From Pseudomonadota bacterium (GTDB lineage: Bacteria; Desulfobacterota; Desulfobulbia; Desulfobulbales; CALZHT01), in the NCBI GenBank assembly GCA_018823135.1, contig JAHJJF010000063.1:1-49263 (forward strand): a stretch of DNA of 49,263 nucleotides. The letters are read 5' to 3'. Both the position numbers and the translations under genes were made by a program. How positions within the stretch are numbered: the stretch's first letter is position 1; each line of letters opens with the position of its first letter. The notes under the pieces are model-generated. The model worked only from the letters and a program-made list of their open reading frames with translations, made no database searches and was not told the DNA's origin. Positions 1 through 49,263 of this stretch are shown here, one piece after another.

Positions 1-1150
1 CACCGATCAGCACAAAAGACCAGTGCAGGCCGAAAAGGTCGGAGGTGAAACCCGCCCCCATGGCTCCGATAAAAACTCCGCCGCTCATCGCCAGGTTGAA
101 TGCCCCCATCATGGTCCCTTGACCAAAACGCCGCCCCTCTTCGGTGGCCAGCGCCCCCAGGGTCGGCCAGATCAGTGCCTCACCGCTGCCCAGGATCACA
201 AACAATCCGATCAGGACCCAGAAATTACCAGCCAACGGTATAAGGCACATCACCGTGCTGATGATCAGACAGCCAGCCCGCAGCAGGAGTATTTTGTCCA
301 TCCGGTCTGCAAGTCGGCCACAGGGGGACTGCAATACGGCATTAACCAGGGTCCGGGCGGCGATCACCAGGCCGATCTCCTTACCACTTGCCTGAAACAG
401 CTGGTGCATCAGCAGGGGAAGAAAAGCCATGGTGGGCACCATGATAATCATCGTCGCCAGACGGGTCATAAGAATCCCGGCTGTGCGGCGGGAAGCAAGC
501 ATCATTCCCAGGGATTTGATCACTCCGGCACCGCGTTTATTCTTCCGGGAGGACGCCGGACTTGCCGGTAATTGCAGCAGGATCAGCATCAGGGCGAGAA
601 AACTGAAGCCCGCCATAAAATAAAAGGCCGAGGCCATACCCCAGAGATCGGTAAAAATTCCGCCCAGCAACGGGCCGCTGCCGAACCCGGTAAAGATGGC
701 GATATTCAGCAGGCTCATGTAGCGGCCTTCCTGGCCCACCGGCGCCAGATCGCTGACATAGGCCATGGCCACCGGCACGATCATTGCCGAGCCCACACCA
801 TGCAGGGCGCGGATCAATAGCAGCGAGCCCATGGTGGTGGCCTCAGGCATCATCAGACCCACCAGGGCATAGACCGCAAGGCCGGCAACGAGAAATCTCT
901 TCCGTCCCCAACGGTCTGAAAGATTACCCACCACCGGCTGACAAAACCCCCGGGTGAGGGAAAAGGCTGCAACGATGAAGCTCAGGGCCAGACCTCCGGC
1001 TCCGAGACTTTCGGCGAACACCGGCATGACCGGGACAATGATGCCGATCCCCAGAAGGGCGATGAACACGGAAAGCAGTATTGGCAGCAACAGGTGTCGT
1101 TGCATGGGCGGTTCAGCGGCATTGGCAGCAAGGGGTTTGAAGAACATCAT
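1..1150 (-). CDS. MFS transporter, partial (C-terminal part outside the window)
   Basis: This is an inner-membrane major facilitator superfamily transporter, probably a drug or small-molecule proton antiporter; the substrate cannot be told. I translated the minus strand from an ATG ATG at 1150-1145 and found about 383 open codons that run off the left edge. A first membrane helix near residues 20-42 is followed by the loop 2-3 signature GNLSDRWGRKR (about residues 75-85), the classic MFS motif A. Further hydrophobic segments follow, with a second-half repeat of that loop (GRLADRMDK). A run AAGGG-like sequence abuts the first ATG, so the start is uncertain; an internal ATG at 1105 (MQRHLLLP) is an alternative. 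The gene is divergent from fic, with 252 bp between them. Confidence 0.9.
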   Translation of the reverse strand, partial: MMFFKPLAANAAEPPMQRHLLLPILLSVFIALLGIGIIVPVMPVFAESLGAGGLALSFIVAAFSLTRGFCQPVVGNLSDRWGRKRFLVAGLAVYALVGLMMPEATTMGSLLLIRALHGVGSAMIVPVAMAYVSDLAPVGQEGRYMSLLNIAIFTGFGSGPLLGGIFTDLWGMASAFYFMAGFSFLALMLILLQLPASPASSRKNKRGAGVIKSLGMMLASRRTAGILMTRLATMIIMVPTMAFLPLLMHQLFQASGKEIGLVIAARTLVNAVLQSPCGRLADRMDKILLLRAGCLIISTVMCLIPLAGNFWVLIGLFVILGSGEALIWPTLGALATEEGRRFGQGTMMGAFNLAMSGGVFIGAMGAGFTSDLFGLHWSFVLIG

Positions 1151-1352
1151 CCCTTATAATCATATTTATGAATGATTAGCCCGTATTTCCTGCAGGAAAA
1201 GTCAGGGTCAAATCTGGTAAAAATGTGTTCTGCTATTTGCGGGCAAGGATAAAAAAAATCGTGATTACCACTAAATAACTACCGACAGAGATTTTTTTCT
1301 TCGATCCTGATTGTTTCGCATTTCGAGCTTTTCATGAGTCACCCGCATGCAG

Positions 1353-1400
1353 TTTGATGCGATTATCTTGCTTAATCGTGTCACGTTTGATATGATTATC
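1353..1400. promoter_or_regulatory. Direct repeat pair with central palindrome at the fic start codon
   Basis: Two 15-bp boxes, TTTGATgcGATTATC at 1353-1367 and TTTGATatGATTATC at 1386-1400, match at 13 of 15 positions and are 33 bp apart, about three helical turns. Between them lies CGTG-T-CACG (1377-1385). The second box ends two bases before the fic ATG and fills the place where a Shine-Dalgarno site would be; no good ribosome-binding site is visible. This looks like an operator for a DNA-binding regulator. The winged-helix end of Fic is an obvious but unproven candidate. The function is inferred; the repeats are seen directly. Confidence 0.5.
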
Positions 1401-1402
1401 CC

Positions 1403-2539
1403 ATGGAATCGAATCAGAAATGGATATGGCAACACAGGGGCTGGCCTGATTTCACCTACGATGCCGGGAAGTTGTTGCCGGAACTCACCGCTTTATCTCG
1501 CCTGATGGGCGGTCTTGAAATGACCTGTCGTACTCTTGCGGTGGACAGCCTGCTGGATGCCAGAGCCCAGGTATTGACCGAGGATGCCCTTGAAACATCA
1601 GCCATTGAAGGAGAGATGTTGCGTCGCAGCTCGGTAAGAGCCTCGGCAAGGAAGCGTCTCGGGCTACCGGTAGATCATGATGCTTCCGACAGGCGAACAG
1701 ATGATCTGGTGGCCATGCTGATGGATGCCCGGGAGAATACCGGCGGGCCGCTCACTGAAGAGATGTTGTTTGCCTGGCACGCCGCCCTTTTTCCCACCGG
1801 TTATTCCGGACTCAATAAGATCCGCGTCGGTGCATACCGGGGGAAAGAGCCCATGCAGATTATTTCCGGACCGATAACCAGGGAAAAAGTCCATTATCTT
1901 GCGCCTCCGGGTAGTGGTGTTGCTGCTGAAATGGCTCGCTTTCTGCAATGGGTTAACAGTGATAACCGGATCGATTCTCTTCTCAAGGCCGGAATCGCGC
2001 ATCTCTGGTTCATCATGATTCATCCTTTTGATGACGGCAACGGCAGGGTCGGCAGGGCCATAACCGATTATCTGCTGTCAATGGATTTCCCCCTGCCAAT
2101 TCAGGTGATATCTTTTTCCAGGCATGTTCGCCTGGATCAGAAAGGCTATTATCATATTCTTGAAGAAACCGGTAAACAAGGGCTTGATATCAACGGCTGG
2201 CTGTTATGGTTTTTTAAGACACTCAGCGCCGCAATAGATGAATCGCGATGGATCATTGATCAGGTGGTCCAGAAAGCGGCATTTTGGAATTTGTATGGCG
2301 AAGCAGGGATCAATGACCGGCAGCGTAAAGTTCTCAATAAATTACTGGATGCCGGGGAGCGTTTTGAAGGTTTCATGACCACCCGTAAATATGCTGGAAT
2401 GACAAAATGCAGTAAGGTCACTGCCAGTCGCGACCTGAAAGATCTAGAAGAAAAGGGTCTGGTGCAAAGGAGACCAGGGAGCGGTAGAAGTACAAGTTAT
2501 GAAATCAAAAAGAATAGCGGGCAGGAGTTCATTGAATAG
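1403..2539 (+). CDS. Fic family protein, AMP-transferase type with N-terminal DUF4172 and C-terminal winged helix
   Basis: Fic enzymes move AMP (or another nucleotide part) from ATP onto hydroxyl side chains of target proteins. The complete active motif HPFDDGNGRVGR starts at residue 207, giving the catalytic His and the phosphate-binding loop. The N-terminus (KWIWQHRGWPDFTY) fits DUF4172. An inhibitory motif of the S/T-xxx-E-G/N type, TSAIEG, sits at residues 65-70, before the Fic core, so this is a self-inhibited class II enzyme. The last 90 or so residues resemble a winged helix-turn-helix (KCSKVTASRDLKDLEEKGLV). The stop codon is 5 bp before sbcD, so the two genes are probably co-transcribed. 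The target protein is unknown. Length (378 aa) is normal for the family. Confidence 0.93.
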   Translation: MESNQKWIWQHRGWPDFTYDAGKLLPELTALSRLMGGLEMTCRTLAVDSLLDARAQVLTEDALETSAIEGEMLRRSSVRASARKRLGLPVDHDASDRRTDDLVAMLMDARENTGGPLTEEMLFAWHAALFPTGYSGLNKIRVGAYRGKEPMQIISGPITREKVHYLAPPGSGVAAEMARFLQWVNSDNRIDSLLKAGIAHLWFIMIHPFDDGNGRVGRAITDYLLSMDFPLPIQVISFSRHVRLDQKGYYHILEETGKQGLDINGWLLWFFKTLSAAIDESRWIIDQVVQKAAFWNLYGEAGINDRQRKVLNKLLDAGERFEGFMTTRKYAGMTKCSKVTASRDLKDLEEKGLVQRRPGSGRSTSYEIKKNSGQEFIE

Positions 2540-2544
2540 AAATT

Positions 2545-3795
2545 ATGCAGACACGCTTCATCCACACAGCCGACATACATCTTGGTAAAACCTACCGCAA
2601 CTCGCCGGGCGAAGGGGCGCGCTACGAAGATTTCTTCAGTTGCCTGGCAGGTATCGTGGGAGATGCGGTGCGTGAAAAGGTTGACTTTGTGCTGATCGGC
2701 GGCGATCTCTTCCACACCGGCCAGATCCTCCCCAAGACCTTTGCCAAGACCATCGAAACCCTGCAACCCCTGAAGCAGGCCGGCATTCCGTGTATTGCCA
2801 TTGAAGGCAATCATGACTGGATTCACCGGCGCAATAATATTTCCTGGATGGAAGCCCTTTCCGAAATGGGCTATATCCGCCTGCTGCGTCCGGACCGTAC
2901 CGAAGACGGCGAATACCTTTTTAAGCCATTTGATGAACAAACCGGCATGGGCGGCCATATTATAATCAACGGTCTTAATATCTATGGCCTTGGCTATATC
3001 GGCGCTCAGGCCGGCAGCCATGTTGAACGCATCTGCAATGCGGCGACCACCGACAATAACCTTTTGCTCTTCCATGTGGGCATCTGGAAATATTCACCGG
3101 TTGAGATCGGCAATATGACGATCGAAGAGGCCCATCCCCTGGCTGAAAAATTCGCTTATGTCGCCCTGGGCCACGGCCACAAGCCATACGTCATCGAAAC
3201 CCCGGAAGGAAAACCTTACGCCTATAACCCCGGCGCCCCGGAACGGGTGAATTTCGGCGAGGAAAAATACGATAAGGGCTATTATTTTGTTACCATTGAC
3301 GAGGGTAGGTTTTCTCCGGAATTCAGACCCGTCAATCCCCGGCCCATGCTGGTGGAGGTGATCAATCTGGATGGCGCGCCGGATGCTCATACCGCCCTTG
3401 ACAGTTTTCGTGATCAGGTCCGCGAAAAGCTTATTGGACAGAATGACGGGCGCCAGCCTCTGCTGGAATTGAAACTCACCGGCCGGGTGGGATTTCACCC
3501 TTTTGAACTGGGGCGCGAACGACTGCGCCTGGCACTGGATGAGTTTGCCGCGCCATTGCACGTTGAAATAAAAAACCACCTGTCTCTTCTGACCCGCGCC
3601 GGGTGTGAGGACCTGGTGAAAAAGTCCCTTGCTGAGATTGAAAATGATGTGCTCCATGAATTGATCGGTGCCCACAGCATTTATAAGGGCCGGGAGCAGG
3701 AGTTGGCCAGGTTGTCCCTAGCGATCCGGGATCTGGTTTTGAAGGGTGATGTTGAAGACGATGAATTGCTCGGGTTGTTCTCGGAGCAGAACTGA
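2545..3795 (+). CDS. sbcD: DNA repair exonuclease SbcD/Mre11 family
   Basis: This is the manganese-dependent nuclease subunit of the SbcCD (Mre11-Rad50) complex, which opens hairpins and processes blocked double-strand ends. The metallophosphoesterase motifs appear in order: DIHLGKTY (residues 10-17), GGDLFHTG (about 52), EGNHDW (about 88), FHVG (about 175) and GHGHKP (about 209). The C-terminal third would hold the capping and Rad50-binding parts. The 416-aa length is typical. The start has little Shine-Dalgarno signal of its own, which fits translational coupling to fic 5 bp upstream. The sbcC start lies 3 bp after the stop. Confidence 0.95.
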   Translation: MQTRFIHTADIHLGKTYRNSPGEGARYEDFFSCLAGIVGDAVREKVDFVLIGGDLFHTGQILPKTFAKTIETLQPLKQAGIPCIAIEGNHDWIHRRNNISWMEALSEMGYIRLLRPDRTEDGEYLFKPFDEQTGMGGHIIINGLNIYGLGYIGAQAGSHVERICNAATTDNNLLLFHVGIWKYSPVEIGNMTIEEAHPLAEKFAYVALGHGHKPYVIETPEGKPYAYNPGAPERVNFGEEKYDKGYYFVTIDEGRFSPEFRPVNPRPMLVEVINLDGAPDAHTALDSFRDQVREKLIGQNDGRQPLLELKLTGRVGFHPFELGRERLRLALDEFAAPLHVEIKNHLSLLTRAGCEDLVKKSLAEIENDVLHELIGAHSIYKGREQELARLSLAIRDLVLKGDVEDDELLGLFSEQN

Positions 3796-3798
3796 CAC

Positions 3799-6237
3799 AT
3801 GCAGATACTTTCCATTTCACTCAAAAATATCAAATCCCATCGCGACAAAGAGCTGCACTTTGTCAATGGCATCAACGTCCTTTCCGGTGACAACGGCGCG
3901 GGGAAAAGTACGATTTTTGAGGCTATCGGCTATGCCCTGTTCGGGGTTGATGCCCGCGATTTTGTCGGTAATATCGAGCGGTTCATCACCATCGGCGCTA
4001 AAAAGGGAGAAATCACCGTAACCTTTCAAACCGATGCTCAAGAGACCTTTCAGGCCTCCCGCAGTGTCGGGGCCGGATCCAAATGGCTGCTGGCCAGAGA
4101 AATCGGCGGCGCTTTTGAGGTGGAGGACCATGCCGGCGCCCAGGAAACCGAAGCGCGACTCAAGGAACTCCTGGGTCTTGATAGCGGTCGCCCCTTGGCC
4201 GAGCAATACAAACTGGTGATCGGCCCCTTTCAGAACGAATTTCTCGGACCCTTTGTCCTCAAACAACCCACCAAACGTCAGGAAGCCTTTGACGAGATTT
4301 TGGGGATTGATGCCTGGCGCAAAACCTATAAGGGCACCAGCACCCTGCTGGCAGCAGTCAAAAATAAAATTGAAGTATTGAGCGTGGAGATACAGGGCAA
4401 AGAGGAACAGATTGCAGTGCTTCCCGAACGCAAGAAGGAATTGACTGGTTTGGATGCGGAAGCAAAAGCACAGAAGAAGGAACTGACGGGAAAAGAAACA
4501 ACATTATCGAAGACCGAAAAGCAGCTTGCCAAACTGGACGCGCAGGAAAAAACAACCAATGCGGTGAAGTCGGATATTCAGATTTTTCAAAACCGTATTC
4601 GTGACGGGGAAGCGAAAATTGCCGACCAGAAAAAGCGGGTCGCAGAAGCCGAATCGGCCGTTGAAACTCTTGAAAAAAGCACAGCGGGCAAGGAGGCGTT
4701 TGTCGCGGCGGAGGCAAGTCTTGCGTCGCTGCGGCAGCAGGACAAGCAGCGAAGGCAGATCGAAAAGGAGAGTAGTGTCCTGGATAAGGAAACTACCCGC
4801 CTGGCCCAGACCCTGGAACACGAAAGCAGAGAAGTTTCAAGGATTGACCTTCAGCTCACAGAAGAGGAAGGTAAAATCAGGGACCAGCAGAAAACCCTGG
4901 TGGCGGATGAAAGCCTTGCCAAAAATGCGGCGCGATTGGCGGACCTGAAAAAAGAGCTGAAAAAGCTCTCCTCGGCACAAGGTCTTATTGAAGGCAAGCG
5001 GCTGGGCCTCCAGGAAGGCAAGGAAAAATTGGCCCAGGGTGTTTGTCCTTTTTTCAAGGAACCGTGTGAAAATATTGCCGGTAAGGCACCCCGTGACGTC
5101 TTCAGCAGCAGGGTAGCCGAACTGGACAAAGAGAGCCTTGAGTTGGTCAAACAAATGGCTGGGCTGAATCAGGAGATCGACGCAGCTGAAAAAGCCCGGC
5201 AGGAGTTGGATGCACTTGCGGTACGCGCCCAGGAACTTGAAAAACAGCTGACCGCCCTGTCCAGAAGGCGACAGGAAAATAATAAGCGCCAACAAGGGCT
5301 TGAAGAGACCAGGAAACAGCAGGCAGAGGCTGACAAAAAGGCTTTAGCCCGGAAAGAAGACCTTAAACGATACAGTAATCTTGATGCGGAAATAACCAGG
5401 ATCGAGAAATTACGCACCCAACATCAGGCCGCGCGCGATGCATTCTTTGCCAACCAGAAGGATGCGCAGGATTTGAATAATCGGCGTGAATCCCTGAAAA
5501 AGATGTTGGCGCTCATTGAGAAGTTGAAAGAGGATCTTGCTGCCAGACAGAAAGAACTTGTTACCCTGGAAAAAGAGTATGATCCCATGCGTCATGCCGA
5601 AGAACGCCTGGTAAAAGAGCAATTGCTCGCCGGTGTTGCCACCCTCAAGCAGAAAATCACTGACCTTGGCAAGGACCGCCTCCGTCTTGACGAAGAGATC
5701 AAGAAAATGCAGCAGATTAAACAGGAGATCAAGGAACGGGAGGCTCAGAAGAAAACCCTTGAAGGCAAGGAAGAGTTGGTTAAATTCCTGCGCACCAGGA
5801 TCTTCAATAATGTTTCGGCGCAGCTTTCAGAGCGTTTCCGCGAGGAAATAAGTTTACGGGCGGACCGCATTTACCGCAGCATTGCTGAAACCGATGAGGA
5901 ATTGTGCTGGGGCGATAAATACCAGATCATTCTGCGGGACATGCCGGAAGGGGAGTTGCGGGAGCGAACCGATGACCAGTTGTCCGGCGGTCAGACAATG
6001 AGCGCCGTGGTGGCCCTGCGCCTCGCCCTGCTGCAGACCATCGGCGCACGGGTTGCGTTTTTTGACGAGCCCACCTCAAACCTTGACGCGGCGCGCCGGG
6101 AAAATCTCGCCCAGGCCTTCCGGGCAATCGATGTCGGCCGCGAGGAGGTCACCGAGCACTGGTACGACCAACTCTTCCTGATCAGCCATGATGTGGCATT
6201 CACCGAGGTCACCGATCAGATTATTTCCCTTGAATAA
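3799..6237 (+). CDS. sbcC: SbcC/Rad50-type ATPase with an unusual hook
   Basis: This is the ABC/SMC-like ATPase partner of SbcD. Walker A is GDNGAGKST (about residues 31-39). The ABC signature DQLSGGQ and Walker B with D-loop, AFFDEPTSNLD, lie in the last 90 residues, followed by a switch His (SHD). Two long charged coiled-coil arms flank a midpoint at residue 416-423, where the hook is C-PFFKEP-C rather than the textbook CxxC zinc hook. At 812 aa the arms are shorter than in E. coli SbcC (about 1050 aa). It forms one operon with sbcD and fic. An antisense open frame across the gene is a shadow. Confidence 0.95.
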   Translation: MQILSISLKNIKSHRDKELHFVNGINVLSGDNGAGKSTIFEAIGYALFGVDARDFVGNIERFITIGAKKGEITVTFQTDAQETFQASRSVGAGSKWLLAREIGGAFEVEDHAGAQETEARLKELLGLDSGRPLAEQYKLVIGPFQNEFLGPFVLKQPTKRQEAFDEILGIDAWRKTYKGTSTLLAAVKNKIEVLSVEIQGKEEQIAVLPERKKELTGLDAEAKAQKKELTGKETTLSKTEKQLAKLDAQEKTTNAVKSDIQIFQNRIRDGEAKIADQKKRVAEAESAVETLEKSTAGKEAFVAAEASLASLRQQDKQRRQIEKESSVLDKETTRLAQTLEHESREVSRIDLQLTEEEGKIRDQQKTLVADESLAKNAARLADLKKELKKLSSAQGLIEGKRLGLQEGKEKLAQGVCPFFKEPCENIAGKAPRDVFSSRVAELDKESLELVKQMAGLNQEIDAAEKARQELDALAVRAQELEKQLTALSRRRQENNKRQQGLEETRKQQAEADKKALARKEDLKRYSNLDAEITRIEKLRTQHQAARDAFFANQKDAQDLNNRRESLKKMLALIEKLKEDLAARQKELVTLEKEYDPMRHAEERLVKEQLLAGVATLKQKITDLGKDRLRLDEEIKKMQQIKQEIKEREAQKKTLEGKEELVKFLRTRIFNNVSAQLSERFREEISLRADRIYRSIAETDEELCWGDKYQIILRDMPEGELRERTDDQLSGGQTMSAVVALRLALLQTIGARVAFFDEPTSNLDAARRENLAQAFRAIDVGREEVTEHWYDQLFLISHDVAFTEVTDQIISLE

Positions 6238-6269
6238 AGATGAATCCATCAACGGTTGGATGGTAAATA

Positions 6270-7160
6270 CTAATCCGCATCCACCATTTTCTTGGATTTA
6301 TACATTTTCCAGATCAGCGATATGCCGACAATAAAGGTGTCGTCCTGTTTGACCAGGGGGCTGTCGTTGAAAACTGCGTGTGAAACATTGTCCCATCTGA
6401 GATAGCCGCTCACTGAAAATTTGTCGTTGAGGCCGTAGACCACGTAAGTTGCCAGGCTGTGCCCGGCAGGTCCTTTCCCGGAGCGATAGTAGGGTCGATC
6501 ATTTCGGATGTATTCCTGGTCAACGTCATAGAAAAAACCGTTCAGGTCGGCGTCGGCATAATACAGCGCGGCGCTTATTCCTAAAGAAGATCCCGGTGGC
6601 TTTAAGAGCGTTTCATTCTTGTATCGCAGTGTTGCACTGTAGCGGACTCCTTCATAATAAATGGATATAAAGGAATTGAATCTGGCTGAAGAGACCCCCT
6701 GAATCGCGGTTGAAAGGTAGAGGGGGTGATCTGATTCATTGTTGGTAATGTGCCATTTCAGTTCCGGGCCGACCCCGAACAGCGCCCCAAGCTCAGGCAT
6801 GCCTTCCCTGGCACCATTGTCACCGTCAATGGGCGGATATCCTGATAATGAAATACTTGATTCCAGATACCTTGATTTGAAGAACATTCCTTTGAAGCCG
6901 TCCCGGTCGGATCTGAAATATTCTCCCCGATAGACAAAGTAAGGAAACGGCAGGACATAGTAGCTTTGCTCGTTGGACCCGGGATAATGGGGAAAAGACA
7001 TGGCGCTGTTGAACAAGCCCATTTCCCATAGGGGTTTTTGGTGAGGCGCCGCAGGCTCTGCAGCAGAGATATCTGCCCTTAGAAGAATGCAGGCTTGGAG
7101 GATTAAAGAAATAATTAAGAATTTGGAAAAGGTAGTGGATTTCATGTACATAATCATCAA
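6270..7160 (-). CDS. mipA: MipA/OmpV family outer-membrane protein
   Basis: This family consists of outer-membrane beta-barrels; E. coli MipA scaffolds murein synthases and OmpV is a related porin-like protein. After a signal peptide (hydrophobic residues about 12-28, cleavage near SAAEP) comes the family opening, WEMGLFNSAMSFPHYPGSNE, then PFPYFVYRGEYFRSD, and alternating beta strands up to a C-terminal strand around SLIWKMYKSK. Length 296 aa is normal. Four in-frame ATGs lie in the first 16 bases; none has a clear ribosome-binding site, and MKSTT (7145) may be the true start. It converges with sbcC, with 32 bp between the stops. Function beyond the family is not shown. Confidence 0.85.
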   Translation of the reverse strand: MMIMYMKSTTFSKFLIISLILQACILLRADISAAEPAAPHQKPLWEMGLFNSAMSFPHYPGSNEQSYYVLPFPYFVYRGEYFRSDRDGFKGMFFKSRYLESSISLSGYPPIDGDNGAREGMPELGALFGVGPELKWHITNNESDHPLYLSTAIQGVSSARFNSFISIYYEGVRYSATLRYKNETLLKPPGSSLGISAALYYADADLNGFFYDVDQEYIRNDRPYYRSGKGPAGHSLATYVVYGLNDKFSVSGYLRWDNVSHAVFNDSPLVKQDDTFIVGISLIWKMYKSKKMVDAD

Positions 7161-7200
7161 AATATTACATGCAGTTTGTAATGTTGTCTTGCAATATTAC
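7161..7200. promoter_or_regulatory. Repeated AATATTAC boxes upstream of mipA
   Basis: AATATTAC occurs at 7161-7168 and again at 7193-7200 (32 bp apart), with an inverted pair ATTACA (7164-7169) / TGTAAT (7177-7182). The site lies just upstream of the mipA start and may be an operator. The rest of the 7161-7455 gap is AT-rich and must hold the divergent promoters of mipA and the giant exported protein, but I see no clear -35/-10 pair. Confidence 0.3.
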
Positions 7201-7455
7201 ACCATGAACTCATCAAAAAGGTTTACCCCAGAGACAATCAAGTGAACTAGACAGTCACCATACAGTATTTAAGCGTAATTGACACTGACAGGCTATAGAT
7301 TCCTCTCGAAATTGAATCTCAAATAAAAAGTTGTGTAAAGTGGCAATAACAATCCGATGCATTTTTTATTGACGAGGGAGTGTGTTTTTTGTTAGTTAAT
7401 CCTGACAATCATTTTTATCCTTTTTGCTCGCATACCATTGGTCAGGATAACTTTT

Positions 7456-10400
7456 ATGAAAAAACTATTTTTATTACTCCAATTGATTTTATGCATTGTT
7501 GTATTTAGTTCACCGGTATCTGGAAGCACAATATTTGGACCAAAGACATACACGAGATCAATCGGACAAACAACTGTCTATACAGATACATTTCAATTTT
7601 CCGCTGGTGAGGCATTATTTACTGTCGAGAATGGCAGCTGGAATGGCGAACATCGTGTTGATAATCAAGTAAGCAGCGCCACTGTTAGTGTAAATGGAAT
7701 TGAAATATTTCGCCCAAGTGATTTCAACCAGAACGTACACCTTCTAGAAACTGTATTAAACCTCAATTCAGAAAACACCATCGTTGTGGAATTGAATGGT
7801 GCACCGGAAGGCTATCTCTCAATTAGTGTTTTTTGCCAGGCTGAAACGCCCAGCATAGCATTGTCGGCTGAACAAGCTTCAATTTACACCGGGGAAGCAA
7901 CAACTCTGGAATGGAATTCCACTAACGCTGTCTCTGTCAGTATAGAACCGGCAATTGGTTCTGTCGATTTAAGCGGATCAATATCTGTAAGCCCCCTCGA
8001 AACTACAATATATACAATATCTGCGGTGGGACCTTGCGAAACAGTTACAGACCAAACCACTATTAATGTAAGCGATCCGCCCCAGCCTCCCACGGTTTTA
8101 ATGAGTGCCGATCCCATGACAATTTATAACGGTGAGTCGGCGGTTTTATCATGGAGTTCAACGAATGCCGAGACAGTAAGTATTGATAACGGCATAGGGA
8201 ATGTTCAAGTTGCGGGATCATTGTCAGTTAATCCTATAGTCACAACAGCATATGCTATCTCAGCCTCCGGTCCTGGGGGTACAGAAACAGCAACAGTGAT
8301 CGTAGAAGTTTTGGAATTGAATGCGGAGCCAACTGTAACCATAATTGAACCAAATAATATGCAGGATATTGCTGACGCGGGATTTATAATTCAATGGATG
8401 GATGATGCCCCTGTCGGTAACGCAACGGTTTCGCTTTTCTATGATGTAGATAATCAGGGAATGGATGGAAAACTCATTGTTGCCGGGATAAACGCCGAGC
8501 TTGATGGTGTCGGAGATGAATACTTCTGGGACACCTCACAGATATCAAATGGTGCTTTTTATGTTTATGCAATTATTGACGACGATGTCAACGAACCGGT
8601 TGTTGCCTATTCTGAATATCCCGTAACCGTGTACCATAAGTCTGCATGTCTCGGCGCAGAAAAAATTGTTGAAAATTATTCAAAATGGTTGGGTTATTCG
8701 GGTGCCATGAGTGGTGAATATGCCATCGTTGGGGCACCATATTCCGGTTCTAGGTATGCCTATGGCAAAGCATATATCTATAAAAATGAAGCTCAAGGTT
8801 GGGTCAAGAAAAGCGAGCTAACTCCCAATGATTTAAAAAATCATTTTACATTCGGTAAATCAGTTGCAATGGATGGTGATTATGCTGTTGTAGGTGCTGA
8901 TGGGGAATATAGTTCATATGTAACATATGTAATAGGTGCAGCATATGTATATAAACGAGATGGAGAAAACTGGGTTGAAACCGCCAAGCTCATACCGCAT
9001 GATTCTTCTCTTCGGGACAAATTCGGGAGAACAGTGGCAATCAGCGGTGATTATATTTTTGTCGGTAGTTTAGGGAATGCTTTTTCAGTATATGTGTTCA
9101 AGCGAGAAGGAGAAAATTGGGTTGAACAAACTGAGTTGTTTGCAAGCGATGCCGTACCTGGCGATCAATTTGGTAGCTCCATTTCAATCAGCGGTGATTA
9201 TGCGGTTATTGGGGCACCAAGCAGGGATGAAGAAGGTGTATGGAATGCTGGTGCTGTATATGTATTCAAGCGCGACGAGAATGGATGGCATGAGCAGGAA
9301 AAAATAACTTTAAGTAACCCTAAAGAATCAGATGGCTTCGGAAGTTCATTGGCAATTGAAGGTAATACCTTAATTGTAGGAAAAGGTGCGCGAAACGAAA
9401 GTGGCGATGACCCCTATATAGCGTATGTTTTTAAGAATGACAGCACTCAATGGGTTGAACAGGCTCGACTGAGTTATAAACAGAAGACGAGTTTAATGCG
9501 TTCTGCTCATGCAGTTTCTATCAGTGGTGATACGGCGGTTATTGGTATATATGATGAAGAAAATGGCAGTGGCGCCGGGGCAATAAATGTCTATAAACGT
9601 TATGGAGACATATGGGAGGACCATTTAAAAATAACTTCTTGTGACGGCGCTCCTGGTAACCGGTTTGGAACCTCTGTGTCTATCAGCGGGGATAATATTA
9701 TGGTTGGCGCCCCACACCTTTATCCTTTATATGATCTAAATAATGGAGCAATATATTTCTATGATGTGCCCAAGGTTACTGTCCGTATTGAAGCTGATAA
9801 TGAAATGATAGGTTTTGGTGAGTCAGCAATATTATCTTGGGATTCAGTAAATGCCGAGTCATGTGTGATAATTCCTGATATTGGCAGCGTACCTCCCAAC
9901 GGCTCGGTCACGATTACACCTTCAGAATCCATAATTTATTCGATAGTTGCTATCAGTCCTGACGGCAAAGCGACTTCCAATGTGAAAATAAGTGTAGGCC
10001 CTGTCAAGCTCAAGCCCGCTAGGGGTGTGTCGCTTGACAGGTTTGGCAAAGCCGTGGCAATTTCCGAAAATTATGCAATAATCGGAGCGGATGGGGGCTA
10101 CTCGACTCTTCCTGGTTCGGCATTTATTTATAAACGCGACGGCTATAAATGGATCGAGCAGGCGGAACTTAAAGCAAGCGACCCTAACGAAGAAGGGGAA
10201 TTTGGCACTGTTGTGGATATAGACGGCGACTATGCTATTGTCGGCGCCCATAAGTATGAAAACAATTCATTAATTGATTCAGGGGCGGCTTATATTTTTA
10301 AACGTGAAGGGGAAAGCTGGGCTCAGCACGCCAAACTTCTACCAGACGATAATAATCAAGTGGATTATTTTGGTAATGCGGTTGCGATTAGCGGGGAATA

Positions 10401-13008
10401 TGCAGTAGTAGGCGCACAAGGCAATAAGGATGATGGTTATGGCGGGTCGGTTTATGTCTTTAAGCGAAAAGATGATGCCTGGATCGAACATACAAAACTT
10501 CTTCCGCCTGATACTGATCTTGTCTATAATTTTGGACGTTCCGTGTCCATTGACGGGGACTACGTCATAGTTGGTAGTAAAAATAATAATCCATATGGTG
10601 GGAATGCTTATATTTACAAGAGAGATGGTTGGCAATGGACTCGAGTAGCAAGGTTGGAGCCAAGTCTTGAAAGTAGTGTGAATTATGGCGATTCTGTTTC
10701 CATAAATGGTGATTATGCGATTGTTGGCGACTACAATAACAACCAATATGGGGAGAATGTATCAGCATATATTTACAAAAGAGAAGGTGAATCCTGGGCT
10801 GAAACTGCCCGAATACCCACAAGCTACCACAAAGATTTTGCTTATAGCTTCAGGGTTTCACTGTATGATGATCTTGCGGTTATCGGTTCCGGATATCTTG
10901 ATCCTGAAGGGTTGGGTAATGCGGGGGCTGCGGGAGATAGTGACAATGGTGGGGGGGCTGGTGCTGCGTATATTTTTCCAATACCGGAAGTCTACGTAGA
11001 TCTTGATGCAGGGCCACCTATAACTCCAACCGGCGAGGCGACCCTGTCCTGGCATTCGATTCAGGCGGATTCCTGTTTTATCGAACCAGAAATAGGGATT
11101 GTCCCATGTAACGGCACTCTCGCTATTTCAATTTCTGATACAACCACCTACACCATTCATGCCTCCGGTCCACTTGGAGAATCAACATCATCAACAACAG
11201 TAACTCTCGGCCCCGTGCCTCCGGAAGCCCATATTACAGCTTCGTCGTTAATACTTTTCGGGGGAGAATCAACCACTCTTTCCTGGAATTGGTCTGAGGG
11301 TGATACAGCTACTATTGATAATGGAATAGGCGAAGTTCCGGCAAGCGGATCTCTTACAGTTACTCCCATTGAAACGACTATATATACTTTGTCGGCAACA
11401 GGTTCGGGGGGAATAGCTAAAAACAGCGTGACGGTATTGGTGTTGTACCCCCCTGATATCAGTATTACTGCTGACCCTATGGACATTATGCAGGGAGAAC
11501 CAGCATATTTATCTTGGTCTATCGAGGATGCTTATACTGCGGAATTTACACAATCATATGGTTGGTCATCTATATATGTCTGGAGTAGAGAAGCAAGGGT
11601 ATATCCCACTCAGACAATGATTTATACAATTTCAGCTATTGGTAGAGGAGGATCAACTACTGATAGTATAACTGTCAATGTCCGACCGAGCCCCCCCGAA
11701 ATAGTTTTTTTTAATGCCCAGCCCACAAAAGTGGTTTTAGGCAATAGAGCATGGTTAGGTTGGGAAGTAAAATATGCAACAACGACTTCTATTGATAATG
11801 GGATAGGGATTGTGCCTAGTTATACAAGAAGAGATGTTCTTCCATTAGAAACTACAACATATACATTAACAGCTTCAGGTCCAGGGGGTGAGGTATCATC
11901 AAGTGTGACGATCGAGGTTGTCTCACCGCCGACAGCATCTATTTCAGCCACCCCCTCAACAATATTCAACGGTGAATCGGCAACTCTTGTTTGGTCAGCA
12001 TCCAACGTAGATACCGTGACCATTGAACCGGGAATCGGCATTATTACTGCCGATAGCTCGACGGTAATTGCGCCAACCCAGACGACTACCTACACCATCA
12101 CTGCGACAAATATTGCGGGAACGGCACAGGAAACAGTAACTGTTACCTCAATTGATCCTAATGCCTTCAGGGTGGAGATTGAAACCCCATTAGACGGCGA
12201 GATTATTGACAGGCCGAATATTTCCGTCAAGGGTACGATTTATAATGGGGGTAGTGATGAAATCGGAGTAACGGTGAACAGCATACCTGCCTTGGTCAGT
12301 GGCGACCAATACATTGCCAATCGGGTTATTCTTGAAGAAGGCGAGAATGTGATTACGGTGCAGGCGGAAATGGCGGATGGATCGATTTCAGACAAATCAA
12401 TTACGGTTTTCTACCAGCCCGGTGGGGATTACATTAGACTCATCTCAACAATGGAATCAGGCATTGCGCCGTTTGAGACCAGTTTGATTGTCCGCGGCAA
12501 CTTCGGTTTTGCCGGTGCTCCAACAATCACTGACTCAGGGCCGGGAGCAGTTGAGTATTTACCCGAGACTGAGGAGGACACATTTAAGGTGCGGATGACT
12601 ATACCTGGCGTCTACACCTTTACTGTTGAGGCGGTGGATGAATTGGGTGATCCTTATACAGACTCGGCATCAGTTCTAGTAATGGATAAAGCCGAGCTTG
12701 ATATTCTTCTCAAGGCCAAATGGGATGGGATGAAAGCAGCGTTGGCGGGGGGTGATATTGAAACCGGTCTGGCTCACTTTGTCGAAAAAGCCCGTGATCA
12801 ATACAGTGGGATGTTTAATGCTCTTGCTGTTCAACTGCCGCAGATCGTCTCAGAAATGCAACCGATTGAAATGATCTATACTGAGGACAATCGAGCGGAA
12901 TACAGGATTAACAGGATTCATGATATAAATGGCTCTCCTGTAATCATAACATACTATATCTATTTTACCCTTGACGAGAAAGGTCTCTGGAAGATTGAGA
13001 GTTTCTAA
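7456..13008 (+). CDS. Giant exported protein with two FG-GAP beta-propellers and Ig-like repeats
   Basis: This 1850-residue protein has a signal peptide (MKKLFLLLQLILCIVVF, cleavage near SGS). I chose ATG 7456 over the upstream TTG 7438 because AGGA lies 8 bp before it. Domain order, seen by repeats: an N-terminal beta-sandwich (30-130); two Ig-like repeats (130-290); a spacer domain; propeller 1 (about 395-770) with seven FG-GAP-type blades of the form 'FGxSVSISGDYAVVGA..GAAYVYKR..W'; one Ig-like repeat; propeller 2 (about 850-1178) with six such blades; five more Ig-like repeats of about 78 aa (1180-1575), each ending 'TTYTxTASGPGG'; a beta domain (GEIIDRPNISVKGT); a PKD-like domain; and a C-terminal NTF2-like domain of about 100 aa. 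It carries few cysteines and no sorting signal that I can see. It is probably a surface or secreted binding protein; the ligand is unknown. The two downstream genes follow closely. Confidence 0.85.
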   Translation: MKKLFLLLQLILCIVVFSSPVSGSTIFGPKTYTRSIGQTTVYTDTFQFSAGEALFTVENGSWNGEHRVDNQVSSATVSVNGIEIFRPSDFNQNVHLLETVLNLNSENTIVVELNGAPEGYLSISVFCQAETPSIALSAEQASIYTGEATTLEWNSTNAVSVSIEPAIGSVDLSGSISVSPLETTIYTISAVGPCETVTDQTTINVSDPPQPPTVLMSADPMTIYNGESAVLSWSSTNAETVSIDNGIGNVQVAGSLSVNPIVTTAYAISASGPGGTETATVIVEVLELNAEPTVTIIEPNNMQDIADAGFIIQWMDDAPVGNATVSLFYDVDNQGMDGKLIVAGINAELDGVGDEYFWDTSQISNGAFYVYAIIDDDVNEPVVAYSEYPVTVYHKSACLGAEKIVENYSKWLGYSGAMSGEYAIVGAPYSGSRYAYGKAYIYKNEAQGWVKKSELTPNDLKNHFTFGKSVAMDGDYAVVGADGEYSSYVTYVIGAAYVYKRDGENWVETAKLIPHDSSLRDKFGRTVAISGDYIFVGSLGNAFSVYVFKREGENWVEQTELFASDAVPGDQFGSSISISGDYAVIGAPSRDEEGVWNAGAVYVFKRDENGWHEQEKITLSNPKESDGFGSSLAIEGNTLIVGKGARNESGDDPYIAYVFKNDSTQWVEQARLSYKQKTSLMRSAHAVSISGDTAVIGIYDEENGSGAGAINVYKRYGDIWEDHLKITSCDGAPGNRFGTSVSISGDNIMVGAPHLYPLYDLNNGAIYFYDVPKVTVRIEADNEMIGFGESAILSWDSVNAESCVIIPDIGSVPPNGSVTITPSESIIYSIVAISPDGKATSNVKISVGPVKLKPARGVSLDRFGKAVAISENYAIIGADGGYSTLPGSAFIYKRDGYKWIEQAELKASDPNEEGEFGTVVDIDGDYAIVGAHKYENNSLIDSGAAYIFKREGESWAQHAKLLPDDNNQVDYFGNAVAISGEYAVVGAQGNKDDGYGGSVYVFKRKDDAWIEHTKLLPPDTDLVYNFGRSVSIDGDYVIVGSKNNNPYGGNAYIYKRDGWQWTRVARLEPSLESSVNYGDSVSINGDYAIVGDYNNNQYGENVSAYIYKREGESWAETARIPTSYHKDFAYSFRVSLYDDLAVIGSGYLDPEGLGNAGAAGDSDNGGGAGAAYIFPIPEVYVDLDAGPPITPTGEATLSWHSIQADSCFIEPEIGIVPCNGTLAISISDTTTYTIHASGPLGESTSSTTVTLGPVPPEAHITASSLILFGGESTTLSWNWSEGDTATIDNGIGEVPASGSLTVTPIETTIYTLSATGSGGIAKNSVTVLVLYPPDISITADPMDIMQGEPAYLSWSIEDAYTAEFTQSYGWSSIYVWSREARVYPTQTMIYTISAIGRGGSTTDSITVNVRPSPPEIVFFNAQPTKVVLGNRAWLGWEVKYATTTSIDNGIGIVPSYTRRDVLPLETTTYTLTASGPGGEVSSSVTIEVVSPPTASISATPSTIFNGESATLVWSASNVDTVTIEPGIGIITADSSTVIAPTQTTTYTITATNIAGTAQETVTVTSIDPNAFRVEIETPLDGEIIDRPNISVKGTIYNGGSDEIGVTVNSIPALVSGDQYIANRVILEEGENVITVQAEMADGSISDKSITVFYQPGGDYIRLISTMESGIAPFETSLIVRGNFGFAGAPTITDSGPGAVEYLPETEEDTFKVRMTIPGVYTFTVEAVDELGDPYTDSASVLVMDKAELDILLKAKWDGMKAALAGGDIETGLAHFVEKARDQYSGMFNALAVQLPQIVSEMQPIEMIYTEDNRAEYRINRIHDINGSPVIITYYIYFTLDEKGLWKIESF

Positions 13009-13029
13009 AACATGCATGGAGAAATATTC

Positions 13030-13563
13030 ATGAAATGTATCAAAAATCTGGTGTTCATTATTATTGCCCTGGGCCTGTGTTCGGGATGCGCCATCACGAA
13101 AAGTTACGGGCCATACATGGGCAAGGTGGTGGTCAAGGAAACCGAGGAACCCATAGAGGGCGCCGTGGTCTTCATGCGGTTTTATACTGAAGGGATTTAT
13201 TCCGTAACCGATTTTGCCGATGCAGTGGAGGTCCTTACCGATGCCAACGGGGAATTCAACATAAAACACAGGGTATTTGCCTTCAGGCCGTTTCAGGTGT
13301 GGCAACCACACTCACAGACAATCATTTTCAAGCCGGGTTATGGTGCGTTTCCTCGGCATCGAGGAACAAGTATCAGTCAATGGCAGGATGGAGAATTTCC
13401 TGAAAACCAGTATGTGACCATCAAGTTGCCGAAGTTGAAGACCAGGGAGGGGAGAAGGGATAATCTCAGTAATTTATATCCAGGGTCGGCACCACCTGAA
13501 GCATACAGAACATTACAAAGTCTTGAAGAAATTGAAAGGAAAGCTGTTGGTTTGAATCCTTAA
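13030..13563 (+). CDS. Lipoprotein with carboxypeptidase-regulatory-like beta domain
   Basis: This is a probable 177-residue lipoprotein. The start at 13030 is preferred over 13012 because GGAGA lies 8 bp upstream and a signal peptide follows directly. The signal ends in LCSGC, so Cys20 is the likely lipidated residue; the -3 position is Cys, which is somewhat unusual. The next stretch (GKVVVKETEEPIEGAVVFMRF, then LTDANGEFNIK) has the pattern of a carboxypeptidase-regulatory-like or transthyretin-like beta sandwich, commonly found in cell-surface proteins. No catalytic motif is seen. It starts 21 bp after the giant protein and ends 21 bp before the phospholipase-like gene, so the three are very likely one transcript. 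Confidence 0.75.
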   Translation: MKCIKNLVFIIIALGLCSGCAITKSYGPYMGKVVVKETEEPIEGAVVFMRFYTEGIYSVTDFADAVEVLTDANGEFNIKHRVFAFRPFQVWQPHSQTIIFKPGYGAFPRHRGTSISQWQDGEFPENQYVTIKLPKLKTREGRRDNLSNLYPGSAPPEAYRTLQSLEEIERKAVGLNP

Positions 13564-13584
13564 CACATGAATCTGGTATAAAAT

Positions 13585-15843
13585 ATGAAATACAAACATT
13601 TTGTTGTTCTACTTGTTGTATATTACTTCGTATATTCATCATGTTATGCTTATGACGATGAAAAAGTTCATCCAGAAATAAACATTAATGCCGCTAACCA
13701 GTCGATTTTAAAAACTACAAATCTTCTGAATATGATTGGCTTTACATATGGATTAGATACTTACATTGTAAAAGATAATGTAAAACTCACTATTGAAAGG
13801 TGGATTGGTCGTGGCGGCACAGACGAAGACGGTGCAATCTATGGATTCAGGTATCTCAGGCACTTTCATAACCCCCTAAAACCATGGGATGAAGCAGGGC
13901 TTGATATTTTTCTCTGGCCTTATTTCAGGTCATCCATTGTCTGGTCGCAATTAAATACCGCGACACTCTTTTTCCCCAACTATAATTCCTGGGAATGGGC
14001 CAGGGAGTATTATTATCAGGCTTTAAAAACCGGTGATGAAAAGTATTTTGCCGACACCTTCAAGTCAGTCGGACATCTGACTCACCTGGTAGCCGACATG
14101 GCGGTTCCCGTGCATGTCAGGAATGATTCGCATCCCTTGGGAGGTATCATTATGGAACCCACCTGGCGCAAAGATCCTTATGAAAAGTGGGCTTCAAAAG
14201 TAGAAAACCAGCCAAAAATCAATTACAATTTTCCGAACGATCCTGCCAGCCGTTTCAAGATCGATCCGTCAATATTCACGAAACTCGACCATAAGACGGA
14301 TGCTGATAAAGCCCTTGCTCCTTATCCCATATCAGCCCTTTGGGATCAGAACGAATACACTACAGCAAATCCAGACAAGCTTATAACCCAGACCTCAAAT
14401 CTCGGCCTGGCCGAATATACCAATGCTAATTTTTTCAGCAAAGACACCGTATTCAGCAGTGATTTCCCGCATCCTGCTGAGAATGACACGGATGTCTGGC
14501 TAATCGACTGGAATAATCCTGAGGAAGTTGATGCCAGAGATGGGTTTAAAGATAATAAAATCTATATTCATGGAAATGTAGGAGACGGTAAGGTGATCAG
14601 ACTGGCCTCCTTGGGTTACCTGGCCCGGGAATGTCTGATTGGTGGCTATTATGATTTTACTCCTTACGGACAGGACGACTTTGTACATGAAGATTATGTA
14701 TCCGTACTCGTTCCAAGAGCCGTTGGGTACTCTACTGCTCTTATTGATTATTTTTTTCGCGGGACTCTTGATATAAGCGAGCCGTCTGGGCATGTCTATT
14801 CGGTTGCAGATGGAGCAAGGCTTTTGGAATTTGATTTTGGAAACGGCCCTGTACTGATGCCGGCATTCACTACTATTAAGGCAAAGGTGAGAAACACGAC
14901 ACCCGACGAAATCATGCAGGGGGGGGAAATGATAGCCGTAGCCAGGTATAAACGGCGCACTGATTATCAGCCCGATCTTTCAACTGATCCGCCGAGTCAA
15001 ACATCGAGAGAAGCGGATTATTCCTATTCGACCTCCGATTTTTGGAACGTGCCCGCAGAAACAATGAGTACTGGCGATTGGGTCCAATTTGATTTCGATT
15101 TTTCCGGCGATCCCATACCTGTTGGAATTACCGACCTTTCATTACGAGTGGTATTTTACGGTACGCTTGGTGATGAAAAGGATGTGGCGGTGGCAGTCGG
15201 CATGAAAAACTTAAGTGAACCGGATCATCATGTGCTATGGAACTCAACAGACCAGGTGGTGATTGACAATCAACTATATACTGCGGATCAGATCCGGAAT
15301 GATCCGGCAATGCTCGATTATGTGGACAAGAACAACAATGACGTTTTGAATGAGATATCCGAGGGAGAACCGTATATCGATCCTTATGATGTAACCTATC
15401 AGTTATCATTTTCATTGCTCGACCCACAGACCAATCAGGTCATACCCTACCTTGCAGCGCAGGTTAACAATTTGCCTGCAGGGAGATACTCCAGGTTGAT
15501 TATTCTCACGGACAAGCCTGATCCGGATACAAGCTGGATAACTGTTGTGAATTCTTCAGTCATAGAAAGTTCGGCTGAATATTATTCTTTTTCAAGTGCC
15601 AGGGCCCAGGAAGAGAGAGACCCGGACGGAAATATCATATGGCCAATCCCAACTCCTCTTAAGCCCCAACAGCCAGGTACATATAGAGGAACCCGGCAAC
15701 ATCATTATCTTGCTGAATGGTACTGCTGGATTGCGGATGTTGATTTGCTGCTCCAGAATGTTCCTTGTGATCCGCTTGCCGATGAACGGCCAATTCCAAC
15801 AGATCTTACACCTTATCCTGTGGATGTGATGCCGTTCCCATGA
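13585..15843 (+). CDS. Exported zinc-dependent phospholipase C-like protein with long beta-rich C-terminus
   Basis: This 752-residue protein has an N-terminal signal (MKYKHFVVLLVVYYFVYSS, cleavage near CYA). Residues 163-177 give the zinc-site pattern of the phospholipase C/S1-P1 nuclease fold, G-x3-H-x3-D-x3-P-x-H (G163, H167, D171, P175, H177). An early His in VHPEIN (about 29) and HFHNP (about 93) are further candidate ligands. The substrate could be a phospholipid or a nucleic acid; the family is clear but the activity is not. Residues from about 400 onward are beta-rich and have no family I recognise. A run of eight G at 14919-14926 lies inside the frame. It is the third gene of the exported cluster. 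A 60-bp gap with nothing notable separates it from the convergent hepT. Confidence 0.75.
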   Translation: MKYKHFVVLLVVYYFVYSSCYAYDDEKVHPEININAANQSILKTTNLLNMIGFTYGLDTYIVKDNVKLTIERWIGRGGTDEDGAIYGFRYLRHFHNPLKPWDEAGLDIFLWPYFRSSIVWSQLNTATLFFPNYNSWEWAREYYYQALKTGDEKYFADTFKSVGHLTHLVADMAVPVHVRNDSHPLGGIIMEPTWRKDPYEKWASKVENQPKINYNFPNDPASRFKIDPSIFTKLDHKTDADKALAPYPISALWDQNEYTTANPDKLITQTSNLGLAEYTNANFFSKDTVFSSDFPHPAENDTDVWLIDWNNPEEVDARDGFKDNKIYIHGNVGDGKVIRLASLGYLARECLIGGYYDFTPYGQDDFVHEDYVSVLVPRAVGYSTALIDYFFRGTLDISEPSGHVYSVADGARLLEFDFGNGPVLMPAFTTIKAKVRNTTPDEIMQGGEMIAVARYKRRTDYQPDLSTDPPSQTSREADYSYSTSDFWNVPAETMSTGDWVQFDFDFSGDPIPVGITDLSLRVVFYGTLGDEKDVAVAVGMKNLSEPDHHVLWNSTDQVVIDNQLYTADQIRNDPAMLDYVDKNNNDVLNEISEGEPYIDPYDVTYQLSFSLLDPQTNQVIPYLAAQVNNLPAGRYSRLIILTDKPDPDTSWITVVNSSVIESSAEYYSFSSARAQEERDPDGNIIWPIPTPLKPQQPGTYRGTRQHHYLAEWYCWIADVDLLLQNVPCDPLADERPIPTDLTPYPVDVMPFP

Positions 15844-15903
15844 AGAAAGCAAAAAGCTATACTAGACAAGGTTTGTGCAGAGACGTTGATGGGGAATGAA
15901 GGG

Positions 15904-16233
15904 TTATGATTTCAGGTTATTGAGAATGACTTGTTTTAATTCCGGAAGGTTGTTCTCGATTACATTCCAGACCGTATTCAGGTCCACACCCATATATTGA
16001 TGGATGAGAATATCCCGGAGACCGGCAATATCTCTCCAGATTATTTCTGGATTATTGCTTTTAAAGTCTTCACTTAATCGTTTTACCGCTTCTCCGATAA
16101 TCTCTAAATTTCTGATAATTGCATCCTGCCAATGAGATGTTGACATGAAAGTTTCTCTACCGACACGGGAATAGGTCTCTATCTTTTCAATAGAGTCGAG
16201 GATGTGATGAAGATAAACGGAATCCTTTTTCAT
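15904..16233 (-). CDS. hepT: HepT-like toxin (DUF86 ribonuclease family)
   Basis: HepT proteins are small helical HEPN-domain toxins with RNase activity, neutralised by their MntA partner. The active motif R-x4-6-H-x-Y is present as RDILIHQY at about residues 73-80. The 109-aa length is normal. Its start overlaps the mntA stop by 4 bp (ATGA), the usual coupling of these two genes. It is convergent with the phospholipase-like gene. The sequence appears intact with no broken frame. Confidence 0.9.
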   Translation of the reverse strand: MKKDSVYLHHILDSIEKIETYSRVGRETFMSTSHWQDAIIRNLEIIGEAVKRLSEDFKSNNPEIIWRDIAGLRDILIHQYMGVDLNTVWNVIENNLPELKQVILNNLKS

Positions 16234-16520
16234 AAGGCAATAGAGTCTCGGAGGACATCCTTTCTGATATAAGGAGAGAGTGCTTGTTCTGTGAGAACAT
16301 CCACCTTCTTATGGATGAGATCTTCAATTTCATGTTTCATGGCAATAAGATCGAGAAGGGATCTTCCTGGCTCCATCTCAACCAAAAAGTCAATATCACT
16401 TTCCGGGTGATCATCACCCCGTGCCAATGAGCCAAATAGCCTTAATGAAATTGCACCATGAGATTGAGCGATAGATAAAATTTCTTCTTTTTTATTTTGT
16501 AGAATTTTCATCAAATTCAT
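16230..16520 (-). CDS. mntA: MntA-like nucleotidyltransferase antitoxin
   Basis: This is a minimal nucleotidyltransferase. In known HepT/MntA pairs it silences HepT by adding AMP to the tyrosine of the RX4-6HXY motif. The nucleotidyltransferase signature G-S-x10-D-x-D is seen as FGSLARGDDHPESDIDFLV. The frame is open upstream to a TTG at 16577, but the family normally begins close to the MKILQNKKEEI segment, so I place the start at ATG 16520, with 16511 as an alternative. No strong ribosome-binding site is seen. It overlaps hepT by 4 bp. Confidence 0.88.
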   Translation of the reverse strand: MNLMKILQNKKEEILSIAQSHGAISLRLFGSLARGDDHPESDIDFLVEMEPGRSLLDLIAMKHEIEDLIHKKVDVLTEQALSPYIRKDVLRDSIAL

Positions 16521-16680
16521 TCTTAGAGTCTCAATATATGAATTATGGGAAAAAGTATGATTAGAATATATTGACAAATTCTTTGCATTAAGTCGAGTTT
16601 GAATTAATGCATGAAAAAGTAATGTGTGTTCTGTCGGTCTCCTTTTTGGTGGGGTCTCTGTTTGTCTGGAATGAGGCGAT

Positions 16681-18396
16681 TTACTTTAACATGAGGTTTG
16701 CCATGTTGAGGTGGGTGACGTATTGATTAATTCCGGAAACGATATTTTCAGCAACGGTTGAGAGGTATTTATCGCTTTTCAGGCGTTTTTCTTCCTCCGG
16801 GTTCGAGAGAAAGGAGATCTCGACAAGGATGGAAGGCATCTGGGCACCGACCAGGACGATGAACGGCGCTCTTTTTACGCCCAGGTTGGTGATGTTCGGG
16901 TAATGGCTGTTGAGGCCGGTCACCATATTATCCTGAATGTATTCAGCAAGTTTTGCCGACTCCTGTATCTTTGAATTTTGGATAAGGTCCATGAGGATTG
17001 CCTGCAGATTGCTCATCTGGCCTGCTGATGTAGCGTTTTCACGGGCGGCAAGTTTCATGGCTTCGGCGTTTGAAGTGAGATCGAGGAAATAGGTTTCGAT
17101 TCCTTTGACATCGCTTGAGGGTGCAGCATTCACATGGATGGAGATAAACAGGTCGCCGTTCCTGCTGTTGGCAATGGCGGTACGCTCTTCCAGAGGAACA
17201 AAAATGTCGCTGTCCCGCGTGAGAACAACTTCAGAGCCGATTTCTGATTTAAGAAAACCAGCGACTTTTTTGGCAATTTTGAGCACAACATCTTTTTCCT
17301 TGAGACCACTGGGGCTTATGGCGCCGCAGTCTTTTCCGCCATGGCCCGGATCAATGATTACCCGGTTGATGCCAAGGCCAAGCTGTCGTGCAATGGATAA
17401 TGGCTGAGTGGACTGGATTTTTTCTTGATTTTCTTTTTCAACCTTCTTTGTTCCGCGAACATCGATCACCACGCGGAACGGCTCTTTCAAGCTGAAAATT
17501 TTATAATCGCCGATTGACTGGGCATCAAGCACAACCCGGACATTGTCGGCAGAATATTGCGAACTGCGGGCCTGCTGTATCAGACCATCCTGGATGGGAA
17601 CGGTCGCTTGGAAATTATCAGGGATTTGACAATTTTCAAGGTCGATGAACAGGCGTTTTGAATGGTTCTGGTCTTTATTGAGCATGTAATCTTTAAAAAC
17701 AACCGGAGATGTGGTTTCAATTACTACCCGGGTATAATCCTCGTTTGACCAGAATCGCAGGGGCTGCAAAGATGCTTTTTCCACACCGGATGGGGAGATT
17801 TTTGACGAGCTGTCGAGCATTTGCAGCATTTCATCGGCGGATAGGTTCTGGCGTGTGCTTGGTTGCAGTTTTTTAAGCTGTGCAGCCGCGGTCTGTGCCA
17901 TATCTCCATCCGGGTAGAGGGCAACTATTTTTGCAAAGACCCGGGCGGCATGGTCACTGTCTTTTTTGTCATCGAGATAAATTTCCCCCACCGCATAGAG
18001 GGAGTCGTCCGCAAGCCGGTGCCCGGAAAAAAGCGAGGCCACGTCTTCATAGTAGGCAAGGGCCTCGCCCAGGTCCAGGGGGTTGTTCGACCAGGAGTAC
18101 ATGGTGCGGTACATTCTGGCCATCATGAAAAGCGAAGAAGGTGCATGCTGATCATCCGGGTCGGCAAGATAGACCTGTCTGAAATTGTGTATCCCCTGAA
18201 GCCATTCCACCCGTGAGCGCGATTGTTTTGTATCTTTTACCAGTTTGTTGAAAGAGGATTTTGCCTGGCGATACTGTTGACTTAAATTGTCTTTTGCAGT
18301 GGATGTTGCCGGATCTGCCAGTAGAATGCAGGCAGCTAACAACGGGATCAGCAGGCAAAGGAGACGGGATTGTAAAGAGATGACGGGCTGTGTCAT
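16681..18396 (-). CDS. N-acetylmuramoyl-L-alanine amidase with TPR-like and AMIN regions
   Basis: This is a periplasmic zinc amidase that cuts the peptide stem from glycan strands during cell separation. Start 18396 (MTQPVISLQ) has AGG about 7 bp upstream and a signal peptide right after it; the longer frame to 18444 would overlap mutS. Order: signal peptide to about residue 35; helical TPR-like repeats (40-190); an AMIN-type beta domain (about 215-315) that would bind peptidoglycan or the divisome; Amidase_3 domain from about 340 with zinc ligands in DPGHGG, LKEKDV and SIHVNA, and the catalytic Glu in ILVEISFLSN. It is the last gene after mutS, 37 bp away. It is similar in role to AmiC. Confidence 0.92.
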   Translation of the reverse strand: MTQPVISLQSRLLCLLIPLLAACILLADPATSTAKDNLSQQYRQAKSSFNKLVKDTKQSRSRVEWLQGIHNFRQVYLADPDDQHAPSSLFMMARMYRTMYSWSNNPLDLGEALAYYEDVASLFSGHRLADDSLYAVGEIYLDDKKDSDHAARVFAKIVALYPDGDMAQTAAAQLKKLQPSTRQNLSADEMLQMLDSSSKISPSGVEKASLQPLRFWSNEDYTRVVIETTSPVVFKDYMLNKDQNHSKRLFIDLENCQIPDNFQATVPIQDGLIQQARSSQYSADNVRVVLDAQSIGDYKIFSLKEPFRVVIDVRGTKKVEKENQEKIQSTQPLSIARQLGLGINRVIIDPGHGGKDCGAISPSGLKEKDVVLKIAKKVAGFLKSEIGSEVVLTRDSDIFVPLEERTAIANSRNGDLFISIHVNAAPSSDVKGIETYFLDLTSNAEAMKLAARENATSAGQMSNLQAILMDLIQNSKIQESAKLAEYIQDNMVTGLNSHYPNITNLGVKRAPFIVLVGAQMPSILVEISFLSNPEEEKRLKSDKYLSTVAENIVSGINQYVTHLNMANLMLK

Positions 18397-18433
18397 TTTG
18401 AACCTGTTGCGGATGAAGTAAAATGAGTGTTTG

Positions 18434-21055
18434 TCAATCATCATTATGCAGTTCTTTTAATTCATATATGAGGGTGAGCGCGTCAAGCGGCGATAAACGG
18501 TCCGGTTGGATCTGCTCCAGGCGTTTACGCAGCGGGTCCTGTTTGCCGGGGAAAAGATTCAGCTGGTTCGGATGCCCGGCGGTCTGCCCCTTTGATGGGG
18601 AAATCCGCGGCGCGCAGTTTTTGTTGAATTCTCCCTGTTCAATATTATGGAGCAGCTCCTTGGCGCGGCTGACAACCCGTTGGGGAACGCCGGCCAAGGC
18701 CGCCACCTGGATGCCGTAGCTTCTGTTGGTGCCGCCGGGCATGAGTTTATGCAGAAAGATAATCGTATCGTTCCATTCGCGCACGGCAATATTATAATTT
18801 TTTACTCGCGGCGAGGTTGCCGCGAGATCGGTGAGTTCGTGGTAATGGGTTGCAAAAATGGTTTTGACCCCTTTACCGTTTTTATTCACCAGGTCCTCGG
18901 CAACCGCCCAGGCAATCGATAATCCGTCAAAGGTGCTGGTGCCCCGGCCGATTTCATCCAGGATAACCAGGCTTCTGTCCGTTGCATTATTCAGGATGTT
19001 TGCGGTTTCGTTCATCTCCACCATAAAGGTTGACTGGCCCATGCGCAGGTTGTCCATAGCGCCCACCCGGGTGAAGATTCTGTCCACGACGCCGATGGTC
19101 GCGGCCTCGGCAGGGACGAAACTTCCCATCTGGGCCATGAGCACGATGAGCGCCGTTTGTCTGAGAACCGTGGATTTCCCCGCCATGTTGGGGCCGGTGA
19201 TAATCAACACCTCGTTGCTGGTCTGGTCAAGATGGGTGTCGTTGGGAACAAAACGGCCCATGGGCAAGGAGAGCTCGATCACCGGATGACGGCCTTCCCT
19301 GATGATGATTTCATCCCCGTCGTTCACCGTGGGTTTAATGTATTTCCGTTTTCTGGCAACCTCGGCAAGGCACGAATAAAAATCAATTCTGGCGATGCAG
19401 GATGCGGTTTGCAGGATCCGCGAGCTCTGTTGGGCGGTTTTTTCGCGGATTGCCGAGAACAAACGGTATTCAAGGTCAAGCCGTTTTTCCTGAGCCCCGG
19501 AAACTTTTTCTTCGAATTCTTTGAGTTCCGGGGTGATAAAGCGTTCGGCATTTACCAGGGTCTGTTTGCGGATGAAATAATCCGGGACGTTGGCAAGCTG
19601 GCCCTTGCTGACCTCGAGATAATAGCCGAAAACCCGGTTGAAGCCGACCTTGAGATTATTGATGCCGGTACGTTTTTTTTCTGACGCCTCAAGGGAGGCG
19701 ATCAGGCTCTTGCCGTCTTTGAGGATTGAGATGATCTCATCAAGTTCAGCATCGTGGCCGGCCTTGATCAGGCCGCCGTCACGGATTGTTATTGGCGCGT
19801 CTTCGCGGATGCTTGTTTCCAGCAGCTCATGGATATCGGCTAATTCATCAATGTGGTCGTGAATTTCCCCCAGGAGGCCAACGCATCCTGCAAGGGAGTT
19901 TTTCAGCATGGGCAGTTGCGCCAGCGATGATTTAAGGGCGGTGAGGTCGCGGGCATTGCCGCTGCCAAGCACGATGCGGCTGTTAAGTCGTTCAAGATCA
20001 TAAACCTTGCCGAGCATTTCCCGCAACGATTCCCGGAAGGCGGTCTCGGTATAGAGATGTTCCACCGCATCAAGGCGGTTATTTATCGCATCGATATTCT
20101 GTAAAGGGAAGAACAGGCTCTTTTTCAGGAGTCTGGCGCCCATGGGGGTTCTGGTTTGATCCAGGGTGGCCAGCAGGGTCCCTTCGCGTCTTGCTCCGAC
20201 TATGGTCTGGGTGAGTTCCAGATTGCGCCGCGAGGCTTCATCGAGCTTCATTGCATCAGCAATATCAAATGGTGCAATCTTTTCCACATGGGAGAGATCG
20301 GTTTTCTGGGTTTCATGGAGATAGGCAAGCAGCGCGCCGGCTGCGGCCACCCCTGATTTCATATGCTCACAGCCGAAACCGGCCAGGTTTGCGGTTTTAA
20401 AATGATCAAGGAGGGTCTCTTTGGCATTGTCCCGTTGGAAAATGGTGGCCGGCCGTCTGGTCAGGCAGATCTCCGGTAATGCCACGGAAAAGGCGGCTGC
20501 ATTTTTTTCATCAATTGTCTCTTCCAAAAGGAGTTCTGACGGCGCCATGCGTTGCAGTTCGTCCAGCAACTCGTCCATACCCTGCCGTTCGGTAACCAGA
20601 AATTCACCGGTGGAGAGATCAAGAATACTCAATCCCCAGGTGGTTTTAAGGCAGACCGCCGCAAGATAGCGGTTGCTCTTGTCATCGAGGATCTGGTCGT
20701 CGGTGACCAGGCCCGGGGTGATTACCCGGACTACTTCCCGCTTGACCACGCCTGTTGCGGTTTTCGGATCTTCCACCTGTTCGCAGACCGCCACCTTGAA
20801 TCCGGCATTGACCAGCTTGGCAAGATAGCCGCTTGCGGCATGATGGGGCACGCCGCAGAGCGGCACCCGGTTTGCATCGTCTTTGCCGCTGCGGGAGGTA
20901 AGGGTGATGCCGAGAACCCGGGATGCTGTTTTGGCATCGTCAAAAAACATTTCATAGAAATCGCCCAGCCTGTAGAAAAGAATAGCGTCCTGGTGTTGTT
21001 CCTTTATATCCAGGTATTGACGCATCATCGGGGTTATCTGGGGTGCTTTGGACAT
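18434..21055 (-). CDS. mutS: DNA mismatch repair protein MutS
   Basis: MutS recognises mismatched bases and recruits MutL. The N-terminal mismatch-reading loop FYE is present (FYRLGDFYEMFF, about residues 28-39). The ATPase has Walker A GPNMAGKST (about 623) and Walker B LVILDEIGRGTSTFDG, followed by the His switch in ATHYHEL. The C-terminus ends in a helix-turn-helix and dimer tail. Full length, 873 aa. It lies 5 bp downstream of the HIT gene and is probably in one operon with it. No mutL is in the window. Confidence 0.98.
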   Translation of the reverse strand: MSKAPQITPMMRQYLDIKEQHQDAILFYRLGDFYEMFFDDAKTASRVLGITLTSRSGKDDANRVPLCGVPHHAASGYLAKLVNAGFKVAVCEQVEDPKTATGVVKREVVRVITPGLVTDDQILDDKSNRYLAAVCLKTTWGLSILDLSTGEFLVTERQGMDELLDELQRMAPSELLLEETIDEKNAAAFSVALPEICLTRRPATIFQRDNAKETLLDHFKTANLAGFGCEHMKSGVAAAGALLAYLHETQKTDLSHVEKIAPFDIADAMKLDEASRRNLELTQTIVGARREGTLLATLDQTRTPMGARLLKKSLFFPLQNIDAINNRLDAVEHLYTETAFRESLREMLGKVYDLERLNSRIVLGSGNARDLTALKSSLAQLPMLKNSLAGCVGLLGEIHDHIDELADIHELLETSIREDAPITIRDGGLIKAGHDAELDEIISILKDGKSLIASLEASEKKRTGINNLKVGFNRVFGYYLEVSKGQLANVPDYFIRKQTLVNAERFITPELKEFEEKVSGAQEKRLDLEYRLFSAIREKTAQQSSRILQTASCIARIDFYSCLAEVARKRKYIKPTVNDGDEIIIREGRHPVIELSLPMGRFVPNDTHLDQTSNEVLIITGPNMAGKSTVLRQTALIVLMAQMGSFVPAEAATIGVVDRIFTRVGAMDNLRMGQSTFMVEMNETANILNNATDRSLVILDEIGRGTSTFDGLSIAWAVAEDLVNKNGKGVKTIFATHYHELTDLAATSPRVKNYNIAVREWNDTIIFLHKLMPGGTNRSYGIQVAALAGVPQRVVSRAKELLHNIEQGEFNKNCAPRISPSKGQTAGHPNQLNLFPGKQDPLRKRLEQIQPDRLSPLDALTLIYELKELHNDD

Positions 21056-21060
21056 GATCG

Positions 21061-21561
21061 TTAATCGCTCTTTTCCAGTAACCGCCGGAAATCAGGCAGC
21101 AGTTTGTCAAAGGTGTTTTCAATATGTTCGGGGATGGTTTTAAGATCAGCAAGCACTGCCATGAAATTATGATCCCCTTCCCAGCGCGGCACGATGTGGA
21201 AATGCAGATGGGCGGCAATTCCCGCCCCGGCTGTTTTGCCGAGATTCAGGCCGATATTGATGCCAGCCGGGTTCAAATGCTTTCTGATGATTGAAACGGC
21301 TTGCTGCAGCAGGCCCATCAATGAGGCGTTTTCTTCCGGGGCAAGATCGCAGATATCGGCTATATGCCTTGCCGGGGCGACAAGCAGGTGGCCGTTGGCA
21401 TAGGGAAAACGATTCATCAGCACCACTGTGGTCCTGTCCCGGTAAAGCATGAGGTTCTGCTTGTCGTGTCGCTGCTCTGCTGCGCAATCAAAGATGCATT
21501 CCTTTTGGCCTTCTTTGCCAAGGACATACTCCATTCTCCACGGTGTCCACAAGGGTTTCAT
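21061..21561 (-). CDS. HIT family nucleotide hydrolase or phosphorylase
   Basis: Histidine-triad proteins act on dinucleoside polyphosphates or nucleoside phosphoramidates. The triad HLHFHIVPRW is at about residues 118-127, with the family lead-in NGHLLVAPARH. The opening WTPWRMEYV is typical of the AP4A phosphorylase-like branch found in many bacteria. GAGGTG precedes the ATG, and the start overlaps the upstream phosphoesterase stop by 4 bp (ATGA). 166 aa. Confidence 0.93.
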   Translation of the reverse strand: MKPLWTPWRMEYVLGKEGQKECIFDCAAEQRHDKQNLMLYRDRTTVVLMNRFPYANGHLLVAPARHIADICDLAPEENASLMGLLQQAVSIIRKHLNPAGINIGLNLGKTAGAGIAAHLHFHIVPRWEGDHNFMAVLADLKTIPEHIENTFDKLLPDFRRLLEKSD

Positions 21562-22055
21562 AATTTCGGCACCTCATAAATATGCGCTGAAAGCTTTTCG
21601 CCGATTTGAAGAATTGCATAGGTGCCTGCGGCCCCCCAGCGGCCGGTGGCGCGAAAACTGCCGGGATTGATAATCAGTTGAGAGCCGATTCTGTGGCAGA
21701 CGGCACGATGCGTATGGCCATAGACTATACAATCAGCTTCGGGAAATTCGTCCATGAGATGCTCTTCCAGGTCATGATAAAAGCCGGCCCCGTGGGTAAG
21801 GCCTATCCTGACTCCCTGGATTGTAACGATTTTTTTCTTCGGCAGGGAGTCAAGGGTTGAAAAGGAACACATGTTTCCATGAACCGCATGAAGCTCTTTT
21901 CCCTTGAATACCTCAAGAATACTCATTTCCGTGAGGTCGCCGGCGTGCAGTATGGCGGAAGTGTCAGCAAAGCATTCTTCTGCAAGTTTCCGGAACAGTT
22001 CGGTTGGGCGATCAAGATGCGTATCGGACAGGATGCCGACCTTGACGGTTTTCAT
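21558..22055 (-). CDS. YfcE/MJ0936-type metallophosphoesterase
   Basis: This is a small cytoplasmic phosphodiesterase of the YfcE family. The metal motifs are SDTHLD (residues 10-15), HAGD (about 39), GNM (about 59), THGAGF (about 88) and GHTHRA (about 114). The third motif reads HGNMCS where many relatives have GNCD, so the usual Asp is absent. It is the first gene of the run leading to hit, mutS and the amidase. The physiological substrate is unknown. Confidence 0.9.
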   Translation of the reverse strand: MKTVKVGILSDTHLDRPTELFRKLAEECFADTSAILHAGDLTEMSILEVFKGKELHAVHGNMCSFSTLDSLPKKKIVTIQGVRIGLTHGAGFYHDLEEHLMDEFPEADCIVYGHTHRAVCHRIGSQLIINPGSFRATGRWGAAGTYAILQIGEKLSAHIYEVPKL

Positions 22056-22194
22056 TTGCTGGACACTGTCTAACCTATTAGTATTACCTGAAAAAACATT
22101 AACTCATGATAATATAGTCAGAAACAAATCACAACCGCTATAATCACAGGGGCCAAGGAGATGGTTTTTTTTCCTGAAAAGAGTAGAAGATGAA

Positions 22195-22224
22195 AACCCC
22201 GGTGGAGAGATCTCCATCGGGGTT
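22195..22224 (-). terminator. Hairpin terminator after the PEP-CTERM gene
   Basis: AACCCCGGTGGAGA (22195-22208) pairs with TCTCCATCGGGGTT (22211-22224) at 13 of 14 positions with a 2-nt centre. On the minus strand it is followed by a short T run (TTTTC), so it can end transcripts from the PEP-CTERM gene 118 bp upstream. The rest of 22056-22342 has no visible gene. Confidence 0.65.
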
Positions 22225-22342
22225 GAGTTTCTTCAATATAAACAGAGTATGGCCGTCAAGACCAGGATACGCGAACAATGAAAATCATGGAGAAGCGGCA
22301 TGTTCCTGGAAGAAATGTCCCGCTTTTCGCAAGGTGATCAGC

Positions 22343-23059
22343 TTATTTGCTGTGCAGTGTTGGCCTTCTCAGGCAGGCGAGTCCAAGAAGCCCTGACCCG
22401 AACAAAACCAATGTTGCGGGCTCAGGCACCGAGCTTGTCGTTGGTGCCGGTTCAGACTCCGCGCTTGTCATCGAATAAGTTCCTAGGGGAAAGGGGGTGG
22501 AAGAGCTAGAGTTGGTTGATTCATTATCCAAGGCATTGGGGCCGCTAAAAAACCACTCCGATATGTCAAAGGTAGTTGAGTTGCTTCCGCCGGTATTATT
22601 ATTTCTATAGGCCCATCCATCCAGATACTCCCATGGCTGTCCCGTGCCATCAACATTGATATCACCGAACACATCGACAACAGAGCCGTTCTCGAAAAGC
22701 TCAATTGCATCATCGCCATTGATATTAGTGGCTCCGCTTATAAAACTTGGAGTAAATCCGAAAAAAGTATTAAAAAATGGCTCCTCAGAAGCAACATATA
22801 AAAAATCACCGGCAGTTGCTGAGCCAGAAAAAGTAAATTCCTCTCCATCCGTGCCGCCGCCATTATTTGCCGAGCCAAACCCATAAATACTCAAGTCTGC
22901 GATATCATTGAGCACATAAAATTCAATTGCCTTGGGTGTTCCCCCCTCGAGCGGGCCATCAAACACCCCGCTGATAATCATATTTGTTGCCTGTGCCGTG
23001 CCGTTTGCACAAAACAAAAACAACCCCAGAACCAATCCCGCCAGATAATTTTTCTTCAT
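22343..23059 (-). CDS. Exported PEP-CTERM sorting-domain protein with a lamin-tail-like core
   Basis: PEP-CTERM proteins are cut and moved to the cell surface by an exosortase in exopolysaccharide-making Gram-negative bacteria. The C-terminus has the full tripartite signal: VPEP, a hydrophobic helix (ATLVLFGSGLLGLACL) and RR. An N-terminal signal peptide (residues 1-24, ending AQA) is also present. The core (GGTPKAIEFYVLNDIADLS) resembles a lamin-tail-like beta domain seen on exported bacterial proteins. A Ser/Thr/Asn-rich stretch precedes the PEP motif. A strong GGAGG precedes the ATG with a 6-bp gap. The exosortase itself is not in the window. Confidence 0.9.
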   Translation of the reverse strand: MKKNYLAGLVLGLFLFCANGTAQATNMIISGVFDGPLEGGTPKAIEFYVLNDIADLSIYGFGSANNGGGTDGEEFTFSGSATAGDFLYVASEEPFFNTFFGFTPSFISGATNINGDDAIELFENGSVVDVFGDINVDGTGQPWEYLDGWAYRNNNTGGSNSTTFDISEWFFSGPNALDNESTNSSSSTPFPLGTYSMTSAESEPAPTTSSVPEPATLVLFGSGLLGLACLRRPTLHSK

Positions 23060-23143
23060 TTTTTCCTCCTTCGTGTTGAAGTTTGATCATTCACTGAAAG
23101 GCAGACAGGATCTTCCGGTGAATCTTGATTATTTCGGGAAGAC

Positions 23144-23172
23144 TCCCGGCAGTTCCGCATGAACTGCCGGGA
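23144..23172. repeat. Perfect 12-bp inverted repeat
   Basis: TCCCGGCAGTTC (23144-23155) and GAACTGCCGGGA (23161-23172) are exact reverse complements around a CGCAT loop. No T run follows on either strand, so it is not a standard terminator. It lies about 85 bp before the PEP-CTERM ATG and may be an operator, a leader hairpin or an mRNA-end stabiliser. Confidence 0.6.
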
Positions 23173-23337
23173 TAGCAGTGCTTTTCCCTATTAAAGAAAC
23201 AGAGTTAGTTATGTGCATTCCCGACAGAATCGACGAAGTGCGAGCATTGCGAATCCATAAATAAGGATTGCTTTTCAGGTATATATCTAATTGATAACAC
23301 TGAAAAAGCTGCTAAACTCAAGAGAAAGAGGAGTTTA

Positions 23338-23421
23338 ATGCAGACGCATCAAGGAGAACTCGTTCGTCAGGCAAAAAGGACTGAAACAAGTTTGCAGGCA
23401 TTAGTCAACAAAAAATGTTAG
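23338..23421 (+). CDS. Possible 27-residue peptide or remnant of a helix-turn-helix gene
   Basis: An open frame of 27 codons starts with ATG after GAGGAG with a 4-bp gap, a strong ribosome-binding site. The start MQTHQGELVRQAKRTETSLQ looks like the first helix of small XRE-like DNA-binding proteins, but it stops before the recognition helix. A second frame stays open downstream without family likeness. It may be a decayed gene, a leader peptide or chance. Confidence 0.3.
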   Translation: MQTHQGELVRQAKRTETSLQALVNKKC

Positions 23422-23491
23422 GCAATAGGGAAAAATTGAAGAAAATGATGCAAATGATCATTTTGAGTTTCGTATTTCGCTGACCTTCCAC

Positions 23492-25879
23492 CTAGCGGAT
23501 TCCTTCGGCCAGTTTTCTGAACTGCAGGTTGTAATACATCTCGAGATACCGTTTTGTTTCCTGGCGGTCAAGATCGGTGACATAATGCCAGAAACCGTAA
23601 ATACATGAAAGGGTGAGAAGCTTGCTGGCATAAAGCTTCCAGGTATAATGACTTTCGACACGTTTAATCCCGGCCCCCGAAATTTCATCCCAGTAGCCGG
23701 AGTTGCTCCGGCATCGCTTAAAAAAGGTGGAGATGATTTCTGCAGCCCGTCCACCATGGTTGGGGTCTACATGAAAACCGGATCTGCCGTCTTCAATAAT
23801 TTCCAGAGGCCCGCCATGGCACGTTGCAAAGGTCGGCAAGCCGGAGATCATCGCTTCGATTACAGTGAGCCCGAAGGCCTCGAAAAGGGCGGGCTGGACA
23901 AAAATCCCGTGGCAATCGGCAACAAAACGGTACAGCTCACCGGCAAGGGTTTTATCCAGCCGGGTGCCCAGCCAGCGCACCTGACCATCCAGGGAATATG
24001 TATCCATCAATTCATGGAAGGAGCGGATCTGCTGGGCTTCTTCCTCATCATCGGAAAGCGAAGCATCAATATTGCCTGCAACAATCAAAAGATTGGCCTG
24101 CTCCCGAAGCTCCGGGTTTTCAGCGTACCATTTTACCAGGCCGGTGAGGTTTTTTATCCTGTCCAGGCGGGCCATGGAAAAAATAATAGGTTTTTCCGGG
24201 TCGTTTAATATGCCCCGGGAATTTGTCCGGTTCTCCCGGCCAAAGACCATTGCTTGAATTTCAGGGTGAAGCCCGGTAAGTCTTCGTGGGCTTTCACTGT
24301 AGGGGAAGTAGATCTCGGCATCGGCACCGGGAGAGACGATATTGAATTTTGGATCAAAGACATCAATGCCGTTTACCACCCTTTGCAGACCCGGCATGCT
24401 GAAGGCGCTGTAACTTTCGTATTGCCCCACCACCTCTTCGCTGCCGGCAATCTCCTGATAGGTGCTGGTAATGATGAAATTGGCTGAATTCATGGCAATG
24501 AGATCCGCAGTAAACTGGCAGGAAAAATTGTACTGCTTTTCAAGATCCTTCCAGAACAGCGCCGAATAGAGATATTTGGTTTTTTCAAGGGCATGGGCAA
24601 TGGTGCACTGCGTGACTTTAAGGCGCTGTGCAAGAAGATATGAGACAAGATTGCCGTCGGAATAGTTGCCGATAATCAGGTCCGGCCTGCCCATGAGCTC
24701 GGCAACTATTTCTTTTTCGGCCTCAACGGTAAAGCCCTCTAGGTAGGGCCAGACATGAAAGCGTGAGATCCACTGGGGGATAATTTCTCCTGCAGGATTA
24801 CGGAAGGGAACCCGGATAATTTTGGCGTTTTCGGTTCCGGCAATCTTTTCCACCTTCTGGTCGCAGGACGTCCCATTGGACTCCGGGATAAGCCGGGTGA
24901 CAACCAGCAATTGCGGCTCAATGGCCAGGCCCTGATCATACAGGCGCAGGCGCATTTCTTTTTCAAGGGCCCTGACCTGGTCAAGGATATAAACAACCTG
25001 GCCTCCGGTATCCGGCAAACCAAGGACATTTTCCTGGCCAAAAAAACCGTGCGGGGAAAGGATCACCATGCTGAAAATCATCGGAATGCTCCCCAGGAAT
25101 TTTTCAAGATTACTGGGTTCCGGGGCCTCAAGGATATCCGACAGCAGGGTTATCTTGGCAAGCATCTGTTCAATGGTCCGACCCCAGCCCGGCTCAAAAC
25201 CCAAAGTCTGAAGGTCATCGGCAACATCATTCCAGGTCGCTTCCGGGCTTTTCGTCTGCAGAAAATCTTCCGCCATGCCCAATGCCTCGCGTAATTCCTG
25301 CACATCGTTGATGCGCTTGTTCAGCATCAATTGCATCCCTTTATGGGAATGAACCTGAAGAAACTCCAGAAGATGTTTATCCCCTTTGCCCAGATCGTCG
25401 AACAGGCGACTTGAGAGATGGCGGTTGAGATATTCGACGCCGGAGCCGATGGAACGCTTTTCCCTGAGCTTGGGAAAGCCTCGTTCAAAGGGATCGAAAT
25501 CGATTTCCAGGGTCCAGTCGTCATTAGTATCCCGGCCGGTGACAAAGCTTTCCTTGTGCTGCAAAAATTTGGTGGTTGAGATCTCTTCGATTTCCATTAG
25601 CTCGACATGCAGCCGCAGATACACCCATTGTGCCACCCGCGGGCGAACCGCAAAATAGATCCACGGAGATTCTGCGGTTGCTTCCTGGGCAGTGCGGATC
25701 ATCTGGGCAAATGGTGATTGCAGCAGGGTATTATTATTGGTTTCCTGGGCATGGCGGGTCATCACATCCATAAGATCCGAGCGTAAAAGATGGGGTCGGT
25801 CAAAGGCAAGATAGCGACGGACAAGGACATAGACAGCATCGCGGTTGTTCTGAATGTACTCTTTAAGATTGTTTAACAT
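23492..25879 (-). CDS. Sucrose synthase
   Basis: Sucrose synthase reversibly converts sucrose and a nucleoside diphosphate to fructose and NDP-glucose, supplying sugar nucleotides for glycan or glycogen synthesis. The start is placed at 25879 (MLNNLKEYI) because AGGA lies 7 bp upstream and the resulting 795 aa match the family; the frame is open 54 codons further. The N-terminal regulatory region covers about 1-260. The GT-B core includes [20 protein letters not shown] (about 280-300) and the nucleotide-sugar motif [20 protein letters not shown] (about 670-690). No sucrose-phosphate synthase or phosphatase is nearby. The neighbour is a PEP-CTERM gene, a pairing that could reflect exopolysaccharide metabolism (inference). 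Confidence 0.95.
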
Positions 25880-26215
25880 GTTGGAATCCTGGGGTTGATG
25901 GTAAAAAAGAAAAGGCATGGCTGCCTGCGAAAAAAAGTGTCGAGTATATGAAATTTTTTGGCGAGAGTTGCGTTGTATAAAAAAAGTTGAAACAGAATTA
26001 TCGGATAAGGTTATTCTTTCATTGTTGAACCGGTTTGTCAAAATCCTTTATGAAAATTTTCCTTTCACAAAAATGACATTTCCTCTATAAGCTTTTTTAG
26101 GGAAGGATTTGAAACGTGAAATAAATGTTATGTTTTGCATCGGTCCTCTGCTGCTCAGCATATATTTCGGAGCGGGAGAAGAGTGTCTGGGAAACAATTT
26201 TTTGGAGGGAAAAAA
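25880..26215. other. Divergent promoter region between sucrose synthase and a small exported protein
   Basis: This 336-bp gap contains the non-coding start extension of the sucrose synthase frame and AT-rich sequence. Apart from the possible promoter at 26013-26041, nothing was recognised. Confidence 0.4.
26013..26041 (-). promoter_or_regulatory. Possible sigma70 promoter for sucrose synthase
   Basis: On the minus strand TTGACA (26041-26036) is followed after 17 bp by AAGAAT (26018-26013). The -35 is perfect and the -10 is weak. Transcription would begin near 26006 and give a leader of about 127 nt before the 25879 start. Confidence 0.35.
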
Positions 26216-26716
26216 ATGTGGAAGTCTATCAGGGAATTTTGTGTTGTGTGCGTGGTTTTTTTTGTAACACTTACTGCGACAGCTGGTTTTGCGGCGGCGG
26301 AATGGAACGAATATCGGTCGGAAAAATATGGATTCATCATGTTGGTGTTGAGTAATACCACCATCCAGGAAAAAGTAGCAGGCCCATGGGGCGGACTGTA
26401 TGCCATCGATGAGGGGGTCGAGGTCTGGGGAATGGCCAGACTTGGAGAAAAGGCAACCGCTGAAGCGATGGAAAAGTTTGGCGTTGAACTGACAGGAGTT
26501 GCTGCAGGCAGTTGGCAACAGGTTAGCAGCGGCAGCGGCAATGGCTGGGAATGGTTCCGCACCGTTAAGGCAATGCAGGGCGCCAGATCGGTTTTTGGCG
26601 GATACGGAGTTGGCCCTAAGGGAAGCTATTTGATGCTGATCAGGACCACGGCTGAAGATTTTAAGGAAAATGAATCAGACTATATGGATTGGTACGGCAG
26701 TATAAGGCTTGAGTGA
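26216..26716 (+). CDS. Small exported protein of unknown function
   Basis: This 166-residue protein begins at ATG 26216 with GGAGGG 6 bp upstream; the longer open frame from 26135 lacks such a site. A signal peptide covers about residues 1-28 (MWKSIREFCVVCVVFFVTL, cleavage near GFAAA). The mature part (WNEYRSEKYGFIMLV, then GPWGGLYAIDEGVEVWG) is compact and mixed alpha/beta, with no motif I can name. It resembles short periplasmic proteins with the 'y.s.kygFsi..P' opening. It is a lone plus-strand gene in a minus-strand region, with its own terminator. Confidence 0.8.
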   Translation: MWKSIREFCVVCVVFFVTLTATAGFAAAEWNEYRSEKYGFIMLVLSNTTIQEKVAGPWGGLYAIDEGVEVWGMARLGEKATAEAMEKFGVELTGVAAGSWQQVSSGSGNGWEWFRTVKAMQGARSVFGGYGVGPKGSYLMLIRTTAEDFKENESDYMDWYGSIRLE

Positions 26717-26740
26717 CAGGTCTTTTGACGCCTGCTATTT

Positions 26741-26778
26741 ATCCCCATCCGGCATGGCGCCGGATGGGGATTTTTTTA
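26741..26778 (+). terminator. Rho-independent terminator
   Basis: ATCCCCATCCGGC (26741-26753) pairs exactly with GCCGGATGGGGAT (26759-26771) around a 5-nt loop and is followed by a T7 run. It ends the plus-strand gene just upstream. Its distal end touches the 3' end of the convergent DUF167 gene. Confidence 0.92.
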
Positions 26779-27078
26779 TTGAATTTCTTTTTCAAGAATT
26801 CCATATGCATCGTCCAGTGTAATGCCAGAGAGGACAAAGAGTTTGTTTCTGTTTTGGCTGCCGCTTTTTAAGGTGACTGCGGATTTGGGGATTTTGAAGA
26901 GTTTTGCCAGGGTGGAAATTACAGCGGTGTTTGCTTTGCCGTCCACCGGCGGGGCGGTAATGCAGATTTTAACTGCATCGCCATGAAGTCCGGAAATTTG
27001 GTTTTGAGAAGCCCTGGGCTGGACATAGATGCGGATTGAGATGGAACCATCCTTCTCCTGCCGCAAGTATTCGATCAT
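26776..27078 (-). CDS. DUF167 (YggU) family protein
   Basis: This is a 100-residue member of the widely conserved YggU family, whose role is not settled. The family core is clear: IYVQPRASQNQISGLHGD (about 17-34), then APPVDGKANTAVISTLAKLF (about 43-62) and LKSGSQNRNKLF (about 70-81). In many bacteria it sits with yggT, as here, where divIVA and yggT lie upstream. The 221 bp between it and divIVA have no recognisable gene. Confidence 0.95.
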   Translation of the reverse strand: MIEYLRQEKDGSISIRIYVQPRASQNQISGLHGDAVKICITAPPVDGKANTAVISTLAKLFKIPKSAVTLKSGSQNRNKLFVLSGITLDDAYGILEKEIQ

Positions 27079-27299
27079 TTACCGCTATCCTGCATATTTC
27101 ATGTATAGTTTTGAAATGTTCTGACTAGTTTCTGTCCATATATGGTCTACGGGGTTTGCTTTCCTGATCTTGAACACAAGGCCTTCTTTCTGAACAGACG
27201 CTAACAATTTATTTTCAGAATATTATCACAGCCTTATTCAAGTAAAATCAAGGTTGCAGTCCGCACTAAAAAAGTAACTGGTGAAATATGCTGGCGATT

Positions 27300-28364
27300 T
27301 TATTCTTTGGACGGTTCTTCTTCGTTTATCGTAACGCTGAACTCAAGCTCATCCAGCGGGTCGTTTAATGATATCAACATGTCCCCGTCAAGGTCCGGAA
27401 GTGCATCACCGCCGGTGAGGTCGTCATCGTTGATCGAGATATCAAGCCCTGCAGCGGAAAACCCTCTGTCTCCAAGGTTCACGGCCTCTTCAGGGGAACC
27501 GAAATCAGGGGTCTCGGTGAGCAGATCGATTTTTTCATAAAGCTCGTCAAGATTGTCTGCTGAATCGTCTTCCAGTTCAAGGGGTGTTCCCATTTGTGAG
27601 TCATCCAGCGGATCTGAGAGGTCAAAGAGCAACTCTTCTTCGGAATCGTCACCGGCAGGCCCCGCCGACTCTTCAGCTTCAGCGGATTCAAACGTCAATT
27701 CTTCTTCCGGCGATTCAACTATGGCCGCAAAGGGCTCTTTCTCAAATGAAGACTCAATAATTTCATTTTCTGCGGCGGATTCCTGAGGTTCTTCGCCCGA
27801 GGTTGAAAAGTCTGGTTCGGCGGCATCAGCCTCGGGCGCGGGAGCGGGTGGTACAACTGCTGCTGCAGCGACGGACGAGAAGTTATTTCCTACCTCTTCA
27901 TCGAGGCGGGCGAGATAAGCATTCAGCAGGCTACGTATCTCATTCTGGATGCTCATCTTCATTTTTTCAAGCCGATTGAGTTCAGACTTGAGGTCTGCGA
28001 TGTCGGCATCCGCCTGGTTTTTCAGCTCGTTTGCTTCAGCCCGGGCGTTTTCAAGGAGTGATTCTACTTCCTGGCGGGAGGATTGTCTGAGTTCATCAAC
28101 ATCCAGGCGGGTTTTTGCCATAAGCTCGTCGGCGATGCGCTGGGTGGAAATGATTGCATTATGGAAGGTCTTTTCCTGGTCCTTATATTTTTTAATGGTT
28201 TGCTGGACCTCGGAAAGCTTGGTTTTAAGTTGCTGATTTTCAGTCATTAAAATCAGAAATTCCTCTGCAACTTTCTCAAGAAAAGCGTCTACTTCTTCAA
28301 TATCAAAGCCACGGAAACGGACATTAAATTGTTTGGACTGTACATCTTGTGGGGTCAGAGACAT
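27300..28364 (-). CDS. divIVA: DivIVA domain protein with long acidic C-terminal tail
   Basis: DivIVA proteins sense membrane curvature and recruit partners to poles or division sites. The N-terminus is typical: SLTPQDVQSKQFNVRFRGFD, then EEVDAFLEKVAEEF, followed by a coiled coil to about residue 155. After an Ala/Pro linker (AAAAVVPPAPAPEAD) the last 190 or so residues are strongly acidic and look disordered, and could bind partners. AAGGAG lies 7 bp before the ATG. It follows yggT by 41 bp. At 354 aa it is much longer than B. subtilis DivIVA (164 aa). Confidence 0.93.
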   Translation of the reverse strand: MSLTPQDVQSKQFNVRFRGFDIEEVDAFLEKVAEEFLILMTENQQLKTKLSEVQQTIKKYKDQEKTFHNAIISTQRIADELMAKTRLDVDELRQSSRQEVESLLENARAEANELKNQADADIADLKSELNRLEKMKMSIQNEIRSLLNAYLARLDEEVGNNFSSVAAAAVVPPAPAPEADAAEPDFSTSGEEPQESAAENEIIESSFEKEPFAAIVESPEEELTFESAEAEESAGPAGDDSEEELLFDLSDPLDDSQMGTPLELEDDSADNLDELYEKIDLLTETPDFGSPEEAVNLGDRGFSAAGLDISINDDDLTGGDALPDLDGDMLISLNDPLDELEFSVTINEEEPSKE

Positions 28365-28405
28365 AACCTGCTCCTTTTCGGAAAAAAATTAATTAAGATG
28401 CATTG

Positions 28406-28696
28406 CTATCCAGCGATCTGATGAAGAGTTGGAACGAGAAACTCCCGAAGAAAATAAATTACCAAAATGAGGATCATCGGGGTAAAGTCTATGCCGCCGC
28501 CGATAAGGGGGACAACTTTTCTGATTCTTTTAAGCACGGGTTCCGTTGCTTCATATAAAAAATGAACAATGGGATTGTGTGGGTCGGCGTTTACCCAGGA
28601 TATAATGGCGCGGCCGATAATTATCCACATATATGCCCCAAGAACTATATCAATCAGGGTGGCAACGGCATTAATGAAATTAGTGATCACAAACAT
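28406..28696 (-). CDS. YggT family membrane protein
   Basis: This is a 96-residue inner-membrane protein with two hydrophobic stretches (about 8-32 and 68-88) and the family segment IGRAIISWVNADPHNPIVHFL. The second half contains TEPVLKRIRKVVP and GGIDFTPMILILVI, the hallmark of YggT/CcmB-like small proteins linked to envelope or division functions. It precedes divIVA. The 213 bp upstream of it hold no recognisable gene; an antisense-looking small frame there has no family likeness. Confidence 0.93.
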   Translation of the reverse strand: MFVITNFINAVATLIDIVLGAYMWIIIGRAIISWVNADPHNPIVHFLYEATEPVLKRIRKVVPLIGGGIDFTPMILILVIYFLREFLVPTLHQIAG

Positions 28697-28909
28697 TTAA
28701 GGGCGCCTCGTAAAAGATGATATCGTATTGTTCCTGTTTGTCAGGATACGGTGTTTTTATACAATAAAGACAGCCGGATTGATTGATTACTACACAGAAT
28801 ACTTACAGATTTTAAACAATAAAGCAAGAGCAGCAGGGTTTTTGATTTATTAATTTTTTTTAATGCGTTTATTAACTGTCCTGAAGCATTCAGGTTGGGA
28901 CAACAATTT

Positions 28910-29671
28910 TTATACCGCGAGTATTCTGTCGGCAATGGCGGTAATTGATTTTGCCGCACGGCTTTCCGGCGCTGAAATCAGCAGCGGGTTTCTTGCTCGA
29001 ATCGCCTTCACCGCGTGGGAGTCGAGAGGGATGCTGCCGAGCAGCACCGGGTTTATTTTAAGGAAATTGTTCAGCACCCGGCTCATGCCGGAAAAAACCT
29101 CATTGCCTTCTTTTTGTGATTTCACACTGTTAATCACCAGTAGGAAGCGGTTTTTGTTGTGCCGGGAGGCGAGAATTTTCATCAGGGCATAGGCATCGGT
29201 CATCGAGGTCGGGTCCGGTGAGAGGATGATGATATTGCCCTGGGCCCATTGATTAAACCATAAAACCGATTCGCCGATGCCCGCTGCAGCATCCAGCAGC
29301 ACATAATCAAAGGAGGCGGCAAGTTCCTTGAGGGTGTCGATGAGAAAGGTTTGCTCCTGCGGAGAAAGGCTTGCCATTTCAGGGACTCCGGAGCTTGCCG
29401 GCAGAACATGGAAGCCATGTGCAGTCTTGACCAGAAGCGCTGAAGGGTCGCGGCCCTGTTCAATGGTTTCCTGCAGGGTGTGCTGGATGTTGAGCCCCAG
29501 AACAATATCGACATTGGCAAGACCGAGATCGCCGTCAATGAGCAGGACGTTTTTGTTTTTTTTGGCAAGGGCAATAGCCAGATTAACTGCAAAAGTGGTT
29601 TTCCCAACACCGCCTTTGCCGCTGCTGATACAGATGATCCGAGTATTATTTGTCGGAGATTTTTCTTTCAT
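28910..29671 (-). CDS. MinD/FlhG-type P-loop ATPase
   Basis: This protein belongs to the ParA/MinD ATPases that position cell structures. The deviant Walker A SSGKGGVGKTT is at about residues 16-26, followed by NLAIALAKKNKNVLLIDGDLGLANVDIVLG, shortened here to the key DGDLGLANVD motif, and later the Walker B-like YVLLDAAAGI. The 253-aa length and the QTFLIDTL region resemble FlhG/YlxH more than MinD; a clear C-terminal membrane helix is not obvious. No flagellar or min genes are nearby. Its ATG overlaps the stop of the GGDEF-like gene by 4 bp, so the two are made together. Confidence 0.9.
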   Translation of the reverse strand: MKEKSPTNNTRIICISSGKGGVGKTTFAVNLAIALAKKNKNVLLIDGDLGLANVDIVLGLNIQHTLQETIEQGRDPSALLVKTAHGFHVLPASSGVPEMASLSPQEQTFLIDTLKELAASFDYVLLDAAAGIGESVLWFNQWAQGNIIILSPDPTSMTDAYALMKILASRHNKNRFLLVINSVKSQKEGNEVFSGMSRVLNNFLKINPVLLGSIPLDSHAVKAIRARNPLLISAPESRAAKSITAIADRILAV

Positions 29672-30381
29672 GATCCTCCGATACCGTTGATAAGTTCAAA
29701 AAGGTGCGCCCTTTCTTCAACCGTAACCTGGCAGGAATGCTCTTTGCGGATTCCCGATACATGGCAGATTGCTGATTGTTTTTTGCGTTTCGCAGCAACA
29801 AGCTCTTTTTCTGCTGCGGCAAGGATTTCTTCGGGCAGCATATGGTCATCAGCATACGCGATGGCCATACCGATCCAGATTGTTACGGGCGGGGAAAGCG
29901 CCAGGAATTCCTGTTGAATTGCCTCGGCCCTTTTTACACTTCTGCCCAGGCTGGTACCGGGCATGATAACCGTCCAGGCGGATTCCGAAGAGGAGGTGAT
30001 GATATCGGTTTCCTGAAGATGTTTTTCAATGGTTTCGGCGGATTGGTCGTCTGGATTCTTGAGATCAATAACAAGCAACGAACACGGGAGCCGCGTCTGC
30101 TGAATCCGGTCAAGCTCGATTGCCAGGGAATGCATGAGAGAATGGCTGGGGGCTGGCAGGATCTGTTCAGGGGGAATCCTGGTTGAGTCCGCCAGGCGAC
30201 TGGTGAGTTCTGATATTTTTCTGACAAGATCCCTGGGGTCGCAATCGTTCTTGACCACGAGAATTCCTGCCGCCGTGTCGTTTTTCCCATCGGGAATTGT
30301 CATGGTCCTGACCGGATAGCTGCGCGTTTGTTTCTCAATGTCCCTGCACAGGGCCGCTATGCTGTGGTTTTTTCTTTGCAT
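29668..30381 (-). CDS. Degenerate GGDEF-like protein
   Basis: This 237-residue protein has a C-terminal half shaped like a diguanylate cyclase domain: CSLLVIDLKN (about 101-110), DIITSSSESAWTVIMPGTS at the active-site hairpin, then TIWIGMAIAYADD and EEILAAAEKELVAAKRK. Where active enzymes have GG(D/E)EF, this one reads SSSES, so cyclase activity is unlikely. The N-terminal part has no clear family. It lies 2 bp after metG and overlaps the MinD-like gene by 4 bp, suggesting it is a partner or regulator of that ATPase. The GGDEF assignment rests on pattern, not a database search. Confidence 0.65.
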   Translation of the reverse strand: MQRKNHSIAALCRDIEKQTRSYPVRTMTIPDGKNDTAAGILVVKNDCDPRDLVRKISELTSRLADSTRIPPEQILPAPSHSLMHSLAIELDRIQQTRLPCSLLVIDLKNPDDQSAETIEKHLQETDIITSSSESAWTVIMPGTSLGRSVKRAEAIQQEFLALSPPVTIWIGMAIAYADDHMLPEEILAAAEKELVAAKRKKQSAICHVSGIRKEHSCQVTVEERAHLFELINGIGGS

Positions 30382-30383
30382 GA

Positions 30384-32300
30384 TCAGGAAAGACGGGTTC
30401 CGGTGGTTACTGGATCCGAGACCGAGGCCAACACCAGACGATCTCCATCCTTTGCGGCAAGCACCATGCCGTGTGACTCCACACCCATGAGCTTGGCCGG
30501 TTTGAGATTGGCAACCAGGATAATCTGGCGGCCGATGAGTTCTTCGGGTTGATAATGCTCGGCAATACCTGCCACCACGGTTCTTTCCTCCGGGGCCTTT
30601 ATCGTGAGTTTCAGCAGTCGGTCAGATTTTTTTACTTTTTCAGCAGCGATTATTTCACCGATTCGCAGATCGATTTTTTTAAAGTCTTCAAAGGAGATGA
30701 GATTGTCCATAGGAATGTCTGCCGGAGCATCCTTTTGATTTTCTGGGGTTTTGGCCTGCTGTGTTTTTTTAGTTTTTTCTTTGGTATCGATCCGCGGGAA
30801 AAGGGCCTCGACATCCTGAAGTACCGTGCCCGGTTTCAAAAGACCCCAGCCGCAATGATCTTTGAGGTTCTGTTCGGATTCCAGGGAAAGGGTTCTGGCC
30901 ATTTTTTCAGCGGTCTGCGGCATCACCGGCCGGATCACCAGGGTAATGAGACGCAGGGTTTCAAGAAGGGTATAGAGGACCGTATCCAGTTGTTGCTTAT
31001 TCTGCGGATCTTTTGCCAGCTCCCATGGAGCATTGGTAACAATAAATTTGTTGGCGCGGGAAATTATCTCCCAGACGCACATCAGCGCCTTATGAAAAGC
31101 AAAATCGGCCATATGTTTTTGATAATCCGCAAGCATCTGTATCGCCGCATCAGCAATTTCTTTGTCCGTCGCTGATGGCTCTCCCGGAGCCGGCACCAGA
31201 TTATCCGCAAATTTCTTCACCATGCTTAAGCTTCGGCTGAAGAGATTTCCAAGATCGTTGGCAAGATCAGAGTTCAGTCTTGCCAGAACTGCATCCACGG
31301 AAAAGGACGAATCAAGCCCGAAAGACATCTCCCGCAGGAGAAAATAGCGCACCGCATCCGCGCCGAATTCTTCAACCAGGTCGGCGGGTCGCACAACATT
31401 ACCGATGCTTTTTGACATTTTGGTGTCATTGATATTCCAGTAACCGTGTACATGGAGCCGTTTGTATGGCGCAAGCCCAAGAGACCTGAGTATCGTCGGC
31501 CAGTAAATCGCATGGGGTTTCAGGATGTCTTTGGCAATGATATGTTCGGACACCTTCCACATTTTTTCAAAATCCGCACCATCCGGGTAGCCGATGCCGG
31601 TGAGGTAATTTATCAGCGCATCAAACCAGACATAGGTGACGAAGCGGTCGTCGAACGGCAAAGGAATCCCCCAGGTAAGGCGGCTGGTGGGCCGTGAAAT
31701 GCAGAGATCTTCAAGGGGGTCGCTTAAAAAGGAAAGCACCTCGTTGCGGTAGCGTTCAGGGGTGATGAATTCAGGATTGCTCTTGATATGGTTGACCAGC
31801 CAGTCCTGGTATTTACCCATTTTAAAGAAATAGTTCTGTTCGGTGATCGCCTCGGGCGCAGTCAGGTGGTCGGGGCAATTGCCGTCAACAAGTTCCTTTT
31901 CGGTGAGGAAGCGCTCGCATCCCTGGCAGTAGAGTCCGGAATACTCGCTGAAATAAATGTCACCCTGGTCATACACTTTCTGCAGGATGTCCTGGACTGT
32001 TTTTATATGTATCTCATCGGTGGTGCGGATGAAATTGTCAGGCTTGATCTGCAGTGGCGGCCAGGCTTGCTTGAACATCGCGCTTATCCGGTCCGAATAT
32101 TCCTTGGGCGAAACCCCGGCGGCGGAAGCGGCTTTTTCAACCTTGTCGCCGTGTTCGTCGGTGCCGGTCTGAAAACGGACATCCTCGCCGAGAAGGCGTC
32201 TGAACCTGCTGACTGCGTCGGCAATTACCGTGGTATAGGCGTGGCCGAGATGGGGCTGGGCATTCACATAAAAAATCGGTGTTGTTATATAAAGGCTCAT
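30384..32300 (-). CDS. metG: Methionyl-tRNA synthetase
   Basis: This enzyme charges tRNA-Met. The HIGH-type motif PHLGHAYTT is at residues 16-24. The zinc knuckle has C-x2-C and C-x2-H ligands (CQGC and CPDH, about 127-147). KMSKS (TKMSKSIGN) is near residue 295. The C-terminal dimerising tRNA-binding domain follows a Lys/Gln-rich linker (FEDFKKIDLRIGEIIAAEKV, about 540-560). 638 aa, complete. It lies between ricT and the GGDEF-like gene. Confidence 0.98.
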   Translation of the reverse strand: MSLYITTPIFYVNAQPHLGHAYTTVIADAVSRFRRLLGEDVRFQTGTDEHGDKVEKAASAAGVSPKEYSDRISAMFKQAWPPLQIKPDNFIRTTDEIHIKTVQDILQKVYDQGDIYFSEYSGLYCQGCERFLTEKELVDGNCPDHLTAPEAITEQNYFFKMGKYQDWLVNHIKSNPEFITPERYRNEVLSFLSDPLEDLCISRPTSRLTWGIPLPFDDRFVTYVWFDALINYLTGIGYPDGADFEKMWKVSEHIIAKDILKPHAIYWPTILRSLGLAPYKRLHVHGYWNINDTKMSKSIGNVVRPADLVEEFGADAVRYFLLREMSFGLDSSFSVDAVLARLNSDLANDLGNLFSRSLSMVKKFADNLVPAPGEPSATDKEIADAAIQMLADYQKHMADFAFHKALMCVWEIISRANKFIVTNAPWELAKDPQNKQQLDTVLYTLLETLRLITLVIRPVMPQTAEKMARTLSLESEQNLKDHCGWGLLKPGTVLQDVEALFPRIDTKEKTKKTQQAKTPENQKDAPADIPMDNLISFEDFKKIDLRIGEIIAAEKVKKSDRLLKLTIKAPEERTVVAGIAEHYQPEELIGRQIILVANLKPAKLMGVESHGMVLAAKDGDRLVLASVSDPVTTGTRLS

Positions 32301-32342
32301 TATTGGTTCCGGGTTAGGAGAAGTTTTTTTGTATCATAAAAC

Positions 32343-32369
32343 GTATCAGCCCGTTGACAATCGGGATAC
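32343..32369 (-). terminator. Possible hairpin between ricT and metG
   Basis: On the minus strand GTATCCCG (32369-32362) can pair with CGGGctGATAC (32353-32343) across an 8-nt loop with a 2-nt bulge, followed by GTTTTAT. It could be a partial terminator or attenuator in the 166-bp gap before metG. The pairing is short and the T run weak. Confidence 0.35.
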
Positions 32370-32466
32370 TTTTTAAAGGTGTCACAGTGTTTTTGTTTTC
32401 TGCGAATGGCTCACATCTCAGGCATTGAACAGACAGGTGCGGGTGTCCCTGGGATATCCGGATGAT

Positions 32467-33414
32467 TCAGTCGTCCTCGTTTGTATCCCCTGAAGATCCG
32501 GACTTTTTACCGTGTTTCTTGCCGGGCCTGTTTTGTTCCTGCGGCGGTTTTTCTCCCCACTGGTCTCGGTCGAGGAGGACATGTTTTCCCGGGTCCTCCT
32601 GACTTATAACGGTTATGGTTTCCCTGAGGGCATTGTTGTGAATCACCTTATACTGCTTTCCGTCAACGGAGATTATTTTGCCCGGTTTCGGCATGTTTTT
32701 TTTGGCAATTTTATAGGCATTGTACTCGTAGGTCAGGCAGCAGAGGAGGCGGTTGCAGATGCCGGAAATTTTTGCGGGGTTTAAGGGCAGGTCCTGCTCT
32801 TTGGCCATTTTTATGGATACCGGCGCAAAATTGGTGATGAATGAACTGCAGCAGAGTTCCCTGCCGCAACAACCAAGGCCGCCGATGAGTTTGGTTTCGT
32901 GGCGGACCCCGACCTGTCTGATTTCAACCCGGGTTCGGAATTCCTGAACAAGATCTTTAACAAGCTCCCGGAAATCGATGCGGTTTTCAGCGGTAAAATA
33001 AAAAATGATTTTACTGCCGTTGAAAAAGCGCTCAACCTTGATCAGTTTCATGGCCAGAGTATGTGTCTCAATATATCGTTTACAGAGGCCAAACCCCTCG
33101 ATTTCACGTTCGATAAGCCGGTTGTATTTGTCGATTTCATCCCTCGAAGCTCTCCGGACGATGGTAAAGGACGCTTTGGGACATGTTCCCGAGGATTCAG
33201 CATAGGTTGCGCCGGCCTCAAGAACCATTGCAGGTTCAAGACCATGATCGGTTTGCGCAAGAATTACATCATTAACGGCTAGATTAATGATTTTTGAGGT
33301 GGCCGAGTGGACCTGTTCTGCTTCGCGGAATTGTATTTTGTAGCACCGGATCTCCTGGGTTGCAGAAGTTTCGGGGTCGGTCGGGGTTGTTATTTCTTCC
33401 TGTTGTATGGTCAT
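32467..33414 (-). CDS. ricT: RicT/PSP1 family (YaaT) protein
   Basis: In B. subtilis RicT is part of the RicA-RicF-RicT iron-sulfur complex that helps RNase Y mature certain transcripts. The PSP1 core is clear: IIFYFTAENRIDFRELVKDL (about 130-150) and RTRVEIRQVGVRHE. The conserved cysteines are present in LGCCGRELCCSSF and GICNRLLCC (about 180-226), the likely cluster ligands. A Lys/Gly/Ser-rich tail ends the protein. 315 aa. Partners RicA and RicF were not seen in the window. YhaM, a second RNA-processing gene, lies two genes upstream. Confidence 0.93.
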   Translation of the reverse strand: MTIQQEEITTPTDPETSATQEIRCYKIQFREAEQVHSATSKIINLAVNDVILAQTDHGLEPAMVLEAGATYAESSGTCPKASFTIVRRASRDEIDKYNRLIEREIEGFGLCKRYIETHTLAMKLIKVERFFNGSKIIFYFTAENRIDFRELVKDLVQEFRTRVEIRQVGVRHETKLIGGLGCCGRELCCSSFITNFAPVSIKMAKEQDLPLNPAKISGICNRLLCCLTYEYNAYKIAKKNMPKPGKIISVDGKQYKVIHNNALRETITVISQEDPGKHVLLDRDQWGEKPPQEQNRPGKKHGKKSGSSGDTNEDD

Positions 33415-33520
33415 TTGATTTCTTATATAAAATTTTTGAGGGAACTGTTTTTTATCCGTAAAAATAAAAAATTTTCGGATAAAAATTAACTATAAAGCCA
33501 GGCAAACAGTTACCATACCA

Positions 33521-34519
33521 TTAAAGAAGCGCAAAGAAAAGCACCTCGCATACCATTGCGCGATTACAGTTTCTGAGAAGTTGTTTTTTTGCCTTTTCAA
33601 TGAGCTCAATTCTGTCAAAAAGCTCAGAGACATTCCAGCGCAACCGAGCTGTTGACAGCTCATTTTCGTGGTCCGGGAAAGCTTTTTGGGCAGTTCTTTC
33701 CGACGTTTTATCAAGAATGAGATCCCGGAGCCATAAAGTCAAAAGATTCAACAGGTCTTCAAGGTTGTCTTTGAGTTTTGCCGATTTTTCCGACAGATCG
33801 AAGACCTTTACCACCGCTTCGGGCTGATCAGGGGACAATGCCAGGAGTGAAGAAATGATTTCCTGTCTCAGGGGCAGAAGGTTTTTATCATTGAGCAGCC
33901 GTGCCTGGCCGATGCGCCCGGCCGATGCAACCGCCAGAGTCCGGGCGGTGGGTGGATCGATATCTTCACTTATCAGCAATCCGGCAACAGCATCATAGGA
34001 AAGCGGATAAAAAGGTATGGTCTGACACCGCGAGATAATGGTGGGCAGAACGGTAGCTGAATCGTCTGCAGTGAGAATCAGCAAGGTATTTTCAGGTGGT
34101 TCTTCCAGTATCTTGAGCAGACTGTTTGCAGCTTCCCTGCGCATGGTATGGACATCTTCCAGAACAACCACCCGGTAATCGGCTTCAAAGGGCGGGAAAG
34201 TCAACATGTGTTTGAGGTCGCGGACCTGTTTGATCTTTATTGCAGCGCCATCCGGGGCGATAACATGAAAATCAGGATGGCTTGCCGCAGTGAACTTGAC
34301 ACATGAGGAGCAGGTACCGCAGGATTCTCCGGCCTGGTGGTTTGCACAGTTGATGAGGGTTGCAAAAATAGCTGCAGCGGTTTTTTTGCCGACACCCGCC
34401 GGTCCCCGAAACAGGAAGGCATGACTCATCCTGCCGCGCATGAAAGACTTAATAAGCAGGTCTTTCGCTTTTTGCTGGCCAATAAGAGAGCTGAATTGAA
34501 GATGGGTGCGCTGCTTCAT
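33521..34519 (-). CDS. holB: DNA polymerase III delta-prime subunit
   Basis: This clamp-loader subunit is part of the replicative polymerase. The start is placed at ATG 34519 (MKQRTHLQFSSLIGQ) because the family begins near FSSLIGQ and the longer frame to 34627 would overlap yhaM by 77 bp; no strong ribosome-binding site is seen. The P-loop is FRGPAGVGKKT (about 38-48). Four cysteines of the zinc module are in CANHQAGESCGTCSSC (about 58-73). The sensor-like motif VVLEDVHTMRREAANSLLK and the SRC-type motif (IISRCQT) follow. 332 aa from this start. Confidence 0.93.
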   Translation of the reverse strand: MKQRTHLQFSSLIGQQKAKDLLIKSFMRGRMSHAFLFRGPAGVGKKTAAAIFATLINCANHQAGESCGTCSSCVKFTAASHPDFHVIAPDGAAIKIKQVRDLKHMLTFPPFEADYRVVVLEDVHTMRREAANSLLKILEEPPENTLLILTADDSATVLPTIISRCQTIPFYPLSYDAVAGLLISEDIDPPTARTLAVASAGRIGQARLLNDKNLLPLRQEIISSLLALSPDQPEAVVKVFDLSEKSAKLKDNLEDLLNLLTLWLRDLILDKTSERTAQKAFPDHENELSTARLRWNVSELFDRIELIEKAKKQLLRNCNRAMVCEVLFFALL

Positions 34520-34550
34520 ACTTATAAATTGATAATCCTGCAGGTATGGA

Positions 34551-35618
34551 TCAAGACCCGAAAAGAGATCGTTGGCGAACTTCAATTTCAGCCGCAGTTT
34601 CTTTGCTGGTCTCGGTGGGTTTTTCAACAGTTTGCAACAGATCGTCCGCTTTTTGCTCGGATCCGCTCAGAAAGAGAAAGCGCTCCAGGTGGCGCTGGTA
34701 ATCGGTCCATTGCCGGCCGGGCTCGGTGAACTGCTCGCCAAGTTTTTCCATGGTATTCATTTTGGCGTCCAGATCATCAATGAAATGAAGCATGAAGGCC
34801 TCCATGGTCATCGGCACTGTGGGTGAGCCGAATTGGTGCTGGCCGTGATGACTCAAAATCAGATGGCTCAGCTGGGTGGCAAGCGCCTCCGGGAAATCAG
34901 CAATTGTGCGTATCCGTTCATTGAGCATTTCAATGCCAAGGACCATATGGCCGACCAGTCGCCCGGAATCCGTATATTGAAAGGGATAATTTGCATAGGA
35001 ATATTCTTTGATCTTGCCGATATCATGGAAAATTGCCCCGGCGATCAATAACGATCTGTCGAGAATGGCGTAATGGCCGGCAAGACTGTCCGCAAGTCGT
35101 GCAACGGCAAGGGTGTGTTCCAGCAGACCGCCGTAATAGGCGTGGTGCATCATTTTGGCTGCCGGGGCTTTTTTGAATTGTTCGATGAAATCCCCGGAAT
35201 TAAGAAAGGCGAGCAACAGCTTGCGAAGATGAATATCGGTGACGCTTTCGGCAAGAAAGATCAACTCCCGGCACATTACCTCCGGGTCGTTTGCCGTTGA
35301 AGGGAGAAACAGAGACAGATCAATGTCCGTGGTATCAAAAGCCTCAATGCTGTTGATTTTCAATTGCAGCGAATTTCTGAAAACCTGGCCCTGGCCGGAA
35401 AGAAAGACGATTGATCCGGGTTGACATCGGGATTCCCAGTAATCGGCTTTGTCCCAGATCCGCCCGGCAATTTCCCCGGTACGGTCCGAAACCGTAAGCA
35501 TGAGATAGAGGCTGCCGGTTTTGGTTTCCGCCCGGCTCATCTCTTTGACCATGAAAAGGCCTTCAACGGCCTGATTGTCTTTGATTTCCTTTACGAATAG
35601 TCCTTTTTCAGGAGGCAT
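34551..35618 (-). CDS. yhaM: 3'-5' exoribonuclease YhaM family (OB-fold plus HD domain)
   Basis: YhaM/CBF1 proteins trim RNA and some DNA from 3' ends. The N-terminal 110 or so residues form an OB-fold (GLFMVKEMSRAETKTGSLYL). The HD domain holds HAYYGGLLEHTLAVA (about 160-174), HDIGKIKEYSY (about 199) and LILSHHGQHQFGS (about 256), with a metal Asp in FIDDLDAK (about 281). The acidic, Thr-rich tail is not conserved. 355 aa. It begins the run holB-ricT-metG, with 31 bp to holB. Confidence 0.95.
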   Translation of the reverse strand: MPPEKGLFVKEIKDNQAVEGLFMVKEMSRAETKTGSLYLMLTVSDRTGEIAGRIWDKADYWESRCQPGSIVFLSGQGQVFRNSLQLKINSIEAFDTTDIDLSLFLPSTANDPEVMCRELIFLAESVTDIHLRKLLLAFLNSGDFIEQFKKAPAAKMMHHAYYGGLLEHTLAVARLADSLAGHYAILDRSLLIAGAIFHDIGKIKEYSYANYPFQYTDSGRLVGHMVLGIEMLNERIRTIADFPEALATQLSHLILSHHGQHQFGSPTVPMTMEAFMLHFIDDLDAKMNTMEKLGEQFTEPGRQWTDYQRHLERFLFLSGSEQKADDLLQTVEKPTETSKETAAEIEVRQRSLFGS

Positions 35619-35743
35619 TATTTTGTCGTTTTCCTAAATTAATTGGCTTGCAGTTTCCATTTGGTGGGCCTCGCTGCCCAATTCATAATCAAAGGGAGCT
35701 TCGGTTATTTCTTTCCGATCCCGATATTGCATAAAAATTCGGG

Positions 35744-38734
35744 TTAAAAATCAAGGGTCTTATGCCACGCTTCTTTCAGGTCCGCCAAGGATTCGCTCAG
35801 CACTGATTTGCCTTTAAAACCCTTCATCTGCAGGGTCTCCACCGTGGTGGTGAAACCGACTCTCGCCCAGGGGTTGTGCCCCATTACTTCCTTGAATGCA
35901 TCAATGTTTTCCAGGGCAACGGTCACCACAAAACGGCTTTGTGATTCGGAAAACAGCAGAATGTCTTCCCGGTGGATATCGGTGCGCGGAATTTTATTCA
36001 GGTCGATTTCCATGCCGAGGCCGCCGGCAAAAGCGGTTTCTGCCAGGGCGACGCCGAGACCGCCATCGGAGCAGTCGTGGCATGATGCCACCAGACCCTG
36101 ATTGATTGCCTCTGACAGGGCGCGATACAACGGTATGGCGATATCTTCCCGGACGTGAGGAACGGAGTTGCCGGTGGCGTTATGCTGCAGGGCATATTCC
36201 GAGGCGCCGATTTCAGGATAGGTCATGCCGAGGACATAGACGATGTCACCCGGTTTTTTGGCGTCCATGGTCACCGCCTTTCTTATATCGTCGATCTTGG
36301 CAACCACGGAAAAAAGCAGGGTGGGCGGAATGGAGATTTTGGTGTCGCCCACCTGATAATCGTTTTTCATGCTGTCCTTGCCGGAAATGCAGGGCACACC
36401 GAAAGCCTTTGCATAGTGGGCTAAAGCCTGGTTGGCGCGAACGAGCTGTGCAAGTTTATACGGGCCGTCAGGAGTTTTGTCGGAAAGAATCGGGTCGCAC
36501 CAGCAGAAATTGTCAAGGCCTGCCATGATATCGAGGTTCGCTCCGACGCAGATAGCGTTGCGGATCGCCTCGTCCATGGCACAGGCGGTCATGTGATACG
36601 CATCAATATCGGAATATCGAGGACAGATGCCGTGGGCAATGACCAGTCCGTCGAAGGAATCCAGTATCGGCCTGATAACCGCCGCGTCACTTGGGCCGTC
36701 ATTGTTGAGACCGGTAAGCGGTTTAACGACGCTGCCGCCCTGAACTTCGTGATCGTATTGCCGGACAACATACTCCTTGCTGCAGATATTCAGCCGTGAG
36801 AGCATGCTGCGAAGTTCGGCGCCAAGGGCAGGGTTGTCGGGGAATTTCGGTTCGTCATAGGTTTTTGGTTCCCACCTGGCGACCATCTGCATGGGGGGCA
36901 GCCCTTTATGGACAAATTCCATATCCATGTAGGCAATGGTCTTTTCATTATATAGAATATGAAATTTTCCGGAATCAGTGAAGTTACCCAGCACCGTAGC
37001 CTCGGTATCCATTTTTTTGCACAGCGCCAGGAATGCTTCAAGCTTTTCCGGGGCGATGGCAAGGGTCATTCTCTCCTGGGCTTCGGAAACGAAAATTTCC
37101 CAGGGCTGCAGGCCGGAGTATTTCAGCGGCGCCCGGTCGATGTGCAGTTCAAAACCGCCGGTATCCTCAGCCATTTCGCCAACGGACGAAGAAAGGCCGC
37201 CGGCACCATTGTCGGTGATGCAGCGGTAGAGTCCGAGATCACGGGCTTTGAGCAGGCAGTCGAACATTTTTTTCTGGGTTATCGGGTCACCGATCTGCAC
37301 TGCGGTTGCCGGCGAGCTTTCATTGAGTTCTTCGGATGAAAAGGTTGCGCCGTGAATGCCGTCCTTGCCGATTCGGCCGCCGGTCATGACGATATAGTCG
37401 CCGGCCTCGGCCTTTTTAAATTCAGAGGGCACATTGTTGACAATTGCCGGCATAATGCCCACGGTGCCGCAGAAGACCAGGGGTTTGCCCGCGTAACGTT
37501 CATCAAAGACCAGGGAACCGTTTACCGTGGGAATGCCGCTTTTGTTGCCGCCGTGCTCAACGCCCTCGCGCACCCCTTCAAAAATTCTTTTCGGATGCAG
37601 CAGGCGGGCGGGAATAGGTTTATCGTAAAACGGCGTTGCAAAACAGAAAACATTGGTATTGCAGATGAGCTTTGCGCCCTGGCCGGTTCCAAAGGGGTCG
37701 CGGTTGACGCCGACAATACCGGTCAACGCACCGCCGTAAGGGTCAAGGGCAGAGGGACTGTTATGGGTTTCAACCTTGAAAACCACGCTCCAGTCCTTGT
37801 TGAAACGGATAACCCCGGCATTATCCTTGAAAACCGACAGGCACCAGTCGTTATCGCCCATCTTTTTTCGTATTTCACTGGTCGGGTTGCGGATATACGT
37901 GTCAAAAAGGCTGATTATTTTCGAGGTGGAATTGTTCGGGACATCGGTGTATTCAATGTCGCCGTTAAAAATCTTGTGCTTGCAATGTTCCGACCAGGTC
38001 TGGGCAAGGGCTTCCAGTTCAACATCGGTGATTTTTTCGCTTAAGCCCATCTTCTTTCTGGAGGCGACCACATCCGGCGAGCCAAGAAAACCGCGGATGA
38101 GTTTCATTTCTTCAAGGGTGAGGGCAAGAATCCCTTCTTTACTGATGCGTATCAGTTCTGTGTCAGGAACATTCAGGTCGATTTCCACGACCTGTCCCTC
38201 TTTTTCTCCCATTACCTTAGGGGCAAAAGGCTCAAGCCCCCCGGCCCTGACAAAAGAATCGTGATCCATGATGGTGTAGCGTTCGATAAGCTCGTTGGCA
38301 AGGAGTTTGCCGGCAATGGTTTGGGCGTCGGTTTGAGTCAAAGAACCTGAAACAAGATATTGTACGGAAGTATAGACCGCCTCGCCCTGTTTGAGTTTTC
38401 GGCCGATGAGCAGCTCCAGCGCCTGGGATGAGGTGCGGCCTTCGTTGTCGGTGACCCCAGGACGAAATCCCACTTCGATAAGCCAGTCAAAGGAAATGCC
38501 CCAGTCGAGCGCCAGGGGGCTCAGTGAATAGTCCTGGGTAACCGGATCGCAAAAAGGCCCTCTTGCCGCCTCGATCAACTGGTCCTGGGAAATGTCTGCA
38601 TCCACCGTGAAAACCTTGATTGTGCGGACTGAGTCGGCTGCGATGTGCAGGTCCGATTGTATTCTCTTGTTTGTCTGCTCACCGAATGAATCAATGAAAG
38701 AAGGTTTCAGGCCTACCTGAATTCGTGCAAGCAT
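35744..38734 (-). CDS. purL: Phosphoribosylformylglycinamidine synthase, PurS-PurL fusion type
   Basis: This enzyme makes FGAM in the fourth step of purine synthesis. The first 200 residues look like PurS-related domains (LARIQVGLKPSFIDSFGEQ), and the rest is PurL with the catalytic-site segment QTWSEHCKHKIF (about 248-259), then FKVETHNSPSALDPYGG and TGGRIGKDGIHGATFSSEE. There is no C-terminal glutaminase, so a separate PurQ must supply ammonia. Length, 996 aa, lies between small PurL (about 740) and large PurL (about 1300). GGGAG lies 7 bp before the ATG, which fixes the start. The 125 bp to yhaM show no clear terminator. Confidence 0.96.
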   Translation of the reverse strand: MLARIQVGLKPSFIDSFGEQTNKRIQSDLHIAADSVRTIKVFTVDADISQDQLIEAARGPFCDPVTQDYSLSPLALDWGISFDWLIEVGFRPGVTDNEGRTSSQALELLIGRKLKQGEAVYTSVQYLVSGSLTQTDAQTIAGKLLANELIERYTIMDHDSFVRAGGLEPFAPKVMGEKEGQVVEIDLNVPDTELIRISKEGILALTLEEMKLIRGFLGSPDVVASRKKMGLSEKITDVELEALAQTWSEHCKHKIFNGDIEYTDVPNNSTSKIISLFDTYIRNPTSEIRKKMGDNDWCLSVFKDNAGVIRFNKDWSVVFKVETHNSPSALDPYGGALTGIVGVNRDPFGTGQGAKLICNTNVFCFATPFYDKPIPARLLHPKRIFEGVREGVEHGGNKSGIPTVNGSLVFDERYAGKPLVFCGTVGIMPAIVNNVPSEFKKAEAGDYIVMTGGRIGKDGIHGATFSSEELNESSPATAVQIGDPITQKKMFDCLLKARDLGLYRCITDNGAGGLSSSVGEMAEDTGGFELHIDRAPLKYSGLQPWEIFVSEAQERMTLAIAPEKLEAFLALCKKMDTEATVLGNFTDSGKFHILYNEKTIAYMDMEFVHKGLPPMQMVARWEPKTYDEPKFPDNPALGAELRSMLSRLNICSKEYVVRQYDHEVQGGSVVKPLTGLNNDGPSDAAVIRPILDSFDGLVIAHGICPRYSDIDAYHMTACAMDEAIRNAICVGANLDIMAGLDNFCWCDPILSDKTPDGPYKLAQLVRANQALAHYAKAFGVPCISGKDSMKNDYQVGDTKISIPPTLLFSVVAKIDDIRKAVTMDAKKPGDIVYVLGMTYPEIGASEYALQHNATGNSVPHVREDIAIPLYRALSEAINQGLVASCHDCSDGGLGVALAETAFAGGLGMEIDLNKIPRTDIHREDILLFSESQSRFVVTVALENIDAFKEVMGHNPWARVGFTTTVETLQMKGFKGKSVLSESLADLKEAWHKTLDF

Positions 38735-38855
38735 CGGATATCTCCCGAAGGGTTAAGTTGATTATTTATCAAAGTGTAAAGGTTGGCTGCAAGATTTCTT
38801 CGCAGAAAAACCACCTGGATAACATGTCTTGCTGAAAGTTTAATTAAAAAAGGCA

Positions 38856-38891
38856 CTATACCAAAAGTGTTTTGTTTTTTAAACGGTATAG
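38856..38891. promoter_or_regulatory. Inverted repeat in the purL upstream region
   Basis: CTATACC (38856-38862) and GGTATAG (38885-38891) are exact reverse complements 22 bp apart. On the minus strand one arm supplies TATAGT, a good -10 for purL. The spacing fits a dimeric repressor site over the promoter. The role is inferred. Confidence 0.35.
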
Positions 38892-38970
38892 AGATAAAAA
38901 TGACGAACCGCAATCATAAAGAAATTTAATGGTGTTTTGGGGGATGTGTAAATTATTTAATTGGTGTGGT

Positions 38971-38999
38971 TTGATTTTTTTTAAGTACTCTTTTAATAA
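38971..38999 (+). promoter_or_regulatory. Possible sigma70 promoter of the pilin operon
   Basis: TTGATT (38971-38976) is followed after 17 bp by TAATAA (38994-38999). The leader to the fimT-like start would be about 295 nt, long enough for extra control. No sigma54 -24/-12 element was found. Confidence 0.35.
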
Positions 39000-39299
39000 T
39001 ATTAGAATTATAATCGTCATAACCGGAACTTGAATGTATTTCGAACAAAAGGTGAGCCGGAGCGGGCATGGATTTTGCTATGCTTTACCGTGTTAGGGAG
39101 TGCCATGATGAACGGTTTCATATTAAATGAAAGTCAGGATTTGAAGGCGGCGTGCGATATTACTGTTTGATTTTGTTTGTTTTTTGTGGGTAAAATTAGA
39201 CATGTATCATTTTTTTCATGGCTCAGCGTTCTGTTAATTCGATACCTTGAGGACCTAACCGAGAAACAATATTTCAGGGCAAATAATTTTACGAAGAAA

Positions 39300-39932
39300 A
39301 TGCTAGATCATACAAAATCGAATTATTCTAAAGGTTTTTCTCTCATAGAACTGATAGTCGTCATGGTGATTATCGGTATTCTTGCAACCCAGGTGGTTTT
39401 CAGTTTTACCAGGCCCCTTAGAAAAGTGAAGTCTACAGCCCTTCAGTTAAGGAGTGATATAAACCTTGCCCGAGCCGAGGCGGCAAACCGGGCTCAGGCT
39501 GTCACCATTGATTTTTTTATGGGCACTGAGGATGGATATCGACTGTGCATTGATACGGGAGCTGCCGGTTGTGCTGATGATTGTCCAGGTCCTGGTTGCA
39601 TAAAAGAGGTTTCGTTCCGCAGAGAAGTTCAGTTCTACGATGCGAATGCGACAAACGGCCCAGACAGGGACGCCGGAGTGGGCACCAATCGCCCGGCTGT
39701 TGGCTCTGATGGTGTTGATTTTCCTCTTGCATTACCTGGGGTTGACAACAAGTTTTTGATGCAACCAAACGGCACCGCCTCGGAAAAGGGAGCAATTTTT
39801 ATTTATGCCCCTGAGGCGGCAGATCACACGGTCATGCTGGCGGTTCCCCTGCGGGTTGGTGTTGAGGATACTTCAGGGCGGGTGTGGGTTGAGATCTGGG
39901 ACCGGGGTACGTCAAGCTTTGGGCGTAAATAA
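39300..39932 (+). CDS. fimT: GspH/FimT-type minor pilin
   Basis: FimT/FimU-like minor pilins prime type IV pilus assembly from the inner membrane. The start at 39300 (MLDHTKSNYSKG) gives a short leader before the PilD cleavage site G^FSLIELIVVMVIIG, with the Glu at +5. A longer frame is open to 39177 but would add an untypical 41 residues. The GspH-type arrangement RSDINLARAEAANRAQAVTI follows the helix. Two to four cysteines cluster in AAGCADDCPGPGC, possibly a disulfide loop. 210 aa. It is first in the operon, 41 bp before the PilE-like gene. Confidence 0.88.
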   Translation: MLDHTKSNYSKGFSLIELIVVMVIIGILATQVVFSFTRPLRKVKSTALQLRSDINLARAEAANRAQAVTIDFFMGTEDGYRLCIDTGAAGCADDCPGPGCIKEVSFRREVQFYDANATNGPDRDAGVGTNRPAVGSDGVDFPLALPGVDNKFLMQPNGTASEKGAIFIYAPEAADHTVMLAVPLRVGVEDTSGRVWVEIWDRGTSSFGRK

Positions 39933-39973
39933 GGAAAAGATTTAATTATAAATCAAGGGGTGAGGGGCAATAA

Positions 39974-40444
39974 ATGAGACGAAATTTTTCTAAATCTTCC
40001 GGGTTTTCCCTGATTGAGCTGATGATCGTTGTGGCGATTATCGGTTTGCTTGCAGCCGTGGCAATGCCTGCCTATTTCAAGCATATACTTCGGGTGAGAC
40101 AATCGACCTGTGTTCAGAACCTCATTGATGTGAAAACCGCCCAGGAAAAATATTACGCCCTTTTTGATACCTATGCCAGCACGGGCACCCTTGAAACCGG
40201 TGTCGATGTCTTTGCTTCGTATGTGAATTTTTCGGCATCAAACACCTCCATGTGTGTTTTTAATATCACCGGCGGCACGACTTCATTTACCGCCAGGCTT
40301 TGGGGGGACCTTGATCGGGATGGTTTTGCCACAGACTGCTGGAGTATCTCAAGCACAAGCGCTCAACCGGCAACAACTGGCGGTGTCGGCTGTGTAGTCA
40401 ATGGCGAAGGGTTTAGCTTTTCCACGCTCGGAAATTTATTATAA
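39974..40444 (+). CDS. pilE: Type IV pilin, PilE/PilA-like
   Basis: This pilin has an 10-residue leader and the site G^FSLIELMIVVAIIGLLAA with the +5 Glu, followed by the rest of the N-terminal helix (AYFKHILRVRQSTCVQNLID). The C-terminal part is rich in Ser/Thr/Gly with three more Cys that may close the D-loop. 156 aa. GAGGGG lies about 7 bp before the ATG. By position in the operon it is a PilE-type minor pilin; it could instead be a major pilin, and sequence alone does not decide. Confidence 0.9.
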   Translation: MRRNFSKSSGFSLIELMIVVAIIGLLAAVAMPAYFKHILRVRQSTCVQNLIDVKTAQEKYYALFDTYASTGTLETGVDVFASYVNFSASNTSMCVFNITGGTTSFTARLWGDLDRDGFATDCWSISSTSAQPATTGGVGCVVNGEGFSFSTLGNLL

Positions 40445-40452
40445 CCATAAAG

Positions 40453-41187
40453 ATGATTTTGCAGGAGTTAACCTACGGGATGTTCGGACCAGGCGAGATA
40501 AAACAACGGAACAAGGGGTTTACCCTTGTCGAAATGATGGTTGCCCTTTTCCTCGGGATTATTGCCATGGTGGGCATTTATAAAACCTATGTCGCCTATA
40601 GCACTGCGGCTGACAACCAGGGCCAGGCTCAGGAATTGCAGCAGAATCTGCGGGTCAGCATGGCGATGATGGTAAGAGATATCCGCATGGCGGGTTTTGA
40701 TCCTACAGAAATAGGTGGAATTGGTTTTGAAGAGGCAACCACCCATAAAATTCAATTCCGGATGGATATTAACCAGGATGGAGATGTAGCTGATGATAAT
40801 GAAGACATAAAGTATTTCATTAAGGATATTGATGGAGACGGCTTTTTTGGCCTTGCCCGGCACAATGTCAATACCGGTGTGGAAGAATATATTAATGAAA
40901 ATATTGATCCGGTAAACATAATTGCCGGTGAGTATCCGCTGAATTTTGTTTTTATGGAAGGGATCACGGTTCTGCCGACTCCTGTTACCGGAAGCGATCG
41001 GGATAGAATCAGGTCCGTTGAAATCGCCCTGGTTTTGAGAAGCACCAACGAGGACTATTCTTTCAAAAACACAAATTCATATAACAATCTTCAAGGTCTA
41101 CAAATATTGCCTGCAAAAAATGATAATTTCTACAGACGACTGACAACCGCCAAAGTCAATTGTCGAAATATGGGACTCGATGATTAG
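40453..41187 (+). CDS. pilW: PilW family minor pilin
   Basis: PilW works with PilV, PilX and PilY1 in the priming complex at the pilus tip. The cleavage site is KG^FTLVEMMVALFLGIIAM, then AQELQQNLRVSMAMMVRDIRMAGFDP, the hallmark of PilW. An acidic DxD-rich loop (DINQDGDVADDNED and DIDGDGF) could bind calcium. The start may be 40453 or 40480 (MFGPGEIKQ), the second having AGGAG 12 bp upstream. It begins 8 bp after the pilE-like stop. Confidence 0.9.
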   Translation: MILQELTYGMFGPGEIKQRNKGFTLVEMMVALFLGIIAMVGIYKTYVAYSTAADNQGQAQELQQNLRVSMAMMVRDIRMAGFDPTEIGGIGFEEATTHKIQFRMDINQDGDVADDNEDIKYFIKDIDGDGFFGLARHNVNTGVEEYINENIDPVNIIAGEYPLNFVFMEGITVLPTPVTGSDRDRIRSVEIALVLRSTNEDYSFKNTNSYNNLQGLQILPAKNDNFYRRLTTAKVNCRNMGLDD

Positions 41188-41196
41188 AGGGAAGGA

Positions 41197-41763
41197 ATGA
41201 TAGGAAGTAAAGGTTTTTCAATACTTGAAGTGCTGTTCGGCATTACCGTTTTTATGGTGGGTATGCTGGGGATCGCCGCGCTGCAGATTTCGTCGGTGCA
41301 GGGTAATTATTTTTCCTCGAATCTTACTGAGGCAACCTTTCTTGCCACCAGTAAATTCGAGGAGTTGATGGATCTGCCGTATGATGATCCTGATGACCCT
41401 GATGACCCCTTAGATGATAGGAATGGTGATTCAGCCGGGCAGGATAATAATGCTGCTGGCCCGGATGGCGTAGATGATGACGATGACGATGATGACGGTA
41501 ATCCAGATGGTATTAGTGGGCCAGATGATGTCATAAATTTCGGACTGGATGCAACCGATTATACTTCGCCTGGTGTGGCGCTGTTTGTAGACCATTCAGA
41601 AAATCCGCCCCGCAGAGGCGGTATGTATGTAGTATCATGGAATGTGGCAGTGGACCACCCGCTGCCTAATTGTAAAACAGTAAAGGTCTGGGTGGAGTGG
41701 ACAATTAAGGGCGATCGGAAAGAACGGATTTCCATGGCAATGGTCAAAGAAGAGGTGAAATGA
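41197..41763 (+). CDS. pilV: PilV family minor pilin with Asp-rich insert
   Basis: The leader is short, MIGSKG^FSILEVLFGITVFMV, with the +5 Glu, then GMLGIAALQ, as in PilV. Residues 62-110 are unlike the family: YDDPDDPDDPLDD, then a run of eight Asp, then GNPDGISGPDD. This insert looks like a calcium-binding or disordered acid loop. The last third (VSWNVAVDHPLPNCKTVKVWVEW) is the usual beta part. GGAAGGA precedes the ATG. The stop overlaps the pilX start by 4 bp. Confidence 0.9.
   Translation: MIGSKGFSILEVLFGITVFMVGMLGIAALQISSVQGNYFSSNLTEATFLATSKFEELMDLPYDDPDDPDDPLDDRNGDSAGQDNNAAGPDGVDDDDDDDDGNPDGISGPDDVINFGLDATDYTSPGVALFVDHSENPPRRGGMYVVSWNVAVDHPLPNCKTVKVWVEWTIKGDRKERISMAMVKEEVK
41383..41496 (+). 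repeat. GAT/GAC codon repeats within pilV
   Basis: GATGATCCT-like 9-bp units repeat at 41383-41418, coding DDP repeats, and GATGATGAC-type triplets repeat eight times at 41473-41496, coding eight Asp. All are multiples of three, so slippage would change length and not frame. Confidence 0.7.
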
Positions 41764-42371
41764 TGGGGGCGCGTTTCCTGATTAATAACCAGAGAGGATC
41801 AATACTCAATATTGCCCTGCTCATTCTTATGACATTGACTCTTGTTGTCATATACATGAGCCGGTCCACCACCACTGATGTGAAAATTGCCGCAAATGAA
41901 AAAGCCGAACGGGTCAGATTTTATAGTGCTGATGGCGGTGGGGATATTGGTATTGAAATTTTTGAACAAAATGTTGCCTGCCCCACTGGTTTCGCTGGAA
42001 GTGCCACCACGGGTGCAATTATTCAAGGGAAATTTATTGTAAAAACCCTTGATATCAGAGCGAATATCGAAAAGGCAACAGGGTTTGTAATCTCAGATTC
42101 TTCGACAAGAGATGTTTATTGGCCGCCAGGAAGTGCTTACGGGGATCAGGGGTCAACAAGTTTGGCCTTTGGCGGTGAAACATTTCATGGCCAGGGGGCT
42201 TCCCTGCAGATGTCTGCGGGCTATGAAGGAAAAGGAAAAAGCGCAGCAAGCGGTGGCGCGCATCTGTTGTTTGATATCTGGTCACAATATTATGGCTTGA
42301 ATAGCGCAAATGCCCAGATCTGGCTTCGCTGGAAGCACTTGATCGGTCAAGAGGATGATTGCATCTATTGA
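41760..42371 (+). CDS. pilX: PilX family minor pilin assembly protein
   Basis: PilX-like proteins open with a cut site followed by a hydrophobic helix and a conserved charged segment. Here QRGSILNIALLILMTLTLVV is followed by IYMSRSTTTDVKIAANEKAERVRFYSADGG, whose core STTTDVKIAANE and YSADGG fit PilX. There is no Glu at +5, as is usual for PilX. The C-terminal half (GSAYGDQGSTSLAFGGETFHG) is not conserved. 203 aa. It overlaps pilV by 4 bp and precedes pilY1 by 25-50 bp. Confidence 0.82.
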   Translation: MMGARFLINNQRGSILNIALLILMTLTLVVIYMSRSTTTDVKIAANEKAERVRFYSADGGGDIGIEIFEQNVACPTGFAGSATTGAIIQGKFIVKTLDIRANIEKATGFVISDSSTRDVYWPPGSAYGDQGSTSLAFGGETFHGQGASLQMSAGYEGKGKSAASGGAHLLFDIWSQYYGLNSANAQIWLRWKHLIGQEDDCIY

Positions 42372-42420
42372 TAAAGGTATACAGGGGTAAAAGAAGATGA
42401 AGAGGGCTGGAGGAGATTCC

Positions 42421-45400
42421 ATGAGATCGAAATTAAATAATCGAACGGCTTTTCTGTTTTTCATTATGTTGACGGTTACAGCTTTGACTTTCCCTGGTTC
42501 GGGTTTTGGCGATCCCTGCGGTGAAGGGGTCGGCACTCCGCCATTTCTGGCCGAGGGTGTGCCCCCTAACCTTATGCTCCTCATTGATAACTCAGCAAGC
42601 ATGTATGAGCTGGCCTATGATGATCTTGCCGACCCCGGGTTTTGCAATGATGATAGCTATGTACCGAAATCATCAGTTGCCGCCTGGGCTGACGCTACGG
42701 TCTATGCGGCTGAGAAGGTTGTCAGTTACAATAACGGCACAGAAACTAAATGGTACATGACAGCAGCGGGCGGCACCTCTTCCGGCACCACCCCTCTGGA
42801 TGATACCGGTGTCACCGACTGGGCCGTGTTTGGGCAGACTTATGCCGGCTATTTTACTCCCGGTTCCTGGTATGAATGGGATGGAGCACAATTTGCCCTG
42901 ATTTCTCCTGCACCGGCTGATGCCGCTGCCGCCTGCAGCGGTGCTGGTACAGAATACACCGACGCGAATAACAGCGATGTCTGTATCACCATCAACGCGG
43001 CTTCCGTCACCTCTTTTGCCGCCAAGGGAAATTATCTCAACTGGGCCGCAGCCTCGAAATTTGATGTCGAAAAAAAGATTCTTACCGGCGGTAAATGGGA
43101 TTCATCAACCAACCGGCTGGTCATGGAGTCCCGCGGTTGTCTGGGTCGCAAAATGATCAAGCAGATCCCCATCAAGGATGCGGGCGGTACTGTGTATTAC
43201 CTCACTTTGGGTATCAAGGCCAACTCCAGTGACCTGACCCAGATCGAGATCTTTGAACCCACCTCCACCGGCTTCCAGTTCGGGGGCGGCGCATGCGAGG
43301 CGGCCTTAGTAGAAGATGCCAAAGGAAATGCGGCAAACTTAGCCCAGGACTGCATGGAACTTGGTGCGCAGAATGAGTCATTTGCCAATTCAAACGGGGC
43401 GTTTAATATTTCTTTCAGTACCTGCTGGCGTCACCCGAAAATTACCAACGGGAATGTCACTGCCTTATCGAATCAATGTGCGGGGATTTATGGTGATGAT
43501 GTGAATCCTTATGACCCTCTGCCCTCCTGGGCGGACGGGGTGGTCTATGCTTCAGGCACCACGGTGACAGATAACGGGAAATGGTATGAGTCGCAGACTG
43601 CCGGTACGGCAACCGATACCGGTGACGGCACTCCTTTGGATGCGACACGTGACTCTGGCGTGACCTGGCTGCAGGTACCCAGGAATTATATCAATGCAGC
43701 AGACAGCGGGTATATCTGCTGGGGTAATCAGGCCACCGGTGAAGGATATATTGGCCGCTGTTTTAATGTTACCCAGGCGGCATTGCCGGCGATTCCGGGT
43801 TCAGGCTGTGTGGATACTGCCTGCGCACCCAATGGGCGCCCCTATGGTGGTGATGATGATGCAAACTGTATAGGCGGTGTTCTCTACAGATGTCCTGCAG
43901 GGTCTTCGTGGAATAACGGCGCAGGGCAATGCAAGCAGGGTCCTACCTTATATGCCTGGGAAAAGCAGCAAACCTGCGGCGTAGGGGGATCCCCGGCCAC
44001 TTCATTAGCTGGGGCATGGGTTGCCGGTTATGATAGTCTGGGGGAAGATGTAAATGCTAATGAAGAGCTTGATGCCGGAGAGGACACCAACGCCAATGGC
44101 ATACTGGATCAAGGTTGCATATATATGGCCATACGCGATTTCTGTTCGCCTTTTTATGATCCCGGCGTGATTGATCCTGCTTCGCCGGTTACATCCGTTG
44201 CTGATGAACATTTTCCCAACCTGCCGGCGATCTTGATGGAAATAGCCCTGCAGGGCCAGCTCAGAGAACCAATTGCCACCTTGAACGGTTATATCAAACA
44301 GACCACTGATCCTGAAGGTTTGATTGACGATTTTGCCGCGGATATCCGTATCGGCGCCATGCAGTATAACCAGATGGGTACCCGGAGCGAATGTGATGCC
44401 TCGCCCAAGCTGACCCACAGGTTGTATGATGATTGTCCGGCGTCCAGCCAGGACGGCGCCAAGCTCATCGCCTATATGGATAACGGCACCGACCACACCG
44501 CAAGACTGGTGCAGGCGATCAATGATATTAAAGCCAATACCTGGACACCCATTGCCGAGGCCTATTATGAAGCTCTGGGGTATTTCACCCAGCAGGACAC
44601 CGTCGCTCTCGACATGCGGTTTGACGATGACGATTTCCTCCGCGACAGCGATTACAGCAAGGCATTTCCCTTTGCCAGTGTCGATGCCAATTACGATCCA
44701 GTGCCCTCCTGGCTGTCAAGGCGGAATATTGCCACTGCGGCTTCCGACTGGACCGTTGTTCCGTTCCCGCTGTTGACTCTGGTGAAAGATGCCGCGAACA
44801 AGTTGTACTGGACTAACGCTGGCGGCACTCCGAGCCTTTATCAAAGAGACGGCACCACCTTTGCCACCGACGTGGCTGAAGATACAGCTGTCTCCTGGGT
44901 GCCGGTGGACCCGGTGACCAATTACTGCCAGAAGAATAATATTCTCATTATTACCGACGGCGGTTCCACCGTGGATGTCCATCCTGATATTATAAGTAAA
45001 ATCGGAGATTATGACGCTGGCGGCTCCGAGAACGCAGCCTGCGGCAATACGGTTGCCGGAGTATATAAAGGGTATTACGGCAGCACCTATCTGGATGACC
45101 TGGCGAAATACGCCTATGCAGCGCCCGCGACCACCCTTTATAAGGACGGCCAACTCCTCGACGGCGAGGGCATTGACCAAGACAAGCAGAATATCACCAC
45201 CTATGTGGTCACTGCCGGCAAGCTGCGCGTTACCGGGACCGATGAGTGCAGCCCTGACGTTTTGCTGGCCAATACAGCGACCAACGGCGGCACCAGTCTC
45301 TATGCCAGTGAGGACCCGGAGCAATTGGAGGCCAATCTCCGTTCAGTCATGGAAAGCATCAGGGCCGGAACCGCATCCGGGTCGGCCTCTTCGGTCATCT

Positions 45401-48048
45401 CCGCCTCCCGCGGCGGCGAGGGCGCGATTTACCAGGCCATTTTCTGGCCGAGATTTACCGACGAGGATATTGTCTGGATCGGTGATGTGCATTCGATGTT
45501 CATCGATTCTCTTGGCAAAATGTATGAAGATACTGATAGCGACGGGAAATTTGATGACGACGGCACCGATAAAACAGTTGTCCTCTATTATGATGAGAGT
45601 CTGAATACGACAATGGCCTGTAATGACGGTGTAAACGCTGACAGGGATGGCTGTCTTGGCACACCGAAGGCGTTAAATGCGGTGAACTATCTCTGGTCTG
45701 CCGCGGAATGGCTATCCGGGGTTGGAGCTGCTGATATTACAGCCCAACGGGCTGATGCAGATTATATTTCACATACACAGAAACGATATATCCATACTTG
45801 GATTGATCTGGATAACAATGGTGTGGCTGATTTAGCTACTGAATGGATTCCTTTTGTCAGTGGAGCTTCAGGCCCGACCGGCAAAGCCCCCACCCCACCG
45901 CATGCCATCTCTGTGGATTTTGCCGCTGCAGACTCCACTGAAGTCGAGAACATCATCGACTGGGTTCGTGGCGATAATACTGTCGGTCCTGCCTATCGAG
46001 ACCGAGAAAGGAATTATTCATTTGATTCCAGTGTCGCTCCGACCGACATAATCTGGAGATTGGGTGATGTAATTCACTCAACACCAATGGCTGTTACCCG
46101 TCCTTCAGAGGGGTTTCATATGCTTTACGGAGACGATTCCTATGCAAAGTTTGCACAAAGGTATAACAAGCGAAGGCATGTTATCTATTTCGGCAGTAAT
46201 GACGGCATCCTTCATGCCGTGAACGGCGGGTTTTATGACAGCTCCCAATTGCGGTTTTGCGTTACCGCAGACTGTTACGTTGAAAATGATGCGGTCAAGA
46301 CTCCGGCATCAGAGAATAAACCGGAGCTCGGTGCAGAGCTTTGGGCCTATGTTCCCTATAACATATTGCCCCATTTGAAATGTCTGACGAGTCCTTCGTA
46401 TGAACATAAATATTTTGTGGATCTGCGACCGAGGATTTTTGATGTGCAGATTTTTTTAGAAGAAGCGGCCTGTTCGCCGGATTATACCAACCCCGCCTGT
46501 TTTCACCCTGGTGGCTGGGGAACCATCATGGTCGCCGGAATGCGTTTCGGCGGCGCACCGATTGATGCCTGGACAATTGACGGTGATGGTGTTGGCGGCG
46601 CGGATCAACCCACCGACCTCCGTAAATTTATTTCATCGTATATGGTTTTTGATATTACCGATCCGGAACACCCGCCGACCTTTTTAGGTGAACTGACAGA
46701 TCCTGACAAAACCAGCCCCAAGGCTGCCATGGGCTATGCGACAGTGATTCCTACGGTTATACCGATGTATGATAACAAGGGAACCGCAACTACAACCGAT
46801 GATGCGACTTACTGGTATCTCGTTCTCGGCAGTGGCCCAACCGAACTCAGCGGTAAAAGCGAAGTTACTCAGTTTGCGAAACTCGCAATCTATCCGTTAA
46901 ACCAGTTGACCAATGGGTCGGGATCAGCATTTATGATACCAAATAATCTCCCCTCAACTGTTGCTGTCGGTAATATACCCCCACAAACTGGAGTTTTTAC
47001 GCTTCCGGGTGCGAGAAGTTTTGTGTCTGATCCCATAACCGTGGATTTTGACTTGAAGGAGAACTATATGGCCGATGCAGTTTATTTTGGAACTGTAAGC
47101 GGCGATTTCAAGGATACAGGGGCGAAACTCGGCTGGGGTGGTAAATTTTATCGGCTTGTGACCCGCAAGTGGGACGGAAGCAAACAAGTTATTACCCTTC
47201 CCAGTGATTGGGATGCGTTATTAAGCGCAGCGAGTCTGGACAATCCGGCTATCTTGGCAGACATTGGTCAGCCGATAGTTGCATCGCCAACTGTTGGTAG
47301 CGATCGTGTTGATACGTGGGTGTATATCGGCACCGGTCGGTTTTTTGATGAATTTGACAAGTCGGATTCCAACAGTAATGCCACCCAGACTTTCTATGGT
47401 ATAAAAGAACCTCGAGTCTCAGTCGCAGGTGAATTTACCTGGGGACAAGTCGCCTTAGCAGACCTTGTAAACACTTCATTGGTTGCCAAGGTAGCATCGA
47501 ATGCCAATCCCTTCCAGGCATCTATTTATTGCATAAATCCTTTTGCTCCGAATGTTCCGGGGGATAATTGTCCCGGCACGACCTTTGGCGCCCCTTTCCC
47601 TGGGACTATCGGGGCTGAAACATTCCAGGATCTTGTGGACTATATCAAGATCAAGGCCGGCTGGAAGAGAAATTTAAAACGATCTCGTGAGCGGAACCTT
47701 GGACAGGGCACGCTCCTCGGCGGTCTTTTGACATTTACTACATATCAGCCATTTGAAGACAAGTGCCTGCCTGAAGGACTTGGGTATCTCTACGGTGTCT
47801 ATTACGGAACCGGTACTGCATTCCACACCGGTGTGTTCGGAGATCATGTCACCGGTGATGCAGTCCAGGATGTTGTGGAGATGGGACGCGGCCTTTCAAC
47901 CACCCCGAATATCCATATCGGTAAAGCCGAAGGCGGCAAGGCCTTTGCCCAGACCAGCACCGGGGCAATTATTGAAATCCCGCAACCCAATCTGCCGCTC
48001 GGCAACGTGAAAACCGGAAGAAAGGATTGGCAGGAACTCTGGCAATAA
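42421..48048 (+). CDS. pilY1: PilY1-like pilus tip adhesin, very large
   Basis: PilY1 is a tip adhesin and calcium-controlled regulator of pilus extension. The start at 42421 (MRSKLNN) has GGAGG 7 bp upstream and a signal peptide after it; 42397 is an alternative. An N-terminal von Willebrand-type domain has the metal-site motif LIDNSAS (about residue 56) and ILIITDGGST (about 842). It is broken up by repeated inserts that each carry W-x-x-x-x-x-Y and GTTPLDDTGVTDW-like ends (about 88-135, 366-416, 762-830), similar to small sugar-binding modules. A DVNANEELDAGEDTNANG stretch (about 546) and DTDSDGKFDDD (about 1036) look like calcium loops. The C-terminal propeller includes YFGSNDGILHAVNGG (about 1257). 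At 1875 aa it far exceeds P. aeruginosa PilY1 (about 1160). Confidence 0.93.
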   Translation: MRSKLNNRTAFLFFIMLTVTALTFPGSGFGDPCGEGVGTPPFLAEGVPPNLMLLIDNSASMYELAYDDLADPGFCNDDSYVPKSSVAAWADATVYAAEKVVSYNNGTETKWYMTAAGGTSSGTTPLDDTGVTDWAVFGQTYAGYFTPGSWYEWDGAQFALISPAPADAAAACSGAGTEYTDANNSDVCITINAASVTSFAAKGNYLNWAAASKFDVEKKILTGGKWDSSTNRLVMESRGCLGRKMIKQIPIKDAGGTVYYLTLGIKANSSDLTQIEIFEPTSTGFQFGGGACEAALVEDAKGNAANLAQDCMELGAQNESFANSNGAFNISFSTCWRHPKITNGNVTALSNQCAGIYGDDVNPYDPLPSWADGVVYASGTTVTDNGKWYESQTAGTATDTGDGTPLDATRDSGVTWLQVPRNYINAADSGYICWGNQATGEGYIGRCFNVTQAALPAIPGSGCVDTACAPNGRPYGGDDDANCIGGVLYRCPAGSSWNNGAGQCKQGPTLYAWEKQQTCGVGGSPATSLAGAWVAGYDSLGEDVNANEELDAGEDTNANGILDQGCIYMAIRDFCSPFYDPGVIDPASPVTSVADEHFPNLPAILMEIALQGQLREPIATLNGYIKQTTDPEGLIDDFAADIRIGAMQYNQMGTRSECDASPKLTHRLYDDCPASSQDGAKLIAYMDNGTDHTARLVQAINDIKANTWTPIAEAYYEALGYFTQQDTVALDMRFDDDDFLRDSDYSKAFPFASVDANYDPVPSWLSRRNIATAASDWTVVPFPLLTLVKDAANKLYWTNAGGTPSLYQRDGTTFATDVAEDTAVSWVPVDPVTNYCQKNNILIITDGGSTVDVHPDIISKIGDYDAGGSENAACGNTVAGVYKGYYGSTYLDDLAKYAYAAPATTLYKDGQLLDGEGIDQDKQNITTYVVTAGKLRVTGTDECSPDVLLANTATNGGTSLYASEDPEQLEANLRSVMESIRAGTASGSASSVISASRGGEGAIYQAIFWPRFTDEDIVWIGDVHSMFIDSLGKMYEDTDSDGKFDDDGTDKTVVLYYDESLNTTMACNDGVNADRDGCLGTPKALNAVNYLWSAAEWLSGVGAADITAQRADADYISHTQKRYIHTWIDLDNNGVADLATEWIPFVSGASGPTGKAPTPPHAISVDFAAADSTEVENIIDWVRGDNTVGPAYRDRERNYSFDSSVAPTDIIWRLGDVIHSTPMAVTRPSEGFHMLYGDDSYAKFAQRYNKRRHVIYFGSNDGILHAVNGGFYDSSQLRFCVTADCYVENDAVKTPASENKPELGAELWAYVPYNILPHLKCLTSPSYEHKYFVDLRPRIFDVQIFLEEAACSPDYTNPACFHPGGWGTIMVAGMRFGGAPIDAWTIDGDGVGGADQPTDLRKFISSYMVFDITDPEHPPTFLGELTDPDKTSPKAAMGYATVIPTVIPMYDNKGTATTTDDATYWYLVLGSGPTELSGKSEVTQFAKLAIYPLNQLTNGSGSAFMIPNNLPSTVAVGNIPPQTGVFTLPGARSFVSDPITVDFDLKENYMADAVYFGTVSGDFKDTGAKLGWGGKFYRLVTRKWDGSKQVITLPSDWDALLSAASLDNPAILADIGQPIVASPTVGSDRVDTWVYIGTGRFFDEFDKSDSNSNATQTFYGIKEPRVSVAGEFTWGQVALADLVNTSLVAKVASNANPFQASIYCINPFAPNVPGDNCPGTTFGAPFPGTIGAETFQDLVDYIKIKAGWKRNLKRSRERNLGQGTLLGGLLTFTTYQPFEDKCLPEGLGYLYGVYYGTGTAFHTGVFGDHVTGDAVQDVVEMGRGLSTTPNIHIGKAEGGKAFAQTSTGAIIEIPQPNLPLGNVKTGRKDWQELWQ

Positions 48049-48074
48049 TCTGTTAAGTAAATAAATGTAGAGTT

Positions 48075-48108
48075 AAGGGGCTTGTCCTGAAAGGGGCGGC
48101 CCCTTTTT
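48075..48108 (+). terminator. Rho-independent terminator after pilY1
   Basis: AAGGGGC (48075-48081) can pair with GCCCCTT (48099-48105), with an inner alternative AAAGGGG/CCCCTTT, followed by a T6 run. It closes the minor-pilin operon 27 bp after the pilY1 stop. Confidence 0.85.
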
Positions 48109-48438
48109 TGTCCTATTATGAGGAGCAAGGGAAGGCAAACAAGTTTTATCGAGTACTATTTGTGGTTTCAGCCAGGGAAATTCAGGTTTGATTGTTTCGG
48201 AAATCCGGAAAATTTTCATTTTATGTCCGATGGATTTTAAAATAAGCAAAGCCTAAGCGGTGGAATCCTGACAGGTATGAGTCCGGATCTATCCTTTTTT
48301 TGTGAACCGGATAAAAAAATTTTTATCAGCATTAAATAAGTTAATAGAGAGCGGCCGTGATTTGTGGGTTTATCTGTTAATGTTTGACGTTCCAGGCCCT
48401 TTTTCTGTCTTGTTTTTTAGGGGTTGTACGGGTAAGGG

Positions 48439-48488
48439 TTGACATGCAAGGTTCGTGTCAGGTAAAATGTCATAGTTATGCTAACTAT
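48439..48488 (+). promoter_or_regulatory. Promoter with operator-like palindrome before the second pilin set
   Basis: TTGACA (48439-48444) is followed after 18 bp by TAAAAT (48463-48468). Starting 3 bp after the -10 is the perfect palindrome ATAGTTA-tgc-TAACTAT (48472-48488), which covers the likely transcription start. This position is typical of a repressor site. Confidence 0.6.
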
Positions 48489-48678
48489 CGATGATTGCAT
48501 AAAAAAAATATCAATTAACGGCTTTGTTGGAAATTGTACCGATATAACGCTGGTTTTAGCTGGCGCGATTTTTGCTTAACTAAAATGCGAGGAGAGAGGC
48601 GGGTTTCTCCCTGCCTGCGCTCATGACATCAAGAATTTCAATGTTTTTTGAAGCGCATTCATTTTTTCGAGAGTGGTT

Positions 48679-49263
48679 ATGATTGAATTCAACAAGACAC
48701 ACGGGTTTTCTAAACTGCTGAACGCAAGGCAGGGTTTTTCTCTTGTAGAGATGCTGGTAGTGCTCGTAATTGTCGGCATTCTTGCCGTACAGGTTGTCAT
48801 TAGTTTCACTTCACCTGTCGTGCCGTTAAAAGGAGATGCCTTTGACTTACGGAGCAATATGAACATGGCCCGAGGGGAGGCAGTTAAGCGAAACGAACAG
48901 GTTTTGGTTGAATTTTTTAATAACACAGATATTCCTCTCGTTGGTGATGGAAATGACGATGGTTACATGATTTGTCTTGATAGTTTATCGACGAATACCT
49001 GCATAGATGAACCTGCCGCTAATATTATTAAAAGTGTTGTTTTTAATGACATTGTTCAATTTTATGGCACCCTGGCTTCAGGAGGCCCTCCTTTTGATGG
49101 AGCGGGGAATAATCCACCAGGCGGTGCCCTTGGGGATGGTGTAAGCTTTGTCGGCAATGCATTTTTAATGCGGAGTAACGGCACAACTAACCAGGATGGC
49201 GCTGTTTATCTTTATGTGCCGGATGCTGACCCGACAAAAATGCGTGTAGCACCATTTACTGTA
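48679..49263 (+). CDS. Second GspH/FimT-type minor pilin, partial
   Basis: I translated 195 codons from ATG 48679 to the right edge without a stop. The leader ends RQG^FSLVEMLVVLVIVGILAV with the +5 Glu, and the next segment, LRSNMNMARGEAVKRNEQVLVEF, matches the GspH layout. It aligns with the first FimT-like protein (39300): QVV-SFT-P after the helix, DGY-x-x-C-x-D, V-F-x-x-VQFY and FLM-x-x-NGT, but with only moderate identity, so it is an older paralogue and not a fresh copy. Its own promoter and long leader precede it. GAG-rich sequence near the ATG is a weak ribosome-binding site. It is probably the first gene of a second minor-pilin set. Confidence 0.9.
   Translation, partial: MIEFNKTHGFSKLLNARQGFSLVEMLVVLVIVGILAVQVVISFTSPVVPLKGDAFDLRSNMNMARGEAVKRNEQVLVEFFNNTDIPLVGDGNDDGYMICLDSLSTNTCIDEPAANIIKSVVFNDIVQFYGTLASGGPPFDGAGNNPPGGALGDGVSFVGNAFLMRSNGTTNQDGAVYLYVPDADPTKMRVAPFTV

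Follow-up and report, generated by a model that had tools for sequence, protein, structure and literature searches.

CBM5/12-type modules inserted in the predicted vWA domain of a divergent PilY1-like pilus adhesin and its relatives in Desulfobulbia

Among the described type IV pilus tip adhesins, the closest to the protein analysed here are the PilY1/PilC proteins with an N-terminal vWA domain, such as P. aeruginosa PilY1 and M. xanthus PilY1.3, in which a vWA domain with a MIDAS motif is combined with a C-terminal beta-propeller and the gene of which ends a minor-pilin cluster. It is known that PilY1 proteins differ strongly in their N-terminal domains, with no evident rule behind the variation. 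In A. baumannii ComC, a T4aP tip adhesin with lineage-specific inserts of one element at differing vWA positions, the insert can serve in adhesion, twitching and transformation (PMC10374093), and M. xanthus PilY1.1 bears a lectin-type domain, DUF4114, proposed to bind exopolysaccharide (PMC9109919). Also relevant are two groups of small domains, namely, the CBM5/12 modules (PF02839; ChiA1, 1ED7; ChiB, 1E15; chitin deacetylase, 4NY2; CjCBM5, 6Z40) and modules resembling them in the tail fibres and tailspikes of phages (Pam1, 7EEA residues 587-642; Milano, 8FQC; 7-7-1, 9RKV; PHROG tail fiber families).

The protein described here has the general plan of P. aeruginosa PilY1 and M. xanthus PilY1.3 and differs from them in its length of 1883 amino acids, in a T4P_PilY1 match that stays below the cut-off and in three CBM5/12-type inserts. 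As in ComC, a single kind of element is inserted at different vWA positions in different lineages, but the ComC insert is a Tyr-rich, finger-like protrusion whereas the one found here is a CBM5/12-type module. Like M. xanthus PilY1.1, it is a PilY1 with a domain of a sugar-binding type; however, DUF4114 belongs to another family and replaces the vWA domain, whereas the modules described here are inserted into it. These modules share with CBM5/12 the length, the three-stranded fold, the core W/Y/Y/W residues and a profile match, but they lack the exposed aromatic pair and Trp687, possess a conserved second half of their own (GGTS...D-x-GVxW) and lie within a pilus adhesin, unlike the known CBM5/12 modules that stand beside an enzyme. 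The best fold match is to the phage modules, and both kinds presumably act at the outer end of a filament; yet the sequence identity is weak, about 20%, and the PilY1 modules are embedded in a bacterial vWA domain. In the library searched, no publication joined PilY1 with CBM5/12, which is not proof of novelty, and searches on cable-bacteria PilY1 and on type IV pili with CBM found nothing.

The PilY1-like protein and its minor-pilin neighbours

The window, that is, the whole stretch of 49,263 nucleotides that was analysed, comes from the genome of a bacterium of the Desulfobulbales. In it, five minor-pilin genes, with GspH, N_methyl, PilW and PilX_N matches in Pfam, lie upstream of the PilY1-like ORF:

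39177..39932 (+): minor pilin of the FimT/FimU (GspH) type; Pfam N_methyl 2.6e-8, GspH 4e-5
39974..40444 (+): PilE/ComP-like minor pilin; Pfam N_methyl 4.7e-8, ComP_DUS 1.5e-4 (below cut-off)
40453..41187 (+): PilW-like minor pilin; Pfam N_methyl 4.3e-8, PilW 1.2e-5 (just below cut-off)
41197..41763 (+): minor pilin in the PilV position; Pfam N_methyl 0.008 (below cut-off) and place in the cluster
41760..42371 (+): PilX-like minor pilin; Pfam PilX_N 4.1e-8
42397..48048 (+): PilY1-like tip adhesin ORF, 1883 aa, final gene of the minor-pilin cluster
46060..46224 (+): PilY1 beta-propeller motif region (GDVIHSTP...YFGSNDGILHAVNGG), the best T4P_PilY1 stretch, positions 1-58

The pilin in the PilV position (window 41197-41763) contains an Asp-rich stretch (DPDDPDDPLDDRNGDS...DDDDDDDDGNPDG) for which calcium binding is possible. 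Downstream of the PilY1-like gene, a second FimT-like minor pilin begins (window 48673-49263) and runs off the contig end, so a further minor-pilin cluster may follow there.

When searched at full length, the 1883-aa protein gave no T4P_PilY1 line in Pfam, no match in PDB with phmmer and nothing useful in NCBIfam. For its C-terminal piece, T4P_PilY1 gives 9.9e-5, which does not reach the curated cut-off. The same domain is recognized in each of the 23 C-terminal pieces of family members that were aligned (the best at 1.2e-16), and a profile built from these pieces retrieves the solved P. aeruginosa PilY1 structure, 3HX6, with E=1.2e-17. The C-terminal matches and the match to 3HX6 rule out the reading, suggested by the silence of the full-length Pfam search, that this is not a PilY1; the protein is therefore a divergent PilY1. 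Relatives in named genomes, which a single-sequence scan did not find, were recovered by an alignment-based scan, the nearest being from an uncultured Desulfobulbaceae MAG (L093). The genome of the window also contains, on a short contig (G000:C104:1-4837, L073), a second, partial PilY1-like ORF of 907 aa, with approximately 30% identity and no detectable modules.

The vWA scaffold and the inserted modules

The N-terminal part of the protein was examined as a predicted model of 970 residues with a mean pLDDT of 73.5. Foldseek returned no match to this model under E 0.001, and the vWA domain was then revealed by VIA, with a Z of 15.4 to 4fx5 over 169 residues spread across model positions 4-956 and Z > 13 for many further vWA chains. 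The matches include the pilus adhesins SpaC, PitA, GBS104 and S. sanguinis PilB. The aligned vWA segments are scattered along nearly the whole model, and the DxSxS...T...D motif is complete (D64, S66, S68, T717, D854), so that the vWA domain has an intact MIDAS motif and a predicted metal site. The features of the interrupted domain are as follows:

42586..42600 (+): MIDAS motif DNSAS, aa 64-68, after vWA strand 1 (from sequence and the vWA model alignment)
42676..42837 (+): module M1, aa 94-147, site 1a; held-out HMM 37.0 bits; folded in the N-terminal model
43519..43686 (+): module M2, aa 375-430, site 2; held-out HMM 31.1 bits; Pfam CBM_5_12 E=2.4e-4
44545..44547 (+): MIDAS threonine T717 (TWTPIAEA), from sequence; W-T-P and E are invariant in relatives
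44743..44916 (+): module M3, aa 783-840, site 3; held-out HMM 23.4 bits; own-genome profile 9.9e-10
44956..44958 (+): MIDAS aspartate D854 (NNILIITDGG), from sequence

In the first phmmer pass, M1 and M2 matched one another, along with dozens of segments from further PilY1 proteins. To guard against circularity, the held-out HMM was built from the modules of other genomes, leaving out the window as well as L033, its nearest relative. With this HMM, M1-M3 score 23.4-37.0 bits, whereas the highest score among 1000 shuffled versions of the protein, 500 of them shuffled as a whole and 500 locally, was 11.8 bits, which rules out a chance repeat of low-complexity sequence. Over the whole genome of the window organism, the module profile matches at M1, M2 and M3 and nowhere else. 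The three segments are thus copies of one module of about 50 aa. They lie where the first-pass annotation had placed three repeats (42680-42830, 43520-43675 and 44700-44915) and end as it described, in GTTPLDDTGVTDW (M1), GTPLDATRDSGVTW (M2) and GTTFATDVAEDTAVSW (M3). The common W...Y...KWY pattern that it proposed holds in part: KWY is exact in M1 and M2, whereas M3, which is preceded by a short linker, has KLYW and a divergent N-terminal half. As read from the sequence, M3 keeps W785, F790, V796 and Y804 at a spacing near that of the family.

All three insertions have empty counterparts in relatives. M1 is inserted between NDDSY (the end of ...FCNDDSY) and YAGYF (YAGYFTPGSWYEW), a site that is empty in L035, L050 and L037; M2 is between NPYDP and the NYINAADSGYICWG stretch, with the site empty in L033, L035, L036 and L047; and M3 precedes DPVTNYCQKNN, with the site empty in L036, L037 and L039 and occupied by a related module in L033. 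Together with the vWA model match, the empty sites and the site map bear out the earlier proposal that the segments interrupt a von Willebrand-like part of PilY1. When all modules were mapped to the window protein (100 proteins), about five insertion sites were recognized:

Site 1a, aa 93: M1
Site 1b, aa 163-164: 1-4 modules; the commonest site
Site 1c, aa 280: module pairs, mostly in Desulfobacterales
Site 2, aa 374: M2; occupied only in the window protein among the 100 proteins mapped
Site 3, aa 750-782: M3

In 18 three-module arrays, modules of equal rank are 39-41% identical across species, compared with 29% between ranks; each rank is therefore kept as a separate entity, and the arrays seem to be ancient and to have escaped homogenisation.

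Distribution and kinship of the modules

An iterated search found 97 modules, 1-6 per carrier protein, in 34 of the 62 PilY1-like proteins sampled from Desulfobulbia, the other 28 having none; this total is a lower bound, given that the module HMM missed two additional, divergent CBM5/12-like segments, which lie at site 1a of another PilY1 ORF (L041), between the MIDAS motif and GYF. In the class, 38 of 193 genomes have the module, with most matches in PilY1-sized ORFs, and in the phylum sample, 8 of 297 genomes, counting that of the window, have a match. Named carriers include Desulfobulbus, Desulfopila, Desulfogranum and the cable bacteria Candidatus Electronema and Electrothrix; in the Nitrospirota and Geobacteraceae relatives that were fetched, no module was found at the threshold used. 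From lineage to lineage, the modules differ in number and position; what remains constant is the vWA/MIDAS scaffold, together with the C-terminal beta-propeller.

Modules of this kind also occur in other proteins. In a genome of the same family as that of the window (G092:C37), a DUF6701 protein (L174:668-3976, plus strand; Pfam 1.4e-113) carries a CBM_5_12-type module (residues ~755-799, 1.5e-5) between two DUF6701 stretches. DUF6701 is the family that includes MshQ of the MSHA pilus, and a second pilus adhesin may here have acquired an insert of this kind in parallel. In addition, in secreted-looking proteins of several related genomes (L172, L173, L175 and L176), collagen-like (GPxG) repeats follow a CBM12-like module close to the N-terminus.

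The first-pass annotation had compared the segments to CBM5/12, and HMM search and structure prediction both gave matches. Of 48 modules of the family, 37 match Pfam CBM_5_12 (the best at 2.3e-8); taken singly against the cut-off of 26.2 bits, the window modules do not reach it, with 21.5 bits for M2, a weak 11.4 for M1 and no Pfam match for M3. Against PDB, the module profile retrieves the CBMs of chitin deacetylase (9.5e-8), the CBM12 of ChiA1 (1ed7, 5.3e-6), ChiB and the chitin-binding domain 2rts, as well as phage tail fibres and a part of a contractile injection system. The PHROG tail-fibre matches range from 2.1e-6 to 0.1 and concern some of the modules.

M2, which is of low confidence within the 970-residue model (block means of about 48-65), was modelled alone on its alignment with a pLDDT of 91.3 and three strands. 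Foldseek with this model returned mostly chains bearing CBM5/12 and phage tail proteins, with probabilities up to 1.00 and a best E of 0.024, which for so small a domain is not significant alone. VIA-align gave a Z of 7.9 to the Pam1 tailspike (7eea), 7.2 to chitin oligosaccharide deacetylase (COD), 5.7 to ChiB and 4.8 to 1ed7, modest values given that a Z < 8 can reflect a common arrangement. The predicted M2 model has the small, three-stranded antiparallel 'ski-boot' fold, with Z values of 4.8-7.2 to CBM5/12 domains, and sequence profile and structure comparison lead to the same PDB chains. The modules are thus assigned, by profile and predicted fold, to CBM5/12 in ancestry and structure.

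The binding face and possible roles at the pilus tip

The CBM5 residues that bind chitin are two exposed, adjacent aromatics (Y-W or W-W), conserved in nearly all members, whereas two further aromatics, Y265 and W299 of CjCBM5, belong to the core (PMC8449059). The core aromatics are kept in the PilY1 modules, namely, W4 in 91 of 97, Y10 in 92, Y, F or W at position 23 in all 97 and W44 in all 97; the positions taken as equivalent to CjCBM5 Y265 and W299 hold Y in 92/97 and W in 97/97. At the two positions of the exposed pair (AKWW motif), no aromatic is present at either in any of the 97 modules, M1, M2 and M3 having A/G, T/A and A/G, respectively. The equivalent of ChiA1 Trp687, the chitin-binding residue of CBM12, is Trp in 1/97 and T, L and T in the window, the alignment in this gapped loop being approximate. 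With both determinants gone, canonical chitin binding is judged unlikely, and a chitin-type affinity does not follow from the fold assignment. The affinity for chitin or any polysaccharide that was originally proposed is so far unsupported: the exposed aromatics of CBM5 and CBM12 are missing, and the nearest fold match is the receptor-binding domain of a phage tailspike. The three-module arrays contain conserved rank-specific aromatics, in particular W/Y17-18 and Y24 of the second module, which could form a new binding face.

With slightly better than even confidence, we read the inserts as recognition modules displayed at the pilus tip, the ligand of which is a glycan other than crystalline chitin. 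A published model places the N-terminal domain of PilY1 at the very end of the pilus (PMC13190605). Modules of ~50 residues with the CBM5/12 fold, carried in vWA loops of the adhesin, would then be interchangeable recognition elements that, as on phage tail fibres, contact the substratum first because the N-terminal domain forms the pilus end. Their ligand would most likely be a polysaccharide or surface glycan, and not crystalline chitin held in the textbook manner, because the modules have lost the canonical aromatic platform. Avidity would arise from a number of weak contacts at a single tip, and force could be passed on to the vWA/MIDAS domain. By analogy with ComC and M. xanthus PilY1.1, it is most likely the modules that would make the first contact with a glycan-coated surface.

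The main rival to this recognition role, and a serious one despite being the distinctly less probable of the two, is that the modules are ligand-free spacers or stiffeners that lengthen or rigidify the tip or shield the vWA loops. Phage T4 capsid proteins are among the fold matches of M2, and the CBM5/12-like folds are inserts there as well, with a structural role in the usual view; the loss of the chitin-binding aromatics, and the tandem arrays of up to four modules with shared or abutting end residues (VDST/DSTW), which would be rod-like, fit such a role. However, the rank-specific aromatics hint at a surface that is in use, and the variation in number and place between close relatives, as well as the location in the adhesion domain at the tip, also argue against a mere spacer.

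Quite improbable, in our estimate, is a protein ligand, be it a surface protein of a partner cell or the organism's own minor pilins; the modules are embedded in a vWA domain, vWA domains commonly bind proteins and the canonical sugar site is lost, but nothing in this analysis points to a protein partner and the nearest relatives act on glycans or belong to phage receptor-binding proteins. The least probable, by a little, is the idea of the first-pass annotation that ordinary CBM5/12 modules anchor the pilus on chitin or cellulose particles, which has family homology and fold in its favour but not the binding residues (0/97 and 1/97), in a genome without any further module of this profile.

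The PilY1 of the window thus belongs to an ordinary gene family and has an unusual, well-defined elaboration. The targets of type IV pilus tips, and the way in which PilY1 alters its specificity, are a standing problem. In this protein, each variable part can be identified and counted, has a clean empty site in relatives and lends itself to deletion or to separate expression, which makes the problem testable. Tentatively, and with somewhat less than even confidence, we suggest that Desulfobulbia and their relatives, the cable bacteria included, may possess a modular system of recognition at the pilus tip, in which CBM5/12 modules resembling those of phage tail fibres, with a remodelled binding face, come, go and form stacks at a few permissive sites of the PilY1 vWA domain and would set what the pilus holds.
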